IMG/VR virus record: IMGVR_UViG_3300023231_000004 | Span: 1-64,000 of that record | Strand: one strand, 5' to 3' | Length of the DNA: 64,000 nucleotides | DNA from: a virus | Shown here: piece by piece, positions 1 through 64,000 of the stretch | Position numbering within the stretch: position 1 is the first letter of the stretch | Layout: every line of letters begins with the position of its first letter | Program-made: the position numbers and the translations under genes | Notes under the pieces: generated by a model | Seen by the model: only the letters and a program-made list of their open reading frames with translations | What the model was told of the DNA's origin: nothing | Databases searched by the model: none

Positions 1-793
1 TCAAGCCGGTAGCAATAGACTCGCCAGACTCTCTAGTTGTCGATCTAATCGAAGTGAATAAAGCAAGTAGCTCTTCTAAACTACCACCAGAAGCTTTGAA
101 TACACCACCAACCCTACGAACAGCGGAGATAAGGTCTCCCGACTCAACGGCAAACTTACCAGAAACGGCGTTAATAGAACCAAGTTGCTCTTCAAGAGCA
201 CCAGCACCCTCTTTGAACTGGTTAAAGATAGCAACAGCACCCTCAGCGGTCTGGGTAATGTTCTCAAAAGTAGGGGCAAGCTCTGACTTAGCTAAAGCTT
301 CAAGGGCAGTCTTGGTCTCGTCAGCAGACAAACCAGCCTGCGTAAGAATTCGGGTAACACCCAATAGAGAATCAGAAGCAACGCCGAACTCGGTTGCTAG
401 TCTGGTAACTTCGTCAGATAATCCAGAAAGCTGTCGTAAGGTTTTCCCAGAAACTTGAGAAACCTTCAACATCTCCCTTTCAAAGCTAATAGCTTCACTC
501 ACAGCACTAGCCAGACCTGTAGTCAAAAGACCTACAAGACGAGTAGCGACAGAGTATGTAGCAAATCGTTTCAAAGAAATCGCAACGGTTCTACCTAGGT
601 CTGCTGAAGCCTTTTGGGCTTTTCGCGTAGCCTTGGTTACTTTGTCTACGTCTGACTTTGCACGAGTGGCCCCCCTAATGTTAACATCTAGGTTAATATC
701 ACTGAGGCCACCCTTAATTCTTCGTCTAGCCTCAGCCATATTAGCCGGGCCTCGAATTTGCAACTCTGCGGTTAGTAAGAACTTATCTGACAT
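1..793 (-). CDS. Phage tail tape measure protein, N-terminal part (cut by window edge)
   Basis: The minus strand is open from the ATG at 793 to the window edge (264 codons), so only the N-terminus is seen. Tape measure proteins set tail length and are threaded through the tail tube. The visible part has a basic, Ala-rich start, a hydrophobic stretch near residues 75-100, then a segment with FEREMLKVSQVSGK and repeated Ser/Leu-rich helices, which resembles the TP901-type tape measure domain. It follows two overlapping genes in the usual position of tail assembly chaperones, which supports the call. An alternative would be another large helical tail protein. Confidence 0.8.
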   Translation of the reverse strand, partial: MSDKFLLTAELQIRGPANMAEARRRIKGGLSDINLDVNIRGATRAKSDVDKVTKATRKAQKASADLGRTVAISLKRFATYSVATRLVGLLTTGLASAVSEAISFEREMLKVSQVSGKTLRQLSGLSDEVTRLATEFGVASDSLLGVTRILTQAGLSADETKTALEALAKSELAPTFENITQTAEGAVAIFNQFKEGAGALEEQLGSINAVSGKFAVESGDLISAVRRVGGVFKASGGSLEELLALFTSIRSTTRESGESIATGL

Positions 794-836
794 GTTTTTT
801 ATCTCTCTAGGTAATTAACCGCATACTATCCATCTA

Positions 837-1757
837 CTATCCAGCTTCTACTGTTGGGGGAGCTTCTGCTTCTGGAAGCTCAGGAGTAGGCTCAACAGCA
901 ACTTCTGTCGCTGGGGCTTCTACTGGCTCCTCTGCGACGGGCTCTTCTTCAACCTTTGATTCCTTCGGTTGAACAGTTTGTCCGTCGTCGTCTGTGTAAA
1001 CAACCTCCATACCTAAGAGGCCGTCTTCTGTGAGACTATTTCCATCTCTGTCTACTCTGGAGCCGTCTTCGGTTACATAGTAGCCTTCTTCGTTGATTAG
1101 TCTGCCTTCTCTGTCAATTAGATGACCAGACTTGTTAATAAGCCTCAACTCGTCATCTACAAGTCCAAATCTTAGTAAGAACTGGTTTTCAGGCAGTTTC
1201 TTAGCATAGTCTTCCTCAAGGGAATACATTAGCTGTGCGAGAGTAGCTGCGGACTCGTATGCAAACTCTTCGCCACTCTTTAATTGGTAGTCTTCATAAG
1301 AATTATACACCTTTGTTCCATCTTCATTGAACGTGCATTCTGATACCAAGAAATCAAATCTAGCGTTGTCGGCCATAGATTCTGCGGTATTAGACTCGTA
1401 TGACTGTCTTTCGGAGATAAGGGCCGAATACTTATTTCGCAATTCTTTCATCTTAATGGCCTTTTCTCGGCCCTCAGACAATGTCATGGTCTTGCGATCT
1501 TTGCCGCCTCGATAGATCTCAACTTCAATATCGTTGATTTGCTTAGAAATGTCCTTTTCTTCTTCCTCTTGGGCTTCTGTCCAGACTCCGTGCTCTTGAA
1601 GGAACTTTTTAAGTTTTGCCCTCACCATCAAGCCTTCATTTAGGCACTTCATGAATTCAGCAGAGTAGATTCTCTGTGCGTGCTGAGACACCTTTGATCC
1701 TGGCTTCTTAACGAAAAACTTGTTTCCTTCAAACTCAAATTCTCTTTTATCTTTCAT
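837..1757 (-). CDS. Hypothetical tail-region protein, possible tail assembly chaperone
   Basis: A 306-residue acidic protein of unknown family. The N-terminal half is charged and helical. The middle carries a run of short repeats of the type L-I-D-R-E-G-R-L-I (about residues 205-240), each ending in an E/D-G turn. The C-terminus is a Pro/Glu/Val-rich tail that is probably disordered. Its start overlaps the end of the upstream gene by 11 bases and it lies directly before the tape measure gene, the place where tail assembly chaperones are encoded in many tailed phages. The functional call rests on position only. Confidence 0.6.
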   Translation of the reverse strand: MKDKREFEFEGNKFFVKKPGSKVSQHAQRIYSAEFMKCLNEGLMVRAKLKKFLQEHGVWTEAQEEEEKDISKQINDIEVEIYRGGKDRKTMTLSEGREKAIKMKELRNKYSALISERQSYESNTAESMADNARFDFLVSECTFNEDGTKVYNSYEDYQLKSGEEFAYESAATLAQLMYSLEEDYAKKLPENQFLLRFGLVDDELRLINKSGHLIDREGRLINEEGYYVTEDGSRVDRDGNSLTEDGLLGMEVVYTDDDGQTVQPKESKVEEEPVAEEPVEAPATEVAVEPTPELPEAEAPPTVEAG

Positions 1758-2133
1758 CTTGTTGTTCCTTTTTTTCTAATGTTTGCTTAACGGGTAACGT
1801 CATTGTATAACGATTCCAATGTACGTCATATTGAGCCAATTCGGCATCAATGTTTCTAGCCTGAGTATTTCCTTTATCCAGAATGTCAGACCTAATCAAC
1901 TGAAACAGGCGTTTCATTTCCTGTCTTTCTTGAGACAACTCTTCTGAGTCGTCGTCTTTCCAAAGAAATCCAAAGTGATCTTCAACTGAGCTAAGTGCCC
2001 CAATCATAGTGGTTTCAATTTTCTTCTTGAGAATCTTAGCAAGCCTGTCCCTAGAACTGATCTTGTATTGGTCCTCTCTCTTCTTTTTGTAGTCAGCGTG
2101 GTCTCGGACCATCTTCGCTGTCTTTTCATCCAT
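1747..2133 (-). CDS. Hypothetical protein, possible upstream tail assembly chaperone
   Basis: 128 residues, charged and helical. The chosen start is the ATG at 2133 because a near-perfect Shine-Dalgarno (AGGAGG) lies 5 bases upstream; a longer version from 2181 overlaps the preceding gene. An A7 run in the frame A AAA AAG occurs at 1769-1775, 20 bases before the stop, and the next gene overlaps the end. Position just ahead of the tape measure gene suggests a gpG-like chaperone, but there is no recognisable domain. Confidence 0.6.
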   Translation of the reverse strand: MDEKTAKMVRDHADYKKKREDQYKISSRDRLAKILKKKIETTMIGALSSVEDHFGFLWKDDDSEELSQERQEMKRLFQLIRSDILDKGNTQARNIDAELAQYDVHWNRYTMTLPVKQTLEKKEQQDER

Positions 2134-2134
2134 C

Positions 2135-3181
2135 TTAACCTCCAAACTTTCCTTTGAATTGCTTGTTCTGTTGAGCAACATACTTCAACTTTTCATCATG
2201 GAAGGCACCTTGTCCGACGCCGCCCTTAGTCTTAATCAAGTTTTCTCGTTGTTTTTTGACAACCTTGCTGTGAGTATTGTTCAAGCTATCAACTTTTCTA
2301 AACTCATCAACACTCTTAACTACAGAATATACCTCTTGGGCATTTCTAATCTTCTCATTTTTAATAGATCCATCAAGATCTTGTTTTGCTTTGTCTTTCT
2401 CTCTCTTTCTTGATTGCTGTATGAACCAGCCATCTAGTAAATCATCGTCGTCAATAACATACTTATCTGGACAATCCATAGACTCGTAAACATTATCGTA
2501 CATCTGAGACCAAGCCAATAGTGACTTTTGGTTTATGGTCAAGTCGAGGTTGGGCTCATTAAGAAAAAGAGGGCTAGAAGTATTTGTTCTCGTTGCCCAT
2601 ATTGTTCTCCAGGGCTCTGACCTTGCTAAATAACGAATCATAGAATCTTCTATGTCATTAAAAGCAGAGAATTCTGCGGAAACTTGCTCAAGAGAAACTT
2701 CTGCAAAGTTGTATTTCTGGCCGTCGCAAAAGGTGTTGTTCTCTACTAAGAAAGAGGACTTGGCCGATGCGGCGATGCCATCACAGGTGGTGGCGAAATA
2801 GAAGTGCTTTAATTCGCTTAGTTGTTTAAATCTTCTTTCTAGTGCTCTTATTTGATTCTTGATAGAGTTTAGAGCCATTTGGTTTCTTCTATTATCATAA
2901 GCAGACATCTTGCCATCTTCTAGCTTTTCTTTAATCTTTAGAAGCTGGTCTTCTTCGTAATAGGACCATAGTTCTACTTCCATCATCCATTGAAGAACTT
3001 CGTCTTGAGTTTTCAACCCCTGAGCAATACATTCGTCATATACTCGCCAGTATTCTTCGCAACAGTCCAAATGTCCTTGAATAGTGGGAGGATTGACTCT
3101 CAGGGTTTTTCCCTCAACTTTAATTGTTGTAGAACCAGAGCGTATACGATAAACTAAAAGCTCCCTATCGTTATATTCCAT
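2135..3181 (-). CDS. Hypothetical virion or tail-region protein
   Basis: 348 residues, strongly helical and charged with no transmembrane segment. The family is not recognised. A Trp/Tyr-rich N-terminal half is followed by a segment rich in D (IDDDDLLDG) and a Lys/Gln-rich basic C-terminus. It sits between the tail tube candidate and the two chaperone-like genes, and its stop is one base from the start of the next gene, so it is co-transcribed with tail genes. Confidence 0.6.
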   Translation of the reverse strand: MEYNDRELLVYRIRSGSTTIKVEGKTLRVNPPTIQGHLDCCEEYWRVYDECIAQGLKTQDEVLQWMMEVELWSYYEEDQLLKIKEKLEDGKMSAYDNRRNQMALNSIKNQIRALERRFKQLSELKHFYFATTCDGIAASAKSSFLVENNTFCDGQKYNFAEVSLEQVSAEFSAFNDIEDSMIRYLARSEPWRTIWATRTNTSSPLFLNEPNLDLTINQKSLLAWSQMYDNVYESMDCPDKYVIDDDDLLDGWFIQQSRKREKDKAKQDLDGSIKNEKIRNAQEVYSVVKSVDEFRKVDSLNNTHSKVVKKQRENLIKTKGGVGQGAFHDEKLKYVAQQNKQFKGKFGG

Positions 3182-3252
3182 GGCGGAACCTAAAGATGGG
3201 AGCTTTATCGTTAATCATTTTGAATCCTGTGTCCTAAGTCCTGCGGCTTGTT

Positions 3253-4509
3253 TTAAGCCCAGTTGACGCCAGTGTAGCCTGGGTCAGATTTGAAATCGTA
3301 AAAAGTGTCTACGTCTGCTTGTTCCTTGACAGAGTAGTTGCCGACAATTGGATCTTCTGGGTGTAGAACTCTCAAGTCATTGAAGTTCTTGTAACTGTAG
3401 TTCAGAGAAACGTTACCACCACCAGCGTCACCGCCGCCGTAAGATACAGATTCCAGTCTGTTCTTCTTACCAAGGTCAAAACAAGTACCATCGTTAAGGT
3501 GGATCTTGATTGTCTCTTCTGTCGTGTTGTTTCCTTCGCCCTTCGTTCCGATAAGACTAGGGTCGCCATTCTCGTAGGCGTTAACAAAGTCACCAGAGAT
3601 CGCAATAGCTTCTAGGTCACAGGTAACTTCAACTGGGAAGTTAGGTGCTCTAGTGTATGGACCCTTTCTACCCAATTCGTTGATATCTTCTCTCGAAGTA
3701 TCGGTTGAGATCGAGCAGTTTTGGAAGTGAACCAAGTTGCCGCTAGTAACAAAGTCAAAAGCGTTTCCAGGCTCACCATTAGGTCTAACTCCGTACACAG
3801 ACTTGGGGAAGATAGAACGGTCAATTCTAACATTCTCACGTCTTTGAACACCACCAAGGAATCTGGTAGCTGGACCAGCAGCAGGGTTGGTTGGATCAGT
3901 GTCAATAGCAAGAGGCTCGTCTTCTCCAGTGAAGGAGTCGTAATTGATACGATACTCATCTTCTGGCATTGTTCCGCCTTCTCCAAAACCAACTGGGTTC
4001 GAGTTAGTGGCGTTGTCATTGTGATAAGCGACCATGTGGCCCTGTGCGTACCACTCTTTGTTGTTACCAACTAATGTTACGGACTCTGTAGAGTTGCCGT
4101 CAACAGGTAGTGTGTAACTGATGCTGCTGACGTACATGCCCGAAGTATAAACTTCAACTGGGGCGATGCCAGAAACGACGTCTTGTTCGTCGCTGTAAAT
4201 ACCTAGCGAAACGCATGAGCGATCCTTACTTCTAGCAGTAATGTTAGTACCGTTAGACTTTGGTGTTGCTAGGTGATAAACTAGAGCGTAGCCGTCAATT
4301 ACCTTTTCAGTAGTAACTTCTACGTCTGGCAGACCTTCGATATTCTCGAAAATCTGAATCATACCTAGCTCAAAAACTTGTTCTAGGTTGAATGTGGTAT
4401 TGATACCAACACTCTGAGCACCATGAACAACCTCTACTGGGTCGTTTGTGAAGCATGGTTTAATACCAACCGCTTGGCAGGCATAGAAAATTCTATTATT
4501 CTGGGACAT
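3253..4509 (-). CDS. Putative tail tube / major virion protein
   Basis: 418 residues, beta-rich, with acidic, Gly- and Asn-rich stretches and no hydrophobic segment. It begins with a motif-rich N-terminus (ACQAVGIKPC, then HGAQSVGINTTFNLEQVFELG). It has its own late-type promoter 35 bases upstream and a good GGAGAG ribosome site, as expected for a highly expressed structural protein. Position between connector-like genes and the chaperone/tape measure genes is the usual place of the tail tube protein. The assignment is from position and composition; a capsid-associated protein is the main alternative. Confidence 0.6.
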   Translation of the reverse strand: MSQNNRIFYACQAVGIKPCFTNDPVEVVHGAQSVGINTTFNLEQVFELGMIQIFENIEGLPDVEVTTEKVIDGYALVYHLATPKSNGTNITARSKDRSCVSLGIYSDEQDVVSGIAPVEVYTSGMYVSSISYTLPVDGNSTESVTLVGNNKEWYAQGHMVAYHNDNATNSNPVGFGEGGTMPEDEYRINYDSFTGEDEPLAIDTDPTNPAAGPATRFLGGVQRRENVRIDRSIFPKSVYGVRPNGEPGNAFDFVTSGNLVHFQNCSISTDTSREDINELGRKGPYTRAPNFPVEVTCDLEAIAISGDFVNAYENGDPSLIGTKGEGNNTTEETIKIHLNDGTCFDLGKKNRLESVSYGGGDAGGGNVSLNYSYKNFNDLRVLHPEDPIVGNYSVKEQADVDTFYDFKSDPGYTGVNWA

Positions 4510-4543
4510 TTGGACTCTCCTTTTGGATTCTGTTCGTTATCTA

Positions 4544-4552
4544 ATTATACAC
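4544..4552 (-). promoter_or_regulatory. Late-type promoter motif GTGTATAAT
   Basis: GTGTATAAT on the minus strand, preceded by a T-run, lies 35 bases before the start of the tail tube candidate. The same nonamer recurs upstream of several other leftward genes, so it is read here as a phage late promoter -10 region. Confidence 0.65.
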
Positions 4553-4560
4553 AAAAAACG

Positions 4561-5469
4561 CTAAATGTCGTGCTTTATCAATTCTACGTCCATTTTCACT
4601 GTGGCTCCAAACAACGTGTTTGCCTCCATTTTCATGTCACTTGTCTTGAGATTGCTAAATCTTAGCTTATACCTAGGATACTTAATCACTAGATCTCTAA
4701 AGTTTAAGGCCCCAGGAGTTGGGAATCCTCTGTGATCTATAGGGAAGTCGCCGTTTTTAGCGATCTTCACACTATCAAAGGTGAAAATTGACTTTTCGTT
4801 CTGATATGACACTATGTCTACCATTCTATTACGAGTTGGTTCGTCTCTAGCGATACAGTGGAAAAGAACCATAGTCTCCACTAACTGTCCACCGCCCAGT
4901 TCATAGCCGGTCATTTTGTTCCTACTTACGACTTCCACAGCCAATACTGGCAGCTTTATCGTTAGTTCAGGGGGAAGTTTATCTCCCTCTGTTTGTACTG
5001 ATTTCATACCATCAAAAGAATTAGCGTATTCGACGTTAATCCACTTGTGTGCGTGTTCTACCTGAACTTTGCTGATTGGATCTTGTGCCATATCAAAAAT
5101 CACCCTACCATTGTAATAGTCAATGTGATAAGGGTTTGTTGTATTGTTTAGTGGCAAGAATGTGTCATTTAGATATATGCCATCTGCAACAATTGGTGCA
5201 GGAGTATATCCAATGCCAGACTGCCATACCCAGTTAGGGCAATTTCCTTCCCAGGCTCTACCTATAGGGATGCCTTTAGACTCAGAATGATTCAACAAGC
5301 TAAGGTCTTTACCCTCTCTGTCTAGCTCTCCAAGTGTCACGTTGAAGAAGTTGCCCTTTTGAAGCAATCCCCAGTCGAAGAACTCAACAACGCCATCTAG
5401 TATTTCATTACTAATAGTTGGATCATGTACGCTGTTGAAGCCTTTAAGGTTAAAAATATCTTGATTCAT
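4561..5469 (-). CDS. Hypothetical virion structural protein
   Basis: 302 residues, mixed alpha/beta, soluble. A phrase YNGRVIFD near residue 125 resembles beta-sandwich segments in phage baseplate and connector proteins, but no family is recognised. It is followed after 34 intergenic bases by the tail tube promoter and preceded closely by two connector-like genes. The likely role is in the neck or tail tip; this is inferred from neighbours. Confidence 0.6.
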   Translation of the reverse strand: MNQDIFNLKGFNSVHDPTISNEILDGVVEFFDWGLLQKGNFFNVTLGELDREGKDLSLLNHSESKGIPIGRAWEGNCPNWVWQSGIGYTPAPIVADGIYLNDTFLPLNNTTNPYHIDYYNGRVIFDMAQDPISKVQVEHAHKWINVEYANSFDGMKSVQTEGDKLPPELTIKLPVLAVEVVSRNKMTGYELGGGQLVETMVLFHCIARDEPTRNRMVDIVSYQNEKSIFTFDSVKIAKNGDFPIDHRGFPTPGALNFRDLVIKYPRYKLRFSNLKTSDMKMEANTLFGATVKMDVELIKHDI

Positions 5470-5471
5470 TG

Positions 5472-6116
5472 TTATGACTTAATATGACGTTTGAAAACTT
5501 CTGAAATCTGCTGTTCGTTCTTTTTGCCAGTTAAAGCCCTGGTGATAAAGTTGTCATCCTTGGTTCCTGCGTATTTTGGAGGAACTCTCCAGATGCCACC
5601 CTCTGTCATGTAACCACCTTGTGAGCGACCACCTCTTCTAAAGTTAAACTTGTAACCAACAACAATGACGCTAAAGCCTTCTGTTAGTAGCCAATTTAAC
5701 CAAGGCAATTCTGTGCCAAGTTCTGTTCTTATAGTACCCTCTGGTAAAGAAAGTAGGTCCACAAAAGTAGCAGGCATGAATTTGGCAGTAATACCACCAG
5801 CTAGTGTTCTCTTGTTTATTTTGCTAATATCCAAAGAGATAGAGTTAACCATTGCTACAGTAATTGCGTTAACGGCGGCAGGTCCAGTTCCAACCGGGAG
5901 ACCTAATTGGGCACCCAAAGAGCCGATCCCGCCATCATTGTACATAAGTTCCTGCATTTCTGGTTGAGATTGAACCCACCCAGGCATTAAACCCTTTATA
6001 TCTCTTATTATAGAGCTCTTCTTTCTGAACAACAACTTGTTTATGTAGCCAGCGACAGCCCCAAATACTTTGGACTTTAGCTCTTTCTCTGTTTCTTTAA
6101 AGACTACGTTAATCAT
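5472..6116 (-). CDS. Hypothetical neck/tail completion-like protein
   Basis: 214 residues. The N-terminus is helical and basic, the middle is hydrophobic (Gly/Ala/Leu-rich, residues 70-150), and the C-terminus holds a Gly-Arg turn (FRRGGRSQGGY) and basic residues. The start shares a base with the stop of the upstream gene, so the two are translationally coupled. Its place between head genes upstream and tail tube downstream suggests tail completion or tail terminator function. The family is not recognised. Confidence 0.6.
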   Translation of the reverse strand: MINVVFKETEKELKSKVFGAVAGYINKLLFRKKSSIIRDIKGLMPGWVQSQPEMQELMYNDGGIGSLGAQLGLPVGTGPAAVNAITVAMVNSISLDISKINKRTLAGGITAKFMPATFVDLLSLPEGTIRTELGTELPWLNWLLTEGFSVIVVGYKFNFRRGGRSQGGYMTEGGIWRVPPKYAGTKDDNFITRALTGKKNEQQISEVFKRHIKS

Positions 6117-6616
6117 TACTGCACTTGTTCCCAGATAGAAGAGGAGTACTTGTCTTTAGCAAATCCATAGGGAACAGGCTTACTTACTCTAGTAAATATG
6201 TACACCTTTTGAAACTTATCCGTGAACTTAATTTTGATCGCTTGAGAAAGCTTTTCTGCATGTTCAAGGTGTGTTAACATCATAACTTGGTTTTCAGGCA
6301 CCTTTGTTAGACCGTAGACAGTGTACCATTCTTTGGCATCCCAGTAAATTCTGATTTTGACCTTCTCGGAAGTCTCCGTCTGAGAAATGGTCTCATCTTG
6401 GAAGTCGTATTCTAGGTCGCTCAGACGCCTCCTAGAGTTGATTGAATTGGTTTGTGGTATATTGTTCGTAATCACCGCTGGAGTCGATTGTGAAGGCCCT
6501 GAGTAGACCACATCGCAATCTACGCCGAATGTCTCGTAGGCCTGTTCAACCAAGCAGACCCATTGAGCCATCGCTTCGTCGATTACCTTTTGTGGAATTT
6601 TGCAGGGATTACTCAT
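6116..6616 (-). CDS. Hypothetical head-tail connector-like protein
   Basis: 166 residues, soluble. It begins with a helix after CKIPQKVIDEAM and continues as mixed alpha/beta with a Tyr/Phe-rich C-terminus (KVYIFTRV). It is the first of three tightly spaced leftward genes preceding the tail tube. No domain is recognised; size and location fit a head closure or neck protein. Confidence 0.55.
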   Translation of the reverse strand: MSNPCKIPQKVIDEAMAQWVCLVEQAYETFGVDCDVVYSGPSQSTPAVITNNIPQTNSINSRRRLSDLEYDFQDETISQTETSEKVKIRIYWDAKEWYTVYGLTKVPENQVMMLTHLEHAEKLSQAIKIKFTDKFQKVYIFTRVSKPVPYGFAKDKYSSSIWEQVQ

Positions 6617-6652
6617 ATTTGGGCTCTTTAAAAGAAAATAAACATTTTGTGG

Positions 6653-6681
6653 TTGTCAGTTTGGTCTTTGCTAGCTATAAT
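6653..6681 (+). promoter_or_regulatory. Rightward sigma70-type promoter inside the leftward block
   Basis: TTGTCA at 6653-6658, a 17-base spacer, and TATAAT at 6676-6681 on the plus strand, with a start expected near 6688. It points away from the flanking leftward genes into a 195-base gap with no rightward reading frame of note. Confidence 0.5.
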
Positions 6682-6687
6682 GTCTTT

Positions 6688-6785
6688 AGACATAAAAGTT
6701 CTAGTTCCTTATTCCTTCCATACTGGATAAGAATCAAGAGATTCACAGAACTGAAAGCGGTGCAAGAAGAAAGCACCGTTTGAGT
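6688..6785 (+). ncRNA. Candidate small RNA between promoter and hairpin
   Basis: A transcript from the promoter at 6653-6681 would run about 95 bases to a hairpin with arms AAGCGGTGC (6755-6763) and GCACCGTTT (6773-6781). No convincing reading frame occupies the interval. The T-run after the hairpin is short, so termination would be weak. On the minus strand the same hairpin could end transcription from the gene at 6812. This is a candidate only. Confidence 0.3.
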
Positions 6786-6811
6786 CTCAAGAATCAAATA
6801 GATTCAAGGGC

Positions 6812-7006
6812 TTACCAACCACCTACATAATTGCTCTCTTTAATTGCCCTATTGTGACCACCCTGTTCCTCTGGGCCTTCTGTTGACTTGTCCCCCACCG
6901 CTTGTTCAGGGGTTGACCCTCTAGCAACAACGACAACACTTCCGCCATTATTTGTGGCAGTAGCTTCGTCGTGTTTGTTTTCATCTTTTGCGTTTACGAA
7001 TGACAT
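6812..7006 (-). CDS. Small hypothetical protein
   Basis: 64 residues, hydrophilic, Gly/Glu/Asn-rich with a short Val-rich core (SVVVVARG). No domain is recognised. It follows the tail fibre gene at 7036 by 29 bases and is the last gene before the hairpin at 6755-6781. It is probably expressed with the fibre genes. Confidence 0.5.
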   Translation of the reverse strand: MSFVNAKDENKHDEATATNNGGSVVVVARGSTPEQAVGDKSTEGPEEQGGHNRAIKESNYVGGW

Positions 7007-7035
7007 TTTCTTAACCTATCTTGTTTTTATTTGAA

Positions 7036-8880
7036 CTATATGGAGACACAGGAGGCGGATTGAGTATACAAGCACTTCACATCAAAAGACACTCCCCTTA
7101 CAGGCTCTATTGAAAAGAAGGTGACATTTGTTCCGAACATAGGATTTTGTTGTAAAAACTTAGTATAGTCTAAAATGACTTCTCCATCACTAAGGTTAAA
7201 TTTATATTCATTAAATCCAAGTACGTTGTCTTTTAATCCTAACTGATACGCATTTGCTGGTGCGTTATTTTCCCACCAAGCTTTAATCGTTCCAACTACG
7301 TCTGTGTCTGTTGTGCTTAAATTGCCTACTCTTAGTTTTAGCGTAGTCCCAATTCCTGGGATGTTGCTACCTCCGGCAAACTGAAACACAACCCTTTGCT
7401 GTAAATTGTTTGGCTTAGACTCTACGTGCAATAAAGATGGGTAGTCTGAAACATTAGATACAGTTCCCACCGCTGGTATGTCTGTGTATACACCGGAACT
7501 ATTATATCCAATAGCCCTTATTTTTAAGTGTTGAACGACCCTTGAACCACTAGGACAAGAGACGGCACCGGCAGAGTCTACACCTTGTGCATAGGTGCCT
7601 CTTTCGATTCCATCTTCATCTGAAATTGTAGACCAAGATCCATCTCCACGCCAAAATGTAAGAGCGCTTGCGTCAGTGCCTCCATTAAGCTTGGTTACTG
7701 GTAGGTTGCCACTGATCTCTGAGAATTCGTGAGTGTGTGCGTTTGGGTTTCTGTCATCTGATAGTCTTGAATCACTATTGCTGACATATCCAGATAGGTC
7801 TGGGTTTACAGTAGACCAAGAGCCATCACCTCTCCAGAATGTGGTGCTATCTGCATTAGATCCACCATTTAGATTCTCTACGGGCAGATCTCCAGAGACG
7901 CTAGAAGAAAGATCAATCTTGCCCCTAGTAATTTCTTGACCATTGATTGTTAAGTACTGTTCAGATCCAGTAAGAGTTACATTTACTGAGTTATCTTGCC
8001 CTGAGGCTCCTACTCCTAGATTGAATCTAGCAAGGGAGGGGTTTGTTAAGTCTGAAAGATTGTTATCTTTAACAAGGTATAGATTCTCTTCCGAAGCTAA
8101 TTTGTCAAGTGCTTGCCTAGCGTTTGTAGGGATAGAAGACCAGTCTCCAGAGTTACTAGGATTGTAATCAATCTTACTAGCGTCTAATGTTGGGAGGTCG
8201 TCAGAAGAGATGGGGCGAAAGTATGGATAGTCATCTTCACAGGGCTGTCCATCGCAATCGGCCATTGGGCCAGCTAGTACTGTGCTTGGAGCCTGTTTCT
8301 TAAAGGCTAAAATTTGATCTACTTCACCAGAGAGATAGACTACTTCGTCTATTTTGGTTAAAGCTTCTAGTTCTGCCCTAAGGAAAGGCTCTGTTTGTTC
8401 TGTTGTGCTAGAGTCTAGTACAATCCCGCCCACATAAACTTGGGGGGCGGTAATTTTTTCGTCAAGCTCGATAGTGGAAGTTAAAAGCTTGTTATCGGCA
8501 TATCTAAAACCAGGGTCTCCAGAGATAGAACTTTTGTCTGCCACTAGTGCAACCATATCTCCTGATAAGCTTCCATCTGAATGAATAGACCTAGTGGCAG
8601 TATAAGTAACATAGATCTCTTTAATTCCTTGTCCCCAGCTAATCGCGATTCCAGTTGTTGAGTCTAATACTTCTACTCTTTCAAGTTCATTGTTAGTAGA
8701 TAGATACTTGCCAATACCAATCTCGTAATTGGAGTTGTTGGTAATGCAGTAGAAGAAACTGTCTTGATCTGCGTAAACAGAAGAAAATGTCCTAAAGCCA
8801 GAGACAGCCTCTCTCAAGATAAGGTTTCCCGTACCCTGAGTGTAAGATGTCTCTTTTACTCTGTCGTGTAGCTTAAACAT
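7036..8880 (-). CDS. Tail fibre-like protein
   Basis: 614 residues. It shows the Asp/Ser/Gly-rich, repetitive composition typical of phage fibres. Two copies of a unit containing the phrase TFWRGDGSWST (near residues 345 and 410) are each preceded by a LNGG turn and linked by an S-D-SRLSDDRNP segment and HTHE, phrases common in fibre shafts. The C-terminal 150 residues differ and are beta-rich with two cysteines near the end, and may be the tip. It lies in a run of fibre/adhesin genes, so host-surface binding is likely. Confidence 0.75.
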   Translation of the reverse strand: MFKLHDRVKETSYTQGTGNLILREAVSGFRTFSSVYADQDSFFYCITNNSNYEIGIGKYLSTNNELERVEVLDSTTGIAISWGQGIKEIYVTYTATRSIHSDGSLSGDMVALVADKSSISGDPGFRYADNKLLTSTIELDEKITAPQVYVGGIVLDSSTTEQTEPFLRAELEALTKIDEVVYLSGEVDQILAFKKQAPSTVLAGPMADCDGQPCEDDYPYFRPISSDDLPTLDASKIDYNPSNSGDWSSIPTNARQALDKLASEENLYLVKDNNLSDLTNPSLARFNLGVGASGQDNSVNVTLTGSEQYLTINGQEITRGKIDLSSSVSGDLPVENLNGGSNADSTTFWRGDGSWSTVNPDLSGYVSNSDSRLSDDRNPNAHTHEFSEISGNLPVTKLNGGTDASALTFWRGDGSWSTISDEDGIERGTYAQGVDSAGAVSCPSGSRVVQHLKIRAIGYNSSGVYTDIPAVGTVSNVSDYPSLLHVESKPNNLQQRVVFQFAGGSNIPGIGTTLKLRVGNLSTTDTDVVGTIKAWWENNAPANAYQLGLKDNVLGFNEYKFNLSDGEVILDYTKFLQQNPMFGTNVTFFSIEPVRGVSFDVKCLYTQSASCVSI

Positions 8881-8888
8881 TTGTTACC

Positions 8889-9818
8889 TTACAGTTTTGG
8901 AATTACCAGTGGTGTAGGTTGATCTGCTTCGTTCTCGTCATAGCCGTATAAGACTAGGTCGTTAATTTCGGCGTCAACGTATCGTCCTGCATCATTGAGT
9001 ACAAGGAAGGTGACACTTGTTTTACCTTCGACATCAATTTCTCTAGACACCAAACCAACAGTGTTTCTATCAAAATCTGTATTACTCGATCCAGTAGTTC
9101 TTGAATTGCTTGAGCCAATGGCGGTGAAATTTGCATCTTTGAGTACCCCACTAGGAATAGTAATTTTGTATTTGCCCTCATCCAGATATTGGATAGCGGC
9201 AATGTTATGGGAAGATCTTACTACGGGAACACCATAGGTGCCCTGACCACTTCCATCGAAGTTGATCCAAGCCTTAGCGAAGCCACGGCCACTTTGAATC
9301 TTCGAGTCGTCTGCGAACACGAATGTTCCAGATGTGCCAACATGAATGTCGTCAGCTTCACCGTTAGGTACAAACTTCAACCCTCTGTCATCAGAGCCAG
9401 CACCAGAAGCGTTGATCCAGTGTGGACCCATAGGAAGGTTCTCTTCCATTAGCCTTTGGCCGTTAACAGCTAAATATTGATTGTGTGCCCCAATGTCACC
9501 ATGCCTACTAGCTAGCTCGTCATGCTCAATTCCACCAGGGCCAGGATAAGCGTCGTATTGAACTTGACTATTTTCTGAGTTAGGAAATTTCATACCTGAT
9601 TCAGCGACAAAGAATCCCCCGCCCTCTGCTAGAGAGGCCCTAACGTCATTATAGAATGGAAACTCTGCGTCGTGATCCCCACTGGAAACTATACTATTAA
9701 CAGAGTCTACGATGTCGTATGTGTTCTCTCTTAGATCTTGAGCACTAATATTGGCCGAGTTGTTGTCGGCAAATAAGGCTAAAACCTCATCTAGCAGTTG
9801 TTGTTTTGTTTTTTGCAT
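8889..9818 (-). CDS. Virion-attached fibre or tip protein
   Basis: 309 residues. The first 40 residues (LFADNNSANISAQDLREN, then DIVDS) resemble the start of the 1,669-residue fibre at 16187-21196, suggesting a shared virion anchor. The C-terminal half is a beta-rich Gly/Ser/Asp domain like those that decorate fibres. It lies directly between two other fibre-region genes with gaps under 10 bases. The role in adsorption is inferred. Confidence 0.65.
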   Translation of the reverse strand: MQKTKQQLLDEVLALFADNNSANISAQDLRENTYDIVDSVNSIVSSGDHDAEFPFYNDVRASLAEGGGFFVAESGMKFPNSENSQVQYDAYPGPGGIEHDELASRHGDIGAHNQYLAVNGQRLMEENLPMGPHWINASGAGSDDRGLKFVPNGEADDIHVGTSGTFVFADDSKIQSGRGFAKAWINFDGSGQGTYGVPVVRSSHNIAAIQYLDEGKYKITIPSGVLKDANFTAIGSSNSRTTGSSNTDFDRNTVGLVSREIDVEGKTSVTFLVLNDAGRYVDAEINDLVLYGYDENEADQPTPLVIPKL

Positions 9819-9823
9819 TTGAT

Positions 9824-10603
9824 TTACCTAAAGTTTCTTCGTGTATCGTGTTGGTCGACAATACCAATTCCATGAGGGCCAAAGATAGCTACTCCTAAAG
9901 TGCCCTCTTGCTTAAAAAGAAAGGCAGCTTCTTCGTATTTGTCACACAGGCTTTTGCTCATGTCTTTTAAAGTCTTTATAAGATCAGATTTATCCATTGT
10001 AATACTGGATGGGCCGTCCTTCATTGAGATTTTATAACCAGAAGCAGACTTGCCCTCACTTGTAAGTAATATACACGCAGCCTTCAAGCAGCCTAGTGTT
10101 ATAAAATCCTTATCTTTTTCTGGGTCTGGGATAATTTCTTGTGCTGATATCTGTATCTCATAATCTTCAGAGAAATCTATGTCAAAAGAGACTAGACTGG
10201 AGGCTACTAAGAATAACTGTAAAAACCTCTCATCTGAATATTCATACTCAGACGGATCAATGTCTCCAGTTAGGTGCCTCAAGGTTAAAACAACCATTTG
10301 TTTCCAACCTGAAAGATTTGCAGAAGAGGACGGAATTACTGGGTAGCTAGACCCGACTATTGCCTCGTTCCCTTCTATTTCTGCGTAAGACACGTCTTGA
10401 GAGCTAGAGTCGTCCCATTTTACTATTAGGGGCAAATCCTTCGCATCTATGTCTACAGAAGCGGCATAGGTTTCATTTTGCTCTGTTATACCGCTTGTTG
10501 TCCTAGCTAGATAAGTAGTACCATTAGTATTGAGAATGGTGTAACCTATTACACCTAAGAGGTCCGGTTGAAAACCTGTAGCTAACGGTAAATTTATGTT
10601 CAT
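9824..10603 (-). CDS. Hypothetical fibre-region structural protein
   Basis: 259 residues, acidic and Ser-rich, no transmembrane segment. The family is not recognised. It overlaps the start of the next upstream gene by one base and is followed by fibre genes, so it is probably a baseplate, tip or fibre-connecting protein. Confidence 0.55.
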   Translation of the reverse strand: MNINLPLATGFQPDLLGVIGYTILNTNGTTYLARTTSGITEQNETYAASVDIDAKDLPLIVKWDDSSSQDVSYAEIEGNEAIVGSSYPVIPSSSANLSGWKQMVVLTLRHLTGDIDPSEYEYSDERFLQLFLVASSLVSFDIDFSEDYEIQISAQEIIPDPEKDKDFITLGCLKAACILLTSEGKSASGYKISMKDGPSSITMDKSDLIKTLKDMSKSLCDKYEEAAFLFKQEGTLGVAIFGPHGIGIVDQHDTRRNFR

Positions 10604-10803
10604 TATCTAAGCCTAATAATATCGCCTTCGTCTATAAAACTCTGGATAGCATCTAAAATTTTCTGATCTACCTCTAGCTTAGTATACACTTCTTCATACC
10701 CTACGGAGCCATCTTCCATCTTTTTTACAAACATTCCTACTGGAACGCTATCCCAGTCTCCAAATTGGGCGATTCTTCTCTTTATGATTGGGGCTGTTGG
10801 CAT
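10603..10803 (-). CDS. Small hypothetical protein, coupled to neighbours
   Basis: 66 residues. A basic N-terminus (APIIKRRIAQFGDWD) is followed by an acidic helix. Both ends share a base with the neighbouring genes, so it is clearly part of the same translationally coupled cluster. No function can be named. Confidence 0.55.
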   Translation of the reverse strand: MPTAPIIKRRIAQFGDWDSVPVGMFVKKMEDGSVGYEEVYTKLEVDQKILDAIQSFIDEGDIIRLR

Positions 10804-11204
10804 TATGAATACACAAGAGTTTCAAGGTCTATCCAAGCTAGGGTTAACGTTTCATAGGTGGGATTATTGTCTTTATTAGCTACGGTTTTGTTTACGCTTG
10901 CGTCAAACCTATTCACTTTCCATTTCCCAGAAGAGGTCTCTCCACCATAATAAACATAGTCTTCAGTTTTTAAATCTTCCAGAAAGACATAGGTCGATAT
11001 ATTTAGATTTTCTAATGTTTTTTCAACATTGCCCACTAGAAGAGCCCCTGTTTTGTCAACTGAAAACTTTGTAGAGCTGTTGATTTTTAAATCTATGAGG
11101 TTGCTATCAATTGAAGAGTTTTGATCGTCTACGTCCATCTTTATAGCGTTATAAGGTTTTTCAATATCGTCCCAAAGATCAGTCATATTATATATATAGG
11201 CCAT
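10803..11204 (-). CDS. Hypothetical fibre-region protein
   Basis: 133 residues, acidic, with Asn/Asp-rich loops and a terminal beta segment. The sentence-like run around residues 35-65 (DLKINSSTKFSVDKTGALLVGN) resembles repeats found in phage fibre shafts. It lies one base from the next gene on each side. Function inferred only from position. Confidence 0.55.
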   Translation of the reverse strand: MAYIYNMTDLWDDIEKPYNAIKMDVDDQNSSIDSNLIDLKINSSTKFSVDKTGALLVGNVEKTLENLNISTYVFLEDLKTEDYVYYGGETSSGKWKVNRFDASVNKTVANKDNNPTYETLTLAWIDLETLVYS

Positions 11205-11205
11205 T

Positions 11206-11553
11206 TTATTCCTGGGTATTTTTAGCGGCTATTTTTGAATATGTTGCGATTTCTTCAACTTGTTCCGTAGTAGGCACATTGCCTACTCCGACTTCTGAAC
11301 GTGGAATAAACACATCGGTGTCGAGAGTCAGGTCGTAAATCTCATTTGCAAACCCTCCGACTGCACCAACGAAACCATTAAGCCGATAGACTCCAGCGGC
11401 CAAGTCGGTATAAGCCACACTGTACCGATTCAGATCGTTGGTCTTTTCAGTTGCCGATGCTGTGGCAACGACAGTATCCGAGCCAATCGCAAACAGCTTG
11501 CAACTGAGCGTCAGGCCGGATGGTGCGTCGAATTCGAGCGTTTGAGTTGCCAT
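11206..11553 (-). CDS. Hypothetical fibre-associated protein of GC-richer cassette
   Basis: 115 residues, predicted beta-sandwich (alternating hydrophobics; GLTLSCKLFAIGSDTVV, then YRLNGFVGAVGG). It is similar in style to small carbohydrate-binding or immunoglobulin-like fibre modules but not assignable. Base composition turns GC-richer here than in the genes on the left, and stays so to 12,900, suggesting the three genes arrived together. Confidence 0.5.
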   Translation of the reverse strand: MATQTLEFDAPSGLTLSCKLFAIGSDTVVATASATEKTNDLNRYSVAYTDLAAGVYRLNGFVGAVGGFANEIYDLTLDTDVFIPRSEVGVGNVPTTEQVEEIATYSKIAAKNTQE

Positions 11554-11554
11554 A

Positions 11555-11890
11555 TTAGTTCTCTATGATTGTTACTGCTGATAGAGCGTCGTCGAACTGG
11601 GCATCGGCAGCGACCTTTGCTTGGTTTGCTGCGGTCTTGCTGACGTAGGCCTTGACAATCGTGGTAGCAAACTCGCGGATGCGAAACGAAAAGTTTCGGT
11701 AAAGGCTAACTGGAACGGGATCGTCTTCCTCCGTTTCACCGGGGACTTTGTGGATACCGTACTGGTCCGCAAACGCGGCGACCATTGCGTCAAGCACTTT
11801 GGTCCCGTCTTGCATTGATCCGAGGACCGCCGATGAGTCGTCTACGACGACGTCGTCTCGGATGATTTGGATTCTTACTGAGTCTGCCAT
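11555..11890 (-). CDS. Hypothetical protein of GC-richer cassette
   Basis: 111 residues, helical at the C-terminus and acidic overall. It starts with a short beta segment (SVRIQIIRDDVVVDD). No family is recognised. It lies one base from the next gene downstream and four bases after the fibre gene at 11894, so it is co-expressed. Confidence 0.5.
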   Translation of the reverse strand: MADSVRIQIIRDDVVVDDSSAVLGSMQDGTKVLDAMVAAFADQYGIHKVPGETEEDDPVPVSLYRNFSFRIREFATTIVKAYVSKTAANQAKVAADAQFDDALSAVTIIEN

Positions 11891-11893
11891 TAT

Positions 11894-12856
11894 TTAACCT
11901 GCTGATATTTTGAGAGTGCCGCTGTCGTTCCAAAGTGCTCCGGCAACGGTGGGATCGGAAGTTGGCACGTTAGATAGATTGAGCGACGAAAACTCTGCTG
12001 CACCGGCGGCGGTGATCTTGGCTAGATCACCTCCGCTACCAGATACGCTATTTAGTTCCATCGCGTTCCCGGTTGCACTCGCGGCTAGCTTAATTGTCAA
12101 CGGCACGGTTGACGCTTGGCGGGCATCAATTAACGTTGCCCCGTCATCTGCGATGGTGAAGCAATAGGCTGAGTACCCATTTGCAGCGACAAAGGCATAG
12201 GTTGTGCCAGAAATTCCTGGGGCGTAGACGGTCAGTTTTGGTCTACTCGCCCCATCCGGGCCGACTCGTCCGATTGTTACTCTGTTCGGCGAGGACCCTC
12301 CGTACCATATATTCAAGACGTCGTCGTCGGTGCCGGAACCGATCCGCAGAGAACCCGAGCCATCAGCAATTTGTGAGTACAACGTACTTGCATCGCCATA
12401 CTTAAACCGCAACAGCGGGTGATTACCCGTATAGCTGTTAGAGTGCCCTTCAAGCGTCAACGGGACTTCAGTTGACGTAGATGCCGTCAACGTCAACGGT
12501 GATTCGGCACCGCCCCCGCCCAGGTTGTCAAAATCGATGTCGCCGGTTCCGGGCGTGATCGCACCGCTTGTGATGTCGGCGGATTGCAACGCGGTGTCAG
12601 CAAGTGCCCCCTGTGCCGCTGTGGCGTAGTTCGCTGCCAGTCCATCGACATAAGACACTGACGCAACATCGGCATCTCCAATGATCGCGTTGATTTCAGC
12701 AAGGGTGTCAATGTCCTCGCTTGTCAACGCTGTAATCGCAGCGATCAGCCCATCGACGTCCGCAGTCGAGTACACACCGATCAACGTGCGAAACGACGCG
12801 GCACTCGTGAGAGCGTCGGTGCGAATTTGCGATAGATCGAGGGATGTGCCAGACAT
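11894..12856 (-). CDS. Phage tail fibre-like protein
   Basis: 320 residues. The N-terminal 80 residues are helical (LTSEDIDTLAEINAIIGDAD, a pattern often seen in fibre anchors), followed by a Gly/Thr/Ser-rich beta region with phrases such as GSGSLRIGSGTDDDVLNIW and a short C-terminal cap (WNDSGTLKISAG) that is common in phage and prophage fibre proteins. Base composition is clearly GC-richer than most of the leftward block, and a late-type promoter lies 73 bases upstream. Probably a horizontally exchanged receptor-binding protein. Confidence 0.7.
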   Translation of the reverse strand: MSGTSLDLSQIRTDALTSAASFRTLIGVYSTADVDGLIAAITALTSEDIDTLAEINAIIGDADVASVSYVDGLAANYATAAQGALADTALQSADITSGAITPGTGDIDFDNLGGGGAESPLTLTASTSTEVPLTLEGHSNSYTGNHPLLRFKYGDASTLYSQIADGSGSLRIGSGTDDDVLNIWYGGSSPNRVTIGRVGPDGASRPKLTVYAPGISGTTYAFVAANGYSAYCFTIADDGATLIDARQASTVPLTIKLAASATGNAMELNSVSGSGGDLAKITAAGAAEFSSLNLSNVPTSDPTVAGALWNDSGTLKISAG

Positions 12857-12928
12857 TAGAAAAGTCGGAGTAGGCGGTTTTGGATGCGTAGTGGGCTAGG
12901 AGGCTAGTTTGAAATTTTCTTCTATTTT

Positions 12929-12937
12929 ATTATACAC
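12929..12937 (-). promoter_or_regulatory. Late-type promoter motif GTGTATAAT
   Basis: Minus-strand GTGTATAAT in an AT-rich patch just after the gene ending at 12946 and upstream of the fibre gene starting at 12856. It separates the GC-richer cassette from genes further right. Confidence 0.6.
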
Positions 12938-12945
12938 TATTCTAA

Positions 12946-13403
12946 TCAGTTTTCAGAAATAATTTCCTTCAGAGGTGTGCCAGATATTCCAACGTTGCTA
13001 GAACGATACCACTTGTCTCCAACCTTTTGAGGTTTGTGAGATTCTCCATGTGTTCCCCAAGTTTCCCATGTCTCTTGTGGTATTACTTCTTCGTCTAATA
13101 TGCTTTCTTCGCTAAAGGGGCAAAGTTCAGTAACATCATCAATTTCAAAGAATAAAGACATATCGACAATGTCTCCACCTGTGAGATAGAGGGCGACTCC
13201 ATACTCTGGAATTAACCATATATCACGATTAATCGGCCCAATCTCTACTAGGGACAGCATGTCTCCCGTTGCCTCGATATAGTCGGCAGACTCACGAGTT
13301 GCTGCATCAACAACTTGGAAGAATGGATTAGGATCTCCAGTGGAGATAAAGAGTTGACGATGTTTTTTGTGAGTTCTCTAGTTATTGTTTTAACGATTGG
13401 CAT
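12946..13403 (-). pseudogene. Hypothetical virion protein split by a -1 shift at an A6 run
   Basis: A start at 13403 with a good AAGGTG ribosome site opens MPIVKTITRELTK, which ends after 47 codons. The downstream part is open in the -1 frame: RQLFISTGDPNPFF, DAATRESADY, then the 104-residue frame from the ATG at 13260. The frames join at A AAA AAC (13362-13368), a canonical -1 slippery heptamer; adding one A would also join them. Either programmed frameshifting, a one-base deletion, or sequence error could explain it. The joined protein would be about 150 residues. It lies between fibre and sugar-modification genes. Function unknown. Confidence 0.6.
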
Positions 13404-13433
13404 TATATTACACACCTTATGATATTCTTTTAC

Positions 13434-14510
13434 TTATTTTTTAGATAGAGACATTGCGGCCCCTATTGTTTGATCCATATTCCAGTATTTATAGGAGGCA
13501 AGCCTGCCCCCGTATATTAGACCCTCTTCTTGGTCCGCTAAGTTTTTATACCGCCTATGCGTCTTGTTGTTTTTCTGGGTGTTGATGGGGTAGTATCTTT
13601 CTTTCCCAGGTTCCCATTTCTGAGAAAACTCTCTACTAAGGACAGTGAGTGGGCTTTCTTGCATGTAAAAATGTTTGTGCTCCATCTGTCTTGTGTGATG
13701 TACGTGTTTTTCTGTGTAGTTTACTATGGCGTTGCCTTGGATGTCTCCTTTGCCGTAGATCCACTCAAATCTTAAAGATCTGTAGTCCAGGGGGCCAAAC
13801 TTGTAATCAAAGTAGCTATCTAAAGAACCAGTATAGAGAGTTTGCTTTGCCATCCGCATCATGCCTTTTGAGAACTCGCAATTTAGCTTGATCTCAATGT
13901 TAGGGTGGTCAATCATATTAGCCACCATATTAGTATACCCCCTTGTTGGGATACCTTGGTGAGTTTTTACGAAGTAATTATCATCGTATGTCAACCTCAC
14001 TGGAAGTCTACCAAAGACATTGGCAGGAACCTCCCTGGGTTTTACGCCCCACTGTTTGGCTGTATAGCCATAAAAGAACATTTCATAAAGCTCTTTCCCA
14101 ACCGTTGCGAGTGCCGCTTCTTCAAAGTTTCTAGGGTTCTCGTTGGGGATGACCACATCTTTCAGCTTCATCTGTGCTTCTCTTGGGGTTGTGACGCCCC
14201 AGACTTGTTGCATTGTCATCAGATTGATTGGCAGAGAGTATAAAACACCTCCGTAACTGGCCTTAGTCCTATTCACGTAGTTGTTGAACTTTGTGAATCT
14301 GTTGACATAGCTCCAAATCTTGTCGGAATTTGTGTTAAAGATATGAGGTCCGTACTGATGAACCCTAATCCCACTTACTTCTGGCGTATGGCAGTTGCCC
14401 GCAATATGCTCACGCTTGTCTACGAGTAATATCTTTTTCCCTTCTTCTGCCTTTATCTGTGCAAAAGTTGCCCCAAATAGTCCGGCCCCGACGATTAAAT
14501 AGTCGTACAT
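13434..14510 (-). CDS. glf: UDP-galactopyranose mutase
   Basis: 358 residues from the ATG at 14510, chosen because it begins MYDYLIVGAGLFG at the FAD-binding Rossmann motif and forms a TAATG overlap with the upstream stop. The enzyme interconverts UDP-galactopyranose and UDP-galactofuranose using reduced FAD. Family features seen: GAGLFG (residues 8-13), GPHIFNTNS, FFYGYTAKQWG and the C-terminal GGRLASYKYWNMDQ. Length fits the family (about 370). Together with the upstream DUF3431 protein it may alter host or virion surface glycans. The gene is in a tail region, an unusual place for metabolism genes. Confidence 0.93.
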   Translation of the reverse strand: MYDYLIVGAGLFGATFAQIKAEEGKKILLVDKREHIAGNCHTPEVSGIRVHQYGPHIFNTNSDKIWSYVNRFTKFNNYVNRTKASYGGVLYSLPINLMTMQQVWGVTTPREAQMKLKDVVIPNENPRNFEEAALATVGKELYEMFFYGYTAKQWGVKPREVPANVFGRLPVRLTYDDNYFVKTHQGIPTRGYTNMVANMIDHPNIEIKLNCEFSKGMMRMAKQTLYTGSLDSYFDYKFGPLDYRSLRFEWIYGKGDIQGNAIVNYTEKHVHHTRQMEHKHFYMQESPLTVLSREFSQKWEPGKERYYPINTQKNNKTHRRYKNLADQEEGLIYGGRLASYKYWNMDQTIGAAMSLSKK

Positions 14511-15205
14511 TAGAGTATTGTCCTGTAGGAAGGTGTAAAGATTGCTTTCCAAAGAGCTTCAAATGCCCAGGCGTCTGTTGAACGTATGTAGGTCTCCATG
14601 GCAAACTGTTTAGAGAGCAATCCGTAGTAGTGCGACCAGAACTTTTCTGTTCTGAATCTAATTAAATCCCTTGGGATCGCCCATGTAGCTGCGTATCCGT
14701 AGAAGTAACCAACGGGGCACGGGTTTTCAAACATTTTCTTCCAAGTCTGTTCAAACCATTTTCTGGTTGTCTTTTGGTCTCTATGTCCAAAGTAATCCAT
14801 GTTTCCCATTCTAATCTCAAAGCCCTTATAGGTTGAGATCTTGTCTTTAGCAACCACATGTGGGAGTGGCCAGTCTGACTTGTATCTATGTGTTAGAGAG
14901 GTAAGTTGATCGTAATCTACTTTTAACCTATCTAAGAAGTCAAGAGAATGATCGAATGGGTCTCCTTGGCAAACAATCGTTGTGTCTGCCAGATTCTCTC
15001 TGTGTTTTAGAAAGTGGTGTATGTAGGTGTGTGCTTCTCTTCCTACGTTTTCTAGCTTTACGATTTTGACCCTTTTGTCATCAAATGGTTTTAACTCTTC
15101 GCCCTTGTTGTATAGAACTATCGAATCAACAGAAGAGTCTACTTCATAAAGCCACTCAACATTTTCTGAGTACCTAGAGACAATAAGCTCTTTCTTATAG
15201 TTCAT
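14510..15205 (-). CDS. DUF3431-like protein, putative glycosyltransferase
   Basis: 231 residues. It has the start typical of the DUF3431 family (VSRYSENVEWL), the NVGREAHTYIHHF segment near residue 53-65, and CQGDPFDH near residue 80. Family members are soluble proteins with a nucleotide-sugar-transferase-like look but unproven activity. It ends in a TAATG overlap with the UDP-galactopyranose mutase gene, so the two products probably act together on a galactofuranose-containing glycan; this is inference. Confidence 0.7.
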   Translation of the reverse strand: MNYKKELIVSRYSENVEWLYEVDSSVDSIVLYNKGEELKPFDDKRVKIVKLENVGREAHTYIHHFLKHRENLADTTIVCQGDPFDHSLDFLDRLKVDYDQLTSLTHRYKSDWPLPHVVAKDKISTYKGFEIRMGNMDYFGHRDQKTTRKWFEQTWKKMFENPCPVGYFYGYAATWAIPRDLIRFRTEKFWSHYYGLLSKQFAMETYIRSTDAWAFEALWKAIFTPSYRTIL

Positions 15206-16187
15206 ATTTCCACCTCACTACTGGCTTGGTGTCTGTATCTGTGGACAGCCTAAACCCATTGGGCTCGTCAACTGAATACAAAAACATAATGCAGAACCAA
15301 TTGTTCTGTTCAGCGATTGAGGGGTTAGTGAGACCTAGATTGATAACTTGTAGGCCGTCGTTCACTTCTACCTGATTGTTGTTTTCAAAGATGCTTAGAT
15401 TGGAGCCATCGGAATATCCAAATCTCCACATATTTTCCATGAAGACCAGGTGGTCTGAATTTACACTATAGTAAGGCTTACACACCGTAAGCTCTTTCTG
15501 TTGGTAAGAAGGAGACATTGTGGAATAATTAGAAGCATCAAGTTCTCTATTGCTATTAGTGTTAATAATAATAGACATCTCTTTTAAGTAAGACGGATTG
15601 ATGTTTGGATATTTGTAAAAACAGTAGAGTGCCTTACACGTTGAGGACTTCTTAATGTCCGCATAGTTCAAAGACAAATCGTTTGAGATCAAGTCGCCTT
15701 GTAGGTAAGAGTTTGTTGTATATGTGTTGGAGTTCACGTCTTCAAATAAGATCTTCTCTGTTTCAGAGAAAACAAAACTCGCAAAAGGATCGTCTCCAGA
15801 ATACTTGGTATTAGTTGAGAAGTTAGTATTTCTTTCTGTCAAGATCTCGACAGATACAAGCTCTCTGTCTGGAATATATGTAGAACCTTGACTGTCGGTG
15901 TTGATACTTGCGTTAACTGTATATTCAACATCCGTATCTGGCAAGTCGATTAAAACTCTTTCGTTGTGATATGTAGAAACATCTATTTCTATTATGTCTA
16001 CTTCTCCTTGTCTAACAGTGATCGTACATTCACCTGGGGCGTTATTGAACTCAGGAATAGTGCAAGCAAATCCTAGCTTTAGATTGGTGCCTCTGTAGTT
16101 AAACAAATTTCTACTACTATTATAGGTGTCTAAATAAACTGTTTTATATTGATCTGTTAAGTAGATCTCTTGTATGTAATCTAACAT
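15195..16187 (-). CDS. Hypothetical fibre-region protein
   Basis: 330 residues from the ATG at 16187, preferred over the ATG six bases upstream because it forms a TAATG overlap with the big fibre gene and has AGAGGG 8 bases ahead. It is Asn/Ser/Tyr-rich and beta-like, without recognisable domains. It could be a fibre partner or chaperone given coupling to the large fibre. Confidence 0.6.
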   Translation of the reverse strand: MLDYIQEIYLTDQYKTVYLDTYNSSRNLFNYRGTNLKLGFACTIPEFNNAPGECTITVRQGEVDIIEIDVSTYHNERVLIDLPDTDVEYTVNASINTDSQGSTYIPDRELVSVEILTERNTNFSTNTKYSGDDPFASFVFSETEKILFEDVNSNTYTTNSYLQGDLISNDLSLNYADIKKSSTCKALYCFYKYPNINPSYLKEMSIIINTNSNRELDASNYSTMSPSYQQKELTVCKPYYSVNSDHLVFMENMWRFGYSDGSNLSIFENNNQVEVNDGLQVINLGLTNPSIAEQNNWFCIMFLYSVDEPNGFRLSTDTDTKPVVRWKYEL

Positions 16188-19100
16188 TACCATTCCCTCT
16201 TTAAGTAGGTTCTTTCCGTTTCTGGTTGTCCGTTTTCAATAGACCAATACTTTGGCTCAAGTCTAACTTCAAGACTGTTCGACGTTGCCGATCCACCAAG
16301 GGCCGTTCCGACAAGGGTTATTACACCATAGTCTTTGTCTTGATACCAAGTCGGTAATTTTTGAACAGTTCCGAATGCCCCTGTTTGGTTTGCAGGAATC
16401 GTCACCGCTACGTTTTCGTGTACGTCGTTGCTTGTAACGGTAAGTGTTACAGACAAAGGCTGGGTAATATCTCCACCAGATCTATCCACTATGATATCTC
16501 TGTTGTCTTCGTAGTCAAATGCAGGCTTAATAGATTCAATTGTTAACGTCACTGGGTCTAACTGTGCCACAACCGTCGCTACGCTACTAGTAGCCGTAAC
16601 CGTTTCTCCTTGGTTGTTTGCAATCGTAACTGTGTACGTTAGATTTCCAGGGTTAGCTGAAACTACGTTAACACCACTTCCAATCTCTGAACTATTCAAT
16701 CTCCAAGATCGAGACTGAACAAATCCATTACCAACGCTTTCTGATCCTTCAAAGTTTGTGGCTGTTGTGCCATTAGATGGGGATATTGTTGGGTTTGATA
16801 AGAAGTAAGGAGTGTTGTCAACGATGTCGTATACCACAGAACCATTGCTGTTCGCAGTAACGGTTTGTCCGCTACTAAGATTTACAGCAGTAACAGAGTA
16901 CACAAGTGTTCCAGGTTGGCCTACAGTGACGCTTAAACCAGTTCCAATAGAAGATCCATTTAATAACCAAGACCTAGATTGAAGGTCTCCGTTTTCGATG
17001 TTTCCGTCATTTCCTGTGAACGTAGTTCCAGTTGGGCCGTCTCCAGGTGTCATGCTTGGATTAACACTAAAATATGGCGCGTTGTTTACTGACTCAACTG
17101 TGAACTGCACTGGTATTGTTCCAACCGTTATGTTCGCAAGTCCAACCGACGTTCCCTCTATCAAGAATGATGTTTGAGATTGATTTGCAGCAAAGGTTAC
17201 CGTAGAAGGTCCAGAAGATCTTCCTGAGTAACTAATAGACAGCGTTTCTGGTTGGCTAATGTCTCCACCGCTCCTTGAGCCATAGATATACATTGAGCTT
17301 CCAACAGAAATTACGTTTGAGTTTGGAACAAAGGTAAAGCTTGATGTTGAAACAACATTGCTAATCACAATAGGAATAACTTTTGACCCAAGTGTTTGGT
17401 GTATCGTTGAAATGCTTACATTTCCAGAGTTATTGGTCAATACATTAAACACAGAACTGCTAACGCCGTCTGGAATAGTTAAAGACGAGGGCACTGTTGC
17501 CTTAGAAGTATCACTAGAGCTAAGACTTAACACCATAGGGCCTAGCGTTCCTCCAAATCTAGTAACAACCATCGTTACAGACTCTCCAGTAGTAACACTT
17601 GAAGATGAAGCTGAAATTGAATATCCAGTACTAGGATTATCGTTGTTTCCAGTTCCGCCTCCGTTTCCTTGGTCCGAAGAGTTGCCAGTGCTGTTGGTAT
17701 TTCCACAGATGTCTGGGTTAAGCTGTGCCGCTGGTGACAGGTTGGTATCACCCATGTAAGAGTTGTTTTGTGCGATGGAGCCTTTCAACACCAAGTTTCC
17801 TTGTTGGTCCATATATGCGACAAGGTTGCCCTGCCCATTAAACCATTGTTGTAGGGGTGTTTCGTTATCTCCAAATCCAGCAGCAACTTCTAATGCAGCA
17901 CTAGGGAATACTCTAGCTCCACCACCAACAGAAACTCTGCCTGAGCAGTGGTCTCCAGCGATAACCCCTTGTACGTTAAACTTATTGCTCATCTCTCCAT
18001 TGATAAGCCTATTGTTAGGTCTGTGGTCTGCTACAATCTCTAGGTTGTTTTCTCCGTCTACGTCTACTAAGGTGTTGTCACCCATAGCAATAGACTTAGA
18101 AGAGAACGAAGATTGTCCCGCAGAGTTTCCAATGAAGATAGAGTTGTCGCAATACTCTGAATGTTGTCCAGCAGAAGGGCCAATAAAGATAGAATTATCA
18201 GCATTGTGTGATTGTCTACCTGCGTTGTATCCCAAGAACACTGCGGCGATGTCGATAGAAAGGTCTGGGTTCTGCATGGTGGCTTGTTCGCCAGCTTTAG
18301 AACCTAGAATCAAACTGTTTGTAAAGCCTTCGATATTGTGACCGCCCTTAAAGCCGCCAACGAGGTTGTTGCAGTTCTTAGAGTTATCTACGTCTGAGTT
18401 TCTTGATACGACGATGTTATATCCGCCACCACAGTCAAAGAACATCTCAGGATTATCTGGATTGACAAACCTAGCAATGTTAAGGATAGAACTTTTGTAG
18501 TTTTCTCCAGAAGACTGAACCATAACGTATGTATCTTGATACATTTCGTCGCTTGGATCTAGTTTATCAAAGTCTACATCAATAATTCTACGGTCTGTTC
18601 CGCTTTCTGGAGTGAAAGAGATAGCATTGCCAGCTTCAAACTTAACACCATAAGAGGTGTCGAAGTAAGTGCCGTCGTTAAATTCGATTCTTGGAGTCTT
18701 GATGCCCGATTCGCTAATAACCAAGGGGCCGCTAACGAAATCGTCAAAGTATCTAAAGTAGATGTTTCCAGAGCTTTCTTTTGTGAAGATCGTATCTCCA
18801 CCAAGCTGGCCCATTCTAAATCTATCTAAGTTGTCTTTACTGACAATACCAAGGTCACTTTGGACATAAACATAACCCCTATCTTGAGGCGTTGGTAACT
18901 GCCCAGACATAAGTAAGTCTTCGTCGTTGTGTCCAAGTCTAAATTGGTTATAGAACGTTTGACCAAGGTCGTCTTCAACTAGGCCCGCTTCTGAGCCGAT
19001 AAAGATGTTGTTCTGGCCGTAAACGATACCCTCTCCAGCCTTGGGGCCGATAGCGATATTGTTGCTGCCGTAATAAAGGTCTGCTAGGGCTCTGTGCCCA

Positions 19101-21196
19101 AGTGTTGTATTGTTAGAAAGGTAGCCCTGGCTCGTAGGATTTAATCTATCTTCAATAGACTGATAACCTACAAACGTATTACCGTAATCATCGTAGTAGA
19201 CGCTGTCTGGAGCCATTTTGTCCCCAGAGGACATAAGCAAGTCAAACTCGTCGCCGTTTTCATTTCTGTAGAAGACAGAGTTTGGCGTGTCTGGGTTAGA
19301 GATCTTCCTAACATAGATAGTGCCCCATCCTTCTTTATCTTCTAATTGCCCACTTCCCTCTTGTAACGAGATAGCCGCATTTGCATTTCTATCTTTGCCC
19401 ACTGTAAGTGTAGCAAATGGGTCTTGGTTGATACCAATGAGATCCCCGCTAACAGTCAGAGCATGGCGAACCGTATCACCTTCCTTAGTCAGAATTCCAA
19501 ACCTAGAATTTTCATTTGAATAGTACATCTCTGCACCATTTGTAAACAAATTGTCTGGACTAGAAAGTTGAATCCTAGACGATACCTCACCAGTATGTCT
19601 AAAGATGGCATCGCCACTACTCTTCGTGTTAACAAGGGTCTCTGGTCTAAAATTCGGTTGGTCAGAAAAACCAAAAGCCGATCTGTCTCGCATCGAAACA
19701 AATTCACTTGTGGGCGTCTGAGTGCCTGCGTGAGACGACAGGACAAAGAATGAGTCATCTGTGTCGACATATCTTCTCTTGAAACCTGTGAGGCTGCTGG
19801 AGCCGTCGTATTGGCTAAGCAGGTTGTCTTCCATGAAGATGCCAGACTCTCGACTTACTGTAAAGTTAGCGTAGTCTCCGGTAGCATAGCTAATGTAGTC
19901 TGGCTTGTAGTATTCGTTATCAAGGGCGTCCTTGTCGCCCTGGGTGCCTAGTACGACCTTTCCATCAATAAAGAATCCGTAACAACCACCACCAACTAAA
20001 GCTAATGAGTCAGAACTCATCACTCTTTGGGTTTTCAATTGGTTGCCATCCATGATTTCAACACTAATGTTTGATAACCATGCAGATCTGGAGTATGCGT
20101 TTTCTGTTTCTGGACATTCCCAGTCAAGGCCTGGGGCTTTGTAAGTCCAAGAATAAGATCTTAGGTAGTCTGTTCCACTAGCTCTTACTACAAGTCCAGC
20201 ACCATCAACGCCTTCGTCGGTAAGATAGGGCATTGCGTTGTTGTTTGAGTCTACGCCGCTACTAGCAAGATGGATCTGCTTGTCGTAGAATGTAGAGTCT
20301 TCAATGTGAACATACTTAACGTTTGTCAAGTCAGCTAGGCTATTGACGTGCAAGCTGTCTACATGTAAGTGATTCCAGGGCTTATCTTCTGAGCCTAGAT
20401 TAAAAGTAGAAGCTTGTCGAGGATTAAAGTCTCTCCATGACTCAATAAAAGTCTCGTTAGAGTCAATTCCTTTGACGTATGCCTTGTTCCATGGGTAGTC
20501 GTAGGAGCCAAGGTTGTCTGTTCCACTATTGCTAACGGGAGTAATGTTTCCATTAACCTGTAGGGCACCCTGATCGTGCATATCGTCAGAGCCAACGACT
20601 AGAGTGCCGTTTAGAAGGTCTCCATAAAGAAGCGGAGCCATACCGTCGATGCCATCTGGATGATTACACATTCCAGATTCATCAATGTCGTGAGAGCCAA
20701 GGTAAAACTTGTAGCTATCATTGTCGTCAATGTAGTAACCAGCACCGTGGCCAATGCCAACGTTAAAGCTGCCGTTCTTACTTCTACCCAAGGAGTGTTT
20801 GCCAAGGGCCACATTGTTATTGCCGTCAAAGTTGCTACCAAGGGCTGAATAACCTAAAGAAGTATTCCCACTTCCAAAGATATTACATGCAGACGCATAA
20901 GCACCCACAGCGGTGTTTTGATCCCCATCGTTTGCACGAAGGGCAAAATAACCCACGGAAGTGTTGTATTCTACGTCTCTTTTTGTGGCAGACTCTTCTC
21001 CTAGATATGTGTTTCCAACGTCAATAGACGATAGATTAGCAGCAACAAGGTTCTTGTCTACTGATAGCACATGATTGGAGTCGATAATGTCAAGAAGGGC
21101 CGATCTAATATCTTCTGGAGACACTCGGCCCTGTTCATTATCCTCTATTTTTTCTTCTATTTCTGCCCTTAGTACGTTCTTGTCTTTGATCGGCAT
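16187..21196 (-). CDS. Giant adhesin-like tail fibre (1,669 residues)
   Basis: An N-terminal helix (residues 1-40, with VSPEDIRSALLDIIDSN) resembles that of the protein at 8889-9818 and probably anchors it to the virion. Residues 60-160, 690-750 and 980-1070 hold left-handed-roll repeats such as NTAVGAYA, NTSLGYSALG and NVALGKHSLG, the style of trimeric adhesin (YadA-like) heads. The part after about residue 1,170 holds Ig-like domains: one Calx-beta-like, then two near-tandem copies built around QSRSWLLNGSSIG and QSRSWRLNSSEIG, then another. The architecture suggests a long trimeric receptor-binding fibre with bacterial-type binding modules. It is the largest gene in the window. Confidence 0.85.
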   Translation of the reverse strand: MPIKDKNVLRAEIEEKIEDNEQGRVSPEDIRSALLDIIDSNHVLSVDKNLVAANLSSIDVGNTYLGEESATKRDVEYNTSVGYFALRANDGDQNTAVGAYASACNIFGSGNTSLGYSALGSNFDGNNNVALGKHSLGRSKNGSFNVGIGHGAGYYIDDNDSYKFYLGSHDIDESGMCNHPDGIDGMAPLLYGDLLNGTLVVGSDDMHDQGALQVNGNITPVSNSGTDNLGSYDYPWNKAYVKGIDSNETFIESWRDFNPRQASTFNLGSEDKPWNHLHVDSLHVNSLADLTNVKYVHIEDSTFYDKQIHLASSGVDSNNNAMPYLTDEGVDGAGLVVRASGTDYLRSYSWTYKAPGLDWECPETENAYSRSAWLSNISVEIMDGNQLKTQRVMSSDSLALVGGGCYGFFIDGKVVLGTQGDKDALDNEYYKPDYISYATGDYANFTVSRESGIFMEDNLLSQYDGSSSLTGFKRRYVDTDDSFFVLSSHAGTQTPTSEFVSMRDRSAFGFSDQPNFRPETLVNTKSSGDAIFRHTGEVSSRIQLSSPDNLFTNGAEMYYSNENSRFGILTKEGDTVRHALTVSGDLIGINQDPFATLTVGKDRNANAAISLQEGSGQLEDKEGWGTIYVRKISNPDTPNSVFYRNENGDEFDLLMSSGDKMAPDSVYYDDYGNTFVGYQSIEDRLNPTSQGYLSNNTTLGHRALADLYYGSNNIAIGPKAGEGIVYGQNNIFIGSEAGLVEDDLGQTFYNQFRLGHNDEDLLMSGQLPTPQDRGYVYVQSDLGIVSKDNLDRFRMGQLGGDTIFTKESSGNIYFRYFDDFVSGPLVISESGIKTPRIEFNDGTYFDTSYGVKFEAGNAISFTPESGTDRRIIDVDFDKLDPSDEMYQDTYVMVQSSGENYKSSILNIARFVNPDNPEMFFDCGGGYNIVVSRNSDVDNSKNCNNLVGGFKGGHNIEGFTNSLILGSKAGEQATMQNPDLSIDIAAVFLGYNAGRQSHNADNSIFIGPSAGQHSEYCDNSIFIGNSAGQSSFSSKSIAMGDNTLVDVDGENNLEIVADHRPNNRLINGEMSNKFNVQGVIAGDHCSGRVSVGGGARVFPSAALEVAAGFGDNETPLQQWFNGQGNLVAYMDQQGNLVLKGSIAQNNSYMGDTNLSPAAQLNPDICGNTNSTGNSSDQGNGGGTGNNDNPSTGYSISASSSSVTTGESVTMVVTRFGGTLGPMVLSLSSSDTSKATVPSSLTIPDGVSSSVFNVLTNNSGNVSISTIHQTLGSKVIPIVISNVVSTSSFTFVPNSNVISVGSSMYIYGSRSGGDISQPETLSISYSGRSSGPSTVTFAANQSQTSFLIEGTSVGLANITVGTIPVQFTVESVNNAPYFSVNPSMTPGDGPTGTTFTGNDGNIENGDLQSRSWLLNGSSIGTGLSVTVGQPGTLVYSVTAVNLSSGQTVTANSNGSVVYDIVDNTPYFLSNPTISPSNGTTATNFEGSESVGNGFVQSRSWRLNSSEIGSGVNVVSANPGNLTYTVTIANNQGETVTATSSVATVVAQLDPVTLTIESIKPAFDYEDNRDIIVDRSGGDITQPLSVTLTVTSNDVHENVAVTIPANQTGAFGTVQKLPTWYQDKDYGVITLVGTALGGSATSNSLEVRLEPKYWSIENGQPETERTYLKREW

Positions 21197-21208
21197 GGCT
21201 GACCTCTT

Positions 21209-21691
21209 TTAGCTTAGGCAGATTTCTAGGACAGTCGCATCAAACTTAGGTGCGTCTCCTTTTAAGACTCTTCTTGGTTCTTCGAGTTCGCCATGGAAAA
21301 GTAGATTGCCTGATCCGTATACATCACTGTCAAGTACAGCAATACCAGAAACAGTACCCCAAGCTTCTCTACATGTGTCAAACACTAGTTGTTTAACATT
21401 GCTAATGTTTCCACCTTCGGTATAAGCCCAGTGGTCAGTCCCGTTGATTTGTGGGATGCAAATGTCAAGTCTTGAGTATCCAGTTTCGTAGTCATATACT
21501 CCAGACACGCCATCAATGACGCCGGATCTACTGATTGACTCTGGAACTTCTGGGATACTCGATCCATCCTGACTGTCTTCTGCAAGATCTGTGGTCAGGG
21601 CAATGGAAATGTTAGAAGGCAATTCTAGGGTTTGGCCATGAAAGAAGGCCTTTTGTACTCTTGATTGCAAATACTCTGATAGAGCGGTCAT
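21209..21691 (-). CDS. Phage tail-fibre-associated virion protein
   Basis: 160 residues. It has the layout of a widespread phage tail protein family: helix with the sequence LSEYLQSRVQKAFF, a ...ISIALTTD strand, a Cys-rich AWGTVSGIAVLDSDVYGSGNLLFHGEL segment near residues 105-130 (shown only in part here), and a final GDAPKF turn. Members sit at tail tips or fibres. The gene has its own late-type promoter at 21733-21741 and is followed after 12 bases by the giant fibre. Confidence 0.65.
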   Translation of the reverse strand: MTALSEYLQSRVQKAFFHGQTLELPSNISIALTTDLAEDSQDGSSIPEVPESISRSGVIDGVSGVYDYETGYSRLDICIPQINGTDHWAYTEGGNISNVKQLVFDTCREAWGTVSGIAVLDSDVYGSGNLLFHGELEEPRRVLKGDAPKFDATVLEICLS

Positions 21692-21732
21692 ATATTGTCT
21701 CCCTCTGTGAAAATCCTATTTGTTTACATTGT

Positions 21733-21741
21733 ATTATACAC
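21733..21741 (-). promoter_or_regulatory. Late-type promoter motif GTGTATAAT
   Basis: Minus-strand GTGTATAAT immediately after the terminator at 21742-21775; it would restart transcription for the fibre operon (21691 leftward). Confidence 0.65.
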
Positions 21742-21775
21742 AAAAAAGGGCCAAGACCTAAAAAGATCTTGACCC
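21742..21775 (-). terminator. Rho-independent terminator after homing endonuclease-like gene
   Basis: On the minus strand, arms GGGTCAAGA and TCTTGGCCC (one T-G pair) enclose a ten-base loop and are followed by TTTTTT. It ends leftward transcripts from the gene at 21810. Confidence 0.8.
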
Positions 21776-21809
21776 ATAATGGCTTTGTAAAAATAAAGAG
21801 TAGGGCGAA

Positions 21810-23504
21810 CTAGTAGTTCTTAACCATCTTGCGTTGTCCACAGTCCCATATCTTAACCATATCGTAATCATAACCGGTAGATGCAGGGAATTTCATCCTG
21901 TGAAAGGTTTCTACGCCGTTGGTCCAGTTAAAGCTGGGAGAGCAGGACTCTTGGGAGAACCCTAGTTTTTCAAGATAGTCTCCAGAACCATAACGAAGAT
22001 CTATAAAGGTCTGAAAACGATTGGGTTTGGAAATCTTTTCAAATCCAGATAGAAGCTTACTAAATCCGCCCACTATCGTTGTCTCTGGAAGTGTACAGAA
22101 ACGGGACAGGTCGTAACCCTTTCCATTACCAAGCCTTTTAACCTGGAAGACGCTTAGGGCGATATTACCGTTCATGAGGGCGAATGTTTTACTTACAGTC
22201 TTGTGACCGCCCATAAGATGATGTTCTTGACAGAATTCGTACCCTTCTTTATTGGTGAGTTCCTGAAAAGTGAGCTTTCTAGCATAAAACTTTACGGAAT
22301 TGAGGCTGAGGGCGTTTATGATAATAGATTTAACAATAGGGAGCTTGTTTTCTATTTCGTCTGAGCGAAAGAAATATGACCGGTATCCATGTTTTTTATA
22401 AAGTTCTCTTTTTTGAAAATGATACCTTTGTCCGTCAACTTTTCTATTTATTTCTAGATTCTTTTCCGTGTGCCAATATAGCCCGTCGCATTCTATGAGT
22501 ATATTGTTAACCTTAAAATCACAACTTTTACTTTCTACTTTAAATTGTTTCTCATAAGAAAGATCTAAGCTAATTATAAACTCTTCAATCGCACTCTCTA
22601 AAGAACTTTGAAACGGAGACATTTTAATAGCAGCGTCGTGTCCATACATTTTAATAAGATCTCTCATTCTAGTTATAGAATAACCAGTAATGTCACACAT
22701 ATCTTTTATACTAATACCTTCAAAACTGTATTCGTTTCCGTTATTTATTCGTGTTTGTTTTGATTTATCCTTTATTTCTATGGAAGAGTTTGGATTCTCG
22801 TGACCGTATATTTCCAAATTTGTTGATTTTATTTTACTTTTAGTTTCTTCTTTCGAAAATGTGTTCTCGGAACCTCTCTTTTTTAATTTTTCAACTTTAT
22901 TCCAATGGTCTTCTCTAAATTTTTCTAAATTTGTTTGTTTAGATTTTTCCTTAATTTCCTCAGATTGAAAGTAATTATCAACGGCATATAACTTATTAGA
23001 CATTATTCTTAACTTGTCTGCAAGTATTTTTTTATATTCTAACCCATATTTATCTATCATAGCGGCTTTTGTAGTTCTACCTCTATTGTTTTTAACTACT
23101 GAAAAATCTAGTTTTGTAGATTCTAAAAACCTTTCTAGACTTGTACTAGGAATATTTAACTTTTGTGATATCTTATAAGAACTGAAACCTTTAGATGCTA
23201 AATCTCTTATTTGATCTATATAGTCTTCGATATTGAAAGTTCTAAGTTTTTCTTTAACATCCTCTCTTTGTGCAGAGTTCTTGACACCATGAGTTGCTAA
23301 TGAAACTTCTTCTCTTTTTTTGAACTTACATTTTATACAACAATCTTTAGGGAATTTTTTGTAACTTCCGTTTCTATTCTTAAATTGAACAAGATAATCG
23401 GATTTACAATAATCACATTGTGCGTAAACCTTCTTGTGGGAACCTTGAGAAAGAGAGTCAATATCTATTCCCAGTTCAGTTTTTGTCTTTTCTTTTAATA
23501 ACAT
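21810..23504 (-). CDS. Free-standing homing endonuclease-like protein (PD-(D/E)XK type)
   Basis: 564 residues, AT-rich codons, Lys-rich. The N-terminus has a zinc-ribbon-like C-D-Y-C / C-C-I-K-C segment. The middle holds repeated DNA-recognition-like helices (SQKLNIPSTSLERF; several K.KSKQTN repeats). Around residue 340 there is a nuclease core CDFKVNNILIECDGLYWHTE (D and E-C-D acids, then H). The C-terminal domain has EHHLMGGHK and GGFSKLLSGF. This arrangement matches Vsr/EDxHD-like homing nucleases of phages. It has a private promoter and terminator and interrupts the gap between capsid and tail genes. The nuclease call is firm; mobility is inferred. Confidence 0.8.
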   Translation of the reverse strand: MLLKEKTKTELGIDIDSLSQGSHKKVYAQCDYCKSDYLVQFKNRNGSYKKFPKDCCIKCKFKKREEVSLATHGVKNSAQREDVKEKLRTFNIEDYIDQIRDLASKGFSSYKISQKLNIPSTSLERFLESTKLDFSVVKNNRGRTTKAAMIDKYGLEYKKILADKLRIMSNKLYAVDNYFQSEEIKEKSKQTNLEKFREDHWNKVEKLKKRGSENTFSKEETKSKIKSTNLEIYGHENPNSSIEIKDKSKQTRINNGNEYSFEGISIKDMCDITGYSITRMRDLIKMYGHDAAIKMSPFQSSLESAIEEFIISLDLSYEKQFKVESKSCDFKVNNILIECDGLYWHTEKNLEINRKVDGQRYHFQKRELYKKHGYRSYFFRSDEIENKLPIVKSIIINALSLNSVKFYARKLTFQELTNKEGYEFCQEHHLMGGHKTVSKTFALMNGNIALSVFQVKRLGNGKGYDLSRFCTLPETTIVGGFSKLLSGFEKISKPNRFQTFIDLRYGSGDYLEKLGFSQESCSPSFNWTNGVETFHRMKFPASTGYDYDMVKIWDCGQRKMVKNY

Positions 23505-23545
23505 TTTGTATCCTATGGTTTGTGAAAAATTCTCTCTCCAACCAT

Positions 23546-23554
23546 ATTATACAC
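23546..23554 (-). promoter_or_regulatory. Late-type promoter motif GTGTATAAT for the endonuclease gene
   Basis: Minus-strand GTGTATAAT 42 bases upstream of the endonuclease start and just after the capsid terminator. Confidence 0.6.
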
Positions 23555-23562
23555 CAAAGTCT

Positions 23563-23589
23563 AAAAAAAAACGCCCAAAAGTGGACGTT
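23563..23589 (-). terminator. Rho-independent terminator after major capsid gene
   Basis: On the minus strand, eight paired bases AACGTCCA and TGGGCGTT around a CTTT loop are followed by a run of T's. It lies 19 bases after the capsid stop. Confidence 0.85.
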
Positions 23590-23607
23590 TTTTCAAAATT
23601 TATTGAG

Positions 23608-24615
23608 TTAGAAACTGCCGAGAATGATCCGGCGATTATCCAATACCCCGAAACCGGCGTCAACCCAACCGTAGTAACCGACTCTGTACGATCTGTGAAG
23701 CGTAGGATCTTCAAAGACTTGTACTTCGCCCTTCATAGGCATAACAAACGAGTCGTTGGTGCTTCTGTCAAGACCAATAACCAACTCTCTGTCATCCTCT
23801 TGTACCTTGCCACCAAGCTGGTTGTGGTAGTACTCTTGGTACTCTTGACCTTCGCCCAACTCGTCCAGGTCGTGAATGTTCACGCCGAAGATTCGAGTGA
23901 TAGGGGCACCATTCTCAGAAGCAATGTAGATTTCTCTACGTGTTACTTCGTCAACTTGGTCCATTCCCCAGTTTCTTACGTCTTCCAGAGCTTCTGGCGA
24001 AACGTAAAGGTCGGTCAAACGACCACGTCCACCCGATGCACTGTTACCACCAGCGTTTCTACGCATTGTGGTTTGCATTAGAGAAACTAATCTCTTGGTG
24101 AACATACCTTCGGTAGCGTCAGCGTCGTAAACCAAAATGTTACGGTCAACGCCAGCAGCTAGCAACGTGTGCCAACCGTCGTCATTCATCTTCTTAACGA
24201 AACCGTTCTTGAAGATTTCCATAGCACGTTGGGTAACGTCCCACTTAGCTTCTTGAGAGATCTTTAGCAACCAGTCAATTGACGATGCAATGTGATAGGT
24301 TGGGATCGAGATGTAATCACTTTCCAGGGTCTTCTCAGGAATTCTACCGTGAGCAGGACTGGTGTAAGCCACATGCTCGCCTTCCATGCCAGGAGCAATA
24401 AGGTCAGTTGGGTATTCCGCAACGTCTCCCTTCTCCAATGGAATAGGTGAATAAATACCATCAAGAATGTCACCACTTAGGATAACCTTTCTTAGTGGGG
24501 TTTCAAATGCCTTAGCGAACTCTCTTTGAGCAGCAACAGCAACGTTATAGTCTTCGTGACCTGTGTCAGCAAGCAACTTAATAGTTGCTGCATCAGGTTT
24601 TTCAAATTTAGCCAT
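23608..24615 (-). CDS. Putative major capsid protein
   Basis: 335 residues. Position directly downstream of portal, protease-scaffold and decoration-like genes, plus a strong terminator after it, fits the major capsid protein. The layout fits the HK97-like fold: N-terminal helices, a central DLYVSPEALEDVRNWG stretch typical of such capsids and phage coat-like proteins, and C-terminal strands (YRVGYYGWVDAGFGVLDNRR). Length fits family norms (300-400). The family call is by position and local resemblance. Confidence 0.8.
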   Translation of the reverse strand: MAKFEKPDAATIKLLADTGHEDYNVAVAAQREFAKAFETPLRKVILSGDILDGIYSPIPLEKGDVAEYPTDLIAPGMEGEHVAYTSPAHGRIPEKTLESDYISIPTYHIASSIDWLLKISQEAKWDVTQRAMEIFKNGFVKKMNDDGWHTLLAAGVDRNILVYDADATEGMFTKRLVSLMQTTMRRNAGGNSASGGRGRLTDLYVSPEALEDVRNWGMDQVDEVTRREIYIASENGAPITRIFGVNIHDLDELGEGQEYQEYYHNQLGGKVQEDDRELVIGLDRSTNDSFVMPMKGEVQVFEDPTLHRSYRVGYYGWVDAGFGVLDNRRIILGSF

Positions 24616-24635
24616 TTCTCATGTTCTCCTGTTGG

Positions 24636-25106
24636 TTAGTTTCGTGGTAGGTTGACTTCTACTTTAGCGTAGCCGTCTTCGTCCTTGGCAGTCATGAACT
24701 CACCAACGGCGTGAGTAGGGTCGCCAGAGTTTGTCAAGTTGCCAGCGTTCACGGTACTAGCATAAGCTACTTCCCCGCCAGCAACACCAACAGCGTCAAT
24801 CATATTGGTAACAATGTAACCGCCACGTAGGACAGTAACCTTACCACCAAGTTGAATTTCGTCTCTGTAGACGTTCAGGTGTTCTCTGACTAAGTTCTTG
24901 TTAACAACATCATTCAACAGGATGCCGACTGGCTTACTTGTTGAAACTGCCGCTTCGTATTGAACAAGGTTTACGCCTTGATCCATTGCCGCACCTGAAC
25001 CTGTAGTTGGTCCGTAACATAGGATGCCGCCTCTTTCTGCAACGCCAGCATTGTAGTAGAAACTAATGTCTGTACGTGCTTCATATCTGTCTGGTTTTAG
25101 AGCCAT
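24636..25106 (-). CDS. Putative capsid decoration or head protein
   Basis: 156 residues, Gly/Ala/Val-rich beta protein with phrases KPVGILLNDV and GGKVTVLRGGYIVTN seen in phage head decoration or head-stabilising proteins. It lies between protease-scaffold and capsid genes with gaps of about 20 bases. Decoration function is inferred from position and composition. Confidence 0.65.
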   Translation of the reverse strand: MALKPDRYEARTDISFYYNAGVAERGGILCYGPTTGSGAAMDQGVNLVQYEAAVSTSKPVGILLNDVVNKNLVREHLNVYRDEIQLGGKVTVLRGGYIVTNMIDAVGVAGGEVAYASTVNAGNLTNSGDPTHAVGEFMTAKDEDGYAKVEVNLPRN

Positions 25107-25123
25107 TGTCTTTTCTCCGTGGG

Positions 25124-25804
25124 TTACTTGCTGTTTGTGTCTTTGTCTTCAACGTCGAGCATCTTAGTCATCCAGTTGGACACACTAGCTCTCGTTGCTT
25201 CCATTTCGTCAACTTCGACGGGATTGACAACGTCTTCGTCAGCCTTAGTGCTGTCAAAAGTGTCGGCAGTAGCTTCGCTACCTTCCTTTTCTTTCTTAGC
25301 TTCGGCTTCTTTCTTAGCCTTAGCATCTTCGTCGTCTTTGGCCGCTTCTGCGTCCTTCTTCTTCTTGTCGTCGTCCTTGTCTTCGTCGCCCTTCTTTTTG
25401 AACTTCTCAAACTTAGCAACGATCTTGTCGAAGCCTTCGTCACTCATTTCTGAGTAGTCAGCAACTTCGGCACTAGCCTCTTCTTCTGTGAAACCAGCAG
25501 AAACCAACTTAGCAACTCGTGCTGTAGTCTTCTGTGCCTTCTCAGCGGCTTGTACTTGCTCTTGTGCAGCGGCAAGCTCTTCTGTCTTCTTAGCTAATTC
25601 AGCCTTCAAAGTCTCAATTTCCTTAGAAACTGTTTCAAACTTCTCATTCAGGTTGGCAATAGCTGCGTCCTTATCACTGATAATTGACTCAACTTCTTTC
25701 GCCTTTGCTGCTTCGGCGTCCTTAGCTGCTTTCTCGAACTTCTCATTGGCACTAGCCAATTCCTTCTCAAGTTTAGCAACTGTTTTTTCTAAAACATCAC
25801 TCAT
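25124..25804 (-). other. Probable internal translation start: free scaffold protein
   Basis: An in-frame ATG (25802-25804) preceded by GGGAGAG would give a 226-residue scaffold consisting of the coiled coil and acidic/basic tail without the protease domain. It reads in the same frame as the full-length gene. Confidence 0.55.
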
Positions 25805-26599
25805 TTGGTTCTCTCCCTTAGTGAATATGTCGTCATCGGTAAAATCTGTTTCGCTTAGCTCGAAAGCTATTGATTTCAGAATAACGCTACGCGGATTAGC
25901 TGGCTGACTAACAAGTCCCTTTCCTGAGAAAGCGATATCGCTAAGTGCCCGACCAACCTTGTAGCCTTGGTACTCTCCTACTCCGCCGTATGCTCTCAAG
26001 TGCTTCGTTAAAGAAGCAGTCGATTCGTTTCTCTGTAGTAGGATGTGTTCACCCTCTGGAGAAAGCAAAGCATAGTTGAATCCTGAGAATAAACATTCCA
26101 TCGAGACATACCAAGCGTCTTCACCAATTTCGGCAATGATACTGTCCATTCTCTTTTGAAGCTCTGCATCGTTCCAGTGCTTATAAAGAACAGACTCGGT
26201 AATAATCTCAAACTCACTAGGAGCCTCTTGTGTTTCGCTAGAAATAGCGTTACCTTTAAGGTCAACAAGGTGTGAGCCCGTAATGTGCCCGATGATATCT
26301 GTCTCATCGTGCATGTGATTGAATGGCTTGTCTTCTGGTGTGTTCCTAGCAGCCCAAACTTGGTCTGGTAAAAACACGTCATCGTTTTTGTTCCATCCAG
26401 TCGAAACTAGGACGGTACTGAGGTAGTGAAGGTCAATCTGACCTTGATTCGCCGACGCAATAGCGGCAGAGATGTTCTTTAAGTTAAGTTCTGAATATGG
26501 ATTCTCAACCAACTTTGCAACACTCTGGTATTGAATGGATGCTTGAGATCTAACGATCTCTTCAATCCCGTCTCGCTTCTCTCTATCGAAAATCTTCAT
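25124..26599 (-). CDS. Prohead protease-scaffold fusion
   Basis: 491 residues. Residues 1-260 look like a capsid maturation protease: FNHMHDE (His95, His97) and VSMEC (Ser166) match the His and S-x-E patterns of phage prohead proteases. Residues 266-375 are a long Ala/Glu/Lys coiled coil, then a highly charged Lys/Asp/Glu tail, as in scaffolds. An internal ATG at 25804 (Met266) has a GGGAGAG ribosome site 7 bases ahead, so the scaffold (25124-25804, 226 residues) may also be made alone, as with lambda C/Nu3. It lies between portal and capsid genes. The protease assignment is by motif and position. Confidence 0.8.
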   Translation of the reverse strand: MKIFDREKRDGIEEIVRSQASIQYQSVAKLVENPYSELNLKNISAAIASANQGQIDLHYLSTVLVSTGWNKNDDVFLPDQVWAARNTPEDKPFNHMHDETDIIGHITGSHLVDLKGNAISSETQEAPSEFEIITESVLYKHWNDAELQKRMDSIIAEIGEDAWYVSMECLFSGFNYALLSPEGEHILLQRNESTASLTKHLRAYGGVGEYQGYKVGRALSDIAFSGKGLVSQPANPRSVILKSIAFELSETDFTDDDIFTKGENQMSDVLEKTVAKLEKELASANEKFEKAAKDAEAAKAKEVESIISDKDAAIANLNEKFETVSKEIETLKAELAKKTEELAAAQEQVQAAEKAQKTTARVAKLVSAGFTEEEASAEVADYSEMSDEGFDKIVAKFEKFKKKGDEDKDDDKKKKDAEAAKDDEDAKAKKEAEAKKEKEGSEATADTFDSTKADEDVVNPVEVDEMEATRASVSNWMTKMLDVEDKDTNSK

Positions 26600-26616
26600 T
26601 AGTTACCTCTAAATAA

Positions 26617-26625
26617 AGTATACAC
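26617..26625 (-). promoter_or_regulatory. Late-type promoter motif (GTGTATACT)
   Basis: A one-base variant of the GTGTATAAT motif on the minus strand, 17 bases before the protease-scaffold start. A transcript from it would have only about 11 leader bases. Confidence 0.5.
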
Positions 26626-26657
26626 AAAAATGTTAAAATTGTTCGTTTTATGGGTTT

Positions 26658-28793
26658 TTAGCTGAGCCAAAATGATTCAACATAGTGACCAATAACACTC
26701 CTACGGAATGCTTCTACGGGCATAGTGTCTATTGAAATGTCGTGCTCCTGAAAGGCCTCTGCTAGATCCTGAGGAACTCGTTTACCCCCAGAAATAACGG
26801 CATAAACCTCTTTCTTTCCTACTGGCTCCATAGGCTCCAGATTTGTGAATACTTCAACCTTTAGGTTCTCAAGTTGCTTAACTTGAGCCTTGGTTAATTG
26901 TCGTACTGTTTTCTTTTCGTTTGCACCCAAGAATGCTTTAGTCAAAACTTCGGAACTATTGTCCCAAGCCTCTTCTGACCAACGGATTAGCTCTGCCACA
27001 CCCGGCTTAGACTTAGGCTTAGCCTGTCTTTGTTTTCTAGGGGCACTATCCTTAGAATTCTTAGGTCTGCCGTTTGGCTTTCCATTGCCCTTGGGTGTTA
27101 GTTTCTTAGCACCACCGGGCTTTTTGCTTCCACCAGGACCAGCCGCAGGAGCAGGAGGTTTGGGCTCATTCTCATACTGAAACTTGAGCTTCTCCTTTTC
27201 TTCCTTGGTTGTTTTCTTCATGGTGTCATCGTCGAATTCCTTCTGTTTACCCATCTTTTCAAGCTCTTGAACATGTCGAGCATTGTGGAATGGACCGGCC
27301 TTATCAGGCATACCATCGCCCTCTCTTGCTGCAATTTCCCTCTTTAGACGTACTCTTTCAACAGTAGGAGTCTCTTTGAATCTCTCCAGTAGAGTCTCAT
27401 CACTGATGATATTACGGTCAGCTAGTTGAATAAGAAGATTCTTCTCAGCAGCCTCGTCAGAAAGGCTCATTTGGTCAAATACAACCTCTGGAGCGTATCT
27501 AAAGCCCATCGCCTTACGAACTTTCTCTACTTGTGCTTGCCAGAACTTGATTAACAAGTCTCGCCCATATTGTAGTCGTTCTACTAGCGTTTTAAGAGAA
27601 ATAAAGTTGTTAGTAAAGCCGCCACCATTGCCAGACATACCAGTAAGAGTAGGGGGCACTCCTAGTCCAGCATAGATAGAGTTCCATACTGAATTGTACT
27701 TCTCTGAGCCCAAGAACTTGTGGACTTCTGTATTAGATTCGGTAAACTTTAACTCTGGACCCCACACAAGCTCCATAGTGCCTCCGCCCTGGTTATTTGC
27801 CAGGATGTTACGCAGTCTATCAATACCCTCCTTAGTAGGAAGAATTTTGTGCTCAAAGTCTCCAAGTGTCCACAGTCTAATGTTAGAAATAGCACCATCA
27901 AGGGCCGACATGTCTGCCAGTTTCATCTTCTCTAGCATACCAACATCATCAATGATAGCGTGGATCATTGGGTCAGCCCATTGTTCCCAGTCGTCTTTCT
28001 TGTAGTGGAATACGCTTAGCCTGCCATTTTCTAATCTGACTTGGCCCTTGTTCTTATTGATCTGCTCTCGCATACCTTTGGGCAGCTTGTCGAATACAGA
28101 CTTGGGCATGTTGGCCGTTCTCTGGCTCTGAGAGTCAAAGGTTCCGAAGTGCCCACCAATCTTAGCCTTGCCACTAACGTTCAGATATAGATCGCCGTCA
28201 GCCTTGACATCCAAACTTAGAGGGTTAAAAAACGTATAAGCAAAAGGAATTCTGTCTTCTTTTGTTGGGTTCTTGACCTTGATGTCCCCAGCTAGGGCCT
28301 TCATGTACTTCCTAAGCCCCTCGTCTACGTCTGCATAAGATTCGTAAACTACGACTTGGCCCGATCTGTAGAGGTTATTAAGAAAACGTTCTGATCTCTC
28401 TTTTCCATTTACTTGCTTGAACCATTGCTGGAAGAAACTTTCGGCACTTTTGTCTCGGTGTACCAAAGAGACACCCTGACAAGCGAAATCGCCCATCAAA
28501 TCAATTACATTCCGAATCAATCCGACGTTCTTGTATGCGTTCACACAATCTCTAATCATGCGTCTCTTATCTTGAGAGACAGCCGAGTCTGGGCGAAAGG
28601 CTTCGTAATCCGACCTTCCGTAAGATGGCTTCGTGCTTATATTCTGTTGTTGTGGAGGAGCGTAACTCCTGTGTGACGCAGCACTTGAGCCTTTGTAGAC
28701 TCCAGTGTAGGAACCATTGTTCTCTTCGTGAATAGCCATAGCCTTCGCAGTGGAGCCATAGTTTTCACTCCAAGTAGTTTCGTTTTCTGTCAT
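26658..28793 (-). CDS. Portal protein
   Basis: 711 residues. The portal is the twelve-subunit ring for DNA passage. Position between TerL and protease-scaffold is standard, and the sequence has portal-like stretches: a helical clip/stem (DKRRMIRDCVNAYKNVGL), ERFLNNLYRSGQVVVY, and the GLGVPPTLTGMSGNGGGFTN loop with following helix. The C-terminal 200 residues are basic, Pro/Lys/Gly-rich (residues 530-600) and then a small alpha/beta domain. Residues about 301-365 are the segment that recurs at the start of the GDP-mannose dehydratase-like gene (33004-34362). Confidence 0.85.
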   Translation of the reverse strand: MTENETTWSENYGSTAKAMAIHEENNGSYTGVYKGSSAASHRSYAPPQQQNISTKPSYGRSDYEAFRPDSAVSQDKRRMIRDCVNAYKNVGLIRNVIDLMGDFACQGVSLVHRDKSAESFFQQWFKQVNGKERSERFLNNLYRSGQVVVYESYADVDEGLRKYMKALAGDIKVKNPTKEDRIPFAYTFFNPLSLDVKADGDLYLNVSGKAKIGGHFGTFDSQSQRTANMPKSVFDKLPKGMREQINKNKGQVRLENGRLSVFHYKKDDWEQWADPMIHAIIDDVGMLEKMKLADMSALDGAISNIRLWTLGDFEHKILPTKEGIDRLRNILANNQGGGTMELVWGPELKFTESNTEVHKFLGSEKYNSVWNSIYAGLGVPPTLTGMSGNGGGFTNNFISLKTLVERLQYGRDLLIKFWQAQVEKVRKAMGFRYAPEVVFDQMSLSDEAAEKNLLIQLADRNIISDETLLERFKETPTVERVRLKREIAAREGDGMPDKAGPFHNARHVQELEKMGKQKEFDDDTMKKTTKEEKEKLKFQYENEPKPPAPAAGPGGSKKPGGAKKLTPKGNGKPNGRPKNSKDSAPRKQRQAKPKSKPGVAELIRWSEEAWDNSSEVLTKAFLGANEKKTVRQLTKAQVKQLENLKVEVFTNLEPMEPVGKKEVYAVISGGKRVPQDLAEAFQEHDISIDTMPVEAFRRSVIGHYVESFWLS

Positions 28794-28837
28794 GTTGCCA
28801 CCAATTCTGCGTGTTTAAGTATTCGGATTACAGTTAG

Positions 28838-28846
28838 ATTATACAC
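28838..28846 (-). promoter_or_regulatory. Late-type promoter motif GTGTATAAT for portal
   Basis: Minus-strand GTGTATAAT 45 bases upstream of the portal start, back to back with the rightward promoter at 28861-28889. Confidence 0.65.
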
Positions 28847-28860
28847 ATTTAAGAAAAAAG

Positions 28861-28889
28861 TTGTCTTTCTACGTGTTTTCAGCTATAAT
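28861..28889 (+). promoter_or_regulatory. Rightward sigma70-type promoter for the lone plus-strand gene
   Basis: TTGTCT (28861-28866), 17-base spacer, TATAAT (28884-28889). It precedes the gene at 28940 and is divergent from the portal promoter. Confidence 0.6.
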
Positions 28890-28939
28890 AGAGTATGAGG
28901 GAACTTCCTCAGAACACAAACAATCAGATAGGAGTCACA

Positions 28940-29293
28940 ATGGCTAAGAAGAAGACCGCAATCAGAAAAGCAGCAGATCCACAAGAAAAAAACCTTAGTG
29001 TAGTTAGCGTAGAAGACGCGAAGAAGAAGGTCGGCGACATTGTCGTAGTTGGCAATGGCGACACTATGCAGCTACTTTGCAAAGCAAGTAGCGAAGAGCA
29101 GGGCTGGATGAAATCCGCCAAGGCTATGGAAATTAAGAGTGTTGGATGTCTCGTGCAATTTACCACTCAACAAAGAAACATCGACGGAACATACTCTGTT
29201 GCAGAGACTTCCTCGTTTCTCCCAGGTACTAAACTCAGACCAGACGTAAACGGCGGAATGAAAGTGGTGCCTCAAAACTACAATGGCGACTAA
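28940..29293 (+). CDS. Hypothetical protein, rightward gene within late block
   Basis: 117 residues from the ATG at 28940, chosen for its AGGAG ribosome site; an upstream ATG at 28895 lacks one. Basic Lys-rich start (AKKKTAIRKAADPQEK), then a small beta domain (VGDIVVVGNGDTMQLLCKASS) possibly SH3-like, with a Gln/Thr-rich middle. It is the only gene on this strand in the leftward block, has an early-type promoter, and its end overlaps the TerL end tail-to-tail by four bases. Function unknown. Confidence 0.7.
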   Translation: MAKKKTAIRKAADPQEKNLSVVSVEDAKKKVGDIVVVGNGDTMQLLCKASSEEQGWMKSAKAMEIKSVGCLVQFTTQQRNIDGTYSVAETSSFLPGTKLRPDVNGGMKVVPQNYNGD

Positions 29294-31338
29294 CCGTAAA
29301 CGTCTTTCATGCCCTGGGTGTACCAATTAGGCCCACTCATAAGCTGCCCCTTCTTCTCTTTCTTGGAGTAAGCTCTGGTATTAGCAAATCCTCCATAGGA
29401 GGCGTAGACCAATGGGGCTGGTGCCCTATCTAGCGTTCTACAAGCCATATTGGCCATTAGGAGGGCGGAATACCTGTCCTTCCTAATTCTGCTCTTCTTG
29501 CCAACGCCGATGATGACTTCCGGCGTGTCCCACTTATCTCTACCACTAGGCGTAGCGGTTATCTCAATAATGGACAGTTCATCTTTCAAGTCTTCAATGT
29601 CTAAGACTACGTCTTCCATGGTATCATAGGTTCTACCTGTAAGTTCGTCGTCTGTTAAGGACAATGCTAGGCTCGCACCATCATACTTAGGGAAGATAAG
29701 CATCTTGTCTTCAAAGTCTTTCTTTAGGCCGTGATTAGCTTCTGCATACCAGTCGTACTTGGCAAACTGGCACATCTCAAGGATATGTAGCCCCTGCTCG
29801 TCGTCAGTGTCCTTCTCGTCGTCTTCGTCGATAGTAGGCCAGATGGGCTGCTCACCCGGTTCAAGCTTGTCCTCGTCGTGCAGAGCCTCCATAATGGCGA
29901 TACCACCACCTTGGGCGTCCAAGGCGATGTGCTCGGTGTTAAATCGCTTCATCAAGTCCCTGATCTTTCTAGCACAGAATGCGTAATAATCGGTTTCTGT
30001 AGACCAGCCAGACTTCTTAAACTCTTTGTGTTGAGACCTATTTGTTGTCCAGCAATGCACAATCTTCCTATGGCTAAGGTTCCTTTCTAAGATTACAATG
30101 CTAAAGTTGTCATTCTCAGACGCAGGGTCAACGCCCATAACATAACGCTTTTTAGGGTCGCCCATAAGCATAGGCTCAAAAGAAATCTCTTTGCCTTCAT
30201 TTGCATGGTCCTTGATTACGTTTTCTGGAGAGGGTACGCAGGACTCGATAAGGCTTCTCTTGAAGAACCCCTGTGAGTCTCTAGTAAACACGGCTCCAAA
30301 TTCCATAGAGTAAATACCCTTGTGGACAGTGGCCTTAGATCTAGCAACTTGGTCAGCATCCATGAAGCCCTTAGGCAAAAGCTCGTAGGGCACTCTAATA
30401 ATAGAATATTGAGTCCAATCAAAAGTCTCTGGCACTTCTTCTCCATTAAAAATGTCGCTTAGTCTATTGGGGTGTCCTTTTGACTTGATTGTTTGTCTCC
30501 ATTTCTTCCAGTATTCAGCGAAATGATTAAATTCGTAATACGCCGTTCCAGACAGAATGATTTGGTTAGCAACAGCCTGCTTGCCTTCGATAATCTGTTC
30601 TTCTTCAAGTTCGATACCAAGATCTTTAGCCATAACCTCAGCAGCCAGCCGTCTAACGTTCTCAATAGGACTAGAGCTAACAGCCGCAAAGCCAGCAACA
30701 ACGTTTTCAAAAATGTCCCTAGGAATTGAAGCAAATTCGTCAGCAATAATATCATTAGCTCTTTGGCCTCTAATCTTTTGGCCATCTCCAAGGGGTAAAC
30801 AGGTGATAACGCTATCGTTAATCTTCATGACGCAACGGTCAACTTCTCTCTTAGGCCCTGAGCCCTCACTACATAGATCTCTAAGGAGCGGCGAATTACG
30901 CCAGATCGTCTCCATGTATTCAAACAGAACCTTGGACTGACGGAAAGCCGAACCTACAATCACGATCTTACGACCATTTAGCAGTAGTGCTCGGATAATG
31001 GCATATAAAGAAAGACCAAAAGACTTACCAAAACCACGACTAGCGATAAGCATGGGAAATTTACGTTTCCATAGTTCGTCAAGGAACAAACACTGCATGG
31101 GCAGCAGTTGGATATTCAGTAGCTCCTTACACATGAACGAGAAATACTCAGGGCGAGACATTAGATAGCTCAGCCTAAGGTGAAAGTCGTCCCTGTTTGG
31201 CTTAATAAAGTCAGTAGGATTAAAGAGTTCGTCGTCGTTGATCTCACCTAGCCCTAGCCAAGCTTCTTCAATCTTCTTTAGCTGAATCTCTAGTTGTTTC
31301 TCTTCGCTTTTCTTTAGTTGTTTTTTCTTTTTAGCCAT
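29290..31338 (-). CDS. Terminase large subunit
   Basis: 682 residues. DNA-packaging motor: an N-terminal ATPase with a Walker A-like motif ASRGFGKS (residues 99-106), Walker B-like DIIADEF near residue 200, and a C-terminal RNase H-like nuclease with VMGVDPASENDNFS and ALDAQGGGIAIME. These are the hallmarks of TerL. The N-terminus is highly basic. It lies upstream of portal, with the ClpP-like gene overlapping its start by eight bases. The identity is firm. Confidence 0.93.
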   Translation of the reverse strand: MAKKKKQLKKSEEKQLEIQLKKIEEAWLGLGEINDDELFNPTDFIKPNRDDFHLRLSYLMSRPEYFSFMCKELLNIQLLPMQCLFLDELWKRKFPMLIASRGFGKSFGLSLYAIIRALLLNGRKIVIVGSAFRQSKVLFEYMETIWRNSPLLRDLCSEGSGPKREVDRCVMKINDSVITCLPLGDGQKIRGQRANDIIADEFASIPRDIFENVVAGFAAVSSSPIENVRRLAAEVMAKDLGIELEEEQIIEGKQAVANQIILSGTAYYEFNHFAEYWKKWRQTIKSKGHPNRLSDIFNGEEVPETFDWTQYSIIRVPYELLPKGFMDADQVARSKATVHKGIYSMEFGAVFTRDSQGFFKRSLIESCVPSPENVIKDHANEGKEISFEPMLMGDPKKRYVMGVDPASENDNFSIVILERNLSHRKIVHCWTTNRSQHKEFKKSGWSTETDYYAFCARKIRDLMKRFNTEHIALDAQGGGIAIMEALHDEDKLEPGEQPIWPTIDEDDEKDTDDEQGLHILEMCQFAKYDWYAEANHGLKKDFEDKMLIFPKYDGASLALSLTDDELTGRTYDTMEDVVLDIEDLKDELSIIEITATPSGRDKWDTPEVIIGVGKKSRIRKDRYSALLMANMACRTLDRAPAPLVYASYGGFANTRAYSKKEKKGQLMSGPNWYTQGMKDVYG

Positions 31339-31984
31339 TGTATTTTAGTGCTGCGATATTAGGGTAGTCTGTTGATCCTAGGATTTCGTCTGCTAGTCCA
31401 TAATGAACAGCTTCCTCTGCGTTAAGATACCAGTCGCCCTCTTCCATTTTCTTTTGAACATATGTTGTTGCATACTTATGGGCGATGTCTGACTCGTATC
31501 TTTCTGTGAAATAGGGGCCGTACTGCATCTTGGATGCGTAGATCTCTATCATGTTCTTTGTTAGCTTGCCAGCGAAGCGAAAATATCTCTTATTGTTGGC
31601 GTGATTGCCTACAAAGGCCTCTGAGCCGTAGTGGCACATCATATAAGAGTTGGGCATCATAACCCTGAAATCTGCTGCTTGAGGGATAATACTACTCATA
31701 GAGCAGGCATATCCGTAGATCAAAACGGTAATGTAGGATTCTGCGAAAGTCATCGCGTCGTACATCGCCATCCCCTCTTCCCACTCTCCACCACCACCAG
31801 CATTTAGATGAATAAGGATAGGTCCAGGCTTGTGCTCTAGGGCACGCAGGTTTTTGATGAACATGGAACCAATCTTGTTCTCAATGTCGTCGTCTTCACT
31901 GTTGTTGTAATACCTGTGAACGAAAATCTCCCTATTCTTGTGGTCCACGGAAAAATTATTAAGATCTTCTAGCAGTTCTCTCAT
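31331..31984 (-). CDS. ClpP-like serine protease
   Basis: 217 residues. ClpP/crotonase fold: Gly-rich strand (HLNAGGGGEWEEGMAMYDA), catalytic Ser95 in YACSMSS, and His118 in MMCHYGS. Size fits ClpP (about 200). In some phages ClpP-like enzymes mature the prohead; here a separate S-x-E protease is fused to the scaffold, so this copy may act on host proteins or on another step. It overlaps TerL and the ERCC4 gene by a few bases, part of the packaging operon. The GGGG loop is unusual. Confidence 0.82.
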   Translation of the reverse strand: MRELLEDLNNFSVDHKNREIFVHRYYNNSEDDDIENKIGSMFIKNLRALEHKPGPILIHLNAGGGGEWEEGMAMYDAMTFAESYITVLIYGYACSMSSIIPQAADFRVMMPNSYMMCHYGSEAFVGNHANNKRYFRFAGKLTKNMIEIYASKMQYGPYFTERYESDIAHKYATTYVQKKMEEGDWYLNAEEAVHYGLADEILGSTDYPNIAALKYNG

Positions 31985-32484
31985 TATTTTACTTTTCCTA
32001 CTGTGTACTTCTCATGCAGCCTCTTGAATAGGCCGCTCAAGAACATAAAGGTGTTGTGCTTGTTTTCACAGAACACAACGTGAATGTCATTGTAGATCGC
32101 AAGCTCATTGAGAGACTTCATAAGATACTTTCCAGTGATCTTTAGGGTCTTCTTTTTAGCTTCTGGAATCCTGGTGCCCTCTGGGAATTTGAGAACATCG
32201 TCTAGCGTAAATTCGCATACTAGGAACTTATGTTCAAATGGCTCCATTCTCTTGACTTCTGCCATGAAGGCGTGTTTCTTCTGTCCCAGGTTAATGGCGA
32301 TCTCTTCAACAGACGCTTTTCTCTCAATGCAGATCTTGTCTTCAAGGCCTTTAATGGTATAGTCGCCTGTGTCTAGCTTCTCAGTAATCATTCCCTCGCA
32401 CTGGTCGTAGGGGCCGAAGAACAAACCTTGTTGCTCTCTAGTGTCTTGAATGATTGTGTATTTTGGCTTACTTGCTTTTGCCAT
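31984..32484 (-). CDS. ERCC4-type nuclease domain protein
   Basis: 166 residues from the ATG at 32484 (an upstream ATG at 32499 overlaps the HNH gene more). ERCC4/XPF-like nuclease core: DTREQ near residue 15, GDYTIK, then CIERKASVEE, matching the D...GDY...ERKxxx(D/E) pattern. Such enzymes cut branched DNA; in phages they are thought to resolve intermediates before packaging. It overlaps the HNH gene and is directly upstream of the protease and TerL. Confidence 0.82.
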   Translation of the reverse strand: MAKASKPKYTIIQDTREQQGLFFGPYDQCEGMITEKLDTGDYTIKGLEDKICIERKASVEEIAINLGQKKHAFMAEVKRMEPFEHKFLVCEFTLDDVLKFPEGTRIPEAKKKTLKITGKYLMKSLNELAIYNDIHVVFCENKHNTFMFLSGLFKRLHEKYTVGKVK

Positions 32485-32746
32485 TGTTCTTTCTCGCAAT
32501 TGCTAGGAAGACTCGCTGATAATGAGTCTCTTTTTTTGAAATTGAGTCATGACACTTCCTACAGAGAGTAAGGCCATTTCCAGGGTCGAACCTCATGGAT
32601 GAGGCTCTTGCCCACGTTATGATATGGTGAGCCTTCAAAGCTTTCTTCGAGTTACAGCCGGGCATTTGGCATACCCAGCCGTCTCTCTTCTTGACTGCCA
32701 TCCTCCAAGCTTTGTATTGAGGATCGTCCCAGTCTCTTTTAGTCAT
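32468..32746 (-). CDS. HNH endonuclease
   Basis: 92 residues with a typical HNH/zinc arrangement: CQMPGC, AHHIITWA, DPGNGLTLCRKCHD. HNH proteins next to terminase often assist DNA cutting during packaging. It overlaps its neighbours on both sides by a few bases, so it is part of the same operon. Its small size argues against an intron-homing enzyme. Confidence 0.9.
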   Translation of the reverse strand: MTKRDWDDPQYKAWRMAVKKRDGWVCQMPGCNSKKALKAHHIITWARASSMRFDPGNGLTLCRKCHDSISKKETHYQRVFLAIARKNNGKSK

Positions 32747-33035
32747 TTGCTTCCTCTAGGTTTTTGATGGAAACTATGTTCTTTACGTCTCGAACAATGG
32801 GCTCTGGAACATCTTGGTCTCTAAGTAGTGAAATTAGATTTTTCATAGACAAGAAACAGGCGTCGTCAGGGCTCTTGGCGGTCATACTAAACTGACACAC
32901 GTAAATTTTCTTCTTGTCTTTGTCGATTGAAGGAATGGGCTTGTATTCACGAAGCATGTAGGGCTTTAGTGCCTGATACACTTTCGTGAAATTCATGGTC
33001 ACGTTATACTTTTTCATTTGCTTGGTCGATGTCAT
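32739..33035 (-). CDS. Hypothetical protein
   Basis: 98 residues if started at 33035, or 92 from the ATG at 33017 (KKYNVTMNFTKV), which avoids some overlap with the dehydratase end. Lys-rich, with the strand pattern IYVCQFSMTAKSPDDA that recalls small nucleic-acid-binding folds. Unknown family; overlaps HNH by eight bases. Confidence 0.6.
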   Translation of the reverse strand: MTSTKQMKKYNVTMNFTKVYQALKPYMLREYKPIPSIDKDKKKIYVCQFSMTAKSPDDACFLSMKNLISLLRDQDVPEPIVRDVKNIVSIKNLEEAND

Positions 33036-34362
33036 AATTAACCATCTCCTTGACTAAGTCGTCGAAGCTGTATTCTCTTTTCCAGTTTAGTTTTTCCCTT
33101 GCCTTTGAACATTTACCTAATAGAAAGTCAACTTCGGCGGGTCTATAAAATACTGGGTCAATAACCACGTAGTTATTCCAGTCTGGGATATTGATGCAGC
33201 CAAAGGCCACATCTAGGAAGTCCCCAACGGACCTCGTCTCTTCTGTACAGATGACATAGTCATCAGGGTCGTCTTGTTGTAGCATCAGGTGCATGGCCTT
33301 AACATAGTCCTTGGCGTGGCCCCAATCTCTCTTTGCTTCTAAGTTGCCCAACCTCAGCTTGGAGATTCGTCTGCAATTAGGTGCAATAATATGGTCTTCT
33401 GAGAATGTAAGTTCAACTTCGTCTGCGTCTTGGCCTTCAAACCATCTATCAAACTCTGCAACCCACTTCGTAATCTTCTTTGTAACGAAGTTCTCGCCCC
33501 TTCTAGGGCCTTCGTGGTTGAATAGGATGCCAGCACTCGCATGAATGCCGTAGGCCTCTCTATAGAGCCTCACAGACATGTGGGCGGCACACTTGGCGAT
33601 AGCGTAAGGGCTTTGTGGCAAGTGCTTCGTGTTTTCGTCTTGGTACTTCTTAGACATCCTGGTTCCGCCGTAAGGTTGTCCATTGGAGTGTATTCCGTCG
33701 TATGCTTCTGTTTCGTAGTCATAATTCGCCCCAAACATCTCACTACTAGACGCTTGATAGAACTTGACGTGTGTCATCTTCAAGTCAACAAGGCACTGGA
33801 GGATGTTCATACAGCCTTTGCCAGTAATATCCCATGTGACTCCTGGTTGCTTAAACGATTCCCCCACATGGGACTGGGCGGCAAGGTTATAGACTTCATC
33901 TACATTTCCGATATTGCTAAAAATGCGAACCAAGCTGGCATAGTCCGTCAAGTCTCCGCTCACCATCGAGAAGTTGGCCTCATCCGAGAGGTGTTTCACT
34001 CGCCACTCGTTATTAGTCGAGCTTCGCCTTTTTACTCCGACTACTTTGTACCCCTTCTCTAGTAGTAGATCCGCAAGATGTGAACCGTCCATACCAGTAA
34101 CGCCGAAAATCAAAGCTACCTTCTTTCTCGATTCTAACAGAGGGAAGTGCTCTTCTAAAACACTGATAGAGTCTAAAGATTCGTAGGATGAATTGTCTGT
34201 AGTGGTCAGTGTTACTTCTGGACCCCAAACAATGTTCTCTACATCCTTGTCTGACTTCTCTACTCTATCAAGTTCTTTCTTGAAGGCTTGAACTCCCTCT
34301 TTGGTTGGCAGAATCTTGTGTTCCAGGTTGCCTAGTGTCCAAAGTCTAATTTTGTTTGTCAT
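33004..34362 (-). CDS. gmd: GDP-mannose 4,6-dehydratase with portal-like N-terminal extension
   Basis: 452 residues. From about residue 80 it is a short-chain dehydrogenase: GVTGMDGSHLA (NADP-binding Gly motif), SSSEMFG and the YAIAK catalytic Tyr/Lys, with a good match to GDP-mannose 4,6-dehydratase, which makes GDP-4-keto-6-deoxymannose. The first 60 residues (IRLWTLG, EHKILPTKEG, then WGPE) repeat portal residues 301-365 at 17 of 20 identical positions in the best stretch. So the gene looks like a dehydratase inserted behind a piece of a portal copy. No other step of this pathway is in the window. It lies in the packaging operon. Confidence 0.88.
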   Translation of the reverse strand: MTNKIRLWTLGNLEHKILPTKEGVQAFKKELDRVEKSDKDVENIVWGPEVTLTTTDNSSYESLDSISVLEEHFPLLESRKKVALIFGVTGMDGSHLADLLLEKGYKVVGVKRRSSTNNEWRVKHLSDEANFSMVSGDLTDYASLVRIFSNIGNVDEVYNLAAQSHVGESFKQPGVTWDITGKGCMNILQCLVDLKMTHVKFYQASSSEMFGANYDYETEAYDGIHSNGQPYGGTRMSKKYQDENTKHLPQSPYAIAKCAAHMSVRLYREAYGIHASAGILFNHEGPRRGENFVTKKITKWVAEFDRWFEGQDADEVELTFSEDHIIAPNCRRISKLRLGNLEAKRDWGHAKDYVKAMHLMLQQDDPDDYVICTEETRSVGDFLDVAFGCINIPDWNNYVVIDPVFYRPAEVDFLLGKCSKAREKLNWKREYSFDDLVKEMVNYDIDQANEKV

Positions 34363-34479
34363 AAATTCCTCTAATCTTGTCCAAAATGTTGTTCTTGTCG
34401 TGTTTCAGGTTGGCACAAAGCGTACCAGCGATTATTTGAGGCTCTGTTGTATAAACGTCGCCTTTTACTCCGTAGTAAA

Positions 34480-34677
34480 TTAAGTAGCTTGCTTGACAGT
34501 TGCTTGGCCATTGACCACTCTAACTACACAGAAGTCAAAATACTCCTTAGTAGTGCCCGCCACACACTTGCCCACAACTTCTTCGCCGCCTAGCTCAATT
34601 GTGATGTCATATCTAAACCATTTGCCAGTATATGTGCCGTCTGGAACCTCAACTGGGAATGTTACTAGGTCTCCCAT
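34480..34677 (-). CDS. Small hypothetical protein
   Basis: 65 residues, acidic/beta-like. It starts next to the end of the terminase small-subunit candidate (TAATG-type overlap). An open frame of about 46 codons in the -1 frame continues beyond its stop (to 34346), so the protein may once have been longer. Function unknown. Confidence 0.5.
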   Translation of the reverse strand: MGDLVTFPVEVPDGTYTGKWFRYDITIELGGEEVVGKCVAGTTKEYFDFCVVRVVNGQATVKQAT

Positions 34678-35492
34678 TATTTATCTCCTTCGTTCTTGTC
34701 TTCAAAGACTGATTCATGGTTTAAAAATGGCTGATCTACCATACCATCCTCATATTTGTGGTATTTGGAAAGTCTAGCCTTCTCTCCCTCCATGGCTAGC
34801 CTCATTTTCTCCATTTCTACACCAAAAGCCTTCAACTTGTCAGGGTTTTGCAGTAGGTGGGCAACCCACGAGCCGAATGACTCTCTTGAGTCCTCTAATC
34901 TTTTGATTCTTTGCTCTCTAGTGCCCTTCATTTCTTTCAGCATGGAAGACTTTTTTGTTTGGAGGTCTCTGTAGTCCTTATTTAGTGCCTCTTGTGAAGC
35001 CCTGAGTGCCCCAATCTGTCTTTCCATGTTTAGAATACGCTCAAAGTCCCTAGTTTCATCACTTAGGTTGTATTCGTTCTCTACTTCTAGCTCGACTCTG
35101 TTAATCGCCCTAATGTTATCCTTATTGGACTTCAAACATCTGTTCATCAGAAGCTCAATCTTGATGACGTCTACGATCTGAATTTCCTCAGTAGGCAAAA
35201 CGTCGTTATTGAACTGGGCTACAATCCTAGACCAGTGATACCCGAACAGTTCTAGCTCTTCGTCGTCAAATTGAGCCTTCAATTCGTAATAGTAAGGCCT
35301 ATCCCTAAGCTGATACTCCGCTTGCTCGTGTGCAGTGACGCCTACATTGTATTTCTTCTTGATGTAGTCTTCAACACTGGCCGGATTCCTGTTAAGGCTG
35401 GCCCCAATCTCTTCTGGCGTCAAAACTTCTAAGTTCTCTTGGATGAACTCATCTTCTTTATTACTAATACGCCCTTTCTTTAGTCCGCTCAT
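34677..35492 (-). CDS. Possible terminase small subunit
   Basis: 271 residues. An N-terminal helix-turn-helix-like segment (LTPEEIGASLNRNPASVEDYI) is followed by a long helical, coiled-coil region and a charged C-terminus. The order DNA-binding head then oligomerisation coil resembles small terminase subunits, but TerL is four genes away. It overlaps its neighbours by one to four bases. A different DNA-binding role is possible. Confidence 0.5.
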   Translation of the reverse strand: MSGLKKGRISNKEDEFIQENLEVLTPEEIGASLNRNPASVEDYIKKKYNVGVTAHEQAEYQLRDRPYYYELKAQFDDEELELFGYHWSRIVAQFNNDVLPTEEIQIVDVIKIELLMNRCLKSNKDNIRAINRVELEVENEYNLSDETRDFERILNMERQIGALRASQEALNKDYRDLQTKKSSMLKEMKGTREQRIKRLEDSRESFGSWVAHLLQNPDKLKAFGVEMEKMRLAMEGEKARLSKYHKYEDGMVDQPFLNHESVFEDKNEGDK

Positions 35493-35815
35493 GTTATAAC
35501 ACCACCAATAATACTAGGGCGATAATTTCGGACTGTGATGTAAGGCTCATTAAAAGAAAAGGATATGTATTTAACATCTTGTTCCTCTGGAGGGGTTGTA
35601 TTACCCGATCTACTCCATTGAGGTGGTGGATCGAGTGTAAGTTCTGTTAGCTGTTGTATGTATTGTTCCTTGAGTCTTTCATCTAGCTTGTCCTTTAGGT
35701 CTAGTATCTTTATCATGTTTGCTAGAGGTGATTCCCCTATTGGGTTTAGGTCTTCTATTCTAAGCGTCCAGTGGGTCGTAACCTGCTTCAATTGCAATAT
35801 CTCTGATGATGTCAT
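35489..35815 (-). CDS. Hypothetical protein
   Basis: 108 residues if started at 35815 (overlaps the sigma-like gene by 56 bases); a shorter start at 35718 is possible. Middle helical (IKILDLKDKLDERLKEQYIQQ), C-terminus beta-rich. Unknown family, in operon between the sigma-like gene and the small terminase candidate. Confidence 0.5.
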   Translation of the reverse strand: MTSSEILQLKQVTTHWTLRIEDLNPIGESPLANMIKILDLKDKLDERLKEQYIQQLTELTLDPPPQWSRSGNTTPPEEQDVKYISFSFNEPYITVRNYRPSIIGGVIT

Positions 35816-36269
35816 TGATTTGCTCTCTTGATTTTTTGTCTATGTGTACGCCGTTTAACAGTTTCAGGTAGTTTTCCCTGTGTTCGTATGGGATCTGATC
35901 GTCTACAATATTAAATAGCTCGTAAATGTCAAGATCATCTAGCATGAACGTCTCATAGTAGTGAGTTGATTCTTCATTAGAGAGTTGGCCCGGCATTGCC
36001 ACTCGCTTTTTGTCGTCCTTGGAGTTTTTAAGGAAATGGTTGTTTCTAATGACGTTAATCAGTCTCCCAGGCAATATAAAGGACAAGAAGTTCTCAAGAG
36101 GGCGACTTTCATCATACTTATCCATGGCTTCCATGCAGATAATATAAGCTTCTTGCTTCATGTCGTCTGGACCATAGCCGTAGAACGTATACTTAGGGGC
36201 GACTCTGTTACAGACCTTCATCGTAGTAGCTACGATATCTGCCTCTGTCATTCCTTTGATTTCTCTCAT
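35760..36269 (-). CDS. Sigma-70 region 2-like protein, candidate late sigma factor
   Basis: 169 residues from the ATG at 36269 (TAATG overlap with the upstream stop; GGAG 9 bases ahead). Residues 35-78 match sigma region 2: DDMKQEAYIICMEAMDKYD, then a basic helix NVIRNNHF, the part that binds RNA polymerase core and the -10 element. Region 4 is not obvious, as in T4 gp55. It lies at the right end of the late block. It may recognise the recurring GTGTATAAT motifs. The relationship is remote, so it could be another RNA polymerase-binding protein. Confidence 0.65.
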   Translation of the reverse strand: MREIKGMTEADIVATTMKVCNRVAPKYTFYGYGPDDMKQEAYIICMEAMDKYDESRPLENFLSFILPGRLINVIRNNHFLKNSKDDKKRVAMPGQLSNEESTHYYETFMLDDLDIYELFNIVDDQIPYEHRENYLKLLNGVHIDKKSREQINDIIRDIAIEAGYDPLDA

Positions 36270-36943
36270 TATAGTGATCTCCATTCGCCGTCAATGTATA
36301 CCTGAATCTCTCTTATGTTCTCGTTAAAGAACATCATCCCATTTGCTGGATCTGTGGGTACAGGAGAAGGGGCCAATGTGATACGTTTGAGTGAGACGTT
36401 GCCCAATACCTCTCCCACCTCGGTATTATCAAGAGCCTCAATATCGCCCTCTCGCCTTCCAAGTAAGCAGTTCTCTGGAATGGGCGTCGTCTGTACTCCC
36501 TCAGCATTCGTACTGGCTACGCTATGGGGCAGGAAGAGCAATTCATTGATATTAGAAGGGGCAGATGTCCCTATTACAAGAAATGTATCACGAGTTTCCT
36601 CGAAATCTGATATTTGTGCAGAGGGTAACAGGTTTTCCGCTGTCTTTCCTCTTGATATCGGTAGTAATCTATTGATAAAGTGGGCTTTTCCTTCTTTTTC
36701 TAGTTTGCCCACCCCTCTTTCTACCGAAACAATTTCCGTTTCCGTGTGTCTTTCAACTGTATAGAACAAATATGACTCAACTTCATGAGTTTCCGCGATA
36801 GTATTCGCATCATCAGTGTTGAGTCTCTTGAATTTTGTTTCTTCTAGGAGTGCTTCGGGGCCAAGTAACTGGATGCGTGTGCTATCCCGCTCCTGAACTC
36901 CCTTTTCCAGAATCCCTATCGTCGTTTGATGGTTCTTTATCAT
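36269..36943 (-). CDS. Hypothetical virion or fibre-like protein
   Basis: 224 residues. The N-terminus is charged and helical, and the C-terminus (PTDPANGMMFFNENIREIQVYIDGEWRSL, partly shown) carries a motif common at the ends of phage fibre and virion proteins. Its start overlaps the end of the small gene at 36882 by about 60 bases. It would be the first larger protein of the leftward transcript. Function unknown. Confidence 0.55.
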   Translation of the reverse strand: MIKNHQTTIGILEKGVQERDSTRIQLLGPEALLEETKFKRLNTDDANTIAETHEVESYLFYTVERHTETEIVSVERGVGKLEKEGKAHFINRLLPISRGKTAENLLPSAQISDFEETRDTFLVIGTSAPSNINELLFLPHSVASTNAEGVQTTPIPENCLLGRREGDIEALDNTEVGEVLGNVSLKRITLAPSPVPTDPANGMMFFNENIREIQVYIDGEWRSL

Positions 36944-37052
36944 GCAAAAGCTCGCTTAATGGCCTGTCTGGTGTGTTAATTTCCTTGGCTACTGCTACCT
37001 GTAGCTCTTCGCTTGCCTTTGTGTGTAGTCTGCATTCTACTTGCTCTTTCAT
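36882..37052 (-). CDS. Small hypothetical protein, first gene of leftward block
   Basis: 56 residues, charged helix followed by a Gly/Ser/Asp-rich end. It has the late-type promoter at 37089-37097 about 37 bases upstream. It overlaps the next gene in another frame, so it is less certain than most. Confidence 0.4.
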   Translation of the reverse strand: MKEQVECRLHTKASEELQVAVAKEINTPDRPLSELLHDKEPSNDDRDSGKGSSGAG

Positions 37053-37088
37053 CGTAATTCCTTATGAGTTAAGTTGTTAGGGTAATAG

Positions 37089-37097
37089 ATTATACAC
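37089..37097 (-). promoter_or_regulatory. Late-type promoter motif GTGTATAAT at start of leftward block
   Basis: Minus-strand GTGTATAAT 37 bases upstream of the first leftward gene. It would drive the operon holding the sigma-like and packaging genes. Confidence 0.65.
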
Positions 37098-37741
37098 TAA
37101 AGTGTGCGGTATAGTGTTATTATAGCTAGTCTAGGGCACTTTAACAACCAGAAAATATACATTTTAGCTCTACCTATACCTATATGACTTACATGTGTCT
37201 AAATTTGGTTCTTAGAGAGTCTAATGAGGGCGATTTTGTGGCGAATGGGGTCTTACCTGTGTGGATTGGGAAAGACCGTGAGATATTTTTGCGGAGCGGA
37301 GTCTAAACCACCCCGGCCCCAAATGGGGGGTAAGTACCTACTTTGGGGGGAAGATAAAACCCCACCGGGGGGTATAACTAATGTTAAAATTCACACCACA
37401 AACCCACCTGAGCAAATACCATGCCAAAACGTTTGGCACGATAGTTGCACTACAGCGACAATGGTGAGAATTGCGACATTGGAAAATTTGCTCTTGACTC
37501 TCTCGACCTTGACCTCCTCTCGACCTCCCAGAACCCGTCAAAATTGATCCGGTTTTGGACGTTCTGAAAAGCTTTCTTCAAATTATTTGACCCTGCAAAA
37601 CACGGGGAAAAACGCGACTTGAGCTGAAATTCAATTGGCAAAATGGTCAAGAGGTCTTGCGACGGTTCGGCGACTATGGTCTAACTACATCTCGCCGGGA
37701 ACAACTCCCAGCACGCCACCTCTCTCTAAGAGCACAAGACG
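37098..37741 (+). other. Divergence region between late and early blocks, no gene
   Basis: About 640 bases without a convincing gene. It holds a GC-rich part with G6/C5 blocks (37308-37375), a perfect palindrome TGCCAAAACGTTTGGCA (37422-37438), and short reiterated TCTCGACC-type words (about 37490-37530). It could carry a control region or replication origin; neither is shown. The first plus gene follows at 37742. Confidence 0.6.
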
Positions 37742-38227
37742 ATGAAACGCCAAAGCACAACCGCAAAGATCACCCTTTCCGTCTCACGTCGCATCATGGC
37801 GGAATGCCAAGACGGCTCGGGGGTCATTGTCCGTCATCGCGGGGTTGAGTTCGGGGTTGTTTCTGTTATTCGCACTGCATCGGGATACGTCGCGAATACC
37901 TTAGAGGGTGTCAAACTCGTTCTATCGGGTTGCACTATCCGCAAAACGACAAACGCCCCTGAAAAGGGGCATCCACTTTCAGCCCCCGCTACAATGTTTA
38001 CAGGGATTCGCAGGACCAGTATCATTCTCATTCAAAACGGGTTCACGTTTGATGAATACGATAGGGACGTCAAGACCGAGCAAGTTTGGCAAGATCGCAT
38101 CGACTCCGCAGCTCATCGCATCGGCCACCGGTTTGGCTTTGCGAATAATCCTAAGGCGGTTCGTCGTGTGTCGTCGTGGATCTTGGGACGGCTCGAAAGA
38201 GAAATCGGATTCATGAAATCCAAGTAG
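37742..38227 (+). CDS. Hypothetical protein, first gene of rightward block
   Basis: 161 residues, basic, GC-richer codons than the late block. Beta-rich N-terminus (KITLSVSRRI, VRHRGVEFGVVSVI) and helical, Arg-rich C-terminus. Unknown family. Confidence 0.6.
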   Translation: MKRQSTTAKITLSVSRRIMAECQDGSGVIVRHRGVEFGVVSVIRTASGYVANTLEGVKLVLSGCTIRKTTNAPEKGHPLSAPATMFTGIRRTSIILIQNGFTFDEYDRDVKTEQVWQDRIDSAAHRIGHRFGFANNPKAVRRVSSWILGRLEREIGFMKSK

Positions 38228-38232
38228 GGGTA

Positions 38233-38292
38233 GCGACCCACCCACACGAGAGGTCGCCTCATTCGGGTGGGCACGCGACCCACCCACACGAG
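38233..38292 (+). repeat. Two direct copies of an 18-base repeat
   Basis: GCGACCCACCCACACGAG occurs at 38233-38250 and 38275-38292, separated by 24 bases that contain inverted partners GGTCGC and GGGTGGG. The whole can fold into stem-loops. Only two copies, so not a CRISPR array. Confidence 0.8.
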
Positions 38293-38320
38293 GGGGAGAA
38301 ATCTCCTTCTCTTTTTTTTT
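38292..38320 (+). terminator. Probable terminator
   Basis: A short hairpin with GGAGA and TCTCC arms followed after a few bases by nine T's (38312-38320), after the gene ending at 38227. Confidence 0.5.
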
Positions 38321-38424
38321 ATTTGCCGATCACGGGCCGTTGTATCACCGAAACCGCCCCCATGTGGGAGGTCTGCGGGAACATAGGGTCAAGGCAAAAT
38401 AATAGAGAAGAAGGGCAGAAGGGG

Positions 38425-38452
38425 TTGACCGGGGGGCGAAACCTGCTATAAT
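38425..38452 (+). promoter_or_regulatory. Early-type promoter
   Basis: TTGACC, 16-base spacer, TATAAT (38447-38452). Upstream of the gene at 38493. Confidence 0.75.
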
Positions 38453-38492
38453 CCGGGAAGTGAAGCAACCAACCACGAAAAGGAACGAAACG

Positions 38493-38708
38493 ATGGAAAT
38501 CACGAAAAGCCAATTAGACGCAATTCGCGGAATTATCGCGACATTTAACAGCCCGCACAACGACAGCGAAGCGATGCAAGATCTGGGCCTAAAAATGGCC
38601 GCCGTCCAGTTGGGGGAGAAATTCCCCACCATATTGGGGGAGTACTGCGAGGACTTCCAGTGTGACCCTCGAAAATTGGACATGAACGTCGAAATGGCGA
38701 AAATTTAG
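38493..38708 (+). CDS. Small hypothetical protein
   Basis: 71 residues from the ATG at 38493 with AAGGAA 9 bases ahead. The leader matches the ACCACnAAGGAACGAAAC type shared by several genes here. Helical, acidic. Unknown function. Confidence 0.65.
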   Translation: MEITKSQLDAIRGIIATFNSPHNDSEAMQDLGLKMAAVQLGEKFPTILGEYCEDFQCDPRKLDMNVEMAKI

Positions 38709-38800
38709 TTTCCAGTTTTTACAGCCCTGGCCCTTGACGGGGTCGGGGCTATCGGTTAAAATTCATTCTCACAATTCACAACGCTAACAAGGCAAGAACG

Positions 38801-38944
38801 ATGGCACTAGAACGTAAAGCGATGTCCGCAGCCTGGGCCGTTTCCTATGGCAAGGAATTGCCACCAGCGCCCAAGGGCGTGAGTACTGCCCTATGGGCCG
38901 CGATGGTCAAACATGCGGAACGTCAATTGGGCGAAAATTCATAG
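38801..38944 (+). CDS. Small hypothetical protein, upstream half of a possible split gene
   Basis: 47 residues, starting MALERKAMSAAW. It stops at a TAG (38942-38944). The same frame stays open after it to 39151. A weak promoter (TTGACG at 38734, TTAAAA at 38756) precedes it. Confidence 0.5.
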   Translation: MALERKAMSAAWAVSYGKELPPAPKGVSTALWAAMVKHAERQLGENS

Positions 38945-38977
38945 CGTGGTTGCTTTGGGGCACGCCGGGCCGTCAAC

Positions 38978-39151
38978 GTGGAATTGTACCGCTCACAATG
39001 GGCGCCGCAAGGAACCCAAGGGGTTGCAGCAGAAACCCCAACAGAAGGGGGCGAAGTCCACTACGATGTGAACGAATTGGAACTGTACAAAAACCAACTC
39101 GCATTCTGCGAAAAAATGGTCGCTTGCAACCTGATGGATTTTGACGAATAG
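38978..39151 (+). CDS. Small acidic protein, downstream half of a possible split gene
   Basis: 57 residues if started at the GTG at 38978; no good ribosome site is visible. Same frame as the gene ending at 38944, separated only by a TAG and 11 codons. Acidic and helical at the end (DVNELELYKNQLAFC). It may be one protein with the upstream frame. Confidence 0.4.
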   Translation: MELYRSQWAPQGTQGVAAETPTEGGEVHYDVNELELYKNQLAFCEKMVACNLMDFDE

Positions 39152-39239
39152 CGTTTGTGGTGAACGGTTGGGTAGGCCTTCCTTCGGGGGGGTCTCACCC
39201 CATCCTTCAAGTTCGCGAAAAACCAGACTCTATACCGAC

Positions 39240-39268
39240 AGTATAACATAGAATCCAAGCGGGCACAA
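39240..39268 (-). promoter_or_regulatory. Leftward promoter-like element
   Basis: On the minus strand: TTGTGC, 17 bases, TATACT. It would transcribe leftward across a hairpin with arms GGGGT and ACCCC. Confidence 0.4.
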
Positions 39269-39384
39269 GAGGTAAATTAAAGATTCTTTTTTATTTCTTT
39301 TTGGGGTCGACAAACGCGAAAACCTCTGATGGGGGGTGTACTACCCCATCCTTCAAATTCGGCAAAATTCGCCCATATACACTT

Positions 39385-39413
39385 AGTATAGCATAAGCTG
39401 AGCAAGGACGCAA
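39385..39413 (-). promoter_or_regulatory. Leftward promoter-like element
   Basis: On the minus strand: TTGCGT, 17 bases, TATACT. Same arrangement as the element at 39240, with a GATGGGG/CCCCATC hairpin downstream. Confidence 0.4.
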
Positions 39414-39564
39414 GGGGTAAACGGCTTTTCTTTTTTTTATTTATTAGGGGTTGACAAATCCAAAATACCTCTGATGGGGGTGCCCTTTTCACATAACATA
39501 ATTGGGACGGCTTGTCAATATGAAAAACATGTTTTTCTTTTATTTGTTTTTCTACCGTATGCCA

Positions 39565-39592
39565 TTGACATAGGGGTGAAAGTTGGTATAAT
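39565..39592 (+). promoter_or_regulatory. Early-type promoter with start at the ATG
   Basis: TTGACA (39565-39570), 16 bases, TATAAT (39587-39592). The expected +1 is the A of the ATG at 39599, implying a leaderless message. Confidence 0.8.
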
Positions 39593-39598
39593 TGGGGC

Positions 39599-39979
39599 AT
39601 GAAAGAAAAACGACCTATCGACTACGGCAAGCTCGTTAAGGTTTATCGCAATTTGAGAAACGGCCTATGGTCTGTCCAGCAAGGGGGACTAGTGGTCGCC
39701 CATACTGACCGGATCGCATTGTGGGACGTGACCTATAGGGTATCTGAAGCCGGTAGGCTTAGGGTATTGCGGAACTGTCAAAAAAACGTTCACGCTTTCG
39801 TTGTGGGGAAAATCATAGAATCTTTCCCGAATCAACAGTTTACCACTTGTGCGGTTACTTACAATCCGTATAATAGCGGAACATTCGTAACACTTGACGG
39901 CAGGCCGATCACGAAGTCTACGTGGGCAATCCTTGACGTTGAAGCAACGCGAAAAGTTTTAGCAATTTTCCCAAAATGA
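39599..39979 (+). CDS. Hypothetical protein, probably leaderless
   Basis: 126 residues. Beta-rich small protein (WSVQQGGLVVAHTDRIALWDVTYRV, partly shown) with a basic N-terminus, similar in style to small phage proteins of unknown function. No ribosome site fits the ATG, which coincides with the predicted transcription start. GC-richer codons. Confidence 0.65.
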   Translation: MKEKRPIDYGKLVKVYRNLRNGLWSVQQGGLVVAHTDRIALWDVTYRVSEAGRLRVLRNCQKNVHAFVVGKIIESFPNQQFTTCAVTYNPYNSGTFVTLDGRPITKSTWAILDVEATRKVLAIFPK

Positions 39980-39989
39980 GGGATTGACA

Positions 39990-40133
39990 ATGGCACTCGA
40001 AGCCGTTAAACTGAAAAGAGGGATGGGCGGAAGCAAGGGCGGCAAGGGTCGCACCGCCAAAACAAGCGTTTACAAACAACAATCCAAAAAACAGCGTCGC
40101 CGTGACGCAAAGAGAGAAATCAATGAGAATTAA
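39990..40133 (+). CDS. Small basic protein
   Basis: 47 residues, Lys/Arg/Gln-rich (KLKRGMGGSKGGKGR, KQQSKKQRRRDAKRE). The composition suggests nucleic-acid binding. It follows the previous gene by 10 bases and overlaps the next start. Unknown function. Confidence 0.55.
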   Translation: MALEAVKLKRGMGGSKGGKGRTAKTSVYKQQSKKQRRRDAKREINEN

Positions 40134-40311
40134 AACTTTACAAGATCTGAAAAACGCTCTTGACAAACTAACCCCTAAGCAGCTAGAATCATGGCTAGCT
40201 ATCTTAGACGACTCACAACAATGGACTTTGGCTAGGATGCTTGTGTCACCACCGAACAAGCAGGCAAAGGCCAACCGGTTGAAGAAAATCAATTTTATAT
40301 TGACATTTTGA
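40123..40311 (+). CDS. Small hypothetical protein
   Basis: 62 residues from the ATG at 40123 (AGAGAG ahead). Helical, with PKQLESWLAILDD. A start at 40102 is also open but overlaps more. Unknown function. Confidence 0.55.
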   Translation: MRIKTLQDLKNALDKLTPKQLESWLAILDDSQQWTLARMLVSPPNKQAKANRLKKINFILTF

Positions 40312-40335
40312 ACTAGACCACTAAGGAACGAAACT

Positions 40336-40818
40336 ATGTCTAACACTACTGAAATCCTGAACCTGATTACTGGCATGAAAAACGGATCATTCTTGACCGT
40401 TGAAAAGTCCAGCAAAGCAAGCCTGCGGAAGACTGGTAACCCCTTGCGGGATGCCAATGTTGAAAAGCATTCCACTTTTCAGGTTCAAGTTGGTTGCGAT
40501 ATGCAACGAATCGAGAACAAACGAGCCTTGCGTGAAGGACGCCAACCAGTAGCAGTGGGTGCTTTACCGTGGGGCGAATACGTGGGGATGGACCTTCCCG
40601 TTATCAAGCACAAGGGCAATTTGTACTTACGTGGTTTCTGGGCTCGTGGTATCGTCACGACCTACACCGTCAACGGTCATCCTGCAACCGATGCACAATT
40701 GGTGACGATCAAGGAGTTCAGCCCTAAGGGCACTGGACTGAGCAAGACGGCCCCCATGACGATCAAGTTTGATAACATCAAACGGCTATCGGGTGGGGGC
40801 AAGACGATCAACGTCTAA
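40336..40818 (+). CDS. Hypothetical protein of cassette type
   Basis: 160 residues, basic, beta-rich. It is preceded by the shared leader ACCACTAAGGAACGAAAC. Contains VGALPWGEYVGMDLPV and ARGIVTTYTVNG. No promoter is visible directly upstream, so it is probably read with the preceding genes. Unknown family. Confidence 0.65.
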   Translation: MSNTTEILNLITGMKNGSFLTVEKSSKASLRKTGNPLRDANVEKHSTFQVQVGCDMQRIENKRALREGRQPVAVGALPWGEYVGMDLPVIKHKGNLYLRGFWARGIVTTYTVNGHPATDAQLVTIKEFSPKGTGLSKTAPMTIKFDNIKRLSGGGKTINV

Positions 40819-40847
40819 AAAACTTTGAATGTTTCGTGTCTGGCCCC

Positions 40848-40875
40848 TTGACACAATAAGAAACTAGAGTATAAT
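40848..40875 (+). promoter_or_regulatory. Early-type promoter
   Basis: TTGACA, 16 bases, TATAAT, followed by AGGGGCATG. Expected +1 at 40882. Confidence 0.85.
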
Positions 40876-40881
40876 AGGGGC

Positions 40882-40923
40882 ATGACGGGCAACAACGCCA
40901 AAACACTTTTACACTCCCCTTGA
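40882..40923 (+). other. Possible 13-codon leader peptide
   Basis: An ATG at the predicted +1 opens a 13-codon frame ending 15 bases before the start of the next gene. It may be chance or a leader peptide. Confidence 0.25.
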
Positions 40924-40937
40924 AGGAAACTATTTAG

Positions 40938-41312
40938 ATGAACACGTCAACCGAAGCCGTCAACACAGCCGAAACCAGCAACGCCAAAGAGCGCAGCGAT
41001 TCCGTGGATGACGCCGTCATTATCACCGCGTTTCTGAACGCTCAAAACAAAAAGGACTCGGAAGGGAATATCATCGGGCATCTTGGCGACGTGGTCGCTG
41101 AAACCGGGATGCAAGAGGGTTCACTAAGTGGACGCCTAACGGCCCTTCGCAAGCTGGGCGTGCCATTGCCAAAGATGGGCGAAGAGGGAGCACTGGCCCG
41201 CAAACCATCCAACGGAAAGACGCGTAAAAAGAGCCCATCCGACGTGATGGCGTTGTTCAACAAGATTAGCGTCGATCTGGCCAACCACACCAACGACGAA
41301 GACACAAGCTAG
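40938..41312 (+). CDS. Hypothetical protein with possible winged-helix
   Basis: 124 residues. Acidic N-terminus, then a helical segment (HLGDVVAETGMQEGSLSGRLTALRKLGVPL, partly shown) that has the pattern of a helix-turn-helix, then a basic linker and acidic end. It could be a small regulator; that is inference. Own promoter at 40848. Confidence 0.6.
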   Translation: MNTSTEAVNTAETSNAKERSDSVDDAVIITAFLNAQNKKDSEGNIIGHLGDVVAETGMQEGSLSGRLTALRKLGVPLPKMGEEGALARKPSNGKTRKKSPSDVMALFNKISVDLANHTNDEDTS

Positions 41313-41333
41313 GCAAATAATGGAAAAAGATAA

Positions 41334-41361
41334 GATCAGGGGTTGACGCCCCTGGTCTTTT
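41334..41361 (+). terminator. Terminator whose loop holds the next -35 box
   Basis: Arms GATCAGGGG and CCCCTGGTC enclose TTGACG, followed by TTTT. The loop is the -35 of the promoter at 41343-41371. Confidence 0.75.
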
Positions 41362-41371
41362 GTGGTACAAT
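41343..41371 (+). promoter_or_regulatory. Early-type promoter nested in terminator
   Basis: TTGACG, 17 bases, TACAAT. The -35 sits in the loop of the terminator at 41334. It faces the leftward promoter at 41405-41433. Confidence 0.55.
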
Positions 41372-41404
41372 GGAGGCGAGTATTACCCAATCCAATCCCG
41401 TAAA

Positions 41405-41433
41405 ATTATACCATATTCGGGGCACGCTGTCAA
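41405..41433 (-). promoter_or_regulatory. Leftward consensus promoter
   Basis: On the minus strand TTGACA, 17 bases, TATAAT. No leftward gene follows; transcription would run antisense into the gene ending at 41312. Confidence 0.6.
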
Positions 41434-41480
41434 GTACAAATTCGACAATAATTAAATATTTCTTTTTAGTAGCCTGGGGG

Positions 41481-41508
41481 TTGACGTAGTGGATAGGTTT
41501 GCTATAAT
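41481..41508 (+). promoter_or_regulatory. Early-type promoter
   Basis: TTGACG, 16 bases, TATAAT; expected +1 at 41515 in the conserved cA context. Drives the gene at 41548. Confidence 0.8.
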
Positions 41509-41547
41509 CCTAGCATAGAAGTTAGTCACCACCAACGGAGAATCAAG

Positions 41548-41880
41548 ATGTCGAGTTTCGGATACAGCATTGAATTGGAAGAAGATTGCGTTTTGACGCT
41601 AGAAGTTGACATTGACTACACTTTCACCCCCGGTGAACGTCAAACGTATGATGATCCAGGTTGTGACGAATTGGCCGAACTTGATTCGGTTCGCGTGACG
41701 CAATTTTTGGGCGGAACGAAAACAATTATTCGCAACAAATCCAACGAAATTGTGTTCGTGGCCCTTGACGCGGCGGCTGAAGAACTGATTGAAAATAGGT
41801 GGGAAGACGAATTGGCGGAACTTGCTTGCGAGAATTACAATCAGGGGGCTTGGGATGACCAAGCGGCAAAATACGAATAA
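41548..41880 (+). CDS. Hypothetical acidic protein
   Basis: 110 residues, pI low. Beta-rich (CVLTLEVDIDYTF) with Asp/Glu-rich ends. Good GGAG ribosome site in the shared CACCACCAACGGAG leader. Unknown function. Confidence 0.6.
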   Translation: MSSFGYSIELEEDCVLTLEVDIDYTFTPGERQTYDDPGCDELAELDSVRVTQFLGGTKTIIRNKSNEIVFVALDAAAEELIENRWEDELAELACENYNQGAWDDQAAKYE

Positions 41881-41893
41881 TCTCAAAATGAGA
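41881..41893 (+). promoter_or_regulatory. Operator-like palindrome TCTCAAAATGAGA
   Basis: A 13-base perfect inverted repeat right after the gene stop. The same sequence, extended to GTCTCA-NNN-TGAGAC, recurs near 45.6-45.96 kb. Confidence 0.5.
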
Positions 41894-41904
41894 CGGAGGC
41901 AATT

Positions 41905-41975
41905 TAAGGGGCTCCATGCCCCGTGGCGATAGAATCGCCCAACTTTGCCCCCGTTTCTTTTTTTTTGTTTTACCC
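41905..41975 (+). terminator. Double hairpin with T-run
   Basis: GGGGC/GCCCC and GGCGAT/ATCGCC stems followed by TTTCTTTTTTTTTG. Probably ends rightward transcription after the gene at 41548. Confidence 0.55.
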
Positions 41976-42011
41976 TAACTTTCAAAATCGAAAATTTGCC
42001 TCTATACGTTA

Positions 42012-42041
42012 ATTATACCATATTGTGGGTGGGTGTGTCAA
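42012..42041 (-). promoter_or_regulatory. Leftward consensus promoter
   Basis: On the minus strand TTGACA, 18 bases, TATAAT. Faces away from the rightward promoter at 42089-42116. No leftward gene follows. Confidence 0.55.
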
Positions 42042-42088
42042 GGGGGAATCGGCCCTTTATTTCTTTTTTATTTAATAGCCATATGCTC

Positions 42089-42116
42089 TTGACAATATGG
42101 GATGATCTGTTATAAT
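42089..42116 (+). promoter_or_regulatory. Early-type promoter
   Basis: TTGACA, 16 bases, TATAAT, then TGGGGACAT. Upstream of the gene at 42155. Confidence 0.85.
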
Positions 42117-42154
42117 TGGGGACATAAGGCAGTCAACCACTAAGGGAAAAAACA

Positions 42155-42355
42155 ATGTCCACTATTACTATCACAATGCACACAAAATCAATTTCTTGGT
42201 CCGTTTGGACCAATGGAGTCAAGACCCATAGCGGCTCAGATTCTCTATCCCTAGTGGGTGGCGATTATGATACCCTGCTATCCAACGTCGTTAACCATTG
42301 CCACGAAGTGTGTAAAATCAAGGGCGACATTGATTTTATCTTCAGAAAAACGTGA
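42155..42355 (+). CDS. Small hypothetical protein
   Basis: 66 residues, beta-rich with Ser/Thr (ITITMHTKSISWSVWTNG). Shared CCACTAAGGG leader. Unknown function. Confidence 0.6.
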   Translation: MSTITITMHTKSISWSVWTNGVKTHSGSDSLSLVGGDYDTLLSNVVNHCHEVCKIKGDIDFIFRKT

Positions 42356-42363
42356 AAACGGCC

Positions 42364-42391
42364 CTGACAAACTAGCTGGCCCCGCTATAAT
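42364..42391 (+). promoter_or_regulatory. Early-type promoter
   Basis: CTGACA, 16 bases, TATAAT, then AGGGGCAT; +1 expected at 42398. Confidence 0.75.
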
Positions 42392-42433
42392 AGGGGCATA
42401 ACACTTGGCACCACCAACGAAGGAAACGAAAAG

Positions 42434-43138
42434 ATGAAGTTGTTAACCAAAGGCGAATCCAATGCCAAAATCGCAAAGTCAAATCGCAAGGGGGGTGTTG
42501 AGACCCTTATCCTTCACTTAGCCCCTGCTAGCGTTTCGGGTCACAATGTTTGTGCGTCGGCGTCTGCCGGTTGTATCGCAGCTTGCCTTAACACTGCGGG
42601 CCGTGGTCGCATGAATAGCACGCAAGCTGCCCGAATTCGTCGCACCAAAATGTGGTTTGCGGACCGTAAGGCTTTCAAGTCTCAAATTGAGACTGAGTTG
42701 ACCGCGTTTGCCAAACGGTGTGATAAGCTTGGCAAAATGAGCGCTGTCCGCATGAACGGCACTTCGGATCTGATATGGGAAAAACGATGGCCCGAATTGT
42801 TCACAAAATTTGACAGTTTCAAGTTTTACGACTATACCAAACACGTCAAACGTTGTTTGTCGTCGTGGTCGCTTCCCGAAAATTATCACTTGACATTCTC
42901 GCGAAGTGAAACCAATCAAGCGGATTGCTTGCGTGTTCTCGAAGGTGGGCGGCATAATGTCGCGGCAGTTTTCGACGGCAAGGAATTCCCTACCTCTTGG
43001 GAGGGGTTTCCAACCTACTCCGCAGATGACGACGATCTGAGATTCTTAGACCCCCCAGGTGGTCATGTCGGTGCCCTTTCTGCGAAGGGTTTCGGCAAAA
43101 AAGATGAAACGGGTTTCGTTCTCCCCGTACTGGCCTAG
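42434..43138 (+). CDS. gp88-like phage protein
   Basis: 234 residues. Resembles the family of mycobacteriophage gp88-type proteins: starts KLLTKGESNAKIAKSN, then LILHLAPASVSG and a Cys-rich VCASASAGCIAACL stretch around residues 38-55, followed by an Arg-rich helix. The function of the family is unknown. GC-richer codons than the late block. Own promoter and shared leader. Confidence 0.65.
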   Translation: MKLLTKGESNAKIAKSNRKGGVETLILHLAPASVSGHNVCASASAGCIAACLNTAGRGRMNSTQAARIRRTKMWFADRKAFKSQIETELTAFAKRCDKLGKMSAVRMNGTSDLIWEKRWPELFTKFDSFKFYDYTKHVKRCLSSWSLPENYHLTFSRSETNQADCLRVLEGGRHNVAAVFDGKEFPTSWEGFPTYSADDDDLRFLDPPGGHVGALSAKGFGKKDETGFVLPVLA

Positions 43139-43243
43139 GCCCTACCTCTATAAGGGTAGTGCCTTGGGGGGTCGTTCCGCTTTCGGGTGGTTCGGCTCTT
43201 TTTTCGTTTGCTAAAATAATTCGTGAAACTAACCTTGACCCCC

Positions 43244-43271
43244 TTGACATAATGAGCGAATCGAGTATAAT
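43244..43271 (+). promoter_or_regulatory. Early-type promoter
   Basis: TTGACA, 16 bases, TATAAT, then TGGGGCAT; +1 expected at 43278. Upstream of the gene at 43311. Confidence 0.85.
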
Positions 43272-43310
43272 TGGGGCATACTAACGAAGACCACTAAGGA
43301 ACGCGAGACT

Positions 43311-43550
43311 ATGCAAACCACAGAAGAATTCTTGGCATCCGTAGGCGACACCACCAATGAGTCAATCAACACGACGTTTAACGGCGTAGACGTGATGGAC
43401 AAAGAAGGACTGAGGATCGGGCTTGACGAAGCTTGTCCCGATGGTTATGACCCTGATCGTGACCGATACAACAAAAACCAAGCATCCGGCTTGCACCCCC
43501 ACTATGGGGGATTTGACAACCCCGAAGATATTGACGACGAAGATTATTAG
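43311..43550 (+). CDS. Small acidic hypothetical protein
   Basis: 79 residues, Asp/Glu-rich with the end PEDIDDEDY. Shared ACCACTAAGGAACG leader. Unknown function. Confidence 0.6.
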   Translation: MQTTEEFLASVGDTTNESINTTFNGVDVMDKEGLRIGLDEACPDGYDPDRDRYNKNQASGLHPHYGGFDNPEDIDDEDY

Positions 43551-43553
43551 GTC

Positions 43554-43582
43554 TTGACCATCGCCGATGTTTTCTCTACAAT
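43554..43582 (+). promoter_or_regulatory. Early-type promoter
   Basis: TTGACC, 17 bases, TACAAT. Only 9 bases separate the -10 from the next ATG, giving a very short leader. Confidence 0.55.
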
Positions 43583-43591
43583 GAGGAAAAG

Positions 43592-43747
43592 ATGACACAA
43601 ACCCCACTTTTAAAAATGGGCAGCTCCATTAAGATCGACGGCAACCTAGTTGCTGTCGTTTCCATCCATAGCGACTACGTTATCGCAGTGGATAAAAAGA
43701 AAGCCTCAAAGGTTTTTAGTTTTGAAAAAGTTGAGGCTTCTTTATAG
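43592..43747 (+). CDS. Small hypothetical protein
   Basis: 51 residues with GAGG before the ATG. Beta-like core (IKIDGNLVAVVSIHSDYVIA) suggests a small barrel. The 3' end of the frame contains inverted repeats GCCTCAA/TTGAGGC that may act as a terminator or RNA hairpin. Unknown function. Confidence 0.5.
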   Translation: MTQTPLLKMGSSIKIDGNLVAVVSIHSDYVIAVDKKKASKVFSFEKVEASL

Positions 43748-43754
43748 AACCTCC

Positions 43755-43783
43755 TTGACGCGTAGGCGAAACGGGCTTACAAT
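43755..43783 (+). promoter_or_regulatory. Early-type promoter
   Basis: TTGACG, 17 bases, TACAAT. Leads to the tiny genes at 43830-43909. Confidence 0.55.
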
Positions 43784-43843
43784 GACGATCTGGCACTACC
43801 CCTATACTCTTACCCCTAAGGAAAAACCAATGAGTAAAAGTTA

Positions 43844-43909
43844 ATGGCGTTAATCGTGATCGTGGTTGTTATCTATTTTGCCGTCGATGGTTTAGATAAC
43901 GGCTTCTGA
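43844..43909 (+). CDS. 21-residue membrane peptide
   Basis: Starts with TAATG overlap after a four-codon frame (43830-43844) that has AAGGAA ahead. Sequence is Ile/Val-rich (LIVIVVVIYFAV) then acidic. Small membrane peptide; it could be chance, but promoter, ribosome site and terminator (43919) surround it. Confidence 0.35.
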   Translation: MALIVIVVVIYFAVDGLDNGF

Positions 43910-43918
43910 CAATTTTAT

Positions 43919-43948
43919 GGGTTTGCCGCTTGCGGTGAGCCCTTTTTT
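43919..43948 (+). terminator. Rho-independent terminator
   Basis: Arms GGGTTTGCCGC and GCGGTGAGCCC pair along their length with three G-T pairs, followed by TTTTTT. Confidence 0.7.
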
Positions 43949-44002
43949 GGTACAATGGTAATATGCTGAGGGAGGACGTTTCAGCCAAAGCTACCCCGTA
44001 AA

Positions 44003-44031
44003 ATTATACCATAGTTGTGGGGCGGCGTCAA
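44003..44031 (-). promoter_or_regulatory. Leftward consensus promoter
   Basis: On the minus strand TTGACG, 17 bases, TATAAT. Same surroundings (CCCCGTAAAATTATACCATA) as the element at 41405. No leftward gene follows. Confidence 0.55.
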
Positions 44032-44097
44032 GGGGGAAAACGGGAATTCTGATAAATAGTTTAAGGAAATGTTTCTGGATCTTTTAGGCGATAGCTC

Positions 44098-44125
44098 TTG
44101 ACAATAAGCAATCCCGTGCTATAAT
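44098..44125 (+). promoter_or_regulatory. Early-type promoter
   Basis: TTGACA, 16 bases, TATAAT, then TGGGGCATG. +1 expected at 44132, which starts a nine-codon frame ending in TAA at 44161. A second promoter follows. Confidence 0.8.
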
Positions 44126-44194
44126 TGGGGCATGAAGAGGGAAGGACGCAAGAGGGTTTAAGAAAAACTTTCTAACTCTTTTAGCAAACTGCCC

Positions 44195-44222
44195 TTGACA
44201 ACTGTCCGTCATCCGCTATACT
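44195..44222 (+). promoter_or_regulatory. Early-type promoter for the DUF932 gene
   Basis: TTGACA, 16 bases, TATACT; +1 expected at 44229. Tandem with the promoter at 44098. Confidence 0.8.
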
Positions 44223-44261
44223 GATGACATACTAATCGCCACCACCTTAGGAATCAACACT

Positions 44262-45152
44262 ATGTCGACCCAAACCAACACTAGCATTCTCGAAACCGTC
44301 GCCGCTGAATTCAATTTTGAGGTGAATCGCTTCCCACTGTCTTTTGACGGCAAGCAAGTGAAGGGGTTCTACGCCCTGCTTCGCGACGACACGCAGGAAC
44401 CCGTTCACGACAAGTCTGTCAGTGCGGACTATCAACCGCATACAACGGATGACGTTTTGGCCCTGGTCGAATCGGCCCAAGACGTGTTCGGGGAATGTTC
44501 GCCCCGTTGTCACTTTCGCAAGGGTCACTATGTTGACCTTGCACCGACCAAAGATGAGCGAATCGCGATCTACGGGACCAAAGACAATATCTTCCCCCGT
44601 TTACAAATTTCGGCGGGATACAACGGAACTTCGTTCCACTTCTCCCTCGGATGGTTTCGCGACCTTTGCCGCAATATGTCGATGCTGCGAAGTGTACGGG
44701 GAACGTCGGTCAGTTTCCGCCACAACGGAAATTTGCGGGACAACTTGGAACAACTGAAATCGCAGTTGACCGGATTGCGGGAAGGGTGGGAAACCTTAGG
44801 CGAAACCGTCCAACGGATGGAATCGTCGAGAACGTCCCTAGCTTCGTTCCTAACGTCCATCTACGGGGAACCGACTGAGTTGACTGGTTCGGCATTGACA
44901 CGTCACACGAACCGTACTGAGACGATCATGAGGCGTGTTCTTGACGAGCAAGCCCGATCAGGACGCCCCGCGTTCAATATGGGAAGCGAAGACGTTTCGG
45001 TTTGGGAAGCGTACAACGCCGTCCAGGGGTTCACGCAGCACAAAAGGTCGGTGCGGGGGGCGGCAACGACGACGTTTGACCGCGAATTGAAAGCGGTTGA
45101 ATCGCCAGAAGTTAAGGCGGCTGAGCGTTTGGCCCTGACTCTGTCGGCCTAG
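44262..45152 (+). CDS. DUF932-like protein
   Basis: 296 residues. Family features: N-terminal VSADYQPHTTDDVLALVESA (the start of the DUF932 core), a central FHFSLGWFRDLCRNM and a long helix. DUF932 proteins are found on phages and plasmids with unknown function. GC-rich codons. Two promoters upstream and a strong terminator downstream show a single-gene unit. Confidence 0.75.
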   Translation: MSTQTNTSILETVAAEFNFEVNRFPLSFDGKQVKGFYALLRDDTQEPVHDKSVSADYQPHTTDDVLALVESAQDVFGECSPRCHFRKGHYVDLAPTKDERIAIYGTKDNIFPRLQISAGYNGTSFHFSLGWFRDLCRNMSMLRSVRGTSVSFRHNGNLRDNLEQLKSQLTGLREGWETLGETVQRMESSRTSLASFLTSIYGEPTELTGSALTRHTNRTETIMRRVLDEQARSGRPAFNMGSEDVSVWEAYNAVQGFTQHKRSVRGAATTTFDRELKAVESPEVKAAERLALTLSA

Positions 45153-45189
45153 GTGTCAAGGGGGAAACCCCGAATTTCCTCAAAATTTC

Positions 45190-45219
45190 CCGTGTCGCGA
45201 AAGCGATGCGGTTTTTTTT
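45190..45219 (+). terminator. Strong rho-independent terminator
   Basis: Nine pairs CCGTGTCGC/GCGATGCGG with a GAAA loop and eight T's, 38 bases after the DUF932 gene. Confidence 0.9.
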
Positions 45220-45225
45220 GGCCTG

Positions 45226-45304
45226 AGCTTTCTGATGGGGGGTTTGATACCCACCCTCCCCTCTGATGGGGTGCCGCCTCCCCCCGGTGGCGCGCCCCAT
45301 CCAT
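45226..45304 (+). repeat. G/C-rich hairpin repeat related to 39.2-39.5 kb
   Basis: Contains CTGATGGGGGG and CTCTGATGGGGTG with C-rich partners, the same words as in the modules at 39186-39480. Strong hairpins on either strand; no gene. Confidence 0.5.
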
Positions 45305-45468
45305 CCAGATTCGGATACCCTGGTAGCTAGCGGTTTTTGAGTTATTTGTTGCAGCTAATAGTTCCAGATGCGGATACCCTGGTAGCTAGCGAGATTTGCG
45401 ATATTTTTACAGCGTGTCGTTTATTGTTATGGCCATGATTAACTGCTGGGGGGTTGCCTATTTATTGG

Positions 45469-45500
45469 GCACTGACTGCCTATTTATTAAGCATCTTTTA
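45469..45500 (+). repeat. Short direct repeats TGCCTATTTATT
   Basis: Two tandem copies of TGCCTATTTATT followed by GGGCA or AAGCA. Related copies occur at about 47867-47933 before another promoter. Confidence 0.5.
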
Positions 45501-45515
45501 TTTTCGTTTTGCCTC

Positions 45516-45543
45516 TTGACAAATCAGGCGATGCTGGTATAAT
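45516..45543 (+). promoter_or_regulatory. Early-type promoter
   Basis: TTGACA, 16 bases, TATAAT. Surrounded by repeats and operator-like palindromes; drives the gene at 45646. Confidence 0.8.
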
Positions 45544-45612
45544 GATGTCTCACCCGATCACTCCAGATGCCGATACCGTGGTAGTCAGCGAGAATTGGCA
45601 TATTGTCTAATC

Positions 45613-45627
45613 GTCTCAAAATGAGAC
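45613..45627 (+). promoter_or_regulatory. Operator-like palindrome GTCTCA-AAA-TGAGAC
   Basis: A perfect 15-base inverted repeat in the leader, 19 bases before the ATG at 45646. Confidence 0.6.
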
Positions 45628-45645
45628 ACAACACCTAGGAATACC

Positions 45646-45903
45646 ATGAAGATTCAAACAAGACGACTAGTTCGCACAATCGCAAATTCTCACGTTTCCA
45701 CCCCTGTAGAGGTTGTAGAGGGTAACTCCTGTCCTAAACTGGTTGGGGATAGTTTTCATTATCAGACCTTGGGAGGTACTCGCATTTGGCACCCCTCTGC
45801 TTACAGCAAGAAGGGCTGGTCTAACATGAGATACGTCAACTCTACCGTTAGAGTGGAGGTTGGGGCGAAATGGATGAAGAAGATGGGACTTGTCTCAAAA
45901 TGA
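45646..45903 (+). CDS. Small hypothetical protein
   Basis: 85 residues, basic. RLVRTIANSHVSTPVEVVEG at the start, Trp/Tyr-rich middle. Its stop codon is inside one of the GTCTCA palindromes. It could be a DNA-binding autoregulator; nothing in the sequence proves it. Confidence 0.55.
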   Translation: MKIQTRRLVRTIANSHVSTPVEVVEGNSCPKLVGDSFHYQTLGGTRIWHPSAYSKKGWSNMRYVNSTVRVEVGAKWMKKMGLVSK

Positions 45904-45957
45904 GACAGGCATGGGTAGAGTGTCTCATTATGAGACAAATGTTGTTCAAAATGAGAC
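45892..45957 (+). promoter_or_regulatory. Cluster of operator-like palindromes
   Basis: GTCTCA-AAA-TGAGAC (45892-45906), GTCTCA-TTA-TGAGAC (45922-45936) and a degenerate copy ending TGAGAC (45943-45957). The last touches the -35 region of the promoter-like motif at 45971. Confidence 0.65.
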
Positions 45958-45970
45958 TGGGCAGGAGTTG

Positions 45971-45979
45971 GTGTATAAT
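45971..45979 (+). promoter_or_regulatory. Late-type motif GTGTATAAT on the plus strand
   Basis: The same nonamer as the leftward late promoters, here upstream of the zinc-binding gene at 46048 and next to three palindromes. Confidence 0.45.
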
Positions 45980-46047
45980 CTTAGTGTTTAAGATAAGACT
46001 GTGGAGGTCTTGTCATTATTGTAAGGGCTTTGTAAAAAGAAAAGAAT

Positions 46048-46209
46048 ATGTGTTGTGATACAGCTTGGATAGACGAAGGGGCCGTCGTGGGCGAGTGTGA
46101 GGATTGTGGGGCTCCAGTGGATGAGGACGGCGATGGAATTGGTGGCTGTCTGTATTCGCCCACCTGTGATACGTGTGGTGCCCACGATGGGTGCGATGAG
46201 TCGTGTTGA
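46048..46209 (+). CDS. Small Cys-rich zinc-ribbon-like protein
   Basis: 53 residues with CEDCG, CDTCG and other Cys pairs (ten cysteines in all) and acidic spacers (DEDGDG). Typical of small phage proteins that bind zinc. Function unknown. Start chosen at 46048; ribosome site is weak (AAAAGAA). Confidence 0.5.
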   Translation: MCCDTAWIDEGAVVGECEDCGAPVDEDGDGIGGCLYSPTCDTCGAHDGCDESC

Positions 46210-46548
46210 TGCTCAGCCTATGTCAGAAAGGTGACTTTTATAGCAAAAACCCCGTAAATTGCAGGGTCAGTGAAAAGGGCCGATTTGCCCAGACTAGTCC
46301 AAAAGGGGCCAAACAGCAACCAAAATCGCCCTAATTCTTCAATTATGAGCTTTTTAGCTCTTGAAAGGGCGAAACTTTATGGTACAATTGGGGCATGAAA
46401 CGAAGCGACAGGCGGCAAAAATGATAGTGAATCAACGTGATTTGAAGTGAGCGAGATGGCGTATCACTACGTAAAACACGGGGGTTTTTATTGTAAATGT
46501 CGGAAACAGAGGTGAAATCACAATTCGTATTCTTTCGGAGAGACGCAA
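46210..46548 (+). other. Gap with one promoter, no clear gene
   Basis: Contains the promoter at 46361-46388 and two eight- to nine-codon frames (from 46395 and about 46420) that look like chance or leader peptides. A start for the next gene follows at 46549. Confidence 0.5.
46361..46388 (+). promoter_or_regulatory. Early-type promoter
   Basis: TTGAAA, 16 bases, TACAAT, then TGGGGCATG; +1 expected at 46395. Upstream of the gene at 46549. Confidence 0.65.
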
Positions 46549-46842
46549 ATGTTCAGTGTTGTAGACAGTAATGATAATGGTTATACTATGGTTTAGGTTA
46601 TTGGTCTTGAGAACTTTGAGCCCTTTTATACTGAACTGAAAGAGCTATTGTCTAAGCGTCGTGTTCGCATGATTGCCGAAGACATTGGAATGACGCTAGA
46701 AGATGGCGAATCTAGTCACAAGGCAAAAATTCAGTTTACTCAGTATGGTGGCTCTGGTGCTTATGACACGGAGAATATCACGTTTATTGCCGAAGCCGTT
46801 GGCATGTGGCCTGACAACGCGGAGTTTAATAACGATGATTGA
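46549..46842 (+). pseudogene. Hypothetical protein with in-frame TAG
   Basis: From the ATG at 46549 (GGAG 8 bases ahead) the frame reads 15 codons, a TAG (46594-46596), then 81 codons to the TGA at 46840. Both parts look like one protein: acidic start, then GLENFEPFYTELKELLSKRR. The 64-residue tail alone could start at a TTG at 46648 but lacks a good site. A tryptophan codon changed to TAG is a simple explanation. Function unknown. Confidence 0.55.
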
Positions 46843-47044
46843 TGACGACTACATTCGCATTAGTGCATTCAGGGTTTCTGTCTTCCTAGAGGCCCTTGAG
46901 AAAGCCGAAAACAGGAAAGACTTTGATCAGAAAGTTGTTAAACTTGAAGAGGTATTACAAGTTCATTATGGTGCTATTGATTCGTACCTGGAACGCAATA
47001 AGACCGGCTTCACGAAGGAAACTCAAGACACTCAGAGTGCTTAA
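46835..47044 (+). CDS. Small hypothetical protein
   Basis: 69 residues from the ATG at 46835, overlapping the previous stop by a few bases. Helical, acidic and Lys-rich (RVSVFLEALEKAENRKDFDQ). Unknown function. Confidence 0.55.
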   Translation: MIDDDYIRISAFRVSVFLEALEKAENRKDFDQKVVKLEEVLQVHYGAIDSYLERNKTGFTKETQDTQSA

Positions 47045-47258
47045 TTTTTAGGCGTTTTCCTACCCCATGCACAGAAAATGTGCGAATAAAAAAGAAAGTT
47101 GCACAAAAAATGACAGATTGGTTTGGTTCTCTTTGATCTGGCCTCCCTTGTGGGTTGTTTATTTGGTGGTTTGGCTGTATTCTTTTATGGGCGATTTTGG
47201 ATCTTATCTGAGAAGCCCGGTTCAAGGAGAAATTTTTAAATAATCCGATCTGAGAGGG

Positions 47259-47286
47259 TTGACAGAACCGCAATTCGTGGTACAAT
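47259..47286 (+). promoter_or_regulatory. Early-type promoter
   Basis: TTGACA, 16 bases, TACAAT; +1 expected at 47293. Upstream of the gene at 47319. Confidence 0.8.
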
Positions 47287-47318
47287 CTGGGCATACAAGA
47301 CAACACTTGGAGAAAACA

Positions 47319-47612
47319 ATGTCGAACTCGATGCCAACTATTAATAAGATCATGATCAACGCTCAGGATATGTGGTATAAGTCTGATGACTATACAAAAC
47401 TGCCTTTATACCTAAGTGCAAACTCTAGGGACAAAGTTAGGAATGTCATTGTAATACCAGAAATCAAGCGTTGTGTTGAACGTGCAATCATCGACTTGTT
47501 AGATAATGGTTGTGTTATGAACTCAGAATTTGACGCACACTTCAAAAATGCTGCCGAGTACGCAGAAGAAGTCGTCAGATACGAACTACCAATCCTGATA
47601 ACGGAAAGCTAA
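47319..47612 (+). CDS. Small hypothetical protein
   Basis: 97 residues from the ATG at 47319 (GGAG ahead). Helical, with EIKRCVERAIIDLLDNG. Longer start at 47259 lies inside the promoter and is rejected. Unknown function. Confidence 0.6.
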   Translation: MSNSMPTINKIMINAQDMWYKSDDYTKLPLYLSANSRDKVRNVIVIPEIKRCVERAIIDLLDNGCVMNSEFDAHFKNAAEYAEEVVRYELPILITES

Positions 47613-47614
47613 AG

Positions 47615-47818
47615 ATGAACCCAGCACAAAAAGCACAAGACGCAGCACAAGACGCCCTGGTAGCTTACCACAGCCTTGAAGCTCGTCTACAGGCTGCTAA
47701 CGATCAAATCAAACTCATTCGTCAGATGGCGAACCAAGCGGCCCTCAAGGATCGCAGCAAGGCCCATTATGACGATAACGACGTTGTTATTTACTGCATG
47801 AACATAATGGAGCGTTGA
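47615..47818 (+). CDS. Small coiled-coil-like protein
   Basis: 67 residues, Ala/Gln-rich amphipathic helix (AQDAAQDALVAYHSLEARLQ). Two bases from the upstream stop. Unknown function. Confidence 0.6.
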   Translation: MNPAQKAQDAAQDALVAYHSLEARLQAANDQIKLIRQMANQAALKDRSKAHYDDNDVVIYCMNIMER

Positions 47819-48104
47819 AGAGAGTGCCTAGCCCTAAGTATAGGACATTCTTCTTTACTTAATTGCCCTACCCTGCTTATTTATTGTGCAACTAGGTGCC
47901 TACTTTTTAAGCAGTGTGCCTAGTTATTAAGCAGATGAGAGTATTTTTGAAAAATCACCACTTTTTGGTTGTCAGCCACTATTTTGGGGCTATAATAAGA
48001 TAAAACAACATAAGAATCAAGTGGATCAAGCTTAACAAGCAACGTCAAATGGAAGACGTTGTTAGTTACTTGTAGATCCTAATAGATTCAACCGAGAGAG
48101 AATC
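47819..48104 (+). other. Gap with repeats, promoter and hairpin leader
   Basis: 286 bases. Holds TGCCTA-type repeats (47867-47933) like those at 45469, the promoter at 47969-47996, and a leader hairpin AACGTC/GACGTT near 48040-48060. Confidence 0.5.
47969..47996 (+). promoter_or_regulatory. Early-type promoter
   Basis: TTGTCA, 16 bases, TATAAT; +1 expected near 48003, leaving a 100-base leader before the gene at 48105. Confidence 0.65.
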
Positions 48105-48305
48105 ATGAAAGAGTTTTTAACAGAATTTGCTGATCTTTTGCAAAAACACAAGGTTACCATTGACGCAGAGGTTTGGGGCGACGGTTCTTCGTTTGCCGGA
48201 TTTGAAGTTACCGAGTATTTAGATAATTGTAGACCTTTTACCATTAGCTTGGACTGTGCAACTATTGAATACTCAAGAGTAAAGAAAAGGGCGGAGGAAA
48301 TATGA
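48105..48305 (+). CDS. Small hypothetical protein
   Basis: 66 residues. Helix then strand pattern (EFADLLQKHKVTIDAEVWG; CRPFTISLDCATIEYS). Overlaps the next start by ATGA. Unknown function. Confidence 0.55.
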   Translation: MKEFLTEFADLLQKHKVTIDAEVWGDGSSFAGFEVTEYLDNCRPFTISLDCATIEYSRVKKRAEEI

Positions 48306-48555
48306 TTAGAGTGAGCTACAAATTCGGACATTCTCTCGAAATCAATACGACCATGAACGAAGCGAGAGGTGTTGTCTCTCAAGAGATTGTCATGGGCGGC
48401 CCTGACGCAGTCTCTACCGAAATTGATGGGGTTAGAGCCTCGTCCTTCAGGACGGCTTTTTCTGTGCATCAATGTAAGCCCGTAATACTTTGATTGGAGC
48501 ACCTCTCGTCGATAGTTACCTTGACTCATCTCGCAGACCAACATAAGATAGTGAC

Positions 48556-49788
48556 ATGAAAGCTCGTTATTCGTACCGAATATACCCAACAGACCAACAG
48601 CAACGCAAGTTGTCTCAGTTGTTCGGGTGCTGTCGTGTTGTTTGGAACGACGCACTTCGGATGATTCGCGACACGCCCAAGGGGGAGAAGTGGGTTAGTA
48701 GGAAGGAACGGGACAAGGCAGTCACAACGCTAGCAAAGAAAACAGATGAGCGGTCCTGGCTTTCTGGTGTGAGTGCCGTTGCGTTGCAGCAGTCGCTCCG
48801 TGACCTGGATGCGGGTCTATCGAAGTTCACTAAGTGGATAAAAGGTGGTCGAAAGGGCCGCCGCGTTGGATTCCCACGGTTCAAGTCAAGGCGGTCTGAT
48901 CAATCATGCCGGTTTACAGGGACAAGCTTCACTATACAAACAACCAGGAAACTGACACTGGCGAAGATTGGCGACATCAAAGTGAAGTGGTCGAGGGAAC
49001 TTCCATCAGATCCATCATCAGCAACGATAGTGAAGGATTCCTCTGGTCGATACTTCGTCAGTTTTGTCGTCGAAGTGGAGCAGATCGTCTGCCCGCCGAA
49101 GCTAGAGTCTGTCGGAATCGATCTAGGTATCAAGGTTTTCGCCTTCCTGAGCGGTGGCAGAGGTGAGCGATCTGCGCCTTCATGCAAGAAACTCACCAGT
49201 AAAGTCAAGCGACTTCAACGTAGGTTGTCCAAGCAAAGGAAAGGGTCAAGTAGGCGTAATCGCACGAAGATACGCATCGCCAAGTTGCACTCTCGCATCG
49301 CGTCGATCCGAAAAGACTTCCATCACAAATTGAGCACCGAGCTAATACGCGATAACCAAACGTGTAGCTTGGAGAATCTGAACGTGTCTGGAATGATGAA
49401 GAACCGATGCCTTTCACGAGCAATTGGCGAGCAGGGATGGTATCAGTTTCGCGTGATGCTGGAATCAAAGGGAAAGATGTACGCGGATAGAGAAGTCGTC
49501 ATCATCAATCGCTTCGAGCCGACATCACAAGTCTGCTCAAAGTGCGGATACAGATGGGGTAAACTCGACCTAAGCATCAGGACAGTGAAGTGCATCAGTT
49601 GCGGGCACGTCCATGATCGAGATGAGAACGCTGCTGAGAATATCGACCAAGTCGGGGCGGGATACGCCCACGACTCAAAATGGACGTGGAGTGGATGTAA
49701 GACACCCTTGGGTGCGACCTGCGATGAAACGTCAAGCCATCCGTACAGCGATGAGAGTCGCCTAGTCGGAGAATCCTCGTGCCTTTAG
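48556..49788 (+). CDS. tnpB: TnpB RNA-guided nuclease
   Basis: 410 residues. Typical OrfB/TnpB: start KARYSYRIYPTDQQ, then RuvC motifs GIDLGIK (Asp189), SLENLNV (Glu273), and a zinc finger CSKCGYRWG ... CISCGHVHDRDENAA with Asp356. All catalytic residues are in place, so it is probably active. TnpB cuts DNA using an omega RNA made from the element right end and aids element retention. A promoter (TTGACT at 48521, TAAGAT at 48544) has its expected +1 at the ATG. Confidence 0.93.
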   Translation: MKARYSYRIYPTDQQQRKLSQLFGCCRVVWNDALRMIRDTPKGEKWVSRKERDKAVTTLAKKTDERSWLSGVSAVALQQSLRDLDAGLSKFTKWIKGGRKGRRVGFPRFKSRRSDQSCRFTGTSFTIQTTRKLTLAKIGDIKVKWSRELPSDPSSATIVKDSSGRYFVSFVVEVEQIVCPPKLESVGIDLGIKVFAFLSGGRGERSAPSCKKLTSKVKRLQRRLSKQRKGSSRRNRTKIRIAKLHSRIASIRKDFHHKLSTELIRDNQTCSLENLNVSGMMKNRCLSRAIGEQGWYQFRVMLESKGKMYADREVVIINRFEPTSQVCSKCGYRWGKLDLSIRTVKCISCGHVHDRDENAAENIDQVGAGYAHDSKWTWSGCKTPLGATCDETSSHPYSDESRLVGESSCL

Positions 49789-49805
49789 GCCGGGGAGTAT
49801 GTCAA
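49690..49805 (+). ncRNA. Candidate omega RNA for TnpB
   Basis: In related elements the guide RNA overlaps the 3' end of tnpB and stops at the element end, its guide being the flanking DNA. The hairpin at about 49772-49794 and final AGTATGTCAA match that layout. The guide would start at CCTTCATTTAAGCGACAA. The 5' end is a guess. Confidence 0.4.
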
Positions 49806-50021
49806 CCTTCATTTAAGCGACAACTCTGCTCTGACTGCCGACAAGCTGCGAGAGCTAGCAGACCTGCTTGACGGCCCTCGTGCTGGCCTTGATGCTAGTC
49901 ATATCTATGGCGATCCTCCAGACGAAGATGAAATACCTCCACAACTACGCATTCATAGAAGCTTTGAATGGCCAATAAACAAAAGAACAGACTATTCACA
50001 TATACCTTTTTAGGAGACAAT

Positions 50022-50282
50022 ATGTCACTACCCAAAGTTACACAGAAGATTAGAAATAAAGCACAATACCTAGAGGGCACAGAGGCTTTCTCTGATGGGG
50101 TTTGTGTTGATGATTCACCATACAAGTCTTGCGGTATGCACAACGCACCAGCAGAAGAGGGCGAAAAACGTATGACCTGGATGGCTGGTTGGTATGACGC
50201 CAAGCATAAGGAACAGTTTCCAAAGCTCTTTGACAAGAGTCACCCAGACTATGTCTCCGACAAGGTGGTGGTGTGCGTATGA
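50022..50282 (+). CDS. Ribosome modulation factor-like small protein
   Basis: 86 residues from the ATG at 50022 (TAGGAG ahead). The pattern Y-K-S-C ... R-M-T-W-M-A-G-W-Y-D-A-K-H recalls ribosome modulation factor and similar small phage proteins in which a compact WxxGW helix follows an NPY-like turn. If so it might affect host ribosomes. The match is short, so this is a suggestion. Confidence 0.5.
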   Translation: MSLPKVTQKIRNKAQYLEGTEAFSDGVCVDDSPYKSCGMHNAPAEEGEKRMTWMAGWYDAKHKEQFPKLFDKSHPDYVSDKVVVCV

Positions 50283-50536
50283 TACACATAAGAGAGACAG
50301 ATATTATCAATTATCAAGCTGAGCTTGGTGCTGACTTCGGATCAATAACACCAGTAGAGGTTGTTAGGCATGGTTTATTAAAGGTTGTTTGCGGTTGACA
50401 CAATGGCTCTACTGTTCAGGGAATTCTTCTTCATCATGCTTTAGTCAAGGTGAGCAAGAGGGGCAACTTCAAAGTGACGCACCGTGGCCGACTTTATCTC
50501 AGAGAAATTCTCGGAAATATGATCGGAGAGGGTTGA
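50279..50536 (+). pseudogene. Winged-helix-like small protein with in-frame TGA
   Basis: ATGA overlap with the upstream gene. 39 codons, a TGA at 50396-50398, then 45 codons to the TGA at 50534. The parts fit one another: VEVVRHGLLKVVCG before and HNGSTVQGILLHHALV, then FKVTHRGRLYLREIL after, like a small DNA-binding winged helix. TGA may replace TGG. Either a broken gene, readthrough or sequence error. Confidence 0.55.
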
Positions 50537-50560
50537 CACGAAGCAAGTTCGTGATATAAT
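50533..50560 (+). promoter_or_regulatory. Early-type promoter
   Basis: TTGACA, 16 bases, TATAAT, then GGGGACAT; +1 expected at 50567. Overlaps the last codon of the preceding frame. Confidence 0.85.
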
Positions 50561-50600
50561 GGGGACATACAACACACAACATCAATCTGGACTTTTAATC

Positions 50601-50888
50601 ATGAAGAGTAGTATGACAAACCAAGCCATGTTCCCGCCATCGCAGAATGACCTTAATGACTTCACCAAGGAGTTAAAGCGTCGTTGTCTACATGCGGGCA
50701 ACGGACAAGAAGGCAGGGGCGAAGTGTTGGTAAAGATGCGTAACGGCGACTACGTCAAGGCTATGTATCGTGAAGCCAACGAAGATTGGGGTACCTCACA
50801 CGGATTCTACGGTAATAACTATGATCGTAGTTGGTATGCGAATGGTCGTTCTCACAAATCTTCCGACTTTGACATTGTGGAACTATGA
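50601..50888 (+). CDS. Hypothetical protein
   Basis: 95 residues from the ATG at 50601. Basic, with KMRNGDYVKAMYREANEDWG. The upstream ATG near 50559 lies in the promoter. Unknown function. Confidence 0.6.
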   Translation: MKSSMTNQAMFPPSQNDLNDFTKELKRRCLHAGNGQEGRGEVLVKMRNGDYVKAMYREANEDWGTSHGFYGNNYDRSWYANGRSHKSSDFDIVEL

Positions 50889-51298
50889 TCGATTCAATTG
50901 GACAACCAATCAGTGTGGGTGACACCGTCATCCATTGTGGCGGCAACTGTGCTGACACTACTCAATACAAGGTCATCAGGACAACGGCGAAGATGGCCTT
51001 TGTCGGAGGCTTCAAGAGTTGGCGTAGCAACAAAGAGACCGGGCTATTAGCAAGAACCCTTGTTAATGTTACTGCTAACCTACAATTGATGGATGGAAGC
51101 AAGATACTAGTAGACACAGAAGATCTAGCTCAAGCCTTGGTCAGTAGGAGAGATGCTGGCTTCTCGCCTGAACAGGATGCACAAGCAGTGAGACTATGCG
51201 ATTCGTGTGGCACTATCATTCCTATCAACTTGATTGAAGGATACAGAGATCTGCTTAATGAAGAGATTGGACCAGACACTTCCGACTGCGACTTCTAA
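50885..51298 (+). CDS. Hypothetical protein
   Basis: 137 residues, ATGA-coupled. N-terminus resembles a small SH3-like barrel (IGQPISVGDTVIHCGGN); C-terminus has CDSCGTIIP. Unknown function. Confidence 0.6.
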   Translation: MIDSIGQPISVGDTVIHCGGNCADTTQYKVIRTTAKMAFVGGFKSWRSNKETGLLARTLVNVTANLQLMDGSKILVDTEDLAQALVSRRDAGFSPEQDAQAVRLCDSCGTIIPINLIEGYRDLLNEEIGPDTSDCDF

Positions 51299-51312
51299 CA
51301 ACAAGAAAAACA

Positions 51313-51552
51313 ATGAAGAAAATTTCAGAGACCAATCAGTTTACTCATACTGTAGTTCTATACCTGAACAATGAGCGTGTCGTTCACCTGTTTGTCGATG
51401 GTGGTAGTCAAGTCGAGTTGGCTTCTCAATCTGATGGCGTCTTTGGTTCGGGTATTCTATACCAAGTTGAACATGAAGATGGTGTTGCACCAAGCGAAGT
51501 GCTTCGATTCCTTAGCCTTAACCGATTCCTTGAACCTCAGTTGGTAGCGTAA
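51313..51552 (+). CDS. Small hypothetical protein
   Basis: 79 residues, beta-rich start (HTVVLYLNNERVVHLFVDGG). Unknown function. Confidence 0.55.
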   Translation: MKKISETNQFTHTVVLYLNNERVVHLFVDGGSQVELASQSDGVFGSGILYQVEHEDGVAPSEVLRFLSLNRFLEPQLVA

Positions 51553-51722
51553 TGTTTAATCACATTTTTTTGTGTTGTTTCTTTGTATTGATTGCGGTTT
51601 TTAGTTGCTCATTATTTAGAGGCTTTAGTGAATCTGACCTTGGGGACATATTTGGCTACTTTGCGGGTCTCTTGATTGGCTCAATCTTGATTCCTTATAG
51701 ACCTAGTGAGACGAAAGTATGA
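51552..51722 (+). CDS. Small membrane protein
   Basis: 56 residues, TAATG-coupled. Two hydrophobic segments (HIFLCCFFVLIAVFSC; YFAGLLIGSILIP). Membrane role likely, function unknown. Confidence 0.5.
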   Translation: MFNHIFLCCFFVLIAVFSCSLFRGFSESDLGDIFGYFAGLLIGSILIPYRPSETKV

Positions 51723-51898
51723 ATTGGATAAAAGAAAAAAGAATGTTGTTTGTGTGGGCGATCCTACTTACGATTCTTTTGTCGTCTATGTATATGACGG
51801 GAGGTACGGCATCACTGGTCGCATCGCTAGGTATCATTTTCACAGCCAGGATGGTTGAGTATAATGTTTCACGCTTAATAAACAAGAGAAAAGAATGA
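51719..51898 (+). CDS. Small membrane protein
   Basis: 59 residues, ATGA-coupled to the previous gene. Basic start (NWIKEKR), one or two hydrophobic segments and a basic end. Function unknown. Confidence 0.5.
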   Translation: MNWIKEKRMLFVWAILLTILLSSMYMTGGTASLVASLGIIFTARMVEYNVSRLINKRKE

Positions 51899-52176
51899 AC
51901 AAAGAGCAAGCAGATCAGTGCCTTGGACAGTTCTACTTAAAGAGGAGCGAGGGCAATCGTGGTGGTGCTCTTGCTGCCCTTAATTCTCTTCGTATAACCT
52001 CCACTAGTGTAAGCGGTAAGAGCTATACCGTTAGACTATACAGGCCTGGACTGTTGATTGGTGTTAGGGGTGAGAATGTAGTGGCACTACAAAAGTTCAT
52101 GGACATGAAGATCCGAATAGAAGAAGAGACCTTGCCAGATCCTTACTATCACATTCTCCCTAGAGAGTTGTATTAG
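51895..52176 (+). CDS. Possible KH-domain RNA-binding protein
   Basis: 93 residues, ATGA-coupled. The segment YTVRLYRPGLLIGVRGENVV ... KIRIEEE has the GxxG loop and strand order of a KH domain (as in ribosomal S3 and Era). If correct it binds RNA. Small size and single domain fit a phage RNA-binding protein. Confidence 0.5.
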   Translation: MNKEQADQCLGQFYLKRSEGNRGGALAALNSLRITSTSVSGKSYTVRLYRPGLLIGVRGENVVALQKFMDMKIRIEEETLPDPYYHILPRELY

Positions 52177-52179
52177 ATC

Positions 52180-52443
52180 ATGGGCAAAGAGCAAAAGCAA
52201 ATAAGAAAAGATCTTGATAAGGTCATTGAAAAGCTAGAGGGCGAAGGCTTGAAGCACAACGATGACTACGACAAGGTTGGTGTGGGTGATGTTGTAGAGA
52301 GCGTCCTTAGTTCTATGGGCATCACTCAAGATAGGTTTAAGAGTTGGTTCGGACTGTCCGAGTGCGACTGTAATGAGCGTAAGAAGTGGCTCAATGGTAT
52401 GTTCTACTGGAAAAGGGAAAAAGAAGATGGAAAGAGTGATTGA
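52180..52443 (+). CDS. Small hypothetical protein
   Basis: 87 residues, charged helical, with CDCNERKKWLNG near the end, a motif seen in small phage proteins. Unknown function. Overlaps the next start in another frame. Confidence 0.6.
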   Translation: MGKEQKQIRKDLDKVIEKLEGEGLKHNDDYDKVGVGDVVESVLSSMGITQDRFKSWFGLSECDCNERKKWLNGMFYWKREKEDGKSD

Positions 52444-52741
52444 TTTTATCGTGGCCTTCTTTTGGTCTATTGGTAATCTATTTTTAGCTTATCATGTTGT
52501 TACTGACATGGGCTCTACTTGGGATATCTTCTATCTCAAAGAGGACTTCTTGACATTCAAGATGTATTGGGGTAGTTTGTTTGCCCTTAGTGTGGCTGTG
52601 ACGCCAGCCATTGTCGCTGTATCTGCTAACTCAAAAGAAAACGACAAAAAGACAGTAGCTACTGTTAACTCTTTTGTCGTTACCTTTCTTACTGTTTTGA
52701 TGTGGGGTATTTCTGCTTTCTTTAACTTTGTCTGCTACTAA
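52427..52741 (+). CDS. Membrane protein
   Basis: 104 residues from the ATG at 52427. Three hydrophobic segments (FIVAFFWSIGNLFLAYHVV; LFALSVAVTPAIVAV; VVTFLTVLMWGISAFF). Probably in the host inner membrane. Function unknown. Confidence 0.6.
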   Translation: MERVIDFIVAFFWSIGNLFLAYHVVTDMGSTWDIFYLKEDFLTFKMYWGSLFALSVAVTPAIVAVSANSKENDKKTVATVNSFVVTFLTVLMWGISAFFNFVCY

Positions 52742-53151
52742 TGTTTAACACAACAAACACATACGTCGGCGGTGGCAAGCAAGAGGTCACCATCACAGAA
52801 CATCGGGCACCAACTGATGATTCTATCAGACTGTACGGAGAGATGAAAGACAAGGCTCTTAATTCTATCCTTATGTCAGGCTTTGATCGTCTTGACATTG
52901 ATTTCAAGTGGGCAGTCGTTGAAGATTCATACAAAATGTGTGTGACATTCTACTACTCAATGGAGATCAAGGGTAGGAAGGCGAATGGTAGGGTTGATGT
53001 CTACCGAGACCAGTTGTCACACGGGACTTCCGACAAGGTATCTGAGATCGCACAGAAGGCGGTTAAGGCTGTATCTGAGACAATCGCTGAGTGTATGCTA
53101 TACGATCTGTTCAAGACTCAGTCTTCTAACATTTCAGATGCGTTGCTTTAG
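52741..53151 (+). CDS. Hypothetical protein
   Basis: 136 residues, TAATG-coupled. Mixed alpha/beta (EITE-like start, FDRLDIDFKWAVVEDSYKM, end helices). Unknown function. Confidence 0.55.
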   Translation: MFNTTNTYVGGGKQEVTITEHRAPTDDSIRLYGEMKDKALNSILMSGFDRLDIDFKWAVVEDSYKMCVTFYYSMEIKGRKANGRVDVYRDQLSHGTSDKVSEIAQKAVKAVSETIAECMLYDLFKTQSSNISDALL

Positions 53152-53224
53152 GGTACTACCCAAACAATCAACACGCCGCCGCAGGGGCTTCCTGGGCGTT
53201 TCTGGGTATTTTTAGGATTTAGGG

Positions 53225-53252
53225 TTGACTATCTGTCTGTATTCTGTATAAT
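53225..53252 (+). promoter_or_regulatory. Early-type promoter
   Basis: TTGACT, 16 bases, TATAAT; +1 expected at 53259. Upstream of the radical SAM gene. Confidence 0.8.
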
Positions 53253-53338
53253 GAAAGCATGACTCATCAATGAGCCGGTTTTGTTGCCGTTTCATGTCGG
53301 TAGATATATTTATGACATTACAATTAGAGAGAAACAAG

Positions 53339-54268
53339 ATGTGGAATGAAACTAAACGTATTGACAGTGCAGAGGGCAATGTCGCTAAGTATGTCTTTAA
53401 GAAAGACAACGCCGTAGCTGAGGCTGTTCTCTATAAGTACCCTACTTACGAGGATCGCACAGTCATCTGCTGCTCTAGTCAGTCAGGTTGTCCTGTTGGT
53501 TGTCGTTTCTGTGGTGCTGGGGATTACTTTGTCCGTAGTTTGAGTGCGGATGAGATTGTAGCACAGGTTGTCCACTGTATGGATGAGACCGGCGTCGAAT
53601 CTAAAGAAATGGACCGATTGCAGATTATGTTCATGAGTATGGGCGAGCCTATGCTTAACCAAAAGAACATGGTGAGTGCCCTCTATATTCTGAACAATAT
53701 GTACCCAACGGCCAAGTTGCTATTGAGTACGATTGGACCAGACGTTAACTGGGATCAATTTTTCAAGGCTTCGATAGACCTTGAGAACGTGGGACTACAG
53801 TTCTCTGTCCACAAGAGTACAGACGAAGATCGTGACAAACTGATTCCATTCAAGTCCAAGTTGACTCTTGAAGAGATTGCAGAGCTTGGAACTAAGTGGT
53901 ACAATGCCACTGGTCGTAAGCCGTTCTTTAACTACTGTGCTGGTGAGGATAATAGCACTCACGAAGATGCTGATCGTCTTGCTGTCCTGTTCACTCCCGA
54001 CGTGTGGGAATGCACGATTAGCGTGATCTGTGAGCGTAACGAGGGCCTTCCGTCTAGAAGTGATGGACAAAGAGATTTAGCTGTAGACTTTAGTGGCAAA
54101 ATGTTAGCCAAGGGTTATAATGTGCGAGTATTTGACCCCGCTGGACAAGATGATATCGGGGGTGGATGTGGCCAGCTTCATTACGTCCAAGAGTGGTTTA
54201 CAGAGAATCCAAATAAAGCCAGACCTTCTTGTGGCAATGGTTTGCCCGTCATTCATGCTCCTAAATAA
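53339..54268 (+). CDS. RlmN/Cfr-like radical SAM RNA methyltransferase
   Basis: 309 residues from the ATG at 53339 (AGAGAG ahead). The iron-sulfur motif CPVGCRFC (Cys51, 55, 58), the SAM-binding MGEPM and the two methyl-transfer cysteines (Cys44 in ICCSSQSGC; Cys277 in GGCGQLHY) are all present. RlmN and Cfr methylate adenine at C2 or C8 of 23S rRNA and, for RlmN, tRNA. Length is slightly below RlmN (about 380). All catalytic residues kept, so an active RNA methylase is likely; the exact base is unknown. Confidence 0.88.
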   Translation: MWNETKRIDSAEGNVAKYVFKKDNAVAEAVLYKYPTYEDRTVICCSSQSGCPVGCRFCGAGDYFVRSLSADEIVAQVVHCMDETGVESKEMDRLQIMFMSMGEPMLNQKNMVSALYILNNMYPTAKLLLSTIGPDVNWDQFFKASIDLENVGLQFSVHKSTDEDRDKLIPFKSKLTLEEIAELGTKWYNATGRKPFFNYCAGEDNSTHEDADRLAVLFTPDVWECTISVICERNEGLPSRSDGQRDLAVDFSGKMLAKGYNVRVFDPAGQDDIGGGCGQLHYVQEWFTENPNKARPSCGNGLPVIHAPK

Positions 54269-54350
54269 ATTTGGAGACTGCTACGATCATTTTAGTGTAT
54301 AATAATCACTCAAAATCAGGTTTTATCTTAATTTTCTTTTATTTTGCCTC

Positions 54351-54378
54351 TTGACATTTCTAAGTCTCTGTGTATAGT
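54351..54378 (+). promoter_or_regulatory. Early-type promoter with start at the ATG
   Basis: TTGACA, 16 bases, TATAGT; expected +1 is the A of the ATG at 54385. A GTGTATAAT motif lies further upstream (54295-54303). Confidence 0.75.
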
Positions 54379-54384
54379 GACAAC

Positions 54385-54858
54385 ATGAAAACAAAAGAAC
54401 AAAGGAATAGTGTGAGTCAGATTATTACATACGTTGATGCGTATCAGTTGGCGGACCGTCTCTTAAAAGAGCAGAACCTAAACGTATGGCGTTTTGAGGT
54501 TAACAACAGATCTAATCGTCGTTTAGGCATGTGTAGCTATCGTAAGAAGACAATTCAGCTTTCAAGCTGGGTACTTGACCGATGCCCTCACTATGCTGAG
54601 AACACAATCCGCCACGAGGTAGCCCACGCTCTTGTCGGTCCTGGAAATGGCCACGGTCAGGTCTGGAAGCGTGCAGCGAAACAGATGGGTGCTAGACCAG
54701 AAACTTGCACAAACGTGCCACTGGACCTGCGAGCCCCTTACAAATGGATGCTAGAGTGCCCTCGCTGTTTGTGGGTTGGTGGAGGCAGCTATCGTAAGCG
54801 TTCTAGCAGTTACCGTTGTCTAAAGTGTAAGGCTAGATTGGAGAATAAGAAAGTATGA
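54385..54858 (+). CDS. SprT-like zinc metalloprotease
   Basis: 157 residues from the ATG at 54385, which matches the predicted transcription start (leaderless). Metalloprotease motif RHEVAHALVGPGNGHG (His77, Glu78, His81, His90) and a C-terminal zinc ribbon (CPRC ... CLKC). SprT/Spartan proteins cleave proteins bound to DNA. Length is typical for bacterial SprT (about 165). Likely helps clear DNA-protein links or host proteins. Confidence 0.85.
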   Translation: MKTKEQRNSVSQIITYVDAYQLADRLLKEQNLNVWRFEVNNRSNRRLGMCSYRKKTIQLSSWVLDRCPHYAENTIRHEVAHALVGPGNGHGQVWKRAAKQMGARPETCTNVPLDLRAPYKWMLECPRCLWVGGGSYRKRSSSYRCLKCKARLENKKV

Positions 54859-55163
54859 AGTTTACAATAGCCAAAGGCAACAAGCGTTATGTCAATGCCC
54901 TAGTAAAGAGACTTGGCATGATGATTGAGTGGATCGGCCCTAACTCGCTGGGATATGAGGTGGCAGAAGTTGAGACTCAAATTGAATACTCATTTCAAGA
55001 GCTAATTAGCTTTTCTAAGTCTATGCACGGAGAGTTTGACACTATCGAGGATAGTATTCACTTGGACCTGCATGAGATTGACACTGGTATCACACAACGG
55101 AAGAAAGACTTCAAAGAGCGTTATGGCTCTATGTTCGTTCAAATGAAAAAGGGATTAGTATGA
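54855..55163 (+). CDS. Hypothetical protein
   Basis: 102 residues, ATGA-coupled to the SprT gene. Mixed alpha/beta, no recognised family. Confidence 0.6.
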   Translation: MKFTIAKGNKRYVNALVKRLGMMIEWIGPNSLGYEVAEVETQIEYSFQELISFSKSMHGEFDTIEDSIHLDLHEIDTGITQRKKDFKERYGSMFVQMKKGLV

Positions 55164-55798
55164 CTTACTTTGTTATCTGGATTGTTAGCGTTTTGGTTTG
55201 TTTTACAGTCCTGATGTATATTTATGAGCCAGAAAATATCATCATTAAAGATAAGCAAACAGATATTATTTGTAACTCTCTCGCTGTTTCTTTGGGGTAG
55301 CCTTTGCTGTTAGTCCTTGGGGTTTCTCTTGGTTTGGTTTGGTTACCATTCTATGGTTGCTATCATTTAGCTACGAAGTTTCCTCGTTATAAAGTTGTAA
55401 AAATGAATCAGGAAGCACAGAAGATAATACAAAGAGTTGACGAGGCTGGTGATATTTTTCCACTTGAAGATGGATTTTATTACTATGGGTCAAGCGGAGG
55501 TGGTGCTTTGTCCTCTTGGAATCTAAGGGTAATTGCGGATGAGCTAGATAAAAGAAATAAAGACTGGGATGACCAGTTAAATGAGCACTTCGAGAAGGAG
55601 AAAAAGATGGAACAATTTGACACAATGACGGTTGCGAACTTTGCTATTGAGTGTGCTATGGACGCATGTAGGGACGGAAAGACTTCGAAAGAGCTAAAGG
55701 AGGCCCTTGAGGACTTTGACGATGCTGCTTCTAAATACTCTGACGTTATTCGCCATCGAATGGAACTTGCACACCAAGACGAGGTGAAAGGTGAGTAG
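55160..55798 (+). pseudogene. Membrane protein with in-frame TAG
   Basis: ATGA-coupled start. 46 codons with a hydrophobic segment (FVIWIVSVLVCFTVLMYIY), then a TAG (55298-55300), then an open frame of 165 codons with a second hydrophobic segment (LLLVLGVSLGLVWLPFYG) and an acidic helical part. The junction reads AVSLG-[TAG]-PLLLVLG, so one protein with Trp at the stop is likely. Alternatively the second part starts at TTG 55304 or ATG 55403. Function unknown. Confidence 0.55.
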
Positions 55799-56123
55799 AA
55801 CAGAACACCACCATGGCACACTAAGAGACACTGGCCTCACTGTTTCTGCCTTTATTCTTACTTTGCCTCAGGACAAGCAACCAGACTCAGACGACCTGTC
55901 TTGGAGATCGGTAGAAGAATGGTTCAACGAAGAGTATTATAAAAAGGCTCTTGTGATTGATGACACAGTTTGGGTTGCAGACAACAAAGCAATAGAAGAT
56001 CTTGACTCTGGTATTTTTGACGCAGAAATGCAAGAAGACGGATCTTATACATATACTCTACAATACTACAACGGCGGGTGTTGTTGGGAAGAAGCACTAC
56101 TATCAGCCTTAGGGAAATCATGA
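55791..56123 (+). CDS. Hypothetical protein
   Basis: 110 residues from a GTG start overlapping the previous gene by 8 bases. Beta-rich with a Gly-Gly-Cys-Cys end (YNGGCCWEEAL). Similar small proteins are common in phages; unknown function. Confidence 0.6.
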   Translation: MSRTEHHHGTLRDTGLTVSAFILTLPQDKQPDSDDLSWRSVEEWFNEEYYKKALVIDDTVWVADNKAIEDLDSGIFDAEMQEDGSYTYTLQYYNGGCCWEEALLSALGKS

Positions 56124-56551
56124 CCAAACCAGCACAAGACCAAACCGTTCTGCTTCTTATTGAAAAAGTCAAAGAGAAGAAGTCTCAGATTCAAAAGGTC
56201 GAGAATCCATCTTGGAAGACCAATTGTGTCTTTACCCTGGGCGGAGACAAGATCAACATCAGGACGCTACAGACCGTCTCTGAGCTTGTCTCTATCGCTA
56301 GTGCAGTACGTGCTAGAGAGACCAGCTGGAAAGAGGTAATTGAAGAGCTAGGAGTCAAAGAAGACTGCGTAGTGTGTGACTACTCTCCTAACGATTGGAT
56401 GAGCGATATCAAGACTCGTGTCAACAAGATCAACATCGACAAGGACAAGAGAAACCTTGCCAAGCTTGAAGAAAGACTAGATAAGATCATCAGTCCTGAA
56501 CTTCGGGCAAAGATGGAGCTAGAAGCTATCGAAAAAGAGTTGGAAGATTAA
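56120..56551 (+). CDS. Hypothetical protein
   Basis: 143 residues from the ATG at 56120 (ATGA coupling). N-terminal half soluble alpha/beta, C-terminal half a charged coiled coil (RNLAKLEERLDKIISPELRA). Unknown function. Confidence 0.65.
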   Translation: MTKPAQDQTVLLLIEKVKEKKSQIQKVENPSWKTNCVFTLGGDKINIRTLQTVSELVSIASAVRARETSWKEVIEELGVKEDCVVCDYSPNDWMSDIKTRVNKINIDKDKRNLAKLEERLDKIISPELRAKMELEAIEKELED

Positions 56552-56635
56552 ATGAGAATCAGTTTGGTGTTGGTGCCAGACGTAGCTGAGATCACATCCA
56601 CCACGCAATTAAAAGAAAGGATTAGACAAGCATGA
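56552..56635 (+). CDS. 27-residue peptide
   Basis: Starts a base after the previous stop and overlaps the next start by ATGA. Short, so uncertain; coupling on both sides supports it. Confidence 0.35.
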   Translation: MRISLVLVPDVAEITSTTQLKERIRQA

Positions 56636-56811
56636 GTAGTAATAGAGCAACAGAAGAGCTAAAGGTTAGAGTCAAAGAGTTGAAGATCCTACTAGACAAA
56701 GACAAGACAAAAGAAGAGGCTATCGAAGCCGCCTTCCTTGATGGTGTCTCTAGGGGGCTATACCTTTCAAAAGAGATCATTCTTGAAGAGCAAAATAAAA
56801 GCTGGTTTTAA
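56632..56811 (+). CDS. Small hypothetical protein
   Basis: 59 residues, helical and charged. ATGA-coupled. Unknown function. Confidence 0.5.
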   Translation: MSSNRATEELKVRVKELKILLDKDKTKEEAIEAAFLDGVSRGLYLSKEIILEEQNKSWF

Positions 56812-56833
56812 GACAAAATCTAAAACTTTAGCC

Positions 56834-56861
56834 TTGACATGTCGAGCATCGCGAGTATAAT
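56834..56861 (+). promoter_or_regulatory. Early-type promoter with start at the ATG
   Basis: TTGACA, 16 bases, TATAAT; expected +1 is the A of the ATG at 56868. Confidence 0.85.
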
Positions 56862-56867
56862 CTAGGC

Positions 56868-57023
56868 ATGACAAAGGAAAAAGACCGGATCGCAGACGGA
56901 CACAGACGAATCGGGATAAGGTGCTTGACCACAATCATTGAGAGCGGAAAAGCTGGCTTGTTTGTTAAGGGCCTGTGCGTTTTCACTAGGTTCGTCCTCA
57001 GAAATCAAAACTACGAGAAGTAA
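56868..57023 (+). CDS. Small basic protein, possibly leaderless
   Basis: 51 residues, Arg/Lys-rich with a hydrophobic middle. The ATG coincides with the predicted +1. It may instead be a leader for the gene at 57025. Confidence 0.4.
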   Translation: MTKEKDRIADGHRRIGIRCLTTIIESGKAGLFVKGLCVFTRFVLRNQNYEK

Positions 57024-57024
57024 A

Positions 57025-57357
57025 ATGAACGAACAAGATTGTGTTGACAAGTACCTAGAAGTTGCACGCAGTAACGAAGACGTTATGATTGCAGCCATTA
57101 GGGAATTTCATCCTTATTACAGTAACCATCGGCACAATGGAAACATCACCGCCAAAGCGGAGGAAGAGGCTTGTGTTATAGTGCGTAAGCAAATTAAGAA
57201 AGAAGTTACAGAAGATCCAGTTGTTGGATATAGGCAATACGAAGCAGACAAGATCATGCGTATTGCTGGTGAGGTTTGGTTTGGTATGCCTGAGTCTTCT
57301 TCCATTCGTAACCACACGTCTTTTTGGGTGTGTTGTGAGTTAGCGGAGGGGTATTGA
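57025..57357 (+). CDS. Hypothetical protein
   Basis: 110 residues from the ATG at 57025. Helical and charged. Unknown family. Confidence 0.55.
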   Translation: MNEQDCVDKYLEVARSNEDVMIAAIREFHPYYSNHRHNGNITAKAEEEACVIVRKQIKKEVTEDPVVGYRQYEADKIMRIAGEVWFGMPESSSIRNHTSFWVCCELAEGY

Positions 57358-57482
57358 TGCCAATCTTATGGCCTGCGGTGTTATGTGTATTGGTCCACTT
57401 CTTTATGTGGCTCGTTCTAATCAAAATCAAGAAAGGTAGATACAATGACGCACATGCAAGAGATATTAGACGCGGTTACTAG
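57357..57482 (+). CDS. Small membrane peptide
   Basis: 41 residues: one hydrophobic segment (ILWPAVLCVLVHFFMWLVLI) then a basic end. Coupled to the upstream stop; overlaps the CCA-enzyme start by 38 bases in another frame. Confidence 0.4.
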   Translation: MPILWPAVLCVLVHFFMWLVLIKIKKGRYNDAHARDIRRGY

Positions 57483-58785
57483 GGTTGGTGGTCGCCCTTT
57501 GTTCGTTGGTGGCTGTGTGAGGGATGAAATCCTGGGTATTAAAAACAGCAAAGACATTGACGTTGAAGTGTACGGCCTGTCCGCTGACGAGCTTATCACT
57601 GTCCTTAAACCTTTTGGTAAGGTCGATTGCGTTGGAGTGTCGTTTGGTGTAATCAAATTGACTACTCCAGATGACGACTTCGACTTTACTTTACCGAGAC
57701 GTGACAGTAAGGTGGCCGATGGTCACCAAGGCTTTACAGTAGAGGTGGATCACAATATGACCATAACAGAAGCTGCGAGTCGTAGAGATTTTACTATCAA
57801 TAGTATCTCTAAAGATTGTGATGGAAACTTGTTTGATCCGTTTGGTGGAGTTGAGGATCTTAAAAATAGAGTTCTGAGGGCGACTAGTGACAAATTTGCC
57901 CAAGATCCTCTTAGAACTCTTAGAGGGTTTCAATTTGCTTCTAGGTTTAACCTTACTGTCGATCCTAGTACCTCTCTGATGTGTAAGAGTTTGTTGTCAG
58001 AAGCTCATACTATCTCTACTGAGCGTATCTACGGAGAAGTGTTGAAGTGGGCGTTGAAGTCTGTCAAGCCTAGTGCTGGACTGTACTTCTTGCGTGATAC
58101 TAAGTGGATAGAACTGTTTCCAGAGCTTCATGCACTCGTTGGCTTACCACAAGACGCTGAATGGCATCCCGAGGGCGACTGTCTCACCCATACCTCCCTA
58201 GTCTGCGATGCAGCTAGAGATATTGCAGTACGTGATAAGCTTAACGACGATGATCGTTTGGTATTGATGCTAGCGGCATTGTGCCACGACTTAGGTAAAG
58301 CTAATACTACGGTCATGCGTGATGAGAGATGGAGATCTCCTGGCCATGCAGAAGAGGGTGCTGACCTTACGAGAAGCTTGCTTGCAAGAATGGGCTTCGG
58401 CGAGTCTGTAGTCAAGAAGGTTGTTCCTTTGGTTGTGGAGCACATGTCTCATATCGGAGTTGAGCCTAACAACAGGCTTGTGCGACGATTGGCTGTGCGT
58501 GTTGCACCATCGAACATCGCTATGCTTGTTAGGTTGATAGAGGCCGATCACAGTGGTCGACATCCTTTGCCTAAGGGCGTTCCTGCTACGGCTGCTAAGA
58601 TCCAAGAACTGTCAGAGGGTTTAGACCTAATGACTGGTAAGCCTGATCCTATCGTTAAGGGTAGACACTTGGTTGCTATGGAAATGGAGCCTGGACCTAA
58701 GTTCAAGGATATTCTTGATCGATGCTATCAAGCACAGCTTGATGGTGAGTTTCATACACTTGAAGACGGTTTGGCACTTGTATAA
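57445..58785 (+). CDS. cca: CCA-adding tRNA nucleotidyltransferase with HD domain
   Basis: 446 residues. Class II nucleotidyltransferase head: FVGGCVRDEILG (Gly pair near 22), SKDIDVEVYG with the catalytic Asp pair, RRDFTINSI and the DPLRTLRGFQFASRF helix. A C-terminal HD domain (LCHDLGK, His281-Asp282) adds phosphohydrolase function as in E. coli Cca. The enzyme adds or repairs the CCA end of tRNA. Strong ribosome site AAGAAAGG. With the RNA ligase and phage tRNAs it fits tRNA maintenance. A poly(A) polymerase cannot be excluded by sequence alone. Confidence 0.9.
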   Translation: MTHMQEILDAVTRVGGRPLFVGGCVRDEILGIKNSKDIDVEVYGLSADELITVLKPFGKVDCVGVSFGVIKLTTPDDDFDFTLPRRDSKVADGHQGFTVEVDHNMTITEAASRRDFTINSISKDCDGNLFDPFGGVEDLKNRVLRATSDKFAQDPLRTLRGFQFASRFNLTVDPSTSLMCKSLLSEAHTISTERIYGEVLKWALKSVKPSAGLYFLRDTKWIELFPELHALVGLPQDAEWHPEGDCLTHTSLVCDAARDIAVRDKLNDDDRLVLMLAALCHDLGKANTTVMRDERWRSPGHAEEGADLTRSLLARMGFGESVVKKVVPLVVEHMSHIGVEPNNRLVRRLAVRVAPSNIAMLVRLIEADHSGRHPLPKGVPATAAKIQELSEGLDLMTGKPDPIVKGRHLVAMEMEPGPKFKDILDRCYQAQLDGEFHTLEDGLALV

Positions 58786-58790
58786 ACACA

Positions 58791-58814
58791 GCAGAGGTTT
58801 CGGCCTCTGCTTTT
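58791..58814 (+). terminator. Rho-independent terminator after CCA gene
   Basis: Seven pairs GCAGAGG/CCTCTGC with a six-base loop followed by TTTT. Confidence 0.8.
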
Positions 58815-58824
58815 GGGGGAGATA

Positions 58825-59295
58825 ATGTTAGAGTTTAGACATATAGTCACGGCGTTGGACATTCATGAAGGATACGCCCACCAAAGAACAAGCAATAAGG
58901 ATGATAAAAAGATGAGCGTAAGATCAAAAGCAGAGGCCTTGTATAAAGAATTAAAAAGCAAGGGCTTTAATGGCGTTGCATTTGATAGTATTTATCTCAA
59001 CGCTAAGGGGCAAAACTACAAAGACGCCATTGATGACGGAAGATCAGAAGAGTGGGCACAGGACCACGAGAATGAGTATGCCATTATGTCCTTCTACCCA
59101 GAAATGGAGGGAGGCGATAACGAATATAACGGCTTCAATGCAGAACAGTTCGAGCATGATCTACGAAAGAAAGTCATATCAGTTTTTGGAAAACAATACC
59201 TTGAAGATGACGACGAGTTTTTTTCTCTCGATCTTTGGGGTGGAGAGTTTGAAATTTATGATAGAAACAAAAAGCAAATAAGCGAGGAATCATGA
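58825..59295 (+). CDS. Hypothetical protein
   Basis: 156 residues from the ATG at 58825 with GGGGGAG ahead. Acidic, alpha/beta. It follows the terminator closely without a clear promoter, so it may rely on readthrough. Unknown function. Confidence 0.6.
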   Translation: MLEFRHIVTALDIHEGYAHQRTSNKDDKKMSVRSKAEALYKELKSKGFNGVAFDSIYLNAKGQNYKDAIDDGRSEEWAQDHENEYAIMSFYPEMEGGDNEYNGFNAEQFEHDLRKKVISVFGKQYLEDDDEFFSLDLWGGEFEIYDRNKKQISEES

Positions 59296-59774
59296 AGGTA
59301 TTACCATTTTGGGGCGGGCCGTTTAGCAATTGGCATCGCTGTTTATTTACGGCTCCAACTTTAGATGATAGACTGATTGAGTTTAACTGTGTTGAGCAGT
59401 TTATGATGGTTCAAAAGGCTTTGTTTTTTAAGGACAGAGCTACAGCTAGAAAGGTCATGGATGTTAAAGATCCAAAAGAACAGAAAGCGTTGGGCAGGTC
59501 TATTGAAAACTTTGATGAGACAGACTGGGCCTGCGTAGCGAGGGGAATTGTTAAGGCTGGACTAAAGGCAAAGTTTGCCCAAAGTGTTCTGCTTAAACTA
59601 GAGCTAGAAGGCACCGCCGGTAGAGTGTTAGTAGAAGCTAGCCCCTATGATAAAATTTGGGGCGTTGGTATGTCTGGTGATGATCCAGACATTACGGACA
59701 TGAACAAGTGGAAGGGCCTGAATTGGTTAGGCTTTTTGTTAACCGACCTTAGAGTTGAAATGATTGGAGAATAA
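59292..59774 (+). CDS. NADAR domain protein (YbiA-like)
   Basis: 160 residues, ATGA-coupled. Typical NADAR layout: FWGGPFSNWH near the start, NCVEQFMMVQKALFFKD, GRSIENFDETDW, then KFAQSVLLKLEL and GVGMSGDDPD. NADAR proteins are N-glycosidases acting on ADP-ribose-type or guanine ADP-ribose bonds. In phages they may reverse ADP-ribosylation by host defence toxins such as DarT; this is inference. Confidence 0.85.
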   Translation: MKVLPFWGGPFSNWHRCLFTAPTLDDRLIEFNCVEQFMMVQKALFFKDRATARKVMDVKDPKEQKALGRSIENFDETDWACVARGIVKAGLKAKFAQSVLLKLELEGTAGRVLVEASPYDKIWGVGMSGDDPDITDMNKWKGLNWLGFLLTDLRVEMIGE

Positions 59775-59775
59775 C

Positions 59776-60042
59776 ATGGGTGCAGAAGTAGCAGAAGACA
59801 TGGGAGAAATGGAAAACAACCGTCGCTTTAAGCATGGTAGAGAGTCTGGTCGGTTTGACAACTGGGCAGATCTTGACTCTGATATCGATTGGTTGACAGA
59901 CCCGAAAGAGAGACCTCGCAACGACGAGATCCAAGAGATTAGCTTTCAAGAGATCGACCCTATCTATGTCAAGGGTTATGAAACTGGCTATGAAGAGGGA
60001 CCGTCAACCGCAGACAAAAAACGATGGAGTAAAAAGCAATGA
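59776..60042 (+). CDS. Small hypothetical protein
   Basis: 88 residues from the ATG at 59776. Acidic with a basic end. Unknown function; follows the NADAR gene by one base. Confidence 0.55.
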   Translation: MGAEVAEDMGEMENNRRFKHGRESGRFDNWADLDSDIDWLTDPKERPRNDEIQEISFQEIDPIYVKGYETGYEEGPSTADKKRWSKKQ

Positions 60043-60437
60043 AGACATTTACAAAGAAGGTAAGAATCAATCGCTCCAAGTGGCGAACCGGAGAAGAAGC
60101 CCCAGGATTGCATACAGGAGAGGGCAGCACCTTACTATTGAATGAAGAGGGCTTTATGTGTTGCCTTGGCTTTGCCGCTAAGCAGATCGGCAAGATCAGT
60201 AATGAAAAAGTTATGCGATGTGGAGAACCAGATGGCATTGGTACTGTTATCTCTCCACTAACAGAGAAGAATGGAGCTGGTTTTATTTGCAACACTAAGT
60301 TTACCGAAGACTGCGTCACAGTCAACGATGACACAAAGATTACACGAAAACAACGTGAGCGTAAGTTGATTCGCAAGTTCAACGCTGCTGGTATTGACCT
60401 AGAGTTTTTCGGAACATATACGGAGCCAGTAGAATAA
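60039..60437 (+). CDS. Hypothetical protein
   Basis: 132 residues, ATGA-coupled. Basic start, two cysteines in MCCLGFAAKQIG, basic helices late. The general pattern (W-R-T-G, then L-L-N-E-E-G-F-M-C-C-L-G-F) is common among small phage proteins. Unknown function. Confidence 0.6.
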   Translation: MKTFTKKVRINRSKWRTGEEAPGLHTGEGSTLLLNEEGFMCCLGFAAKQIGKISNEKVMRCGEPDGIGTVISPLTEKNGAGFICNTKFTEDCVTVNDDTKITRKQRERKLIRKFNAAGIDLEFFGTYTEPVE

Positions 60438-60452
60438 GATGCAGACCTCCTG

Positions 60453-60458
60453 TATAAT
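60453..60458 (+). promoter_or_regulatory. -10 element TATAAT
   Basis: TATAAT with +1 expected at 60465 in the cA context; no good -35. It may drive the membrane peptide and RNA ligase. Confidence 0.35.
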
Positions 60459-60483
60459 ACAAACATGAAAGAAGGCCATTATT

Positions 60484-60603
60484 GTGGTAGGAATTTTTAT
60501 TGTTGCAGTAGACTGTGGCTTTGCGTCTCCAGGTTTTGGAGTGCTTGTGCTTGGACTTGGAACAATCGCTTTTGGAATTGGTAACTGGGTTTTGGAGGCC
60601 TAA
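60484..60603 (+). CDS. Small membrane protein
   Basis: 39 residues from a GTG start with GAAGG 8 bases ahead. One or two hydrophobic segments (GIFIVAVDCGF, FGVLVLGLGTIAFGIG). Ends three bases before the RNA ligase start. A rival frame from the ATG at 60465 reads as Trp-rich nonsense. Confidence 0.45.
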   Translation: MVGIFIVAVDCGFASPGFGVLVLGLGTIAFGIGNWVLEA

Positions 60604-60605
60604 TC

Positions 60606-61859
60606 ATGAAACTTACAAACGATAACGAGAACTACTCAGCAGTAGTAGTTAAAATTGGAAACCTTCTCGACCTTGAGAATGCAGATCGATTGGTGGGTAT
60701 CTCTCACTTTGGTATGCAGGCAGTGGTGTCGCGAGGTACTTATGAAGTTGGCGATGTAGGGATTTTGTTTCCTACTGAGTGCCAGCTTGCCCTCGACCTT
60801 GCTGCATACAACGACCTTCATGCACACTCTGAGTTGAACCGCAACAAAGAGGCTAAGGGTTATCTTGGAGACAACGCTAGAGTTCGAGCTATTAAGCTTC
60901 GCGGCCATGTGTCTAACGCCCTTTTCCTTCCTTTATCATGCCTTTCATACTTGGATGTGAACGTTAATGACCTCAAGGTCGGAGACTCTTTCACCCATAT
61001 TAATGGAAACTTGGTTGTTTCTAAGTATATCAAACAGGTTCTTAGTCCCAAGGGTGATTCAAACAAGACTAAGGGTCAAGCTAAAGTTCAGAAAGTAGAT
61101 CCAAAACTTTTGCCTGAACACCATGAGACACCACAGCTTCTAAGGAACCTACAAGCTTGGAAGCCTGACGACTACTGTTTTGTCTCAGCTAAGCTACACG
61201 GATCAAGCGTTAGGTTGGCTAACGTGCTAGTACCAAAGTCTTTGCCTTGGTTTGCCCGGTTCGCAAAATGGTGTGGAGTGCAAATTATAGAGTCTGAGTA
61301 TAAGTGCGTAGCTGGCTCTCGTAAAGTTGTTAAATATAGGGACGCTTCACAGTCTTACTACAAGGCGGATATCTACAATGAAGCTCTGGAAAAAGTTAAA
61401 CATGTGATCCCTAAGAATTGGATTCTATATGGGGAGTTGGTTGGATGGGCGGGAGACTCACCCATTCAAAAGAACTACTCTTACTGCATCCCCAAGGGAG
61501 AACATCGTCTTTATGTTTACAGGATTTCTACCGTCAATCAAGATGGGATGAGGCTAGATCTCCATTGGGATCAGGTTAAAGAGTTTTGTCTACAGAACGG
61601 TATTAATCATGTCCCAGAAATGGAACGAGGTTTGTTTGAAGATATAGATGTCGATTATTATATGGACAAAAGCTTCTTTAAGAGTGGGTTCAAAGACTGC
61701 TTACCTCTCGACGAAGGGGCTCCTTGTGATGAGGGTGTTGTTTTGATGAAATATGGAGTTAACGAGTATTTCGCAAAAGCAAAGTCCCCCAATTTCTATC
61801 TTCACGAAACTAAGCAATTAGATTCTGGAGAAATAGATATGGAATCTCAAGAATCTTAA
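60606..61859 (+). CDS. RNA ligase (ATP-dependent, DRB0094/Rnl-like)
   Basis: 417 residues. N-terminal OB-like domain (VVKIGNLLDLENADRLVG) then a nucleotidyltransferase domain: motif I SAKLHGSS (Lys196), motif III-like WILYGELVG, motif IV EGVVLMKYG, motif V FAKAKSPNF. This arrangement fits the Deinococcus DRB0094-type RNA ligase family. The motif I reads KxHG instead of KxDG, as in some members. Such ligases seal nicked RNA, so with the CCA enzyme and tRNAs it may repair tRNA cut by host defences. Confidence 0.88.
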   Translation: MKLTNDNENYSAVVVKIGNLLDLENADRLVGISHFGMQAVVSRGTYEVGDVGILFPTECQLALDLAAYNDLHAHSELNRNKEAKGYLGDNARVRAIKLRGHVSNALFLPLSCLSYLDVNVNDLKVGDSFTHINGNLVVSKYIKQVLSPKGDSNKTKGQAKVQKVDPKLLPEHHETPQLLRNLQAWKPDDYCFVSAKLHGSSVRLANVLVPKSLPWFARFAKWCGVQIIESEYKCVAGSRKVVKYRDASQSYYKADIYNEALEKVKHVIPKNWILYGELVGWAGDSPIQKNYSYCIPKGEHRLYVYRISTVNQDGMRLDLHWDQVKEFCLQNGINHVPEMERGLFEDIDVDYYMDKSFFKSGFKDCLPLDEGAPCDEGVVLMKYGVNEYFAKAKSPNFYLHETKQLDSGEIDMESQES

Positions 61860-61910
61860 AACTTTTGGTGTGTAATATATGTAGTTATCCGTATCACAGG
61901 AGCTACACAT

Positions 61911-62073
61911 ATGTCTGGCAAAAGAAAGTTTAGTGTATCAGTCTAGATATGAAGACAAGTCTTTTCGTTTGCTGTTCTTGTATTATTACAAACTAGATTG
62001 CGGATTTGATAGAAAATGGCAATCCTGCATAAACAATTATTGTGAGAATTGGAAGCCAAAGTGGAAAATTTAA
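61911..62073 (+). pseudogene. Small protein gene with probable one-base shift
   Basis: An ATG with GGAG 8 bases ahead reads only 11 codons. The +1 frame is open from upstream of 61911 to 62073 and looks like a protein (RYEDKSFRLLFLYYYKLDCG, then RKWQSCINNYCENW). A one-base change near the A-rich run at 61919-61927 would join the ATG to it. No other start exists in that frame. Confidence 0.4.
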
Positions 62074-62074
62074 G

Positions 62075-62103
62075 TTGATCTTTTTATGATTATTGGCTAT
62101 AAT
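62075..62103 (+). promoter_or_regulatory. Early-type promoter for tRNA
   Basis: TTGATC, 17 bases, TATAAT, 38 bases before the tRNA-like gene. Confidence 0.65.
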
Positions 62104-62140
62104 AATCTTGAGGCTCAACAAGAGCCAGATGATATGGACA

Positions 62141-62212
62141 GCGAGTAGGGTTTAGAGGATAATATAATGGCCCATCCTGAGGGTCAGGACCGGTTCGATT
62201 CCGGTACTCACA
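62141..62212 (+). tRNA. tRNA-Arg(CCU), weak D-arm
   Basis: Acceptor GCGAGTA/TACTCAC with one C-A mismatch, anticodon stem GGCCC/GGGTC around the loop ATCCTGA (anticodon CCT at 62176-62178), and a clear T-arm ending in TTCGATT. The D-arm is poorly paired. Length 72. It reads AGG. It may be degenerate. Confidence 0.55.
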
Positions 62213-62226
62213 ATTTGGAGAAGTAA

Positions 62227-62418
62227 ATGAAAAATCATAAAAAATACAGTCCTGATATTGATCGCGAGGTACGTTTTGAACTACCAGATCATCAAGCCTT
62301 GCTAACTTTTACCGATGACGAGCATTCTTATGCTTTTCACGATTGGTGGGATTTGCTTGGTCAAAAGCAATTTTTAGAATGGGTCAAAACAGAAAGACAA
62401 TTGGAGAATAGAAAATGA
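62227..62418 (+). CDS. Small hypothetical protein
   Basis: 63 residues. GGAG before the start. Trp-rich (AFHDWWDLLGQKQFLEWV). Overlaps the next start by ATGA. Unknown function. Confidence 0.6.
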   Translation: MKNHKKYSPDIDREVRFELPDHQALLTFTDDEHSYAFHDWWDLLGQKQFLEWVKTERQLENRK

Positions 62419-62795
62419 GTAGTTTAGTAAGATACTGGGTTGTACAAAGACCCTCAAACAGACAGCCCGGCACTATGAAGCCGGTGTCACATTTCAAGTC
62501 AAACGTTGAAGCAAACAACTTCCTTAACTCTGAGTTCTTTAAGAAGACTCATGGAGAAGGATCTGTTGAGGTTGTGTCGTTTGATATCTATGAGACCGCA
62601 GCAGAGGCGGAAGCAGACTCTCTACAAAGACTTCGTGAGTCAGGACTAGCTAAGCTAAGAACGCTTAGCACCAAGGAAGCCATTGCTCTTGGAGTGGACA
62701 AGATCTTGAAAACCGCCAAGGGGTCAAACTCTCCACTTGTGGAAGAGTCTGGTATCTTAGAGCTTGGCGAAGACCTAGTCCCACCATCCGGTTAA
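62415..62795 (+). CDS. Hypothetical protein
   Basis: 126 residues, ATGA-coupled. Mixed alpha/beta. It ends five bases before the tRNA-Ser. Unknown function. Confidence 0.6.
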   Translation: MSSLVRYWVVQRPSNRQPGTMKPVSHFKSNVEANNFLNSEFFKKTHGEGSVEVVSFDIYETAAEAEADSLQRLRESGLAKLRTLSTKEAIALGVDKILKTAKGSNSPLVEESGILELGEDLVPPSG

Positions 62796-62799
62796 CCTC

Positions 62800-62887
62800 G
62801 GAATGGAGGTGAATACTGGTTGGTCACACTAGTCTGGAAAACTAGGGCCTTTAATTAGGTCTGTGGGTTCGATTCCCACCCGTTCCG
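62800..62887 (+). tRNA. tRNA-Ser(GGA)
   Basis: Acceptor GGAATGG/CCGTTCC, anticodon stem CTAGT/ACTAG around CTGGAAA (anticodon GGA at 62836-62838), a long variable arm and a full T-arm GTGGG-TTCGATT-CCCAC. This is the class II layout of tRNA-Ser. Reads UCC and UCU. CCA is not encoded, so the CCA enzyme would be needed. Confidence 0.92.
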
Positions 62888-63084
62888 CTTTACACAATCG
62901 AGGTGTTGTAATAAATATTCAACAAAAGATAGACAAGGTTGTTGACATATGGGTAGAAGAGGGGTCTCTCGTAGATACAAAGACAGCCAGAAACAGGAAG
63001 TATGACGACATTAACGAGAAGATCCTCAATGGGCTCTACGTTGAAGAAGACCTAGATAAGTTCATCAAGAGGTACAAGAAGTGA
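62863..63084 (+). CDS. Small hypothetical protein, start uncertain
   Basis: The frame begins at a GTG inside the tRNA-Ser 3' half; the true start is more likely near 62911-62917 (ATA or ATT) after AGGTG, giving about 57 residues. Charged helical. Stop overlaps the GTGA start of the next gene. Unknown function. Confidence 0.45.
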   Translation: MGSIPTRSALHNRGVVINIQQKIDKVVDIWVEEGSLVDTKTARNRKYDDINEKILNGLYVEEDLDKFIKRYKK

Positions 63085-63734
63085 AGAATCTCATATACAC
63101 AATATGTTCTCCAAGTTACTCTTTGGTTCTGGCTGAGACTATTGAAAACATATCGAGTTACGCTTTGTCTGTGGGTGCTGACTTTAGAGTTTACAACGCC
63201 GACGACTACAATAATAGCAAAAACAACAGAAGGTCTCATTGGGTTAGAAAATTTGAGACAATGGGAAGAATATCAGACAACTATGAAAAGATCATGTATC
63301 TTGATTGTGACATTTTGATAGTGAAGAGTGAAAATATATTTGATTTGCCAATCAACAATATCGCAGGAAGGCCCGCTGGATATACCCACTGGGGAATAAG
63401 GCAGAACACTTTGTGTAGGGATAAATTCCCAATGTTCGACCCTGACTACTTCGTCAATGGCGGACTAATAATTGGAGAACCCGAAGCTTTAAAGTTCTTG
63501 GGCAGAGAAGTTTGTAAGATGTGGGAAAATCCAGAGTTAAACTCAGATGACTCAAAAATATCTGATGAAGTCTACATAGCGGAAGTCCTAAGGAAGCACT
63601 TTCAAGACTTTACTAGACTAGAAGGCAGATGGAACAGCTCATCTAAACAAAAGAGAGTTGTTCCTAACTTTGTACATTTTATGTGCAAAGACATAAACAC
63701 AAAAATACAACAACTAAAGGTACTAAGAAAATGA
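63081..63734 (+). CDS. Putative glycosyltransferase (GT8-like)
   Basis: 217 residues from a GTG start. Nucleotide-sugar transferase features: an N-terminal IYTICSPSYSLVLAETIENI strand-helix, the DxD motif in IMYLDCDILIV, and DYFVNGGLIIGEP, as in family 8 enzymes that transfer glucose or galactose. Its stop overlaps the start of the sulfotransferase-like gene. The acceptor is unknown; a surface glycan or DNA-linked sugar are options. Confidence 0.75.
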   Translation: MKNLIYTICSPSYSLVLAETIENISSYALSVGADFRVYNADDYNNSKNNRRSHWVRKFETMGRISDNYEKIMYLDCDILIVKSENIFDLPINNIAGRPAGYTHWGIRQNTLCRDKFPMFDPDYFVNGGLIIGEPEALKFLGREVCKMWENPELNSDDSKISDEVYIAEVLRKHFQDFTRLEGRWNSSSKQKRVVPNFVHFMCKDINTKIQQLKVLRK

Positions 63735-64000
63735 TTTTATCAGTTATCGAGCCATTAAAAATGATCTTAGGATGGTCGCCCAAGTCTGCCTGTACGTCTA
63801 TCAAGACTGGCATCATGGAGTCCGTAGGTATAGACTGCGAAAATATTCACAAAGACTTCAAGTCGGCTTTTCCAGACATCACAGACGTGGAAATAGATCC
63901 AACTAACTACCTTAGAGTCCAATTAGTTAGAGATCCTGTCAAGAGGTTTGTTTCTACGATTACTAATCGTTGTCTCGCCATTCAGCATTTGCCCTACCCG
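63731..64000 (+). CDS. Sulfotransferase family protein, N-terminal part (cut by window edge)
   Basis: 90 codons visible. Starts by ATGA overlap. The early GWSPKSACTSIK is like the PAPS 5'-phosphosulfate loop, and LVRDPVKRFVST like the 3'-phosphate-binding motif of sulfotransferases, which move sulfate from PAPS to an acceptor. The C-terminus is outside. Coupled with the glycosyltransferase it suggests building a sulfated glycan. Confidence 0.7.
   Translation, partial: MILSVIEPLKMILGWSPKSACTSIKTGIMESVGIDCENIHKDFKSAFPDITDVEIDPTNYLRVQLVRDPVKRFVSTITNRCLAIQHLPYP

Follow-up and report, generated by a model that had tools for sequence, protein, structure and literature searches.

Phages are known to fuse genes and to capture domains. 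Among the described systems closest to the locus analysed here are the clip domains of portal proteins and the GDP-mannose 4,6-dehydratases. In the T4 portal protein gp20, the clip (residues 279–358) has three strands and one helix, with sheets that form between subunits, and it is the attachment site of the packaging ATPase and the neck (PMC4493910). In Bacillus subtilis, the clip of the SP-beta portal is the platform on which the NADase SpbK docks, clusters, and is activated, and EcAvs4 binds the stem and the clip of the portal (PMC12847820; PMC11984713). Because the motor and the neck dock at the clip, as do at least two defence systems, a free copy of it would be a ready-made probe.

We analysed a stretch of 64,000 nucleotides of viral DNA (positions 1 to 64,000 of the IMG/VR record IMGVR_UViG_3300023231_000004; hereafter the window) in which the probable clip of the portal has a paralogue at the N-terminus of a dehydratase. 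The parent segment lies between two predicted stem helices, as do the clips of T4 gp20 and SP-beta YonE, and the module keeps the core motifs of the portal clips of its own phage family. Unlike known portal clips, it is free-standing or fused to an enzyme and has no stem, wing, or crown. The enzyme has the full catalytic domain and the catalytic residues of GDP-mannose 4,6-dehydratases (PF16363, TIGR01472), with about 40–45% identity to cyanophage homologues and 52–63% to homologues within its phage family, but its N-terminal extension of about 78 residues is unrelated to these proteins. A limited literature search found no earlier report of clip paralogues or of portal–dehydratase fusions; within that search, no description came up of a portal clip that persists as a module of its own under selection.

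The dehydratase begins with an old copy of a portal segment

The first-pass annotation had placed a dehydratase-like gene at 33004–34362, and had proposed that its first 60 residues are foreign to its enzyme family and repeat portal residues 301–365. This gene and the portal gene (26658–28793) are confirmed as open reading frames on the minus strand (452 and 711 residues, respectively), and so is the repeat. Smith–Waterman alignment pairs enzyme residues 3–65 with portal residues 303–363 (core 5–65 against 305–363), and in the best stretch (IRLWTLGNLEHKILPTKEGV in the enzyme, IRLWTLGDFEHKILPTKEGI in the portal) 17 of 20 residues are identical from IRLWTLG on. The BLOSUM62 local score is 129, far above chance (1,000 shuffles gave a mean of 33, a standard deviation of 4.9, and a maximum of 53), and tblastn gives an E-value of about 5e-10 in a small database. 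The fused gene divides into a clip-like module (residues 5–65; 34168–34350, minus strand), a linker (residues 66–78; 34129–34167, minus strand), and the dehydratase domain (residues 79–452; 33004–34128, minus strand). The module corresponds to the clip segment only and retains the core pattern RLWT.G..HK..P...L...GPE, including 12 residues that are invariant in all portals compared (R6, L7, W8, T9, G11, H15, K16, P19, L31, G47, P48, and E49), but it lacks the ES motif and most of the GGG loop, both invariant in portals. The DNA can be aligned over 59 bp only, at about 73% identity, a different synonymous codon is used at 10 of the 17 residues common to both copies, and synonymous sites are saturated. 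The duplication of the portal piece is therefore old, and a recent origin is ruled out.

By Pfam, the remainder of the protein belongs to the GDP-mannose dehydratase family. The Pfam matches (GDP_Man_Dehyd and Epimerase) start at residue 83–84, in agreement with the proposal that the extension lies outside the enzyme, and the fused protein scores 355 bits against PF16363, whose gathering score is 27. An alignment of 29 dehydratases shows that the nucleotide-binding loop GVTGMDG (G86–G92) and the catalytic residues of SSSE...YAIAK (S206, E207, Y252, and K256) are present. The enzyme domain probably makes GDP-4-keto-6-deoxymannose, although the GDP-mannose substrate is an assumption, since the fused enzyme misses the equivalog cut-off of TIGR01472 (356.7 against 415 bits), as does an unfused sibling (354.4 bits). 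No second gene of the NAD-epimerase family was found in the 176-kb record from which the window is taken. The fused gene has no in-frame ATG, GTG, or TTG from codon 2 to codon 83, and the next ones (TTG 84 and ATG 91) fall inside the nucleotide-binding motif. Hence, the extension must be translated, and an internal start that skips it is ruled out. A Shine–Dalgarno-like AGAGGA (34367–34372, minus strand) lies 4 bases upstream of the ATG of the extension.

The copied segment is probably the portal clip

Searches of the 711-residue protein against Pfam, PHROG, NCBIfam, and PDB-sequence profiles gave no recognition. An AlphaFold2 model built from 30 relatives has a mean pLDDT of only 62. All 42 PDB matches of this model at E ≤ 0.001 in Foldseek are phage or gene transfer agent portal or neck entries, its matches among named viral models are mostly portals, and its gene adjoins that of the terminase large subunit (29290–31338, minus strand), which lies between the enzyme and the portal genes in the same direction. 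The protein is a portal, as the Foldseek matches of its model support.

In the model, a long helix (265–310) runs into the copied segment, which contains a further helix (320–331) and is followed by a helix (363–375), a loop, and a long helix (394–428). This order matches the succession of stem, clip, stem, and tunnel loop in portals (for T4, PMC4493910). A motif just behind the segment (residues 365–393, YNSVWNSIYAGLGVPPTLTG) is picked by profiles in lambda B and T4 gp20, in weak alignments (E-values of 0.041 and 0.23–0.54, respectively); the match to T4 gp20 starts at residue 367, and the T4 clip ends at residue 358. In a relaxed alignment IRLWTLG falls on the beginning of the T4 clip, though not significantly. 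The pattern also fits portals of the HK97 type. The pLDDT of the portal model is below 50 within the segment, and the isolated module folded alone reaches 43, with a helix predicted at residues 21–36 and no strands. Segment 305–363 (27705–27881, minus strand), between a first predicted stem helix (about 265–303) and a second (about 363–375), is probably the clip domain by its place in the model and in the profile comparisons; given the low local confidence, this assignment is likely and not statistically proven.

The fusion is confined to one lineage and lies next to a variable cargo slot

We collected relatives with a degenerate pattern of the clip motif. It retrieved over 110 viral contigs, all from a single family of uncultured phages that has this portal; none was found in the INPHARED phage set. 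Contigs of the family (L157 and L158) were also deposited within metagenome-assembled genomes of SAR202 and Flavobacteriales, which may hint at hosts or reflect mis-binning. Many contigs of the family carry the dehydratase at the same place, and all 30 dehydratases with an intact 5' end start unfused, at or near a motif MK.AIIFG.TGQDG that corresponds to residues 79–83 of the window protein. The extension occurs only in the lineage of the window: its own record, contig L002 (100% identical over 21 kb), and contig L003 (99.2% over 14.5 kb, 116 differences, and 97% in the fused protein). The fusion is thus found in three assemblies, of which one has 116 differences over 14.5 kb, and this rules out an assembly chimera. 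With about 30 homologues unfused, the extension is a lineage-specific gain and the fusion is the derived state. The refuting case named in the first-pass annotation, the same N-terminus in a genome without such a portal, occurred in none of the IMG/VR and GTDB contigs searched.

Locus comparison shows that a slot of variable cargo (34363–34676, minus strand in the window) separates the dehydratase from a conserved upstream gene of 271 residues (34677–35492, minus strand), which marks it. Across 33 assemblies the slot is hypervariable and contains nothing, HNH endonucleases, sulfotransferases, glycosyltransferases, methyltransferases, or other genes, as named by inspection. In the window (34346–34677, minus strand) it holds an open reading frame of 65 residues followed by an out-of-frame tail, YLIYYGVKGDVYTTEPQIIAGTLCANLKHDKNNILDKIRGIYDKQN, which has no usual start codon, overlaps the start of the enzyme, and is present in both haplotypes; either gene breakage or a −1 frameshift would account for it. 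In contig L129 the slot contains a MotA/ExbB-like gene with a membrane-anchored neighbour, the former weakly matching ZorA of Zorya (E-value of 1.6e-4).

A second phage carries the copy in a separate gene

The IMG/VR record 3300009481_000010, of the same family, has a clip copy (MAKVRLWTMGNLDHKILPTKEG...) in a separate gene that directly follows the 271-residue gene. Counted from the ATG, its product has 204 residues; the sequence opens with MAKVRLWTMGNLDHKILPTKEGVDKLRNILAANVGHEDLNVIWGPELTLT, the C-terminus is unrelated, and, as in the window extension, there is no stem, wing, or crown. The module gene is followed by genes of 88 and 121 residues, by a sulfotransferase-like gene, and by the dehydratase, which is unfused, starts MPKAIIFGVTGQDG, and thus lies four genes past the module. 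Beyond it come the same genes as in the window, down to the terminase and the portal. The clip paralogue therefore existed, or moved from phage to phage, independently of the enzyme. The portal of this phage is itself split (contig L145, 3071–5175, minus strand) into frames of 630 and 82 residues by an apparent frameshift.

Met-initiated clip copies were found only in these two lineages among 2.9 million viral contigs, and a clip HMM run across all fetched loci recovered only the two known copies; the GTDB contigs yielded two portals only. We found no relatives of the C-terminus of the 204-residue protein, which has no significant match in Pfam, PHROGs, NCBIfam, or PADLOC and no detectable similarity to the window linker (tail comparison, p = 0.82).

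A candidate mimic of the portal clip

We conclude that the extension is a selected paralogue of the portal clip, an accessory cargo secondarily fused to the enzyme, and consider this account, in which it most likely works as a mimic of the clip, fairly probable as a whole. The data show the homology of the extension, its location, its restriction to one lineage, the need to translate it, and selection against amino-acid replacement. At some point, the part of a portal gene of this family that encodes the clip would have been duplicated into the variable slot ahead of the dehydratase, to diverge there while keeping the core motifs of the clip. In one known phage the copy is the start of a separate protein of 204 residues; in the window lineage it would have been joined in frame to the dehydratase, with loss of the enzyme's own start codon, so that every enzyme molecule carries a clip copy. 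Such a mimic may present the partner-binding surface of the portal, and we infer that the module binds a partner of the portal clip. There are two candidates, between which we express no preference: packaging or neck proteins of the phage itself, bound for tethering or modulation, and a defence protein of the host that detects the portal clip, for which the module would be a decoy. More generally, and only tentatively, phages may carry free-standing mimics of their own clip as cargo, as immunity decoys or motor competitors, one lineage having made a bifunctional fusion.

A partner in packaging or the neck is possible, if doubtful: the copy would bind the terminase or a neck protein, or enter the ring of clips, and thereby tether the enzyme or modulate packaging. 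The attachment of the packaging ATPase and the neck to the T4 clip (PMC4493910), the position of the fused gene near the terminase and the portal in the same direction, and the conservation of the core motifs are all in line with this. Yet the copy is absent from most relatives, so packaging does not need it, and the loss of the ES motif and of most of the GGG loop also speaks against such a role.

A role as decoy is possible but unlikely: whether fused or free, the copy would titrate a host sensor of the portal clip of the SpbK or Avs4 kind and thereby shield the phage, with the partner domain giving it only stability or abundance. The clip of the SP-beta portal activates SpbK and EcAvs4 contacts the stem and the clip (PMC12847820; PMC11984713), a monomeric clip could occupy the sensor without clustering it, and patchy occurrence in a hypervariable cargo slot fits an accessory gene. 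On the other hand, PADLOC gave no match in the module proteins, and the copy might just as well set the sensor off. If the module is a decoy, it would act in the conflict over portal sensing in which Nip, the known counter-defence against SpbK, takes part; Nip binds the TIR domain and, unlike the clip module, is not derived from a portal.

Constraint on the extension and origin of the two copies

An accident, in which a portal fragment lodged in the slot would now only provide the enzyme with a start codon and a ribosome-binding site, is rather improbable, on a par with the decoy. The enzyme's own start has indeed been lost, the start of the extension is preceded by the AGAGGA described above, and the slot holds other debris (the 65-residue frame and its tail). 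The coincidence of the copy with one domain and its presence, with identical residues lost, at the head of a separate gene in the other phage argue otherwise, as do the substitutions. Between the two haplotypes of the window lineage (window and L003), 13 of the 24 differences in the fused gene cluster in codons 23–46 (34225–34296, minus strand; p = 4e-11). Eight of these 13 are synonymous, where 20–26% would be expected (p = 0.001–0.007), and the five amino-acid changes are all conservative. Over codons 1–80, dN is 0.033 and dS is 0.169, values that rest on few substitutions in one recombined-looking patch; between the modules of the two phages, dN in a 20-codon core is 0.105 at saturated dS. 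The synonymous excess and the low dN of the core indicate that the extension behaves as a constrained protein, unlike debris. The patch, about 70 bp of divergent sequence within DNA that is otherwise about 99% identical, suggests recombination with a diverged, so far unseen module allele.

The first-pass annotation had read the extension as a fragment of a second portal gene behind which the enzyme landed, or as a fusion by recombination. The portal-derived piece fused to the dehydratase stands, given the homology and the 30 or so unfused homologues. We abandon the raw fragment: the copy coincides with a single domain, probably the clip, it has diverged at portal-invariant sites, it shows the synonymous excess, and in another phage it heads a separate gene in the same slot.

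We favour a common origin of the two clip copies, although it is not proven. Of the residues invariant in 27 aligned portal clips, an identical set of 12 is retained and an identical set of six lost in the two modules, and a few more are lost or absent in only one of them; they share the GNL and TLT residues and the same slot; and in the tree they form one clade (support of 95/89) apart from 33 portal clips. Two separate events, each phage duplicating the clip of its own portal into the slot, are distinctly unlikely on these grounds, even if the AU test does not reject trees that place each copy with the portal of its phage (p-AU of 0.18 and 0.10, 57 columns) and the two phages are not sisters in the terminase tree. 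Since the copies group and the phages do not, a common origin would require that the slot's module was transferred or that it was lost elsewhere.

The earlier suggestion that the module is a tag, by which the dehydratase would enter the particle or attach to the neck, appeals to the contacts of the clip with neck proteins in known phages, and it is very improbable, because the clip is situated outside the shell with few partners, the copy of the other phage sits on a non-enzyme, and 30 relatives use the dehydratase untagged.

The terminase gene itself is in two or three pieces in two contigs of the family (L052, 8181–11354, and L068, 423–4796), with inserts of about 1.2 kb that resemble introns, inteins, or homing elements.
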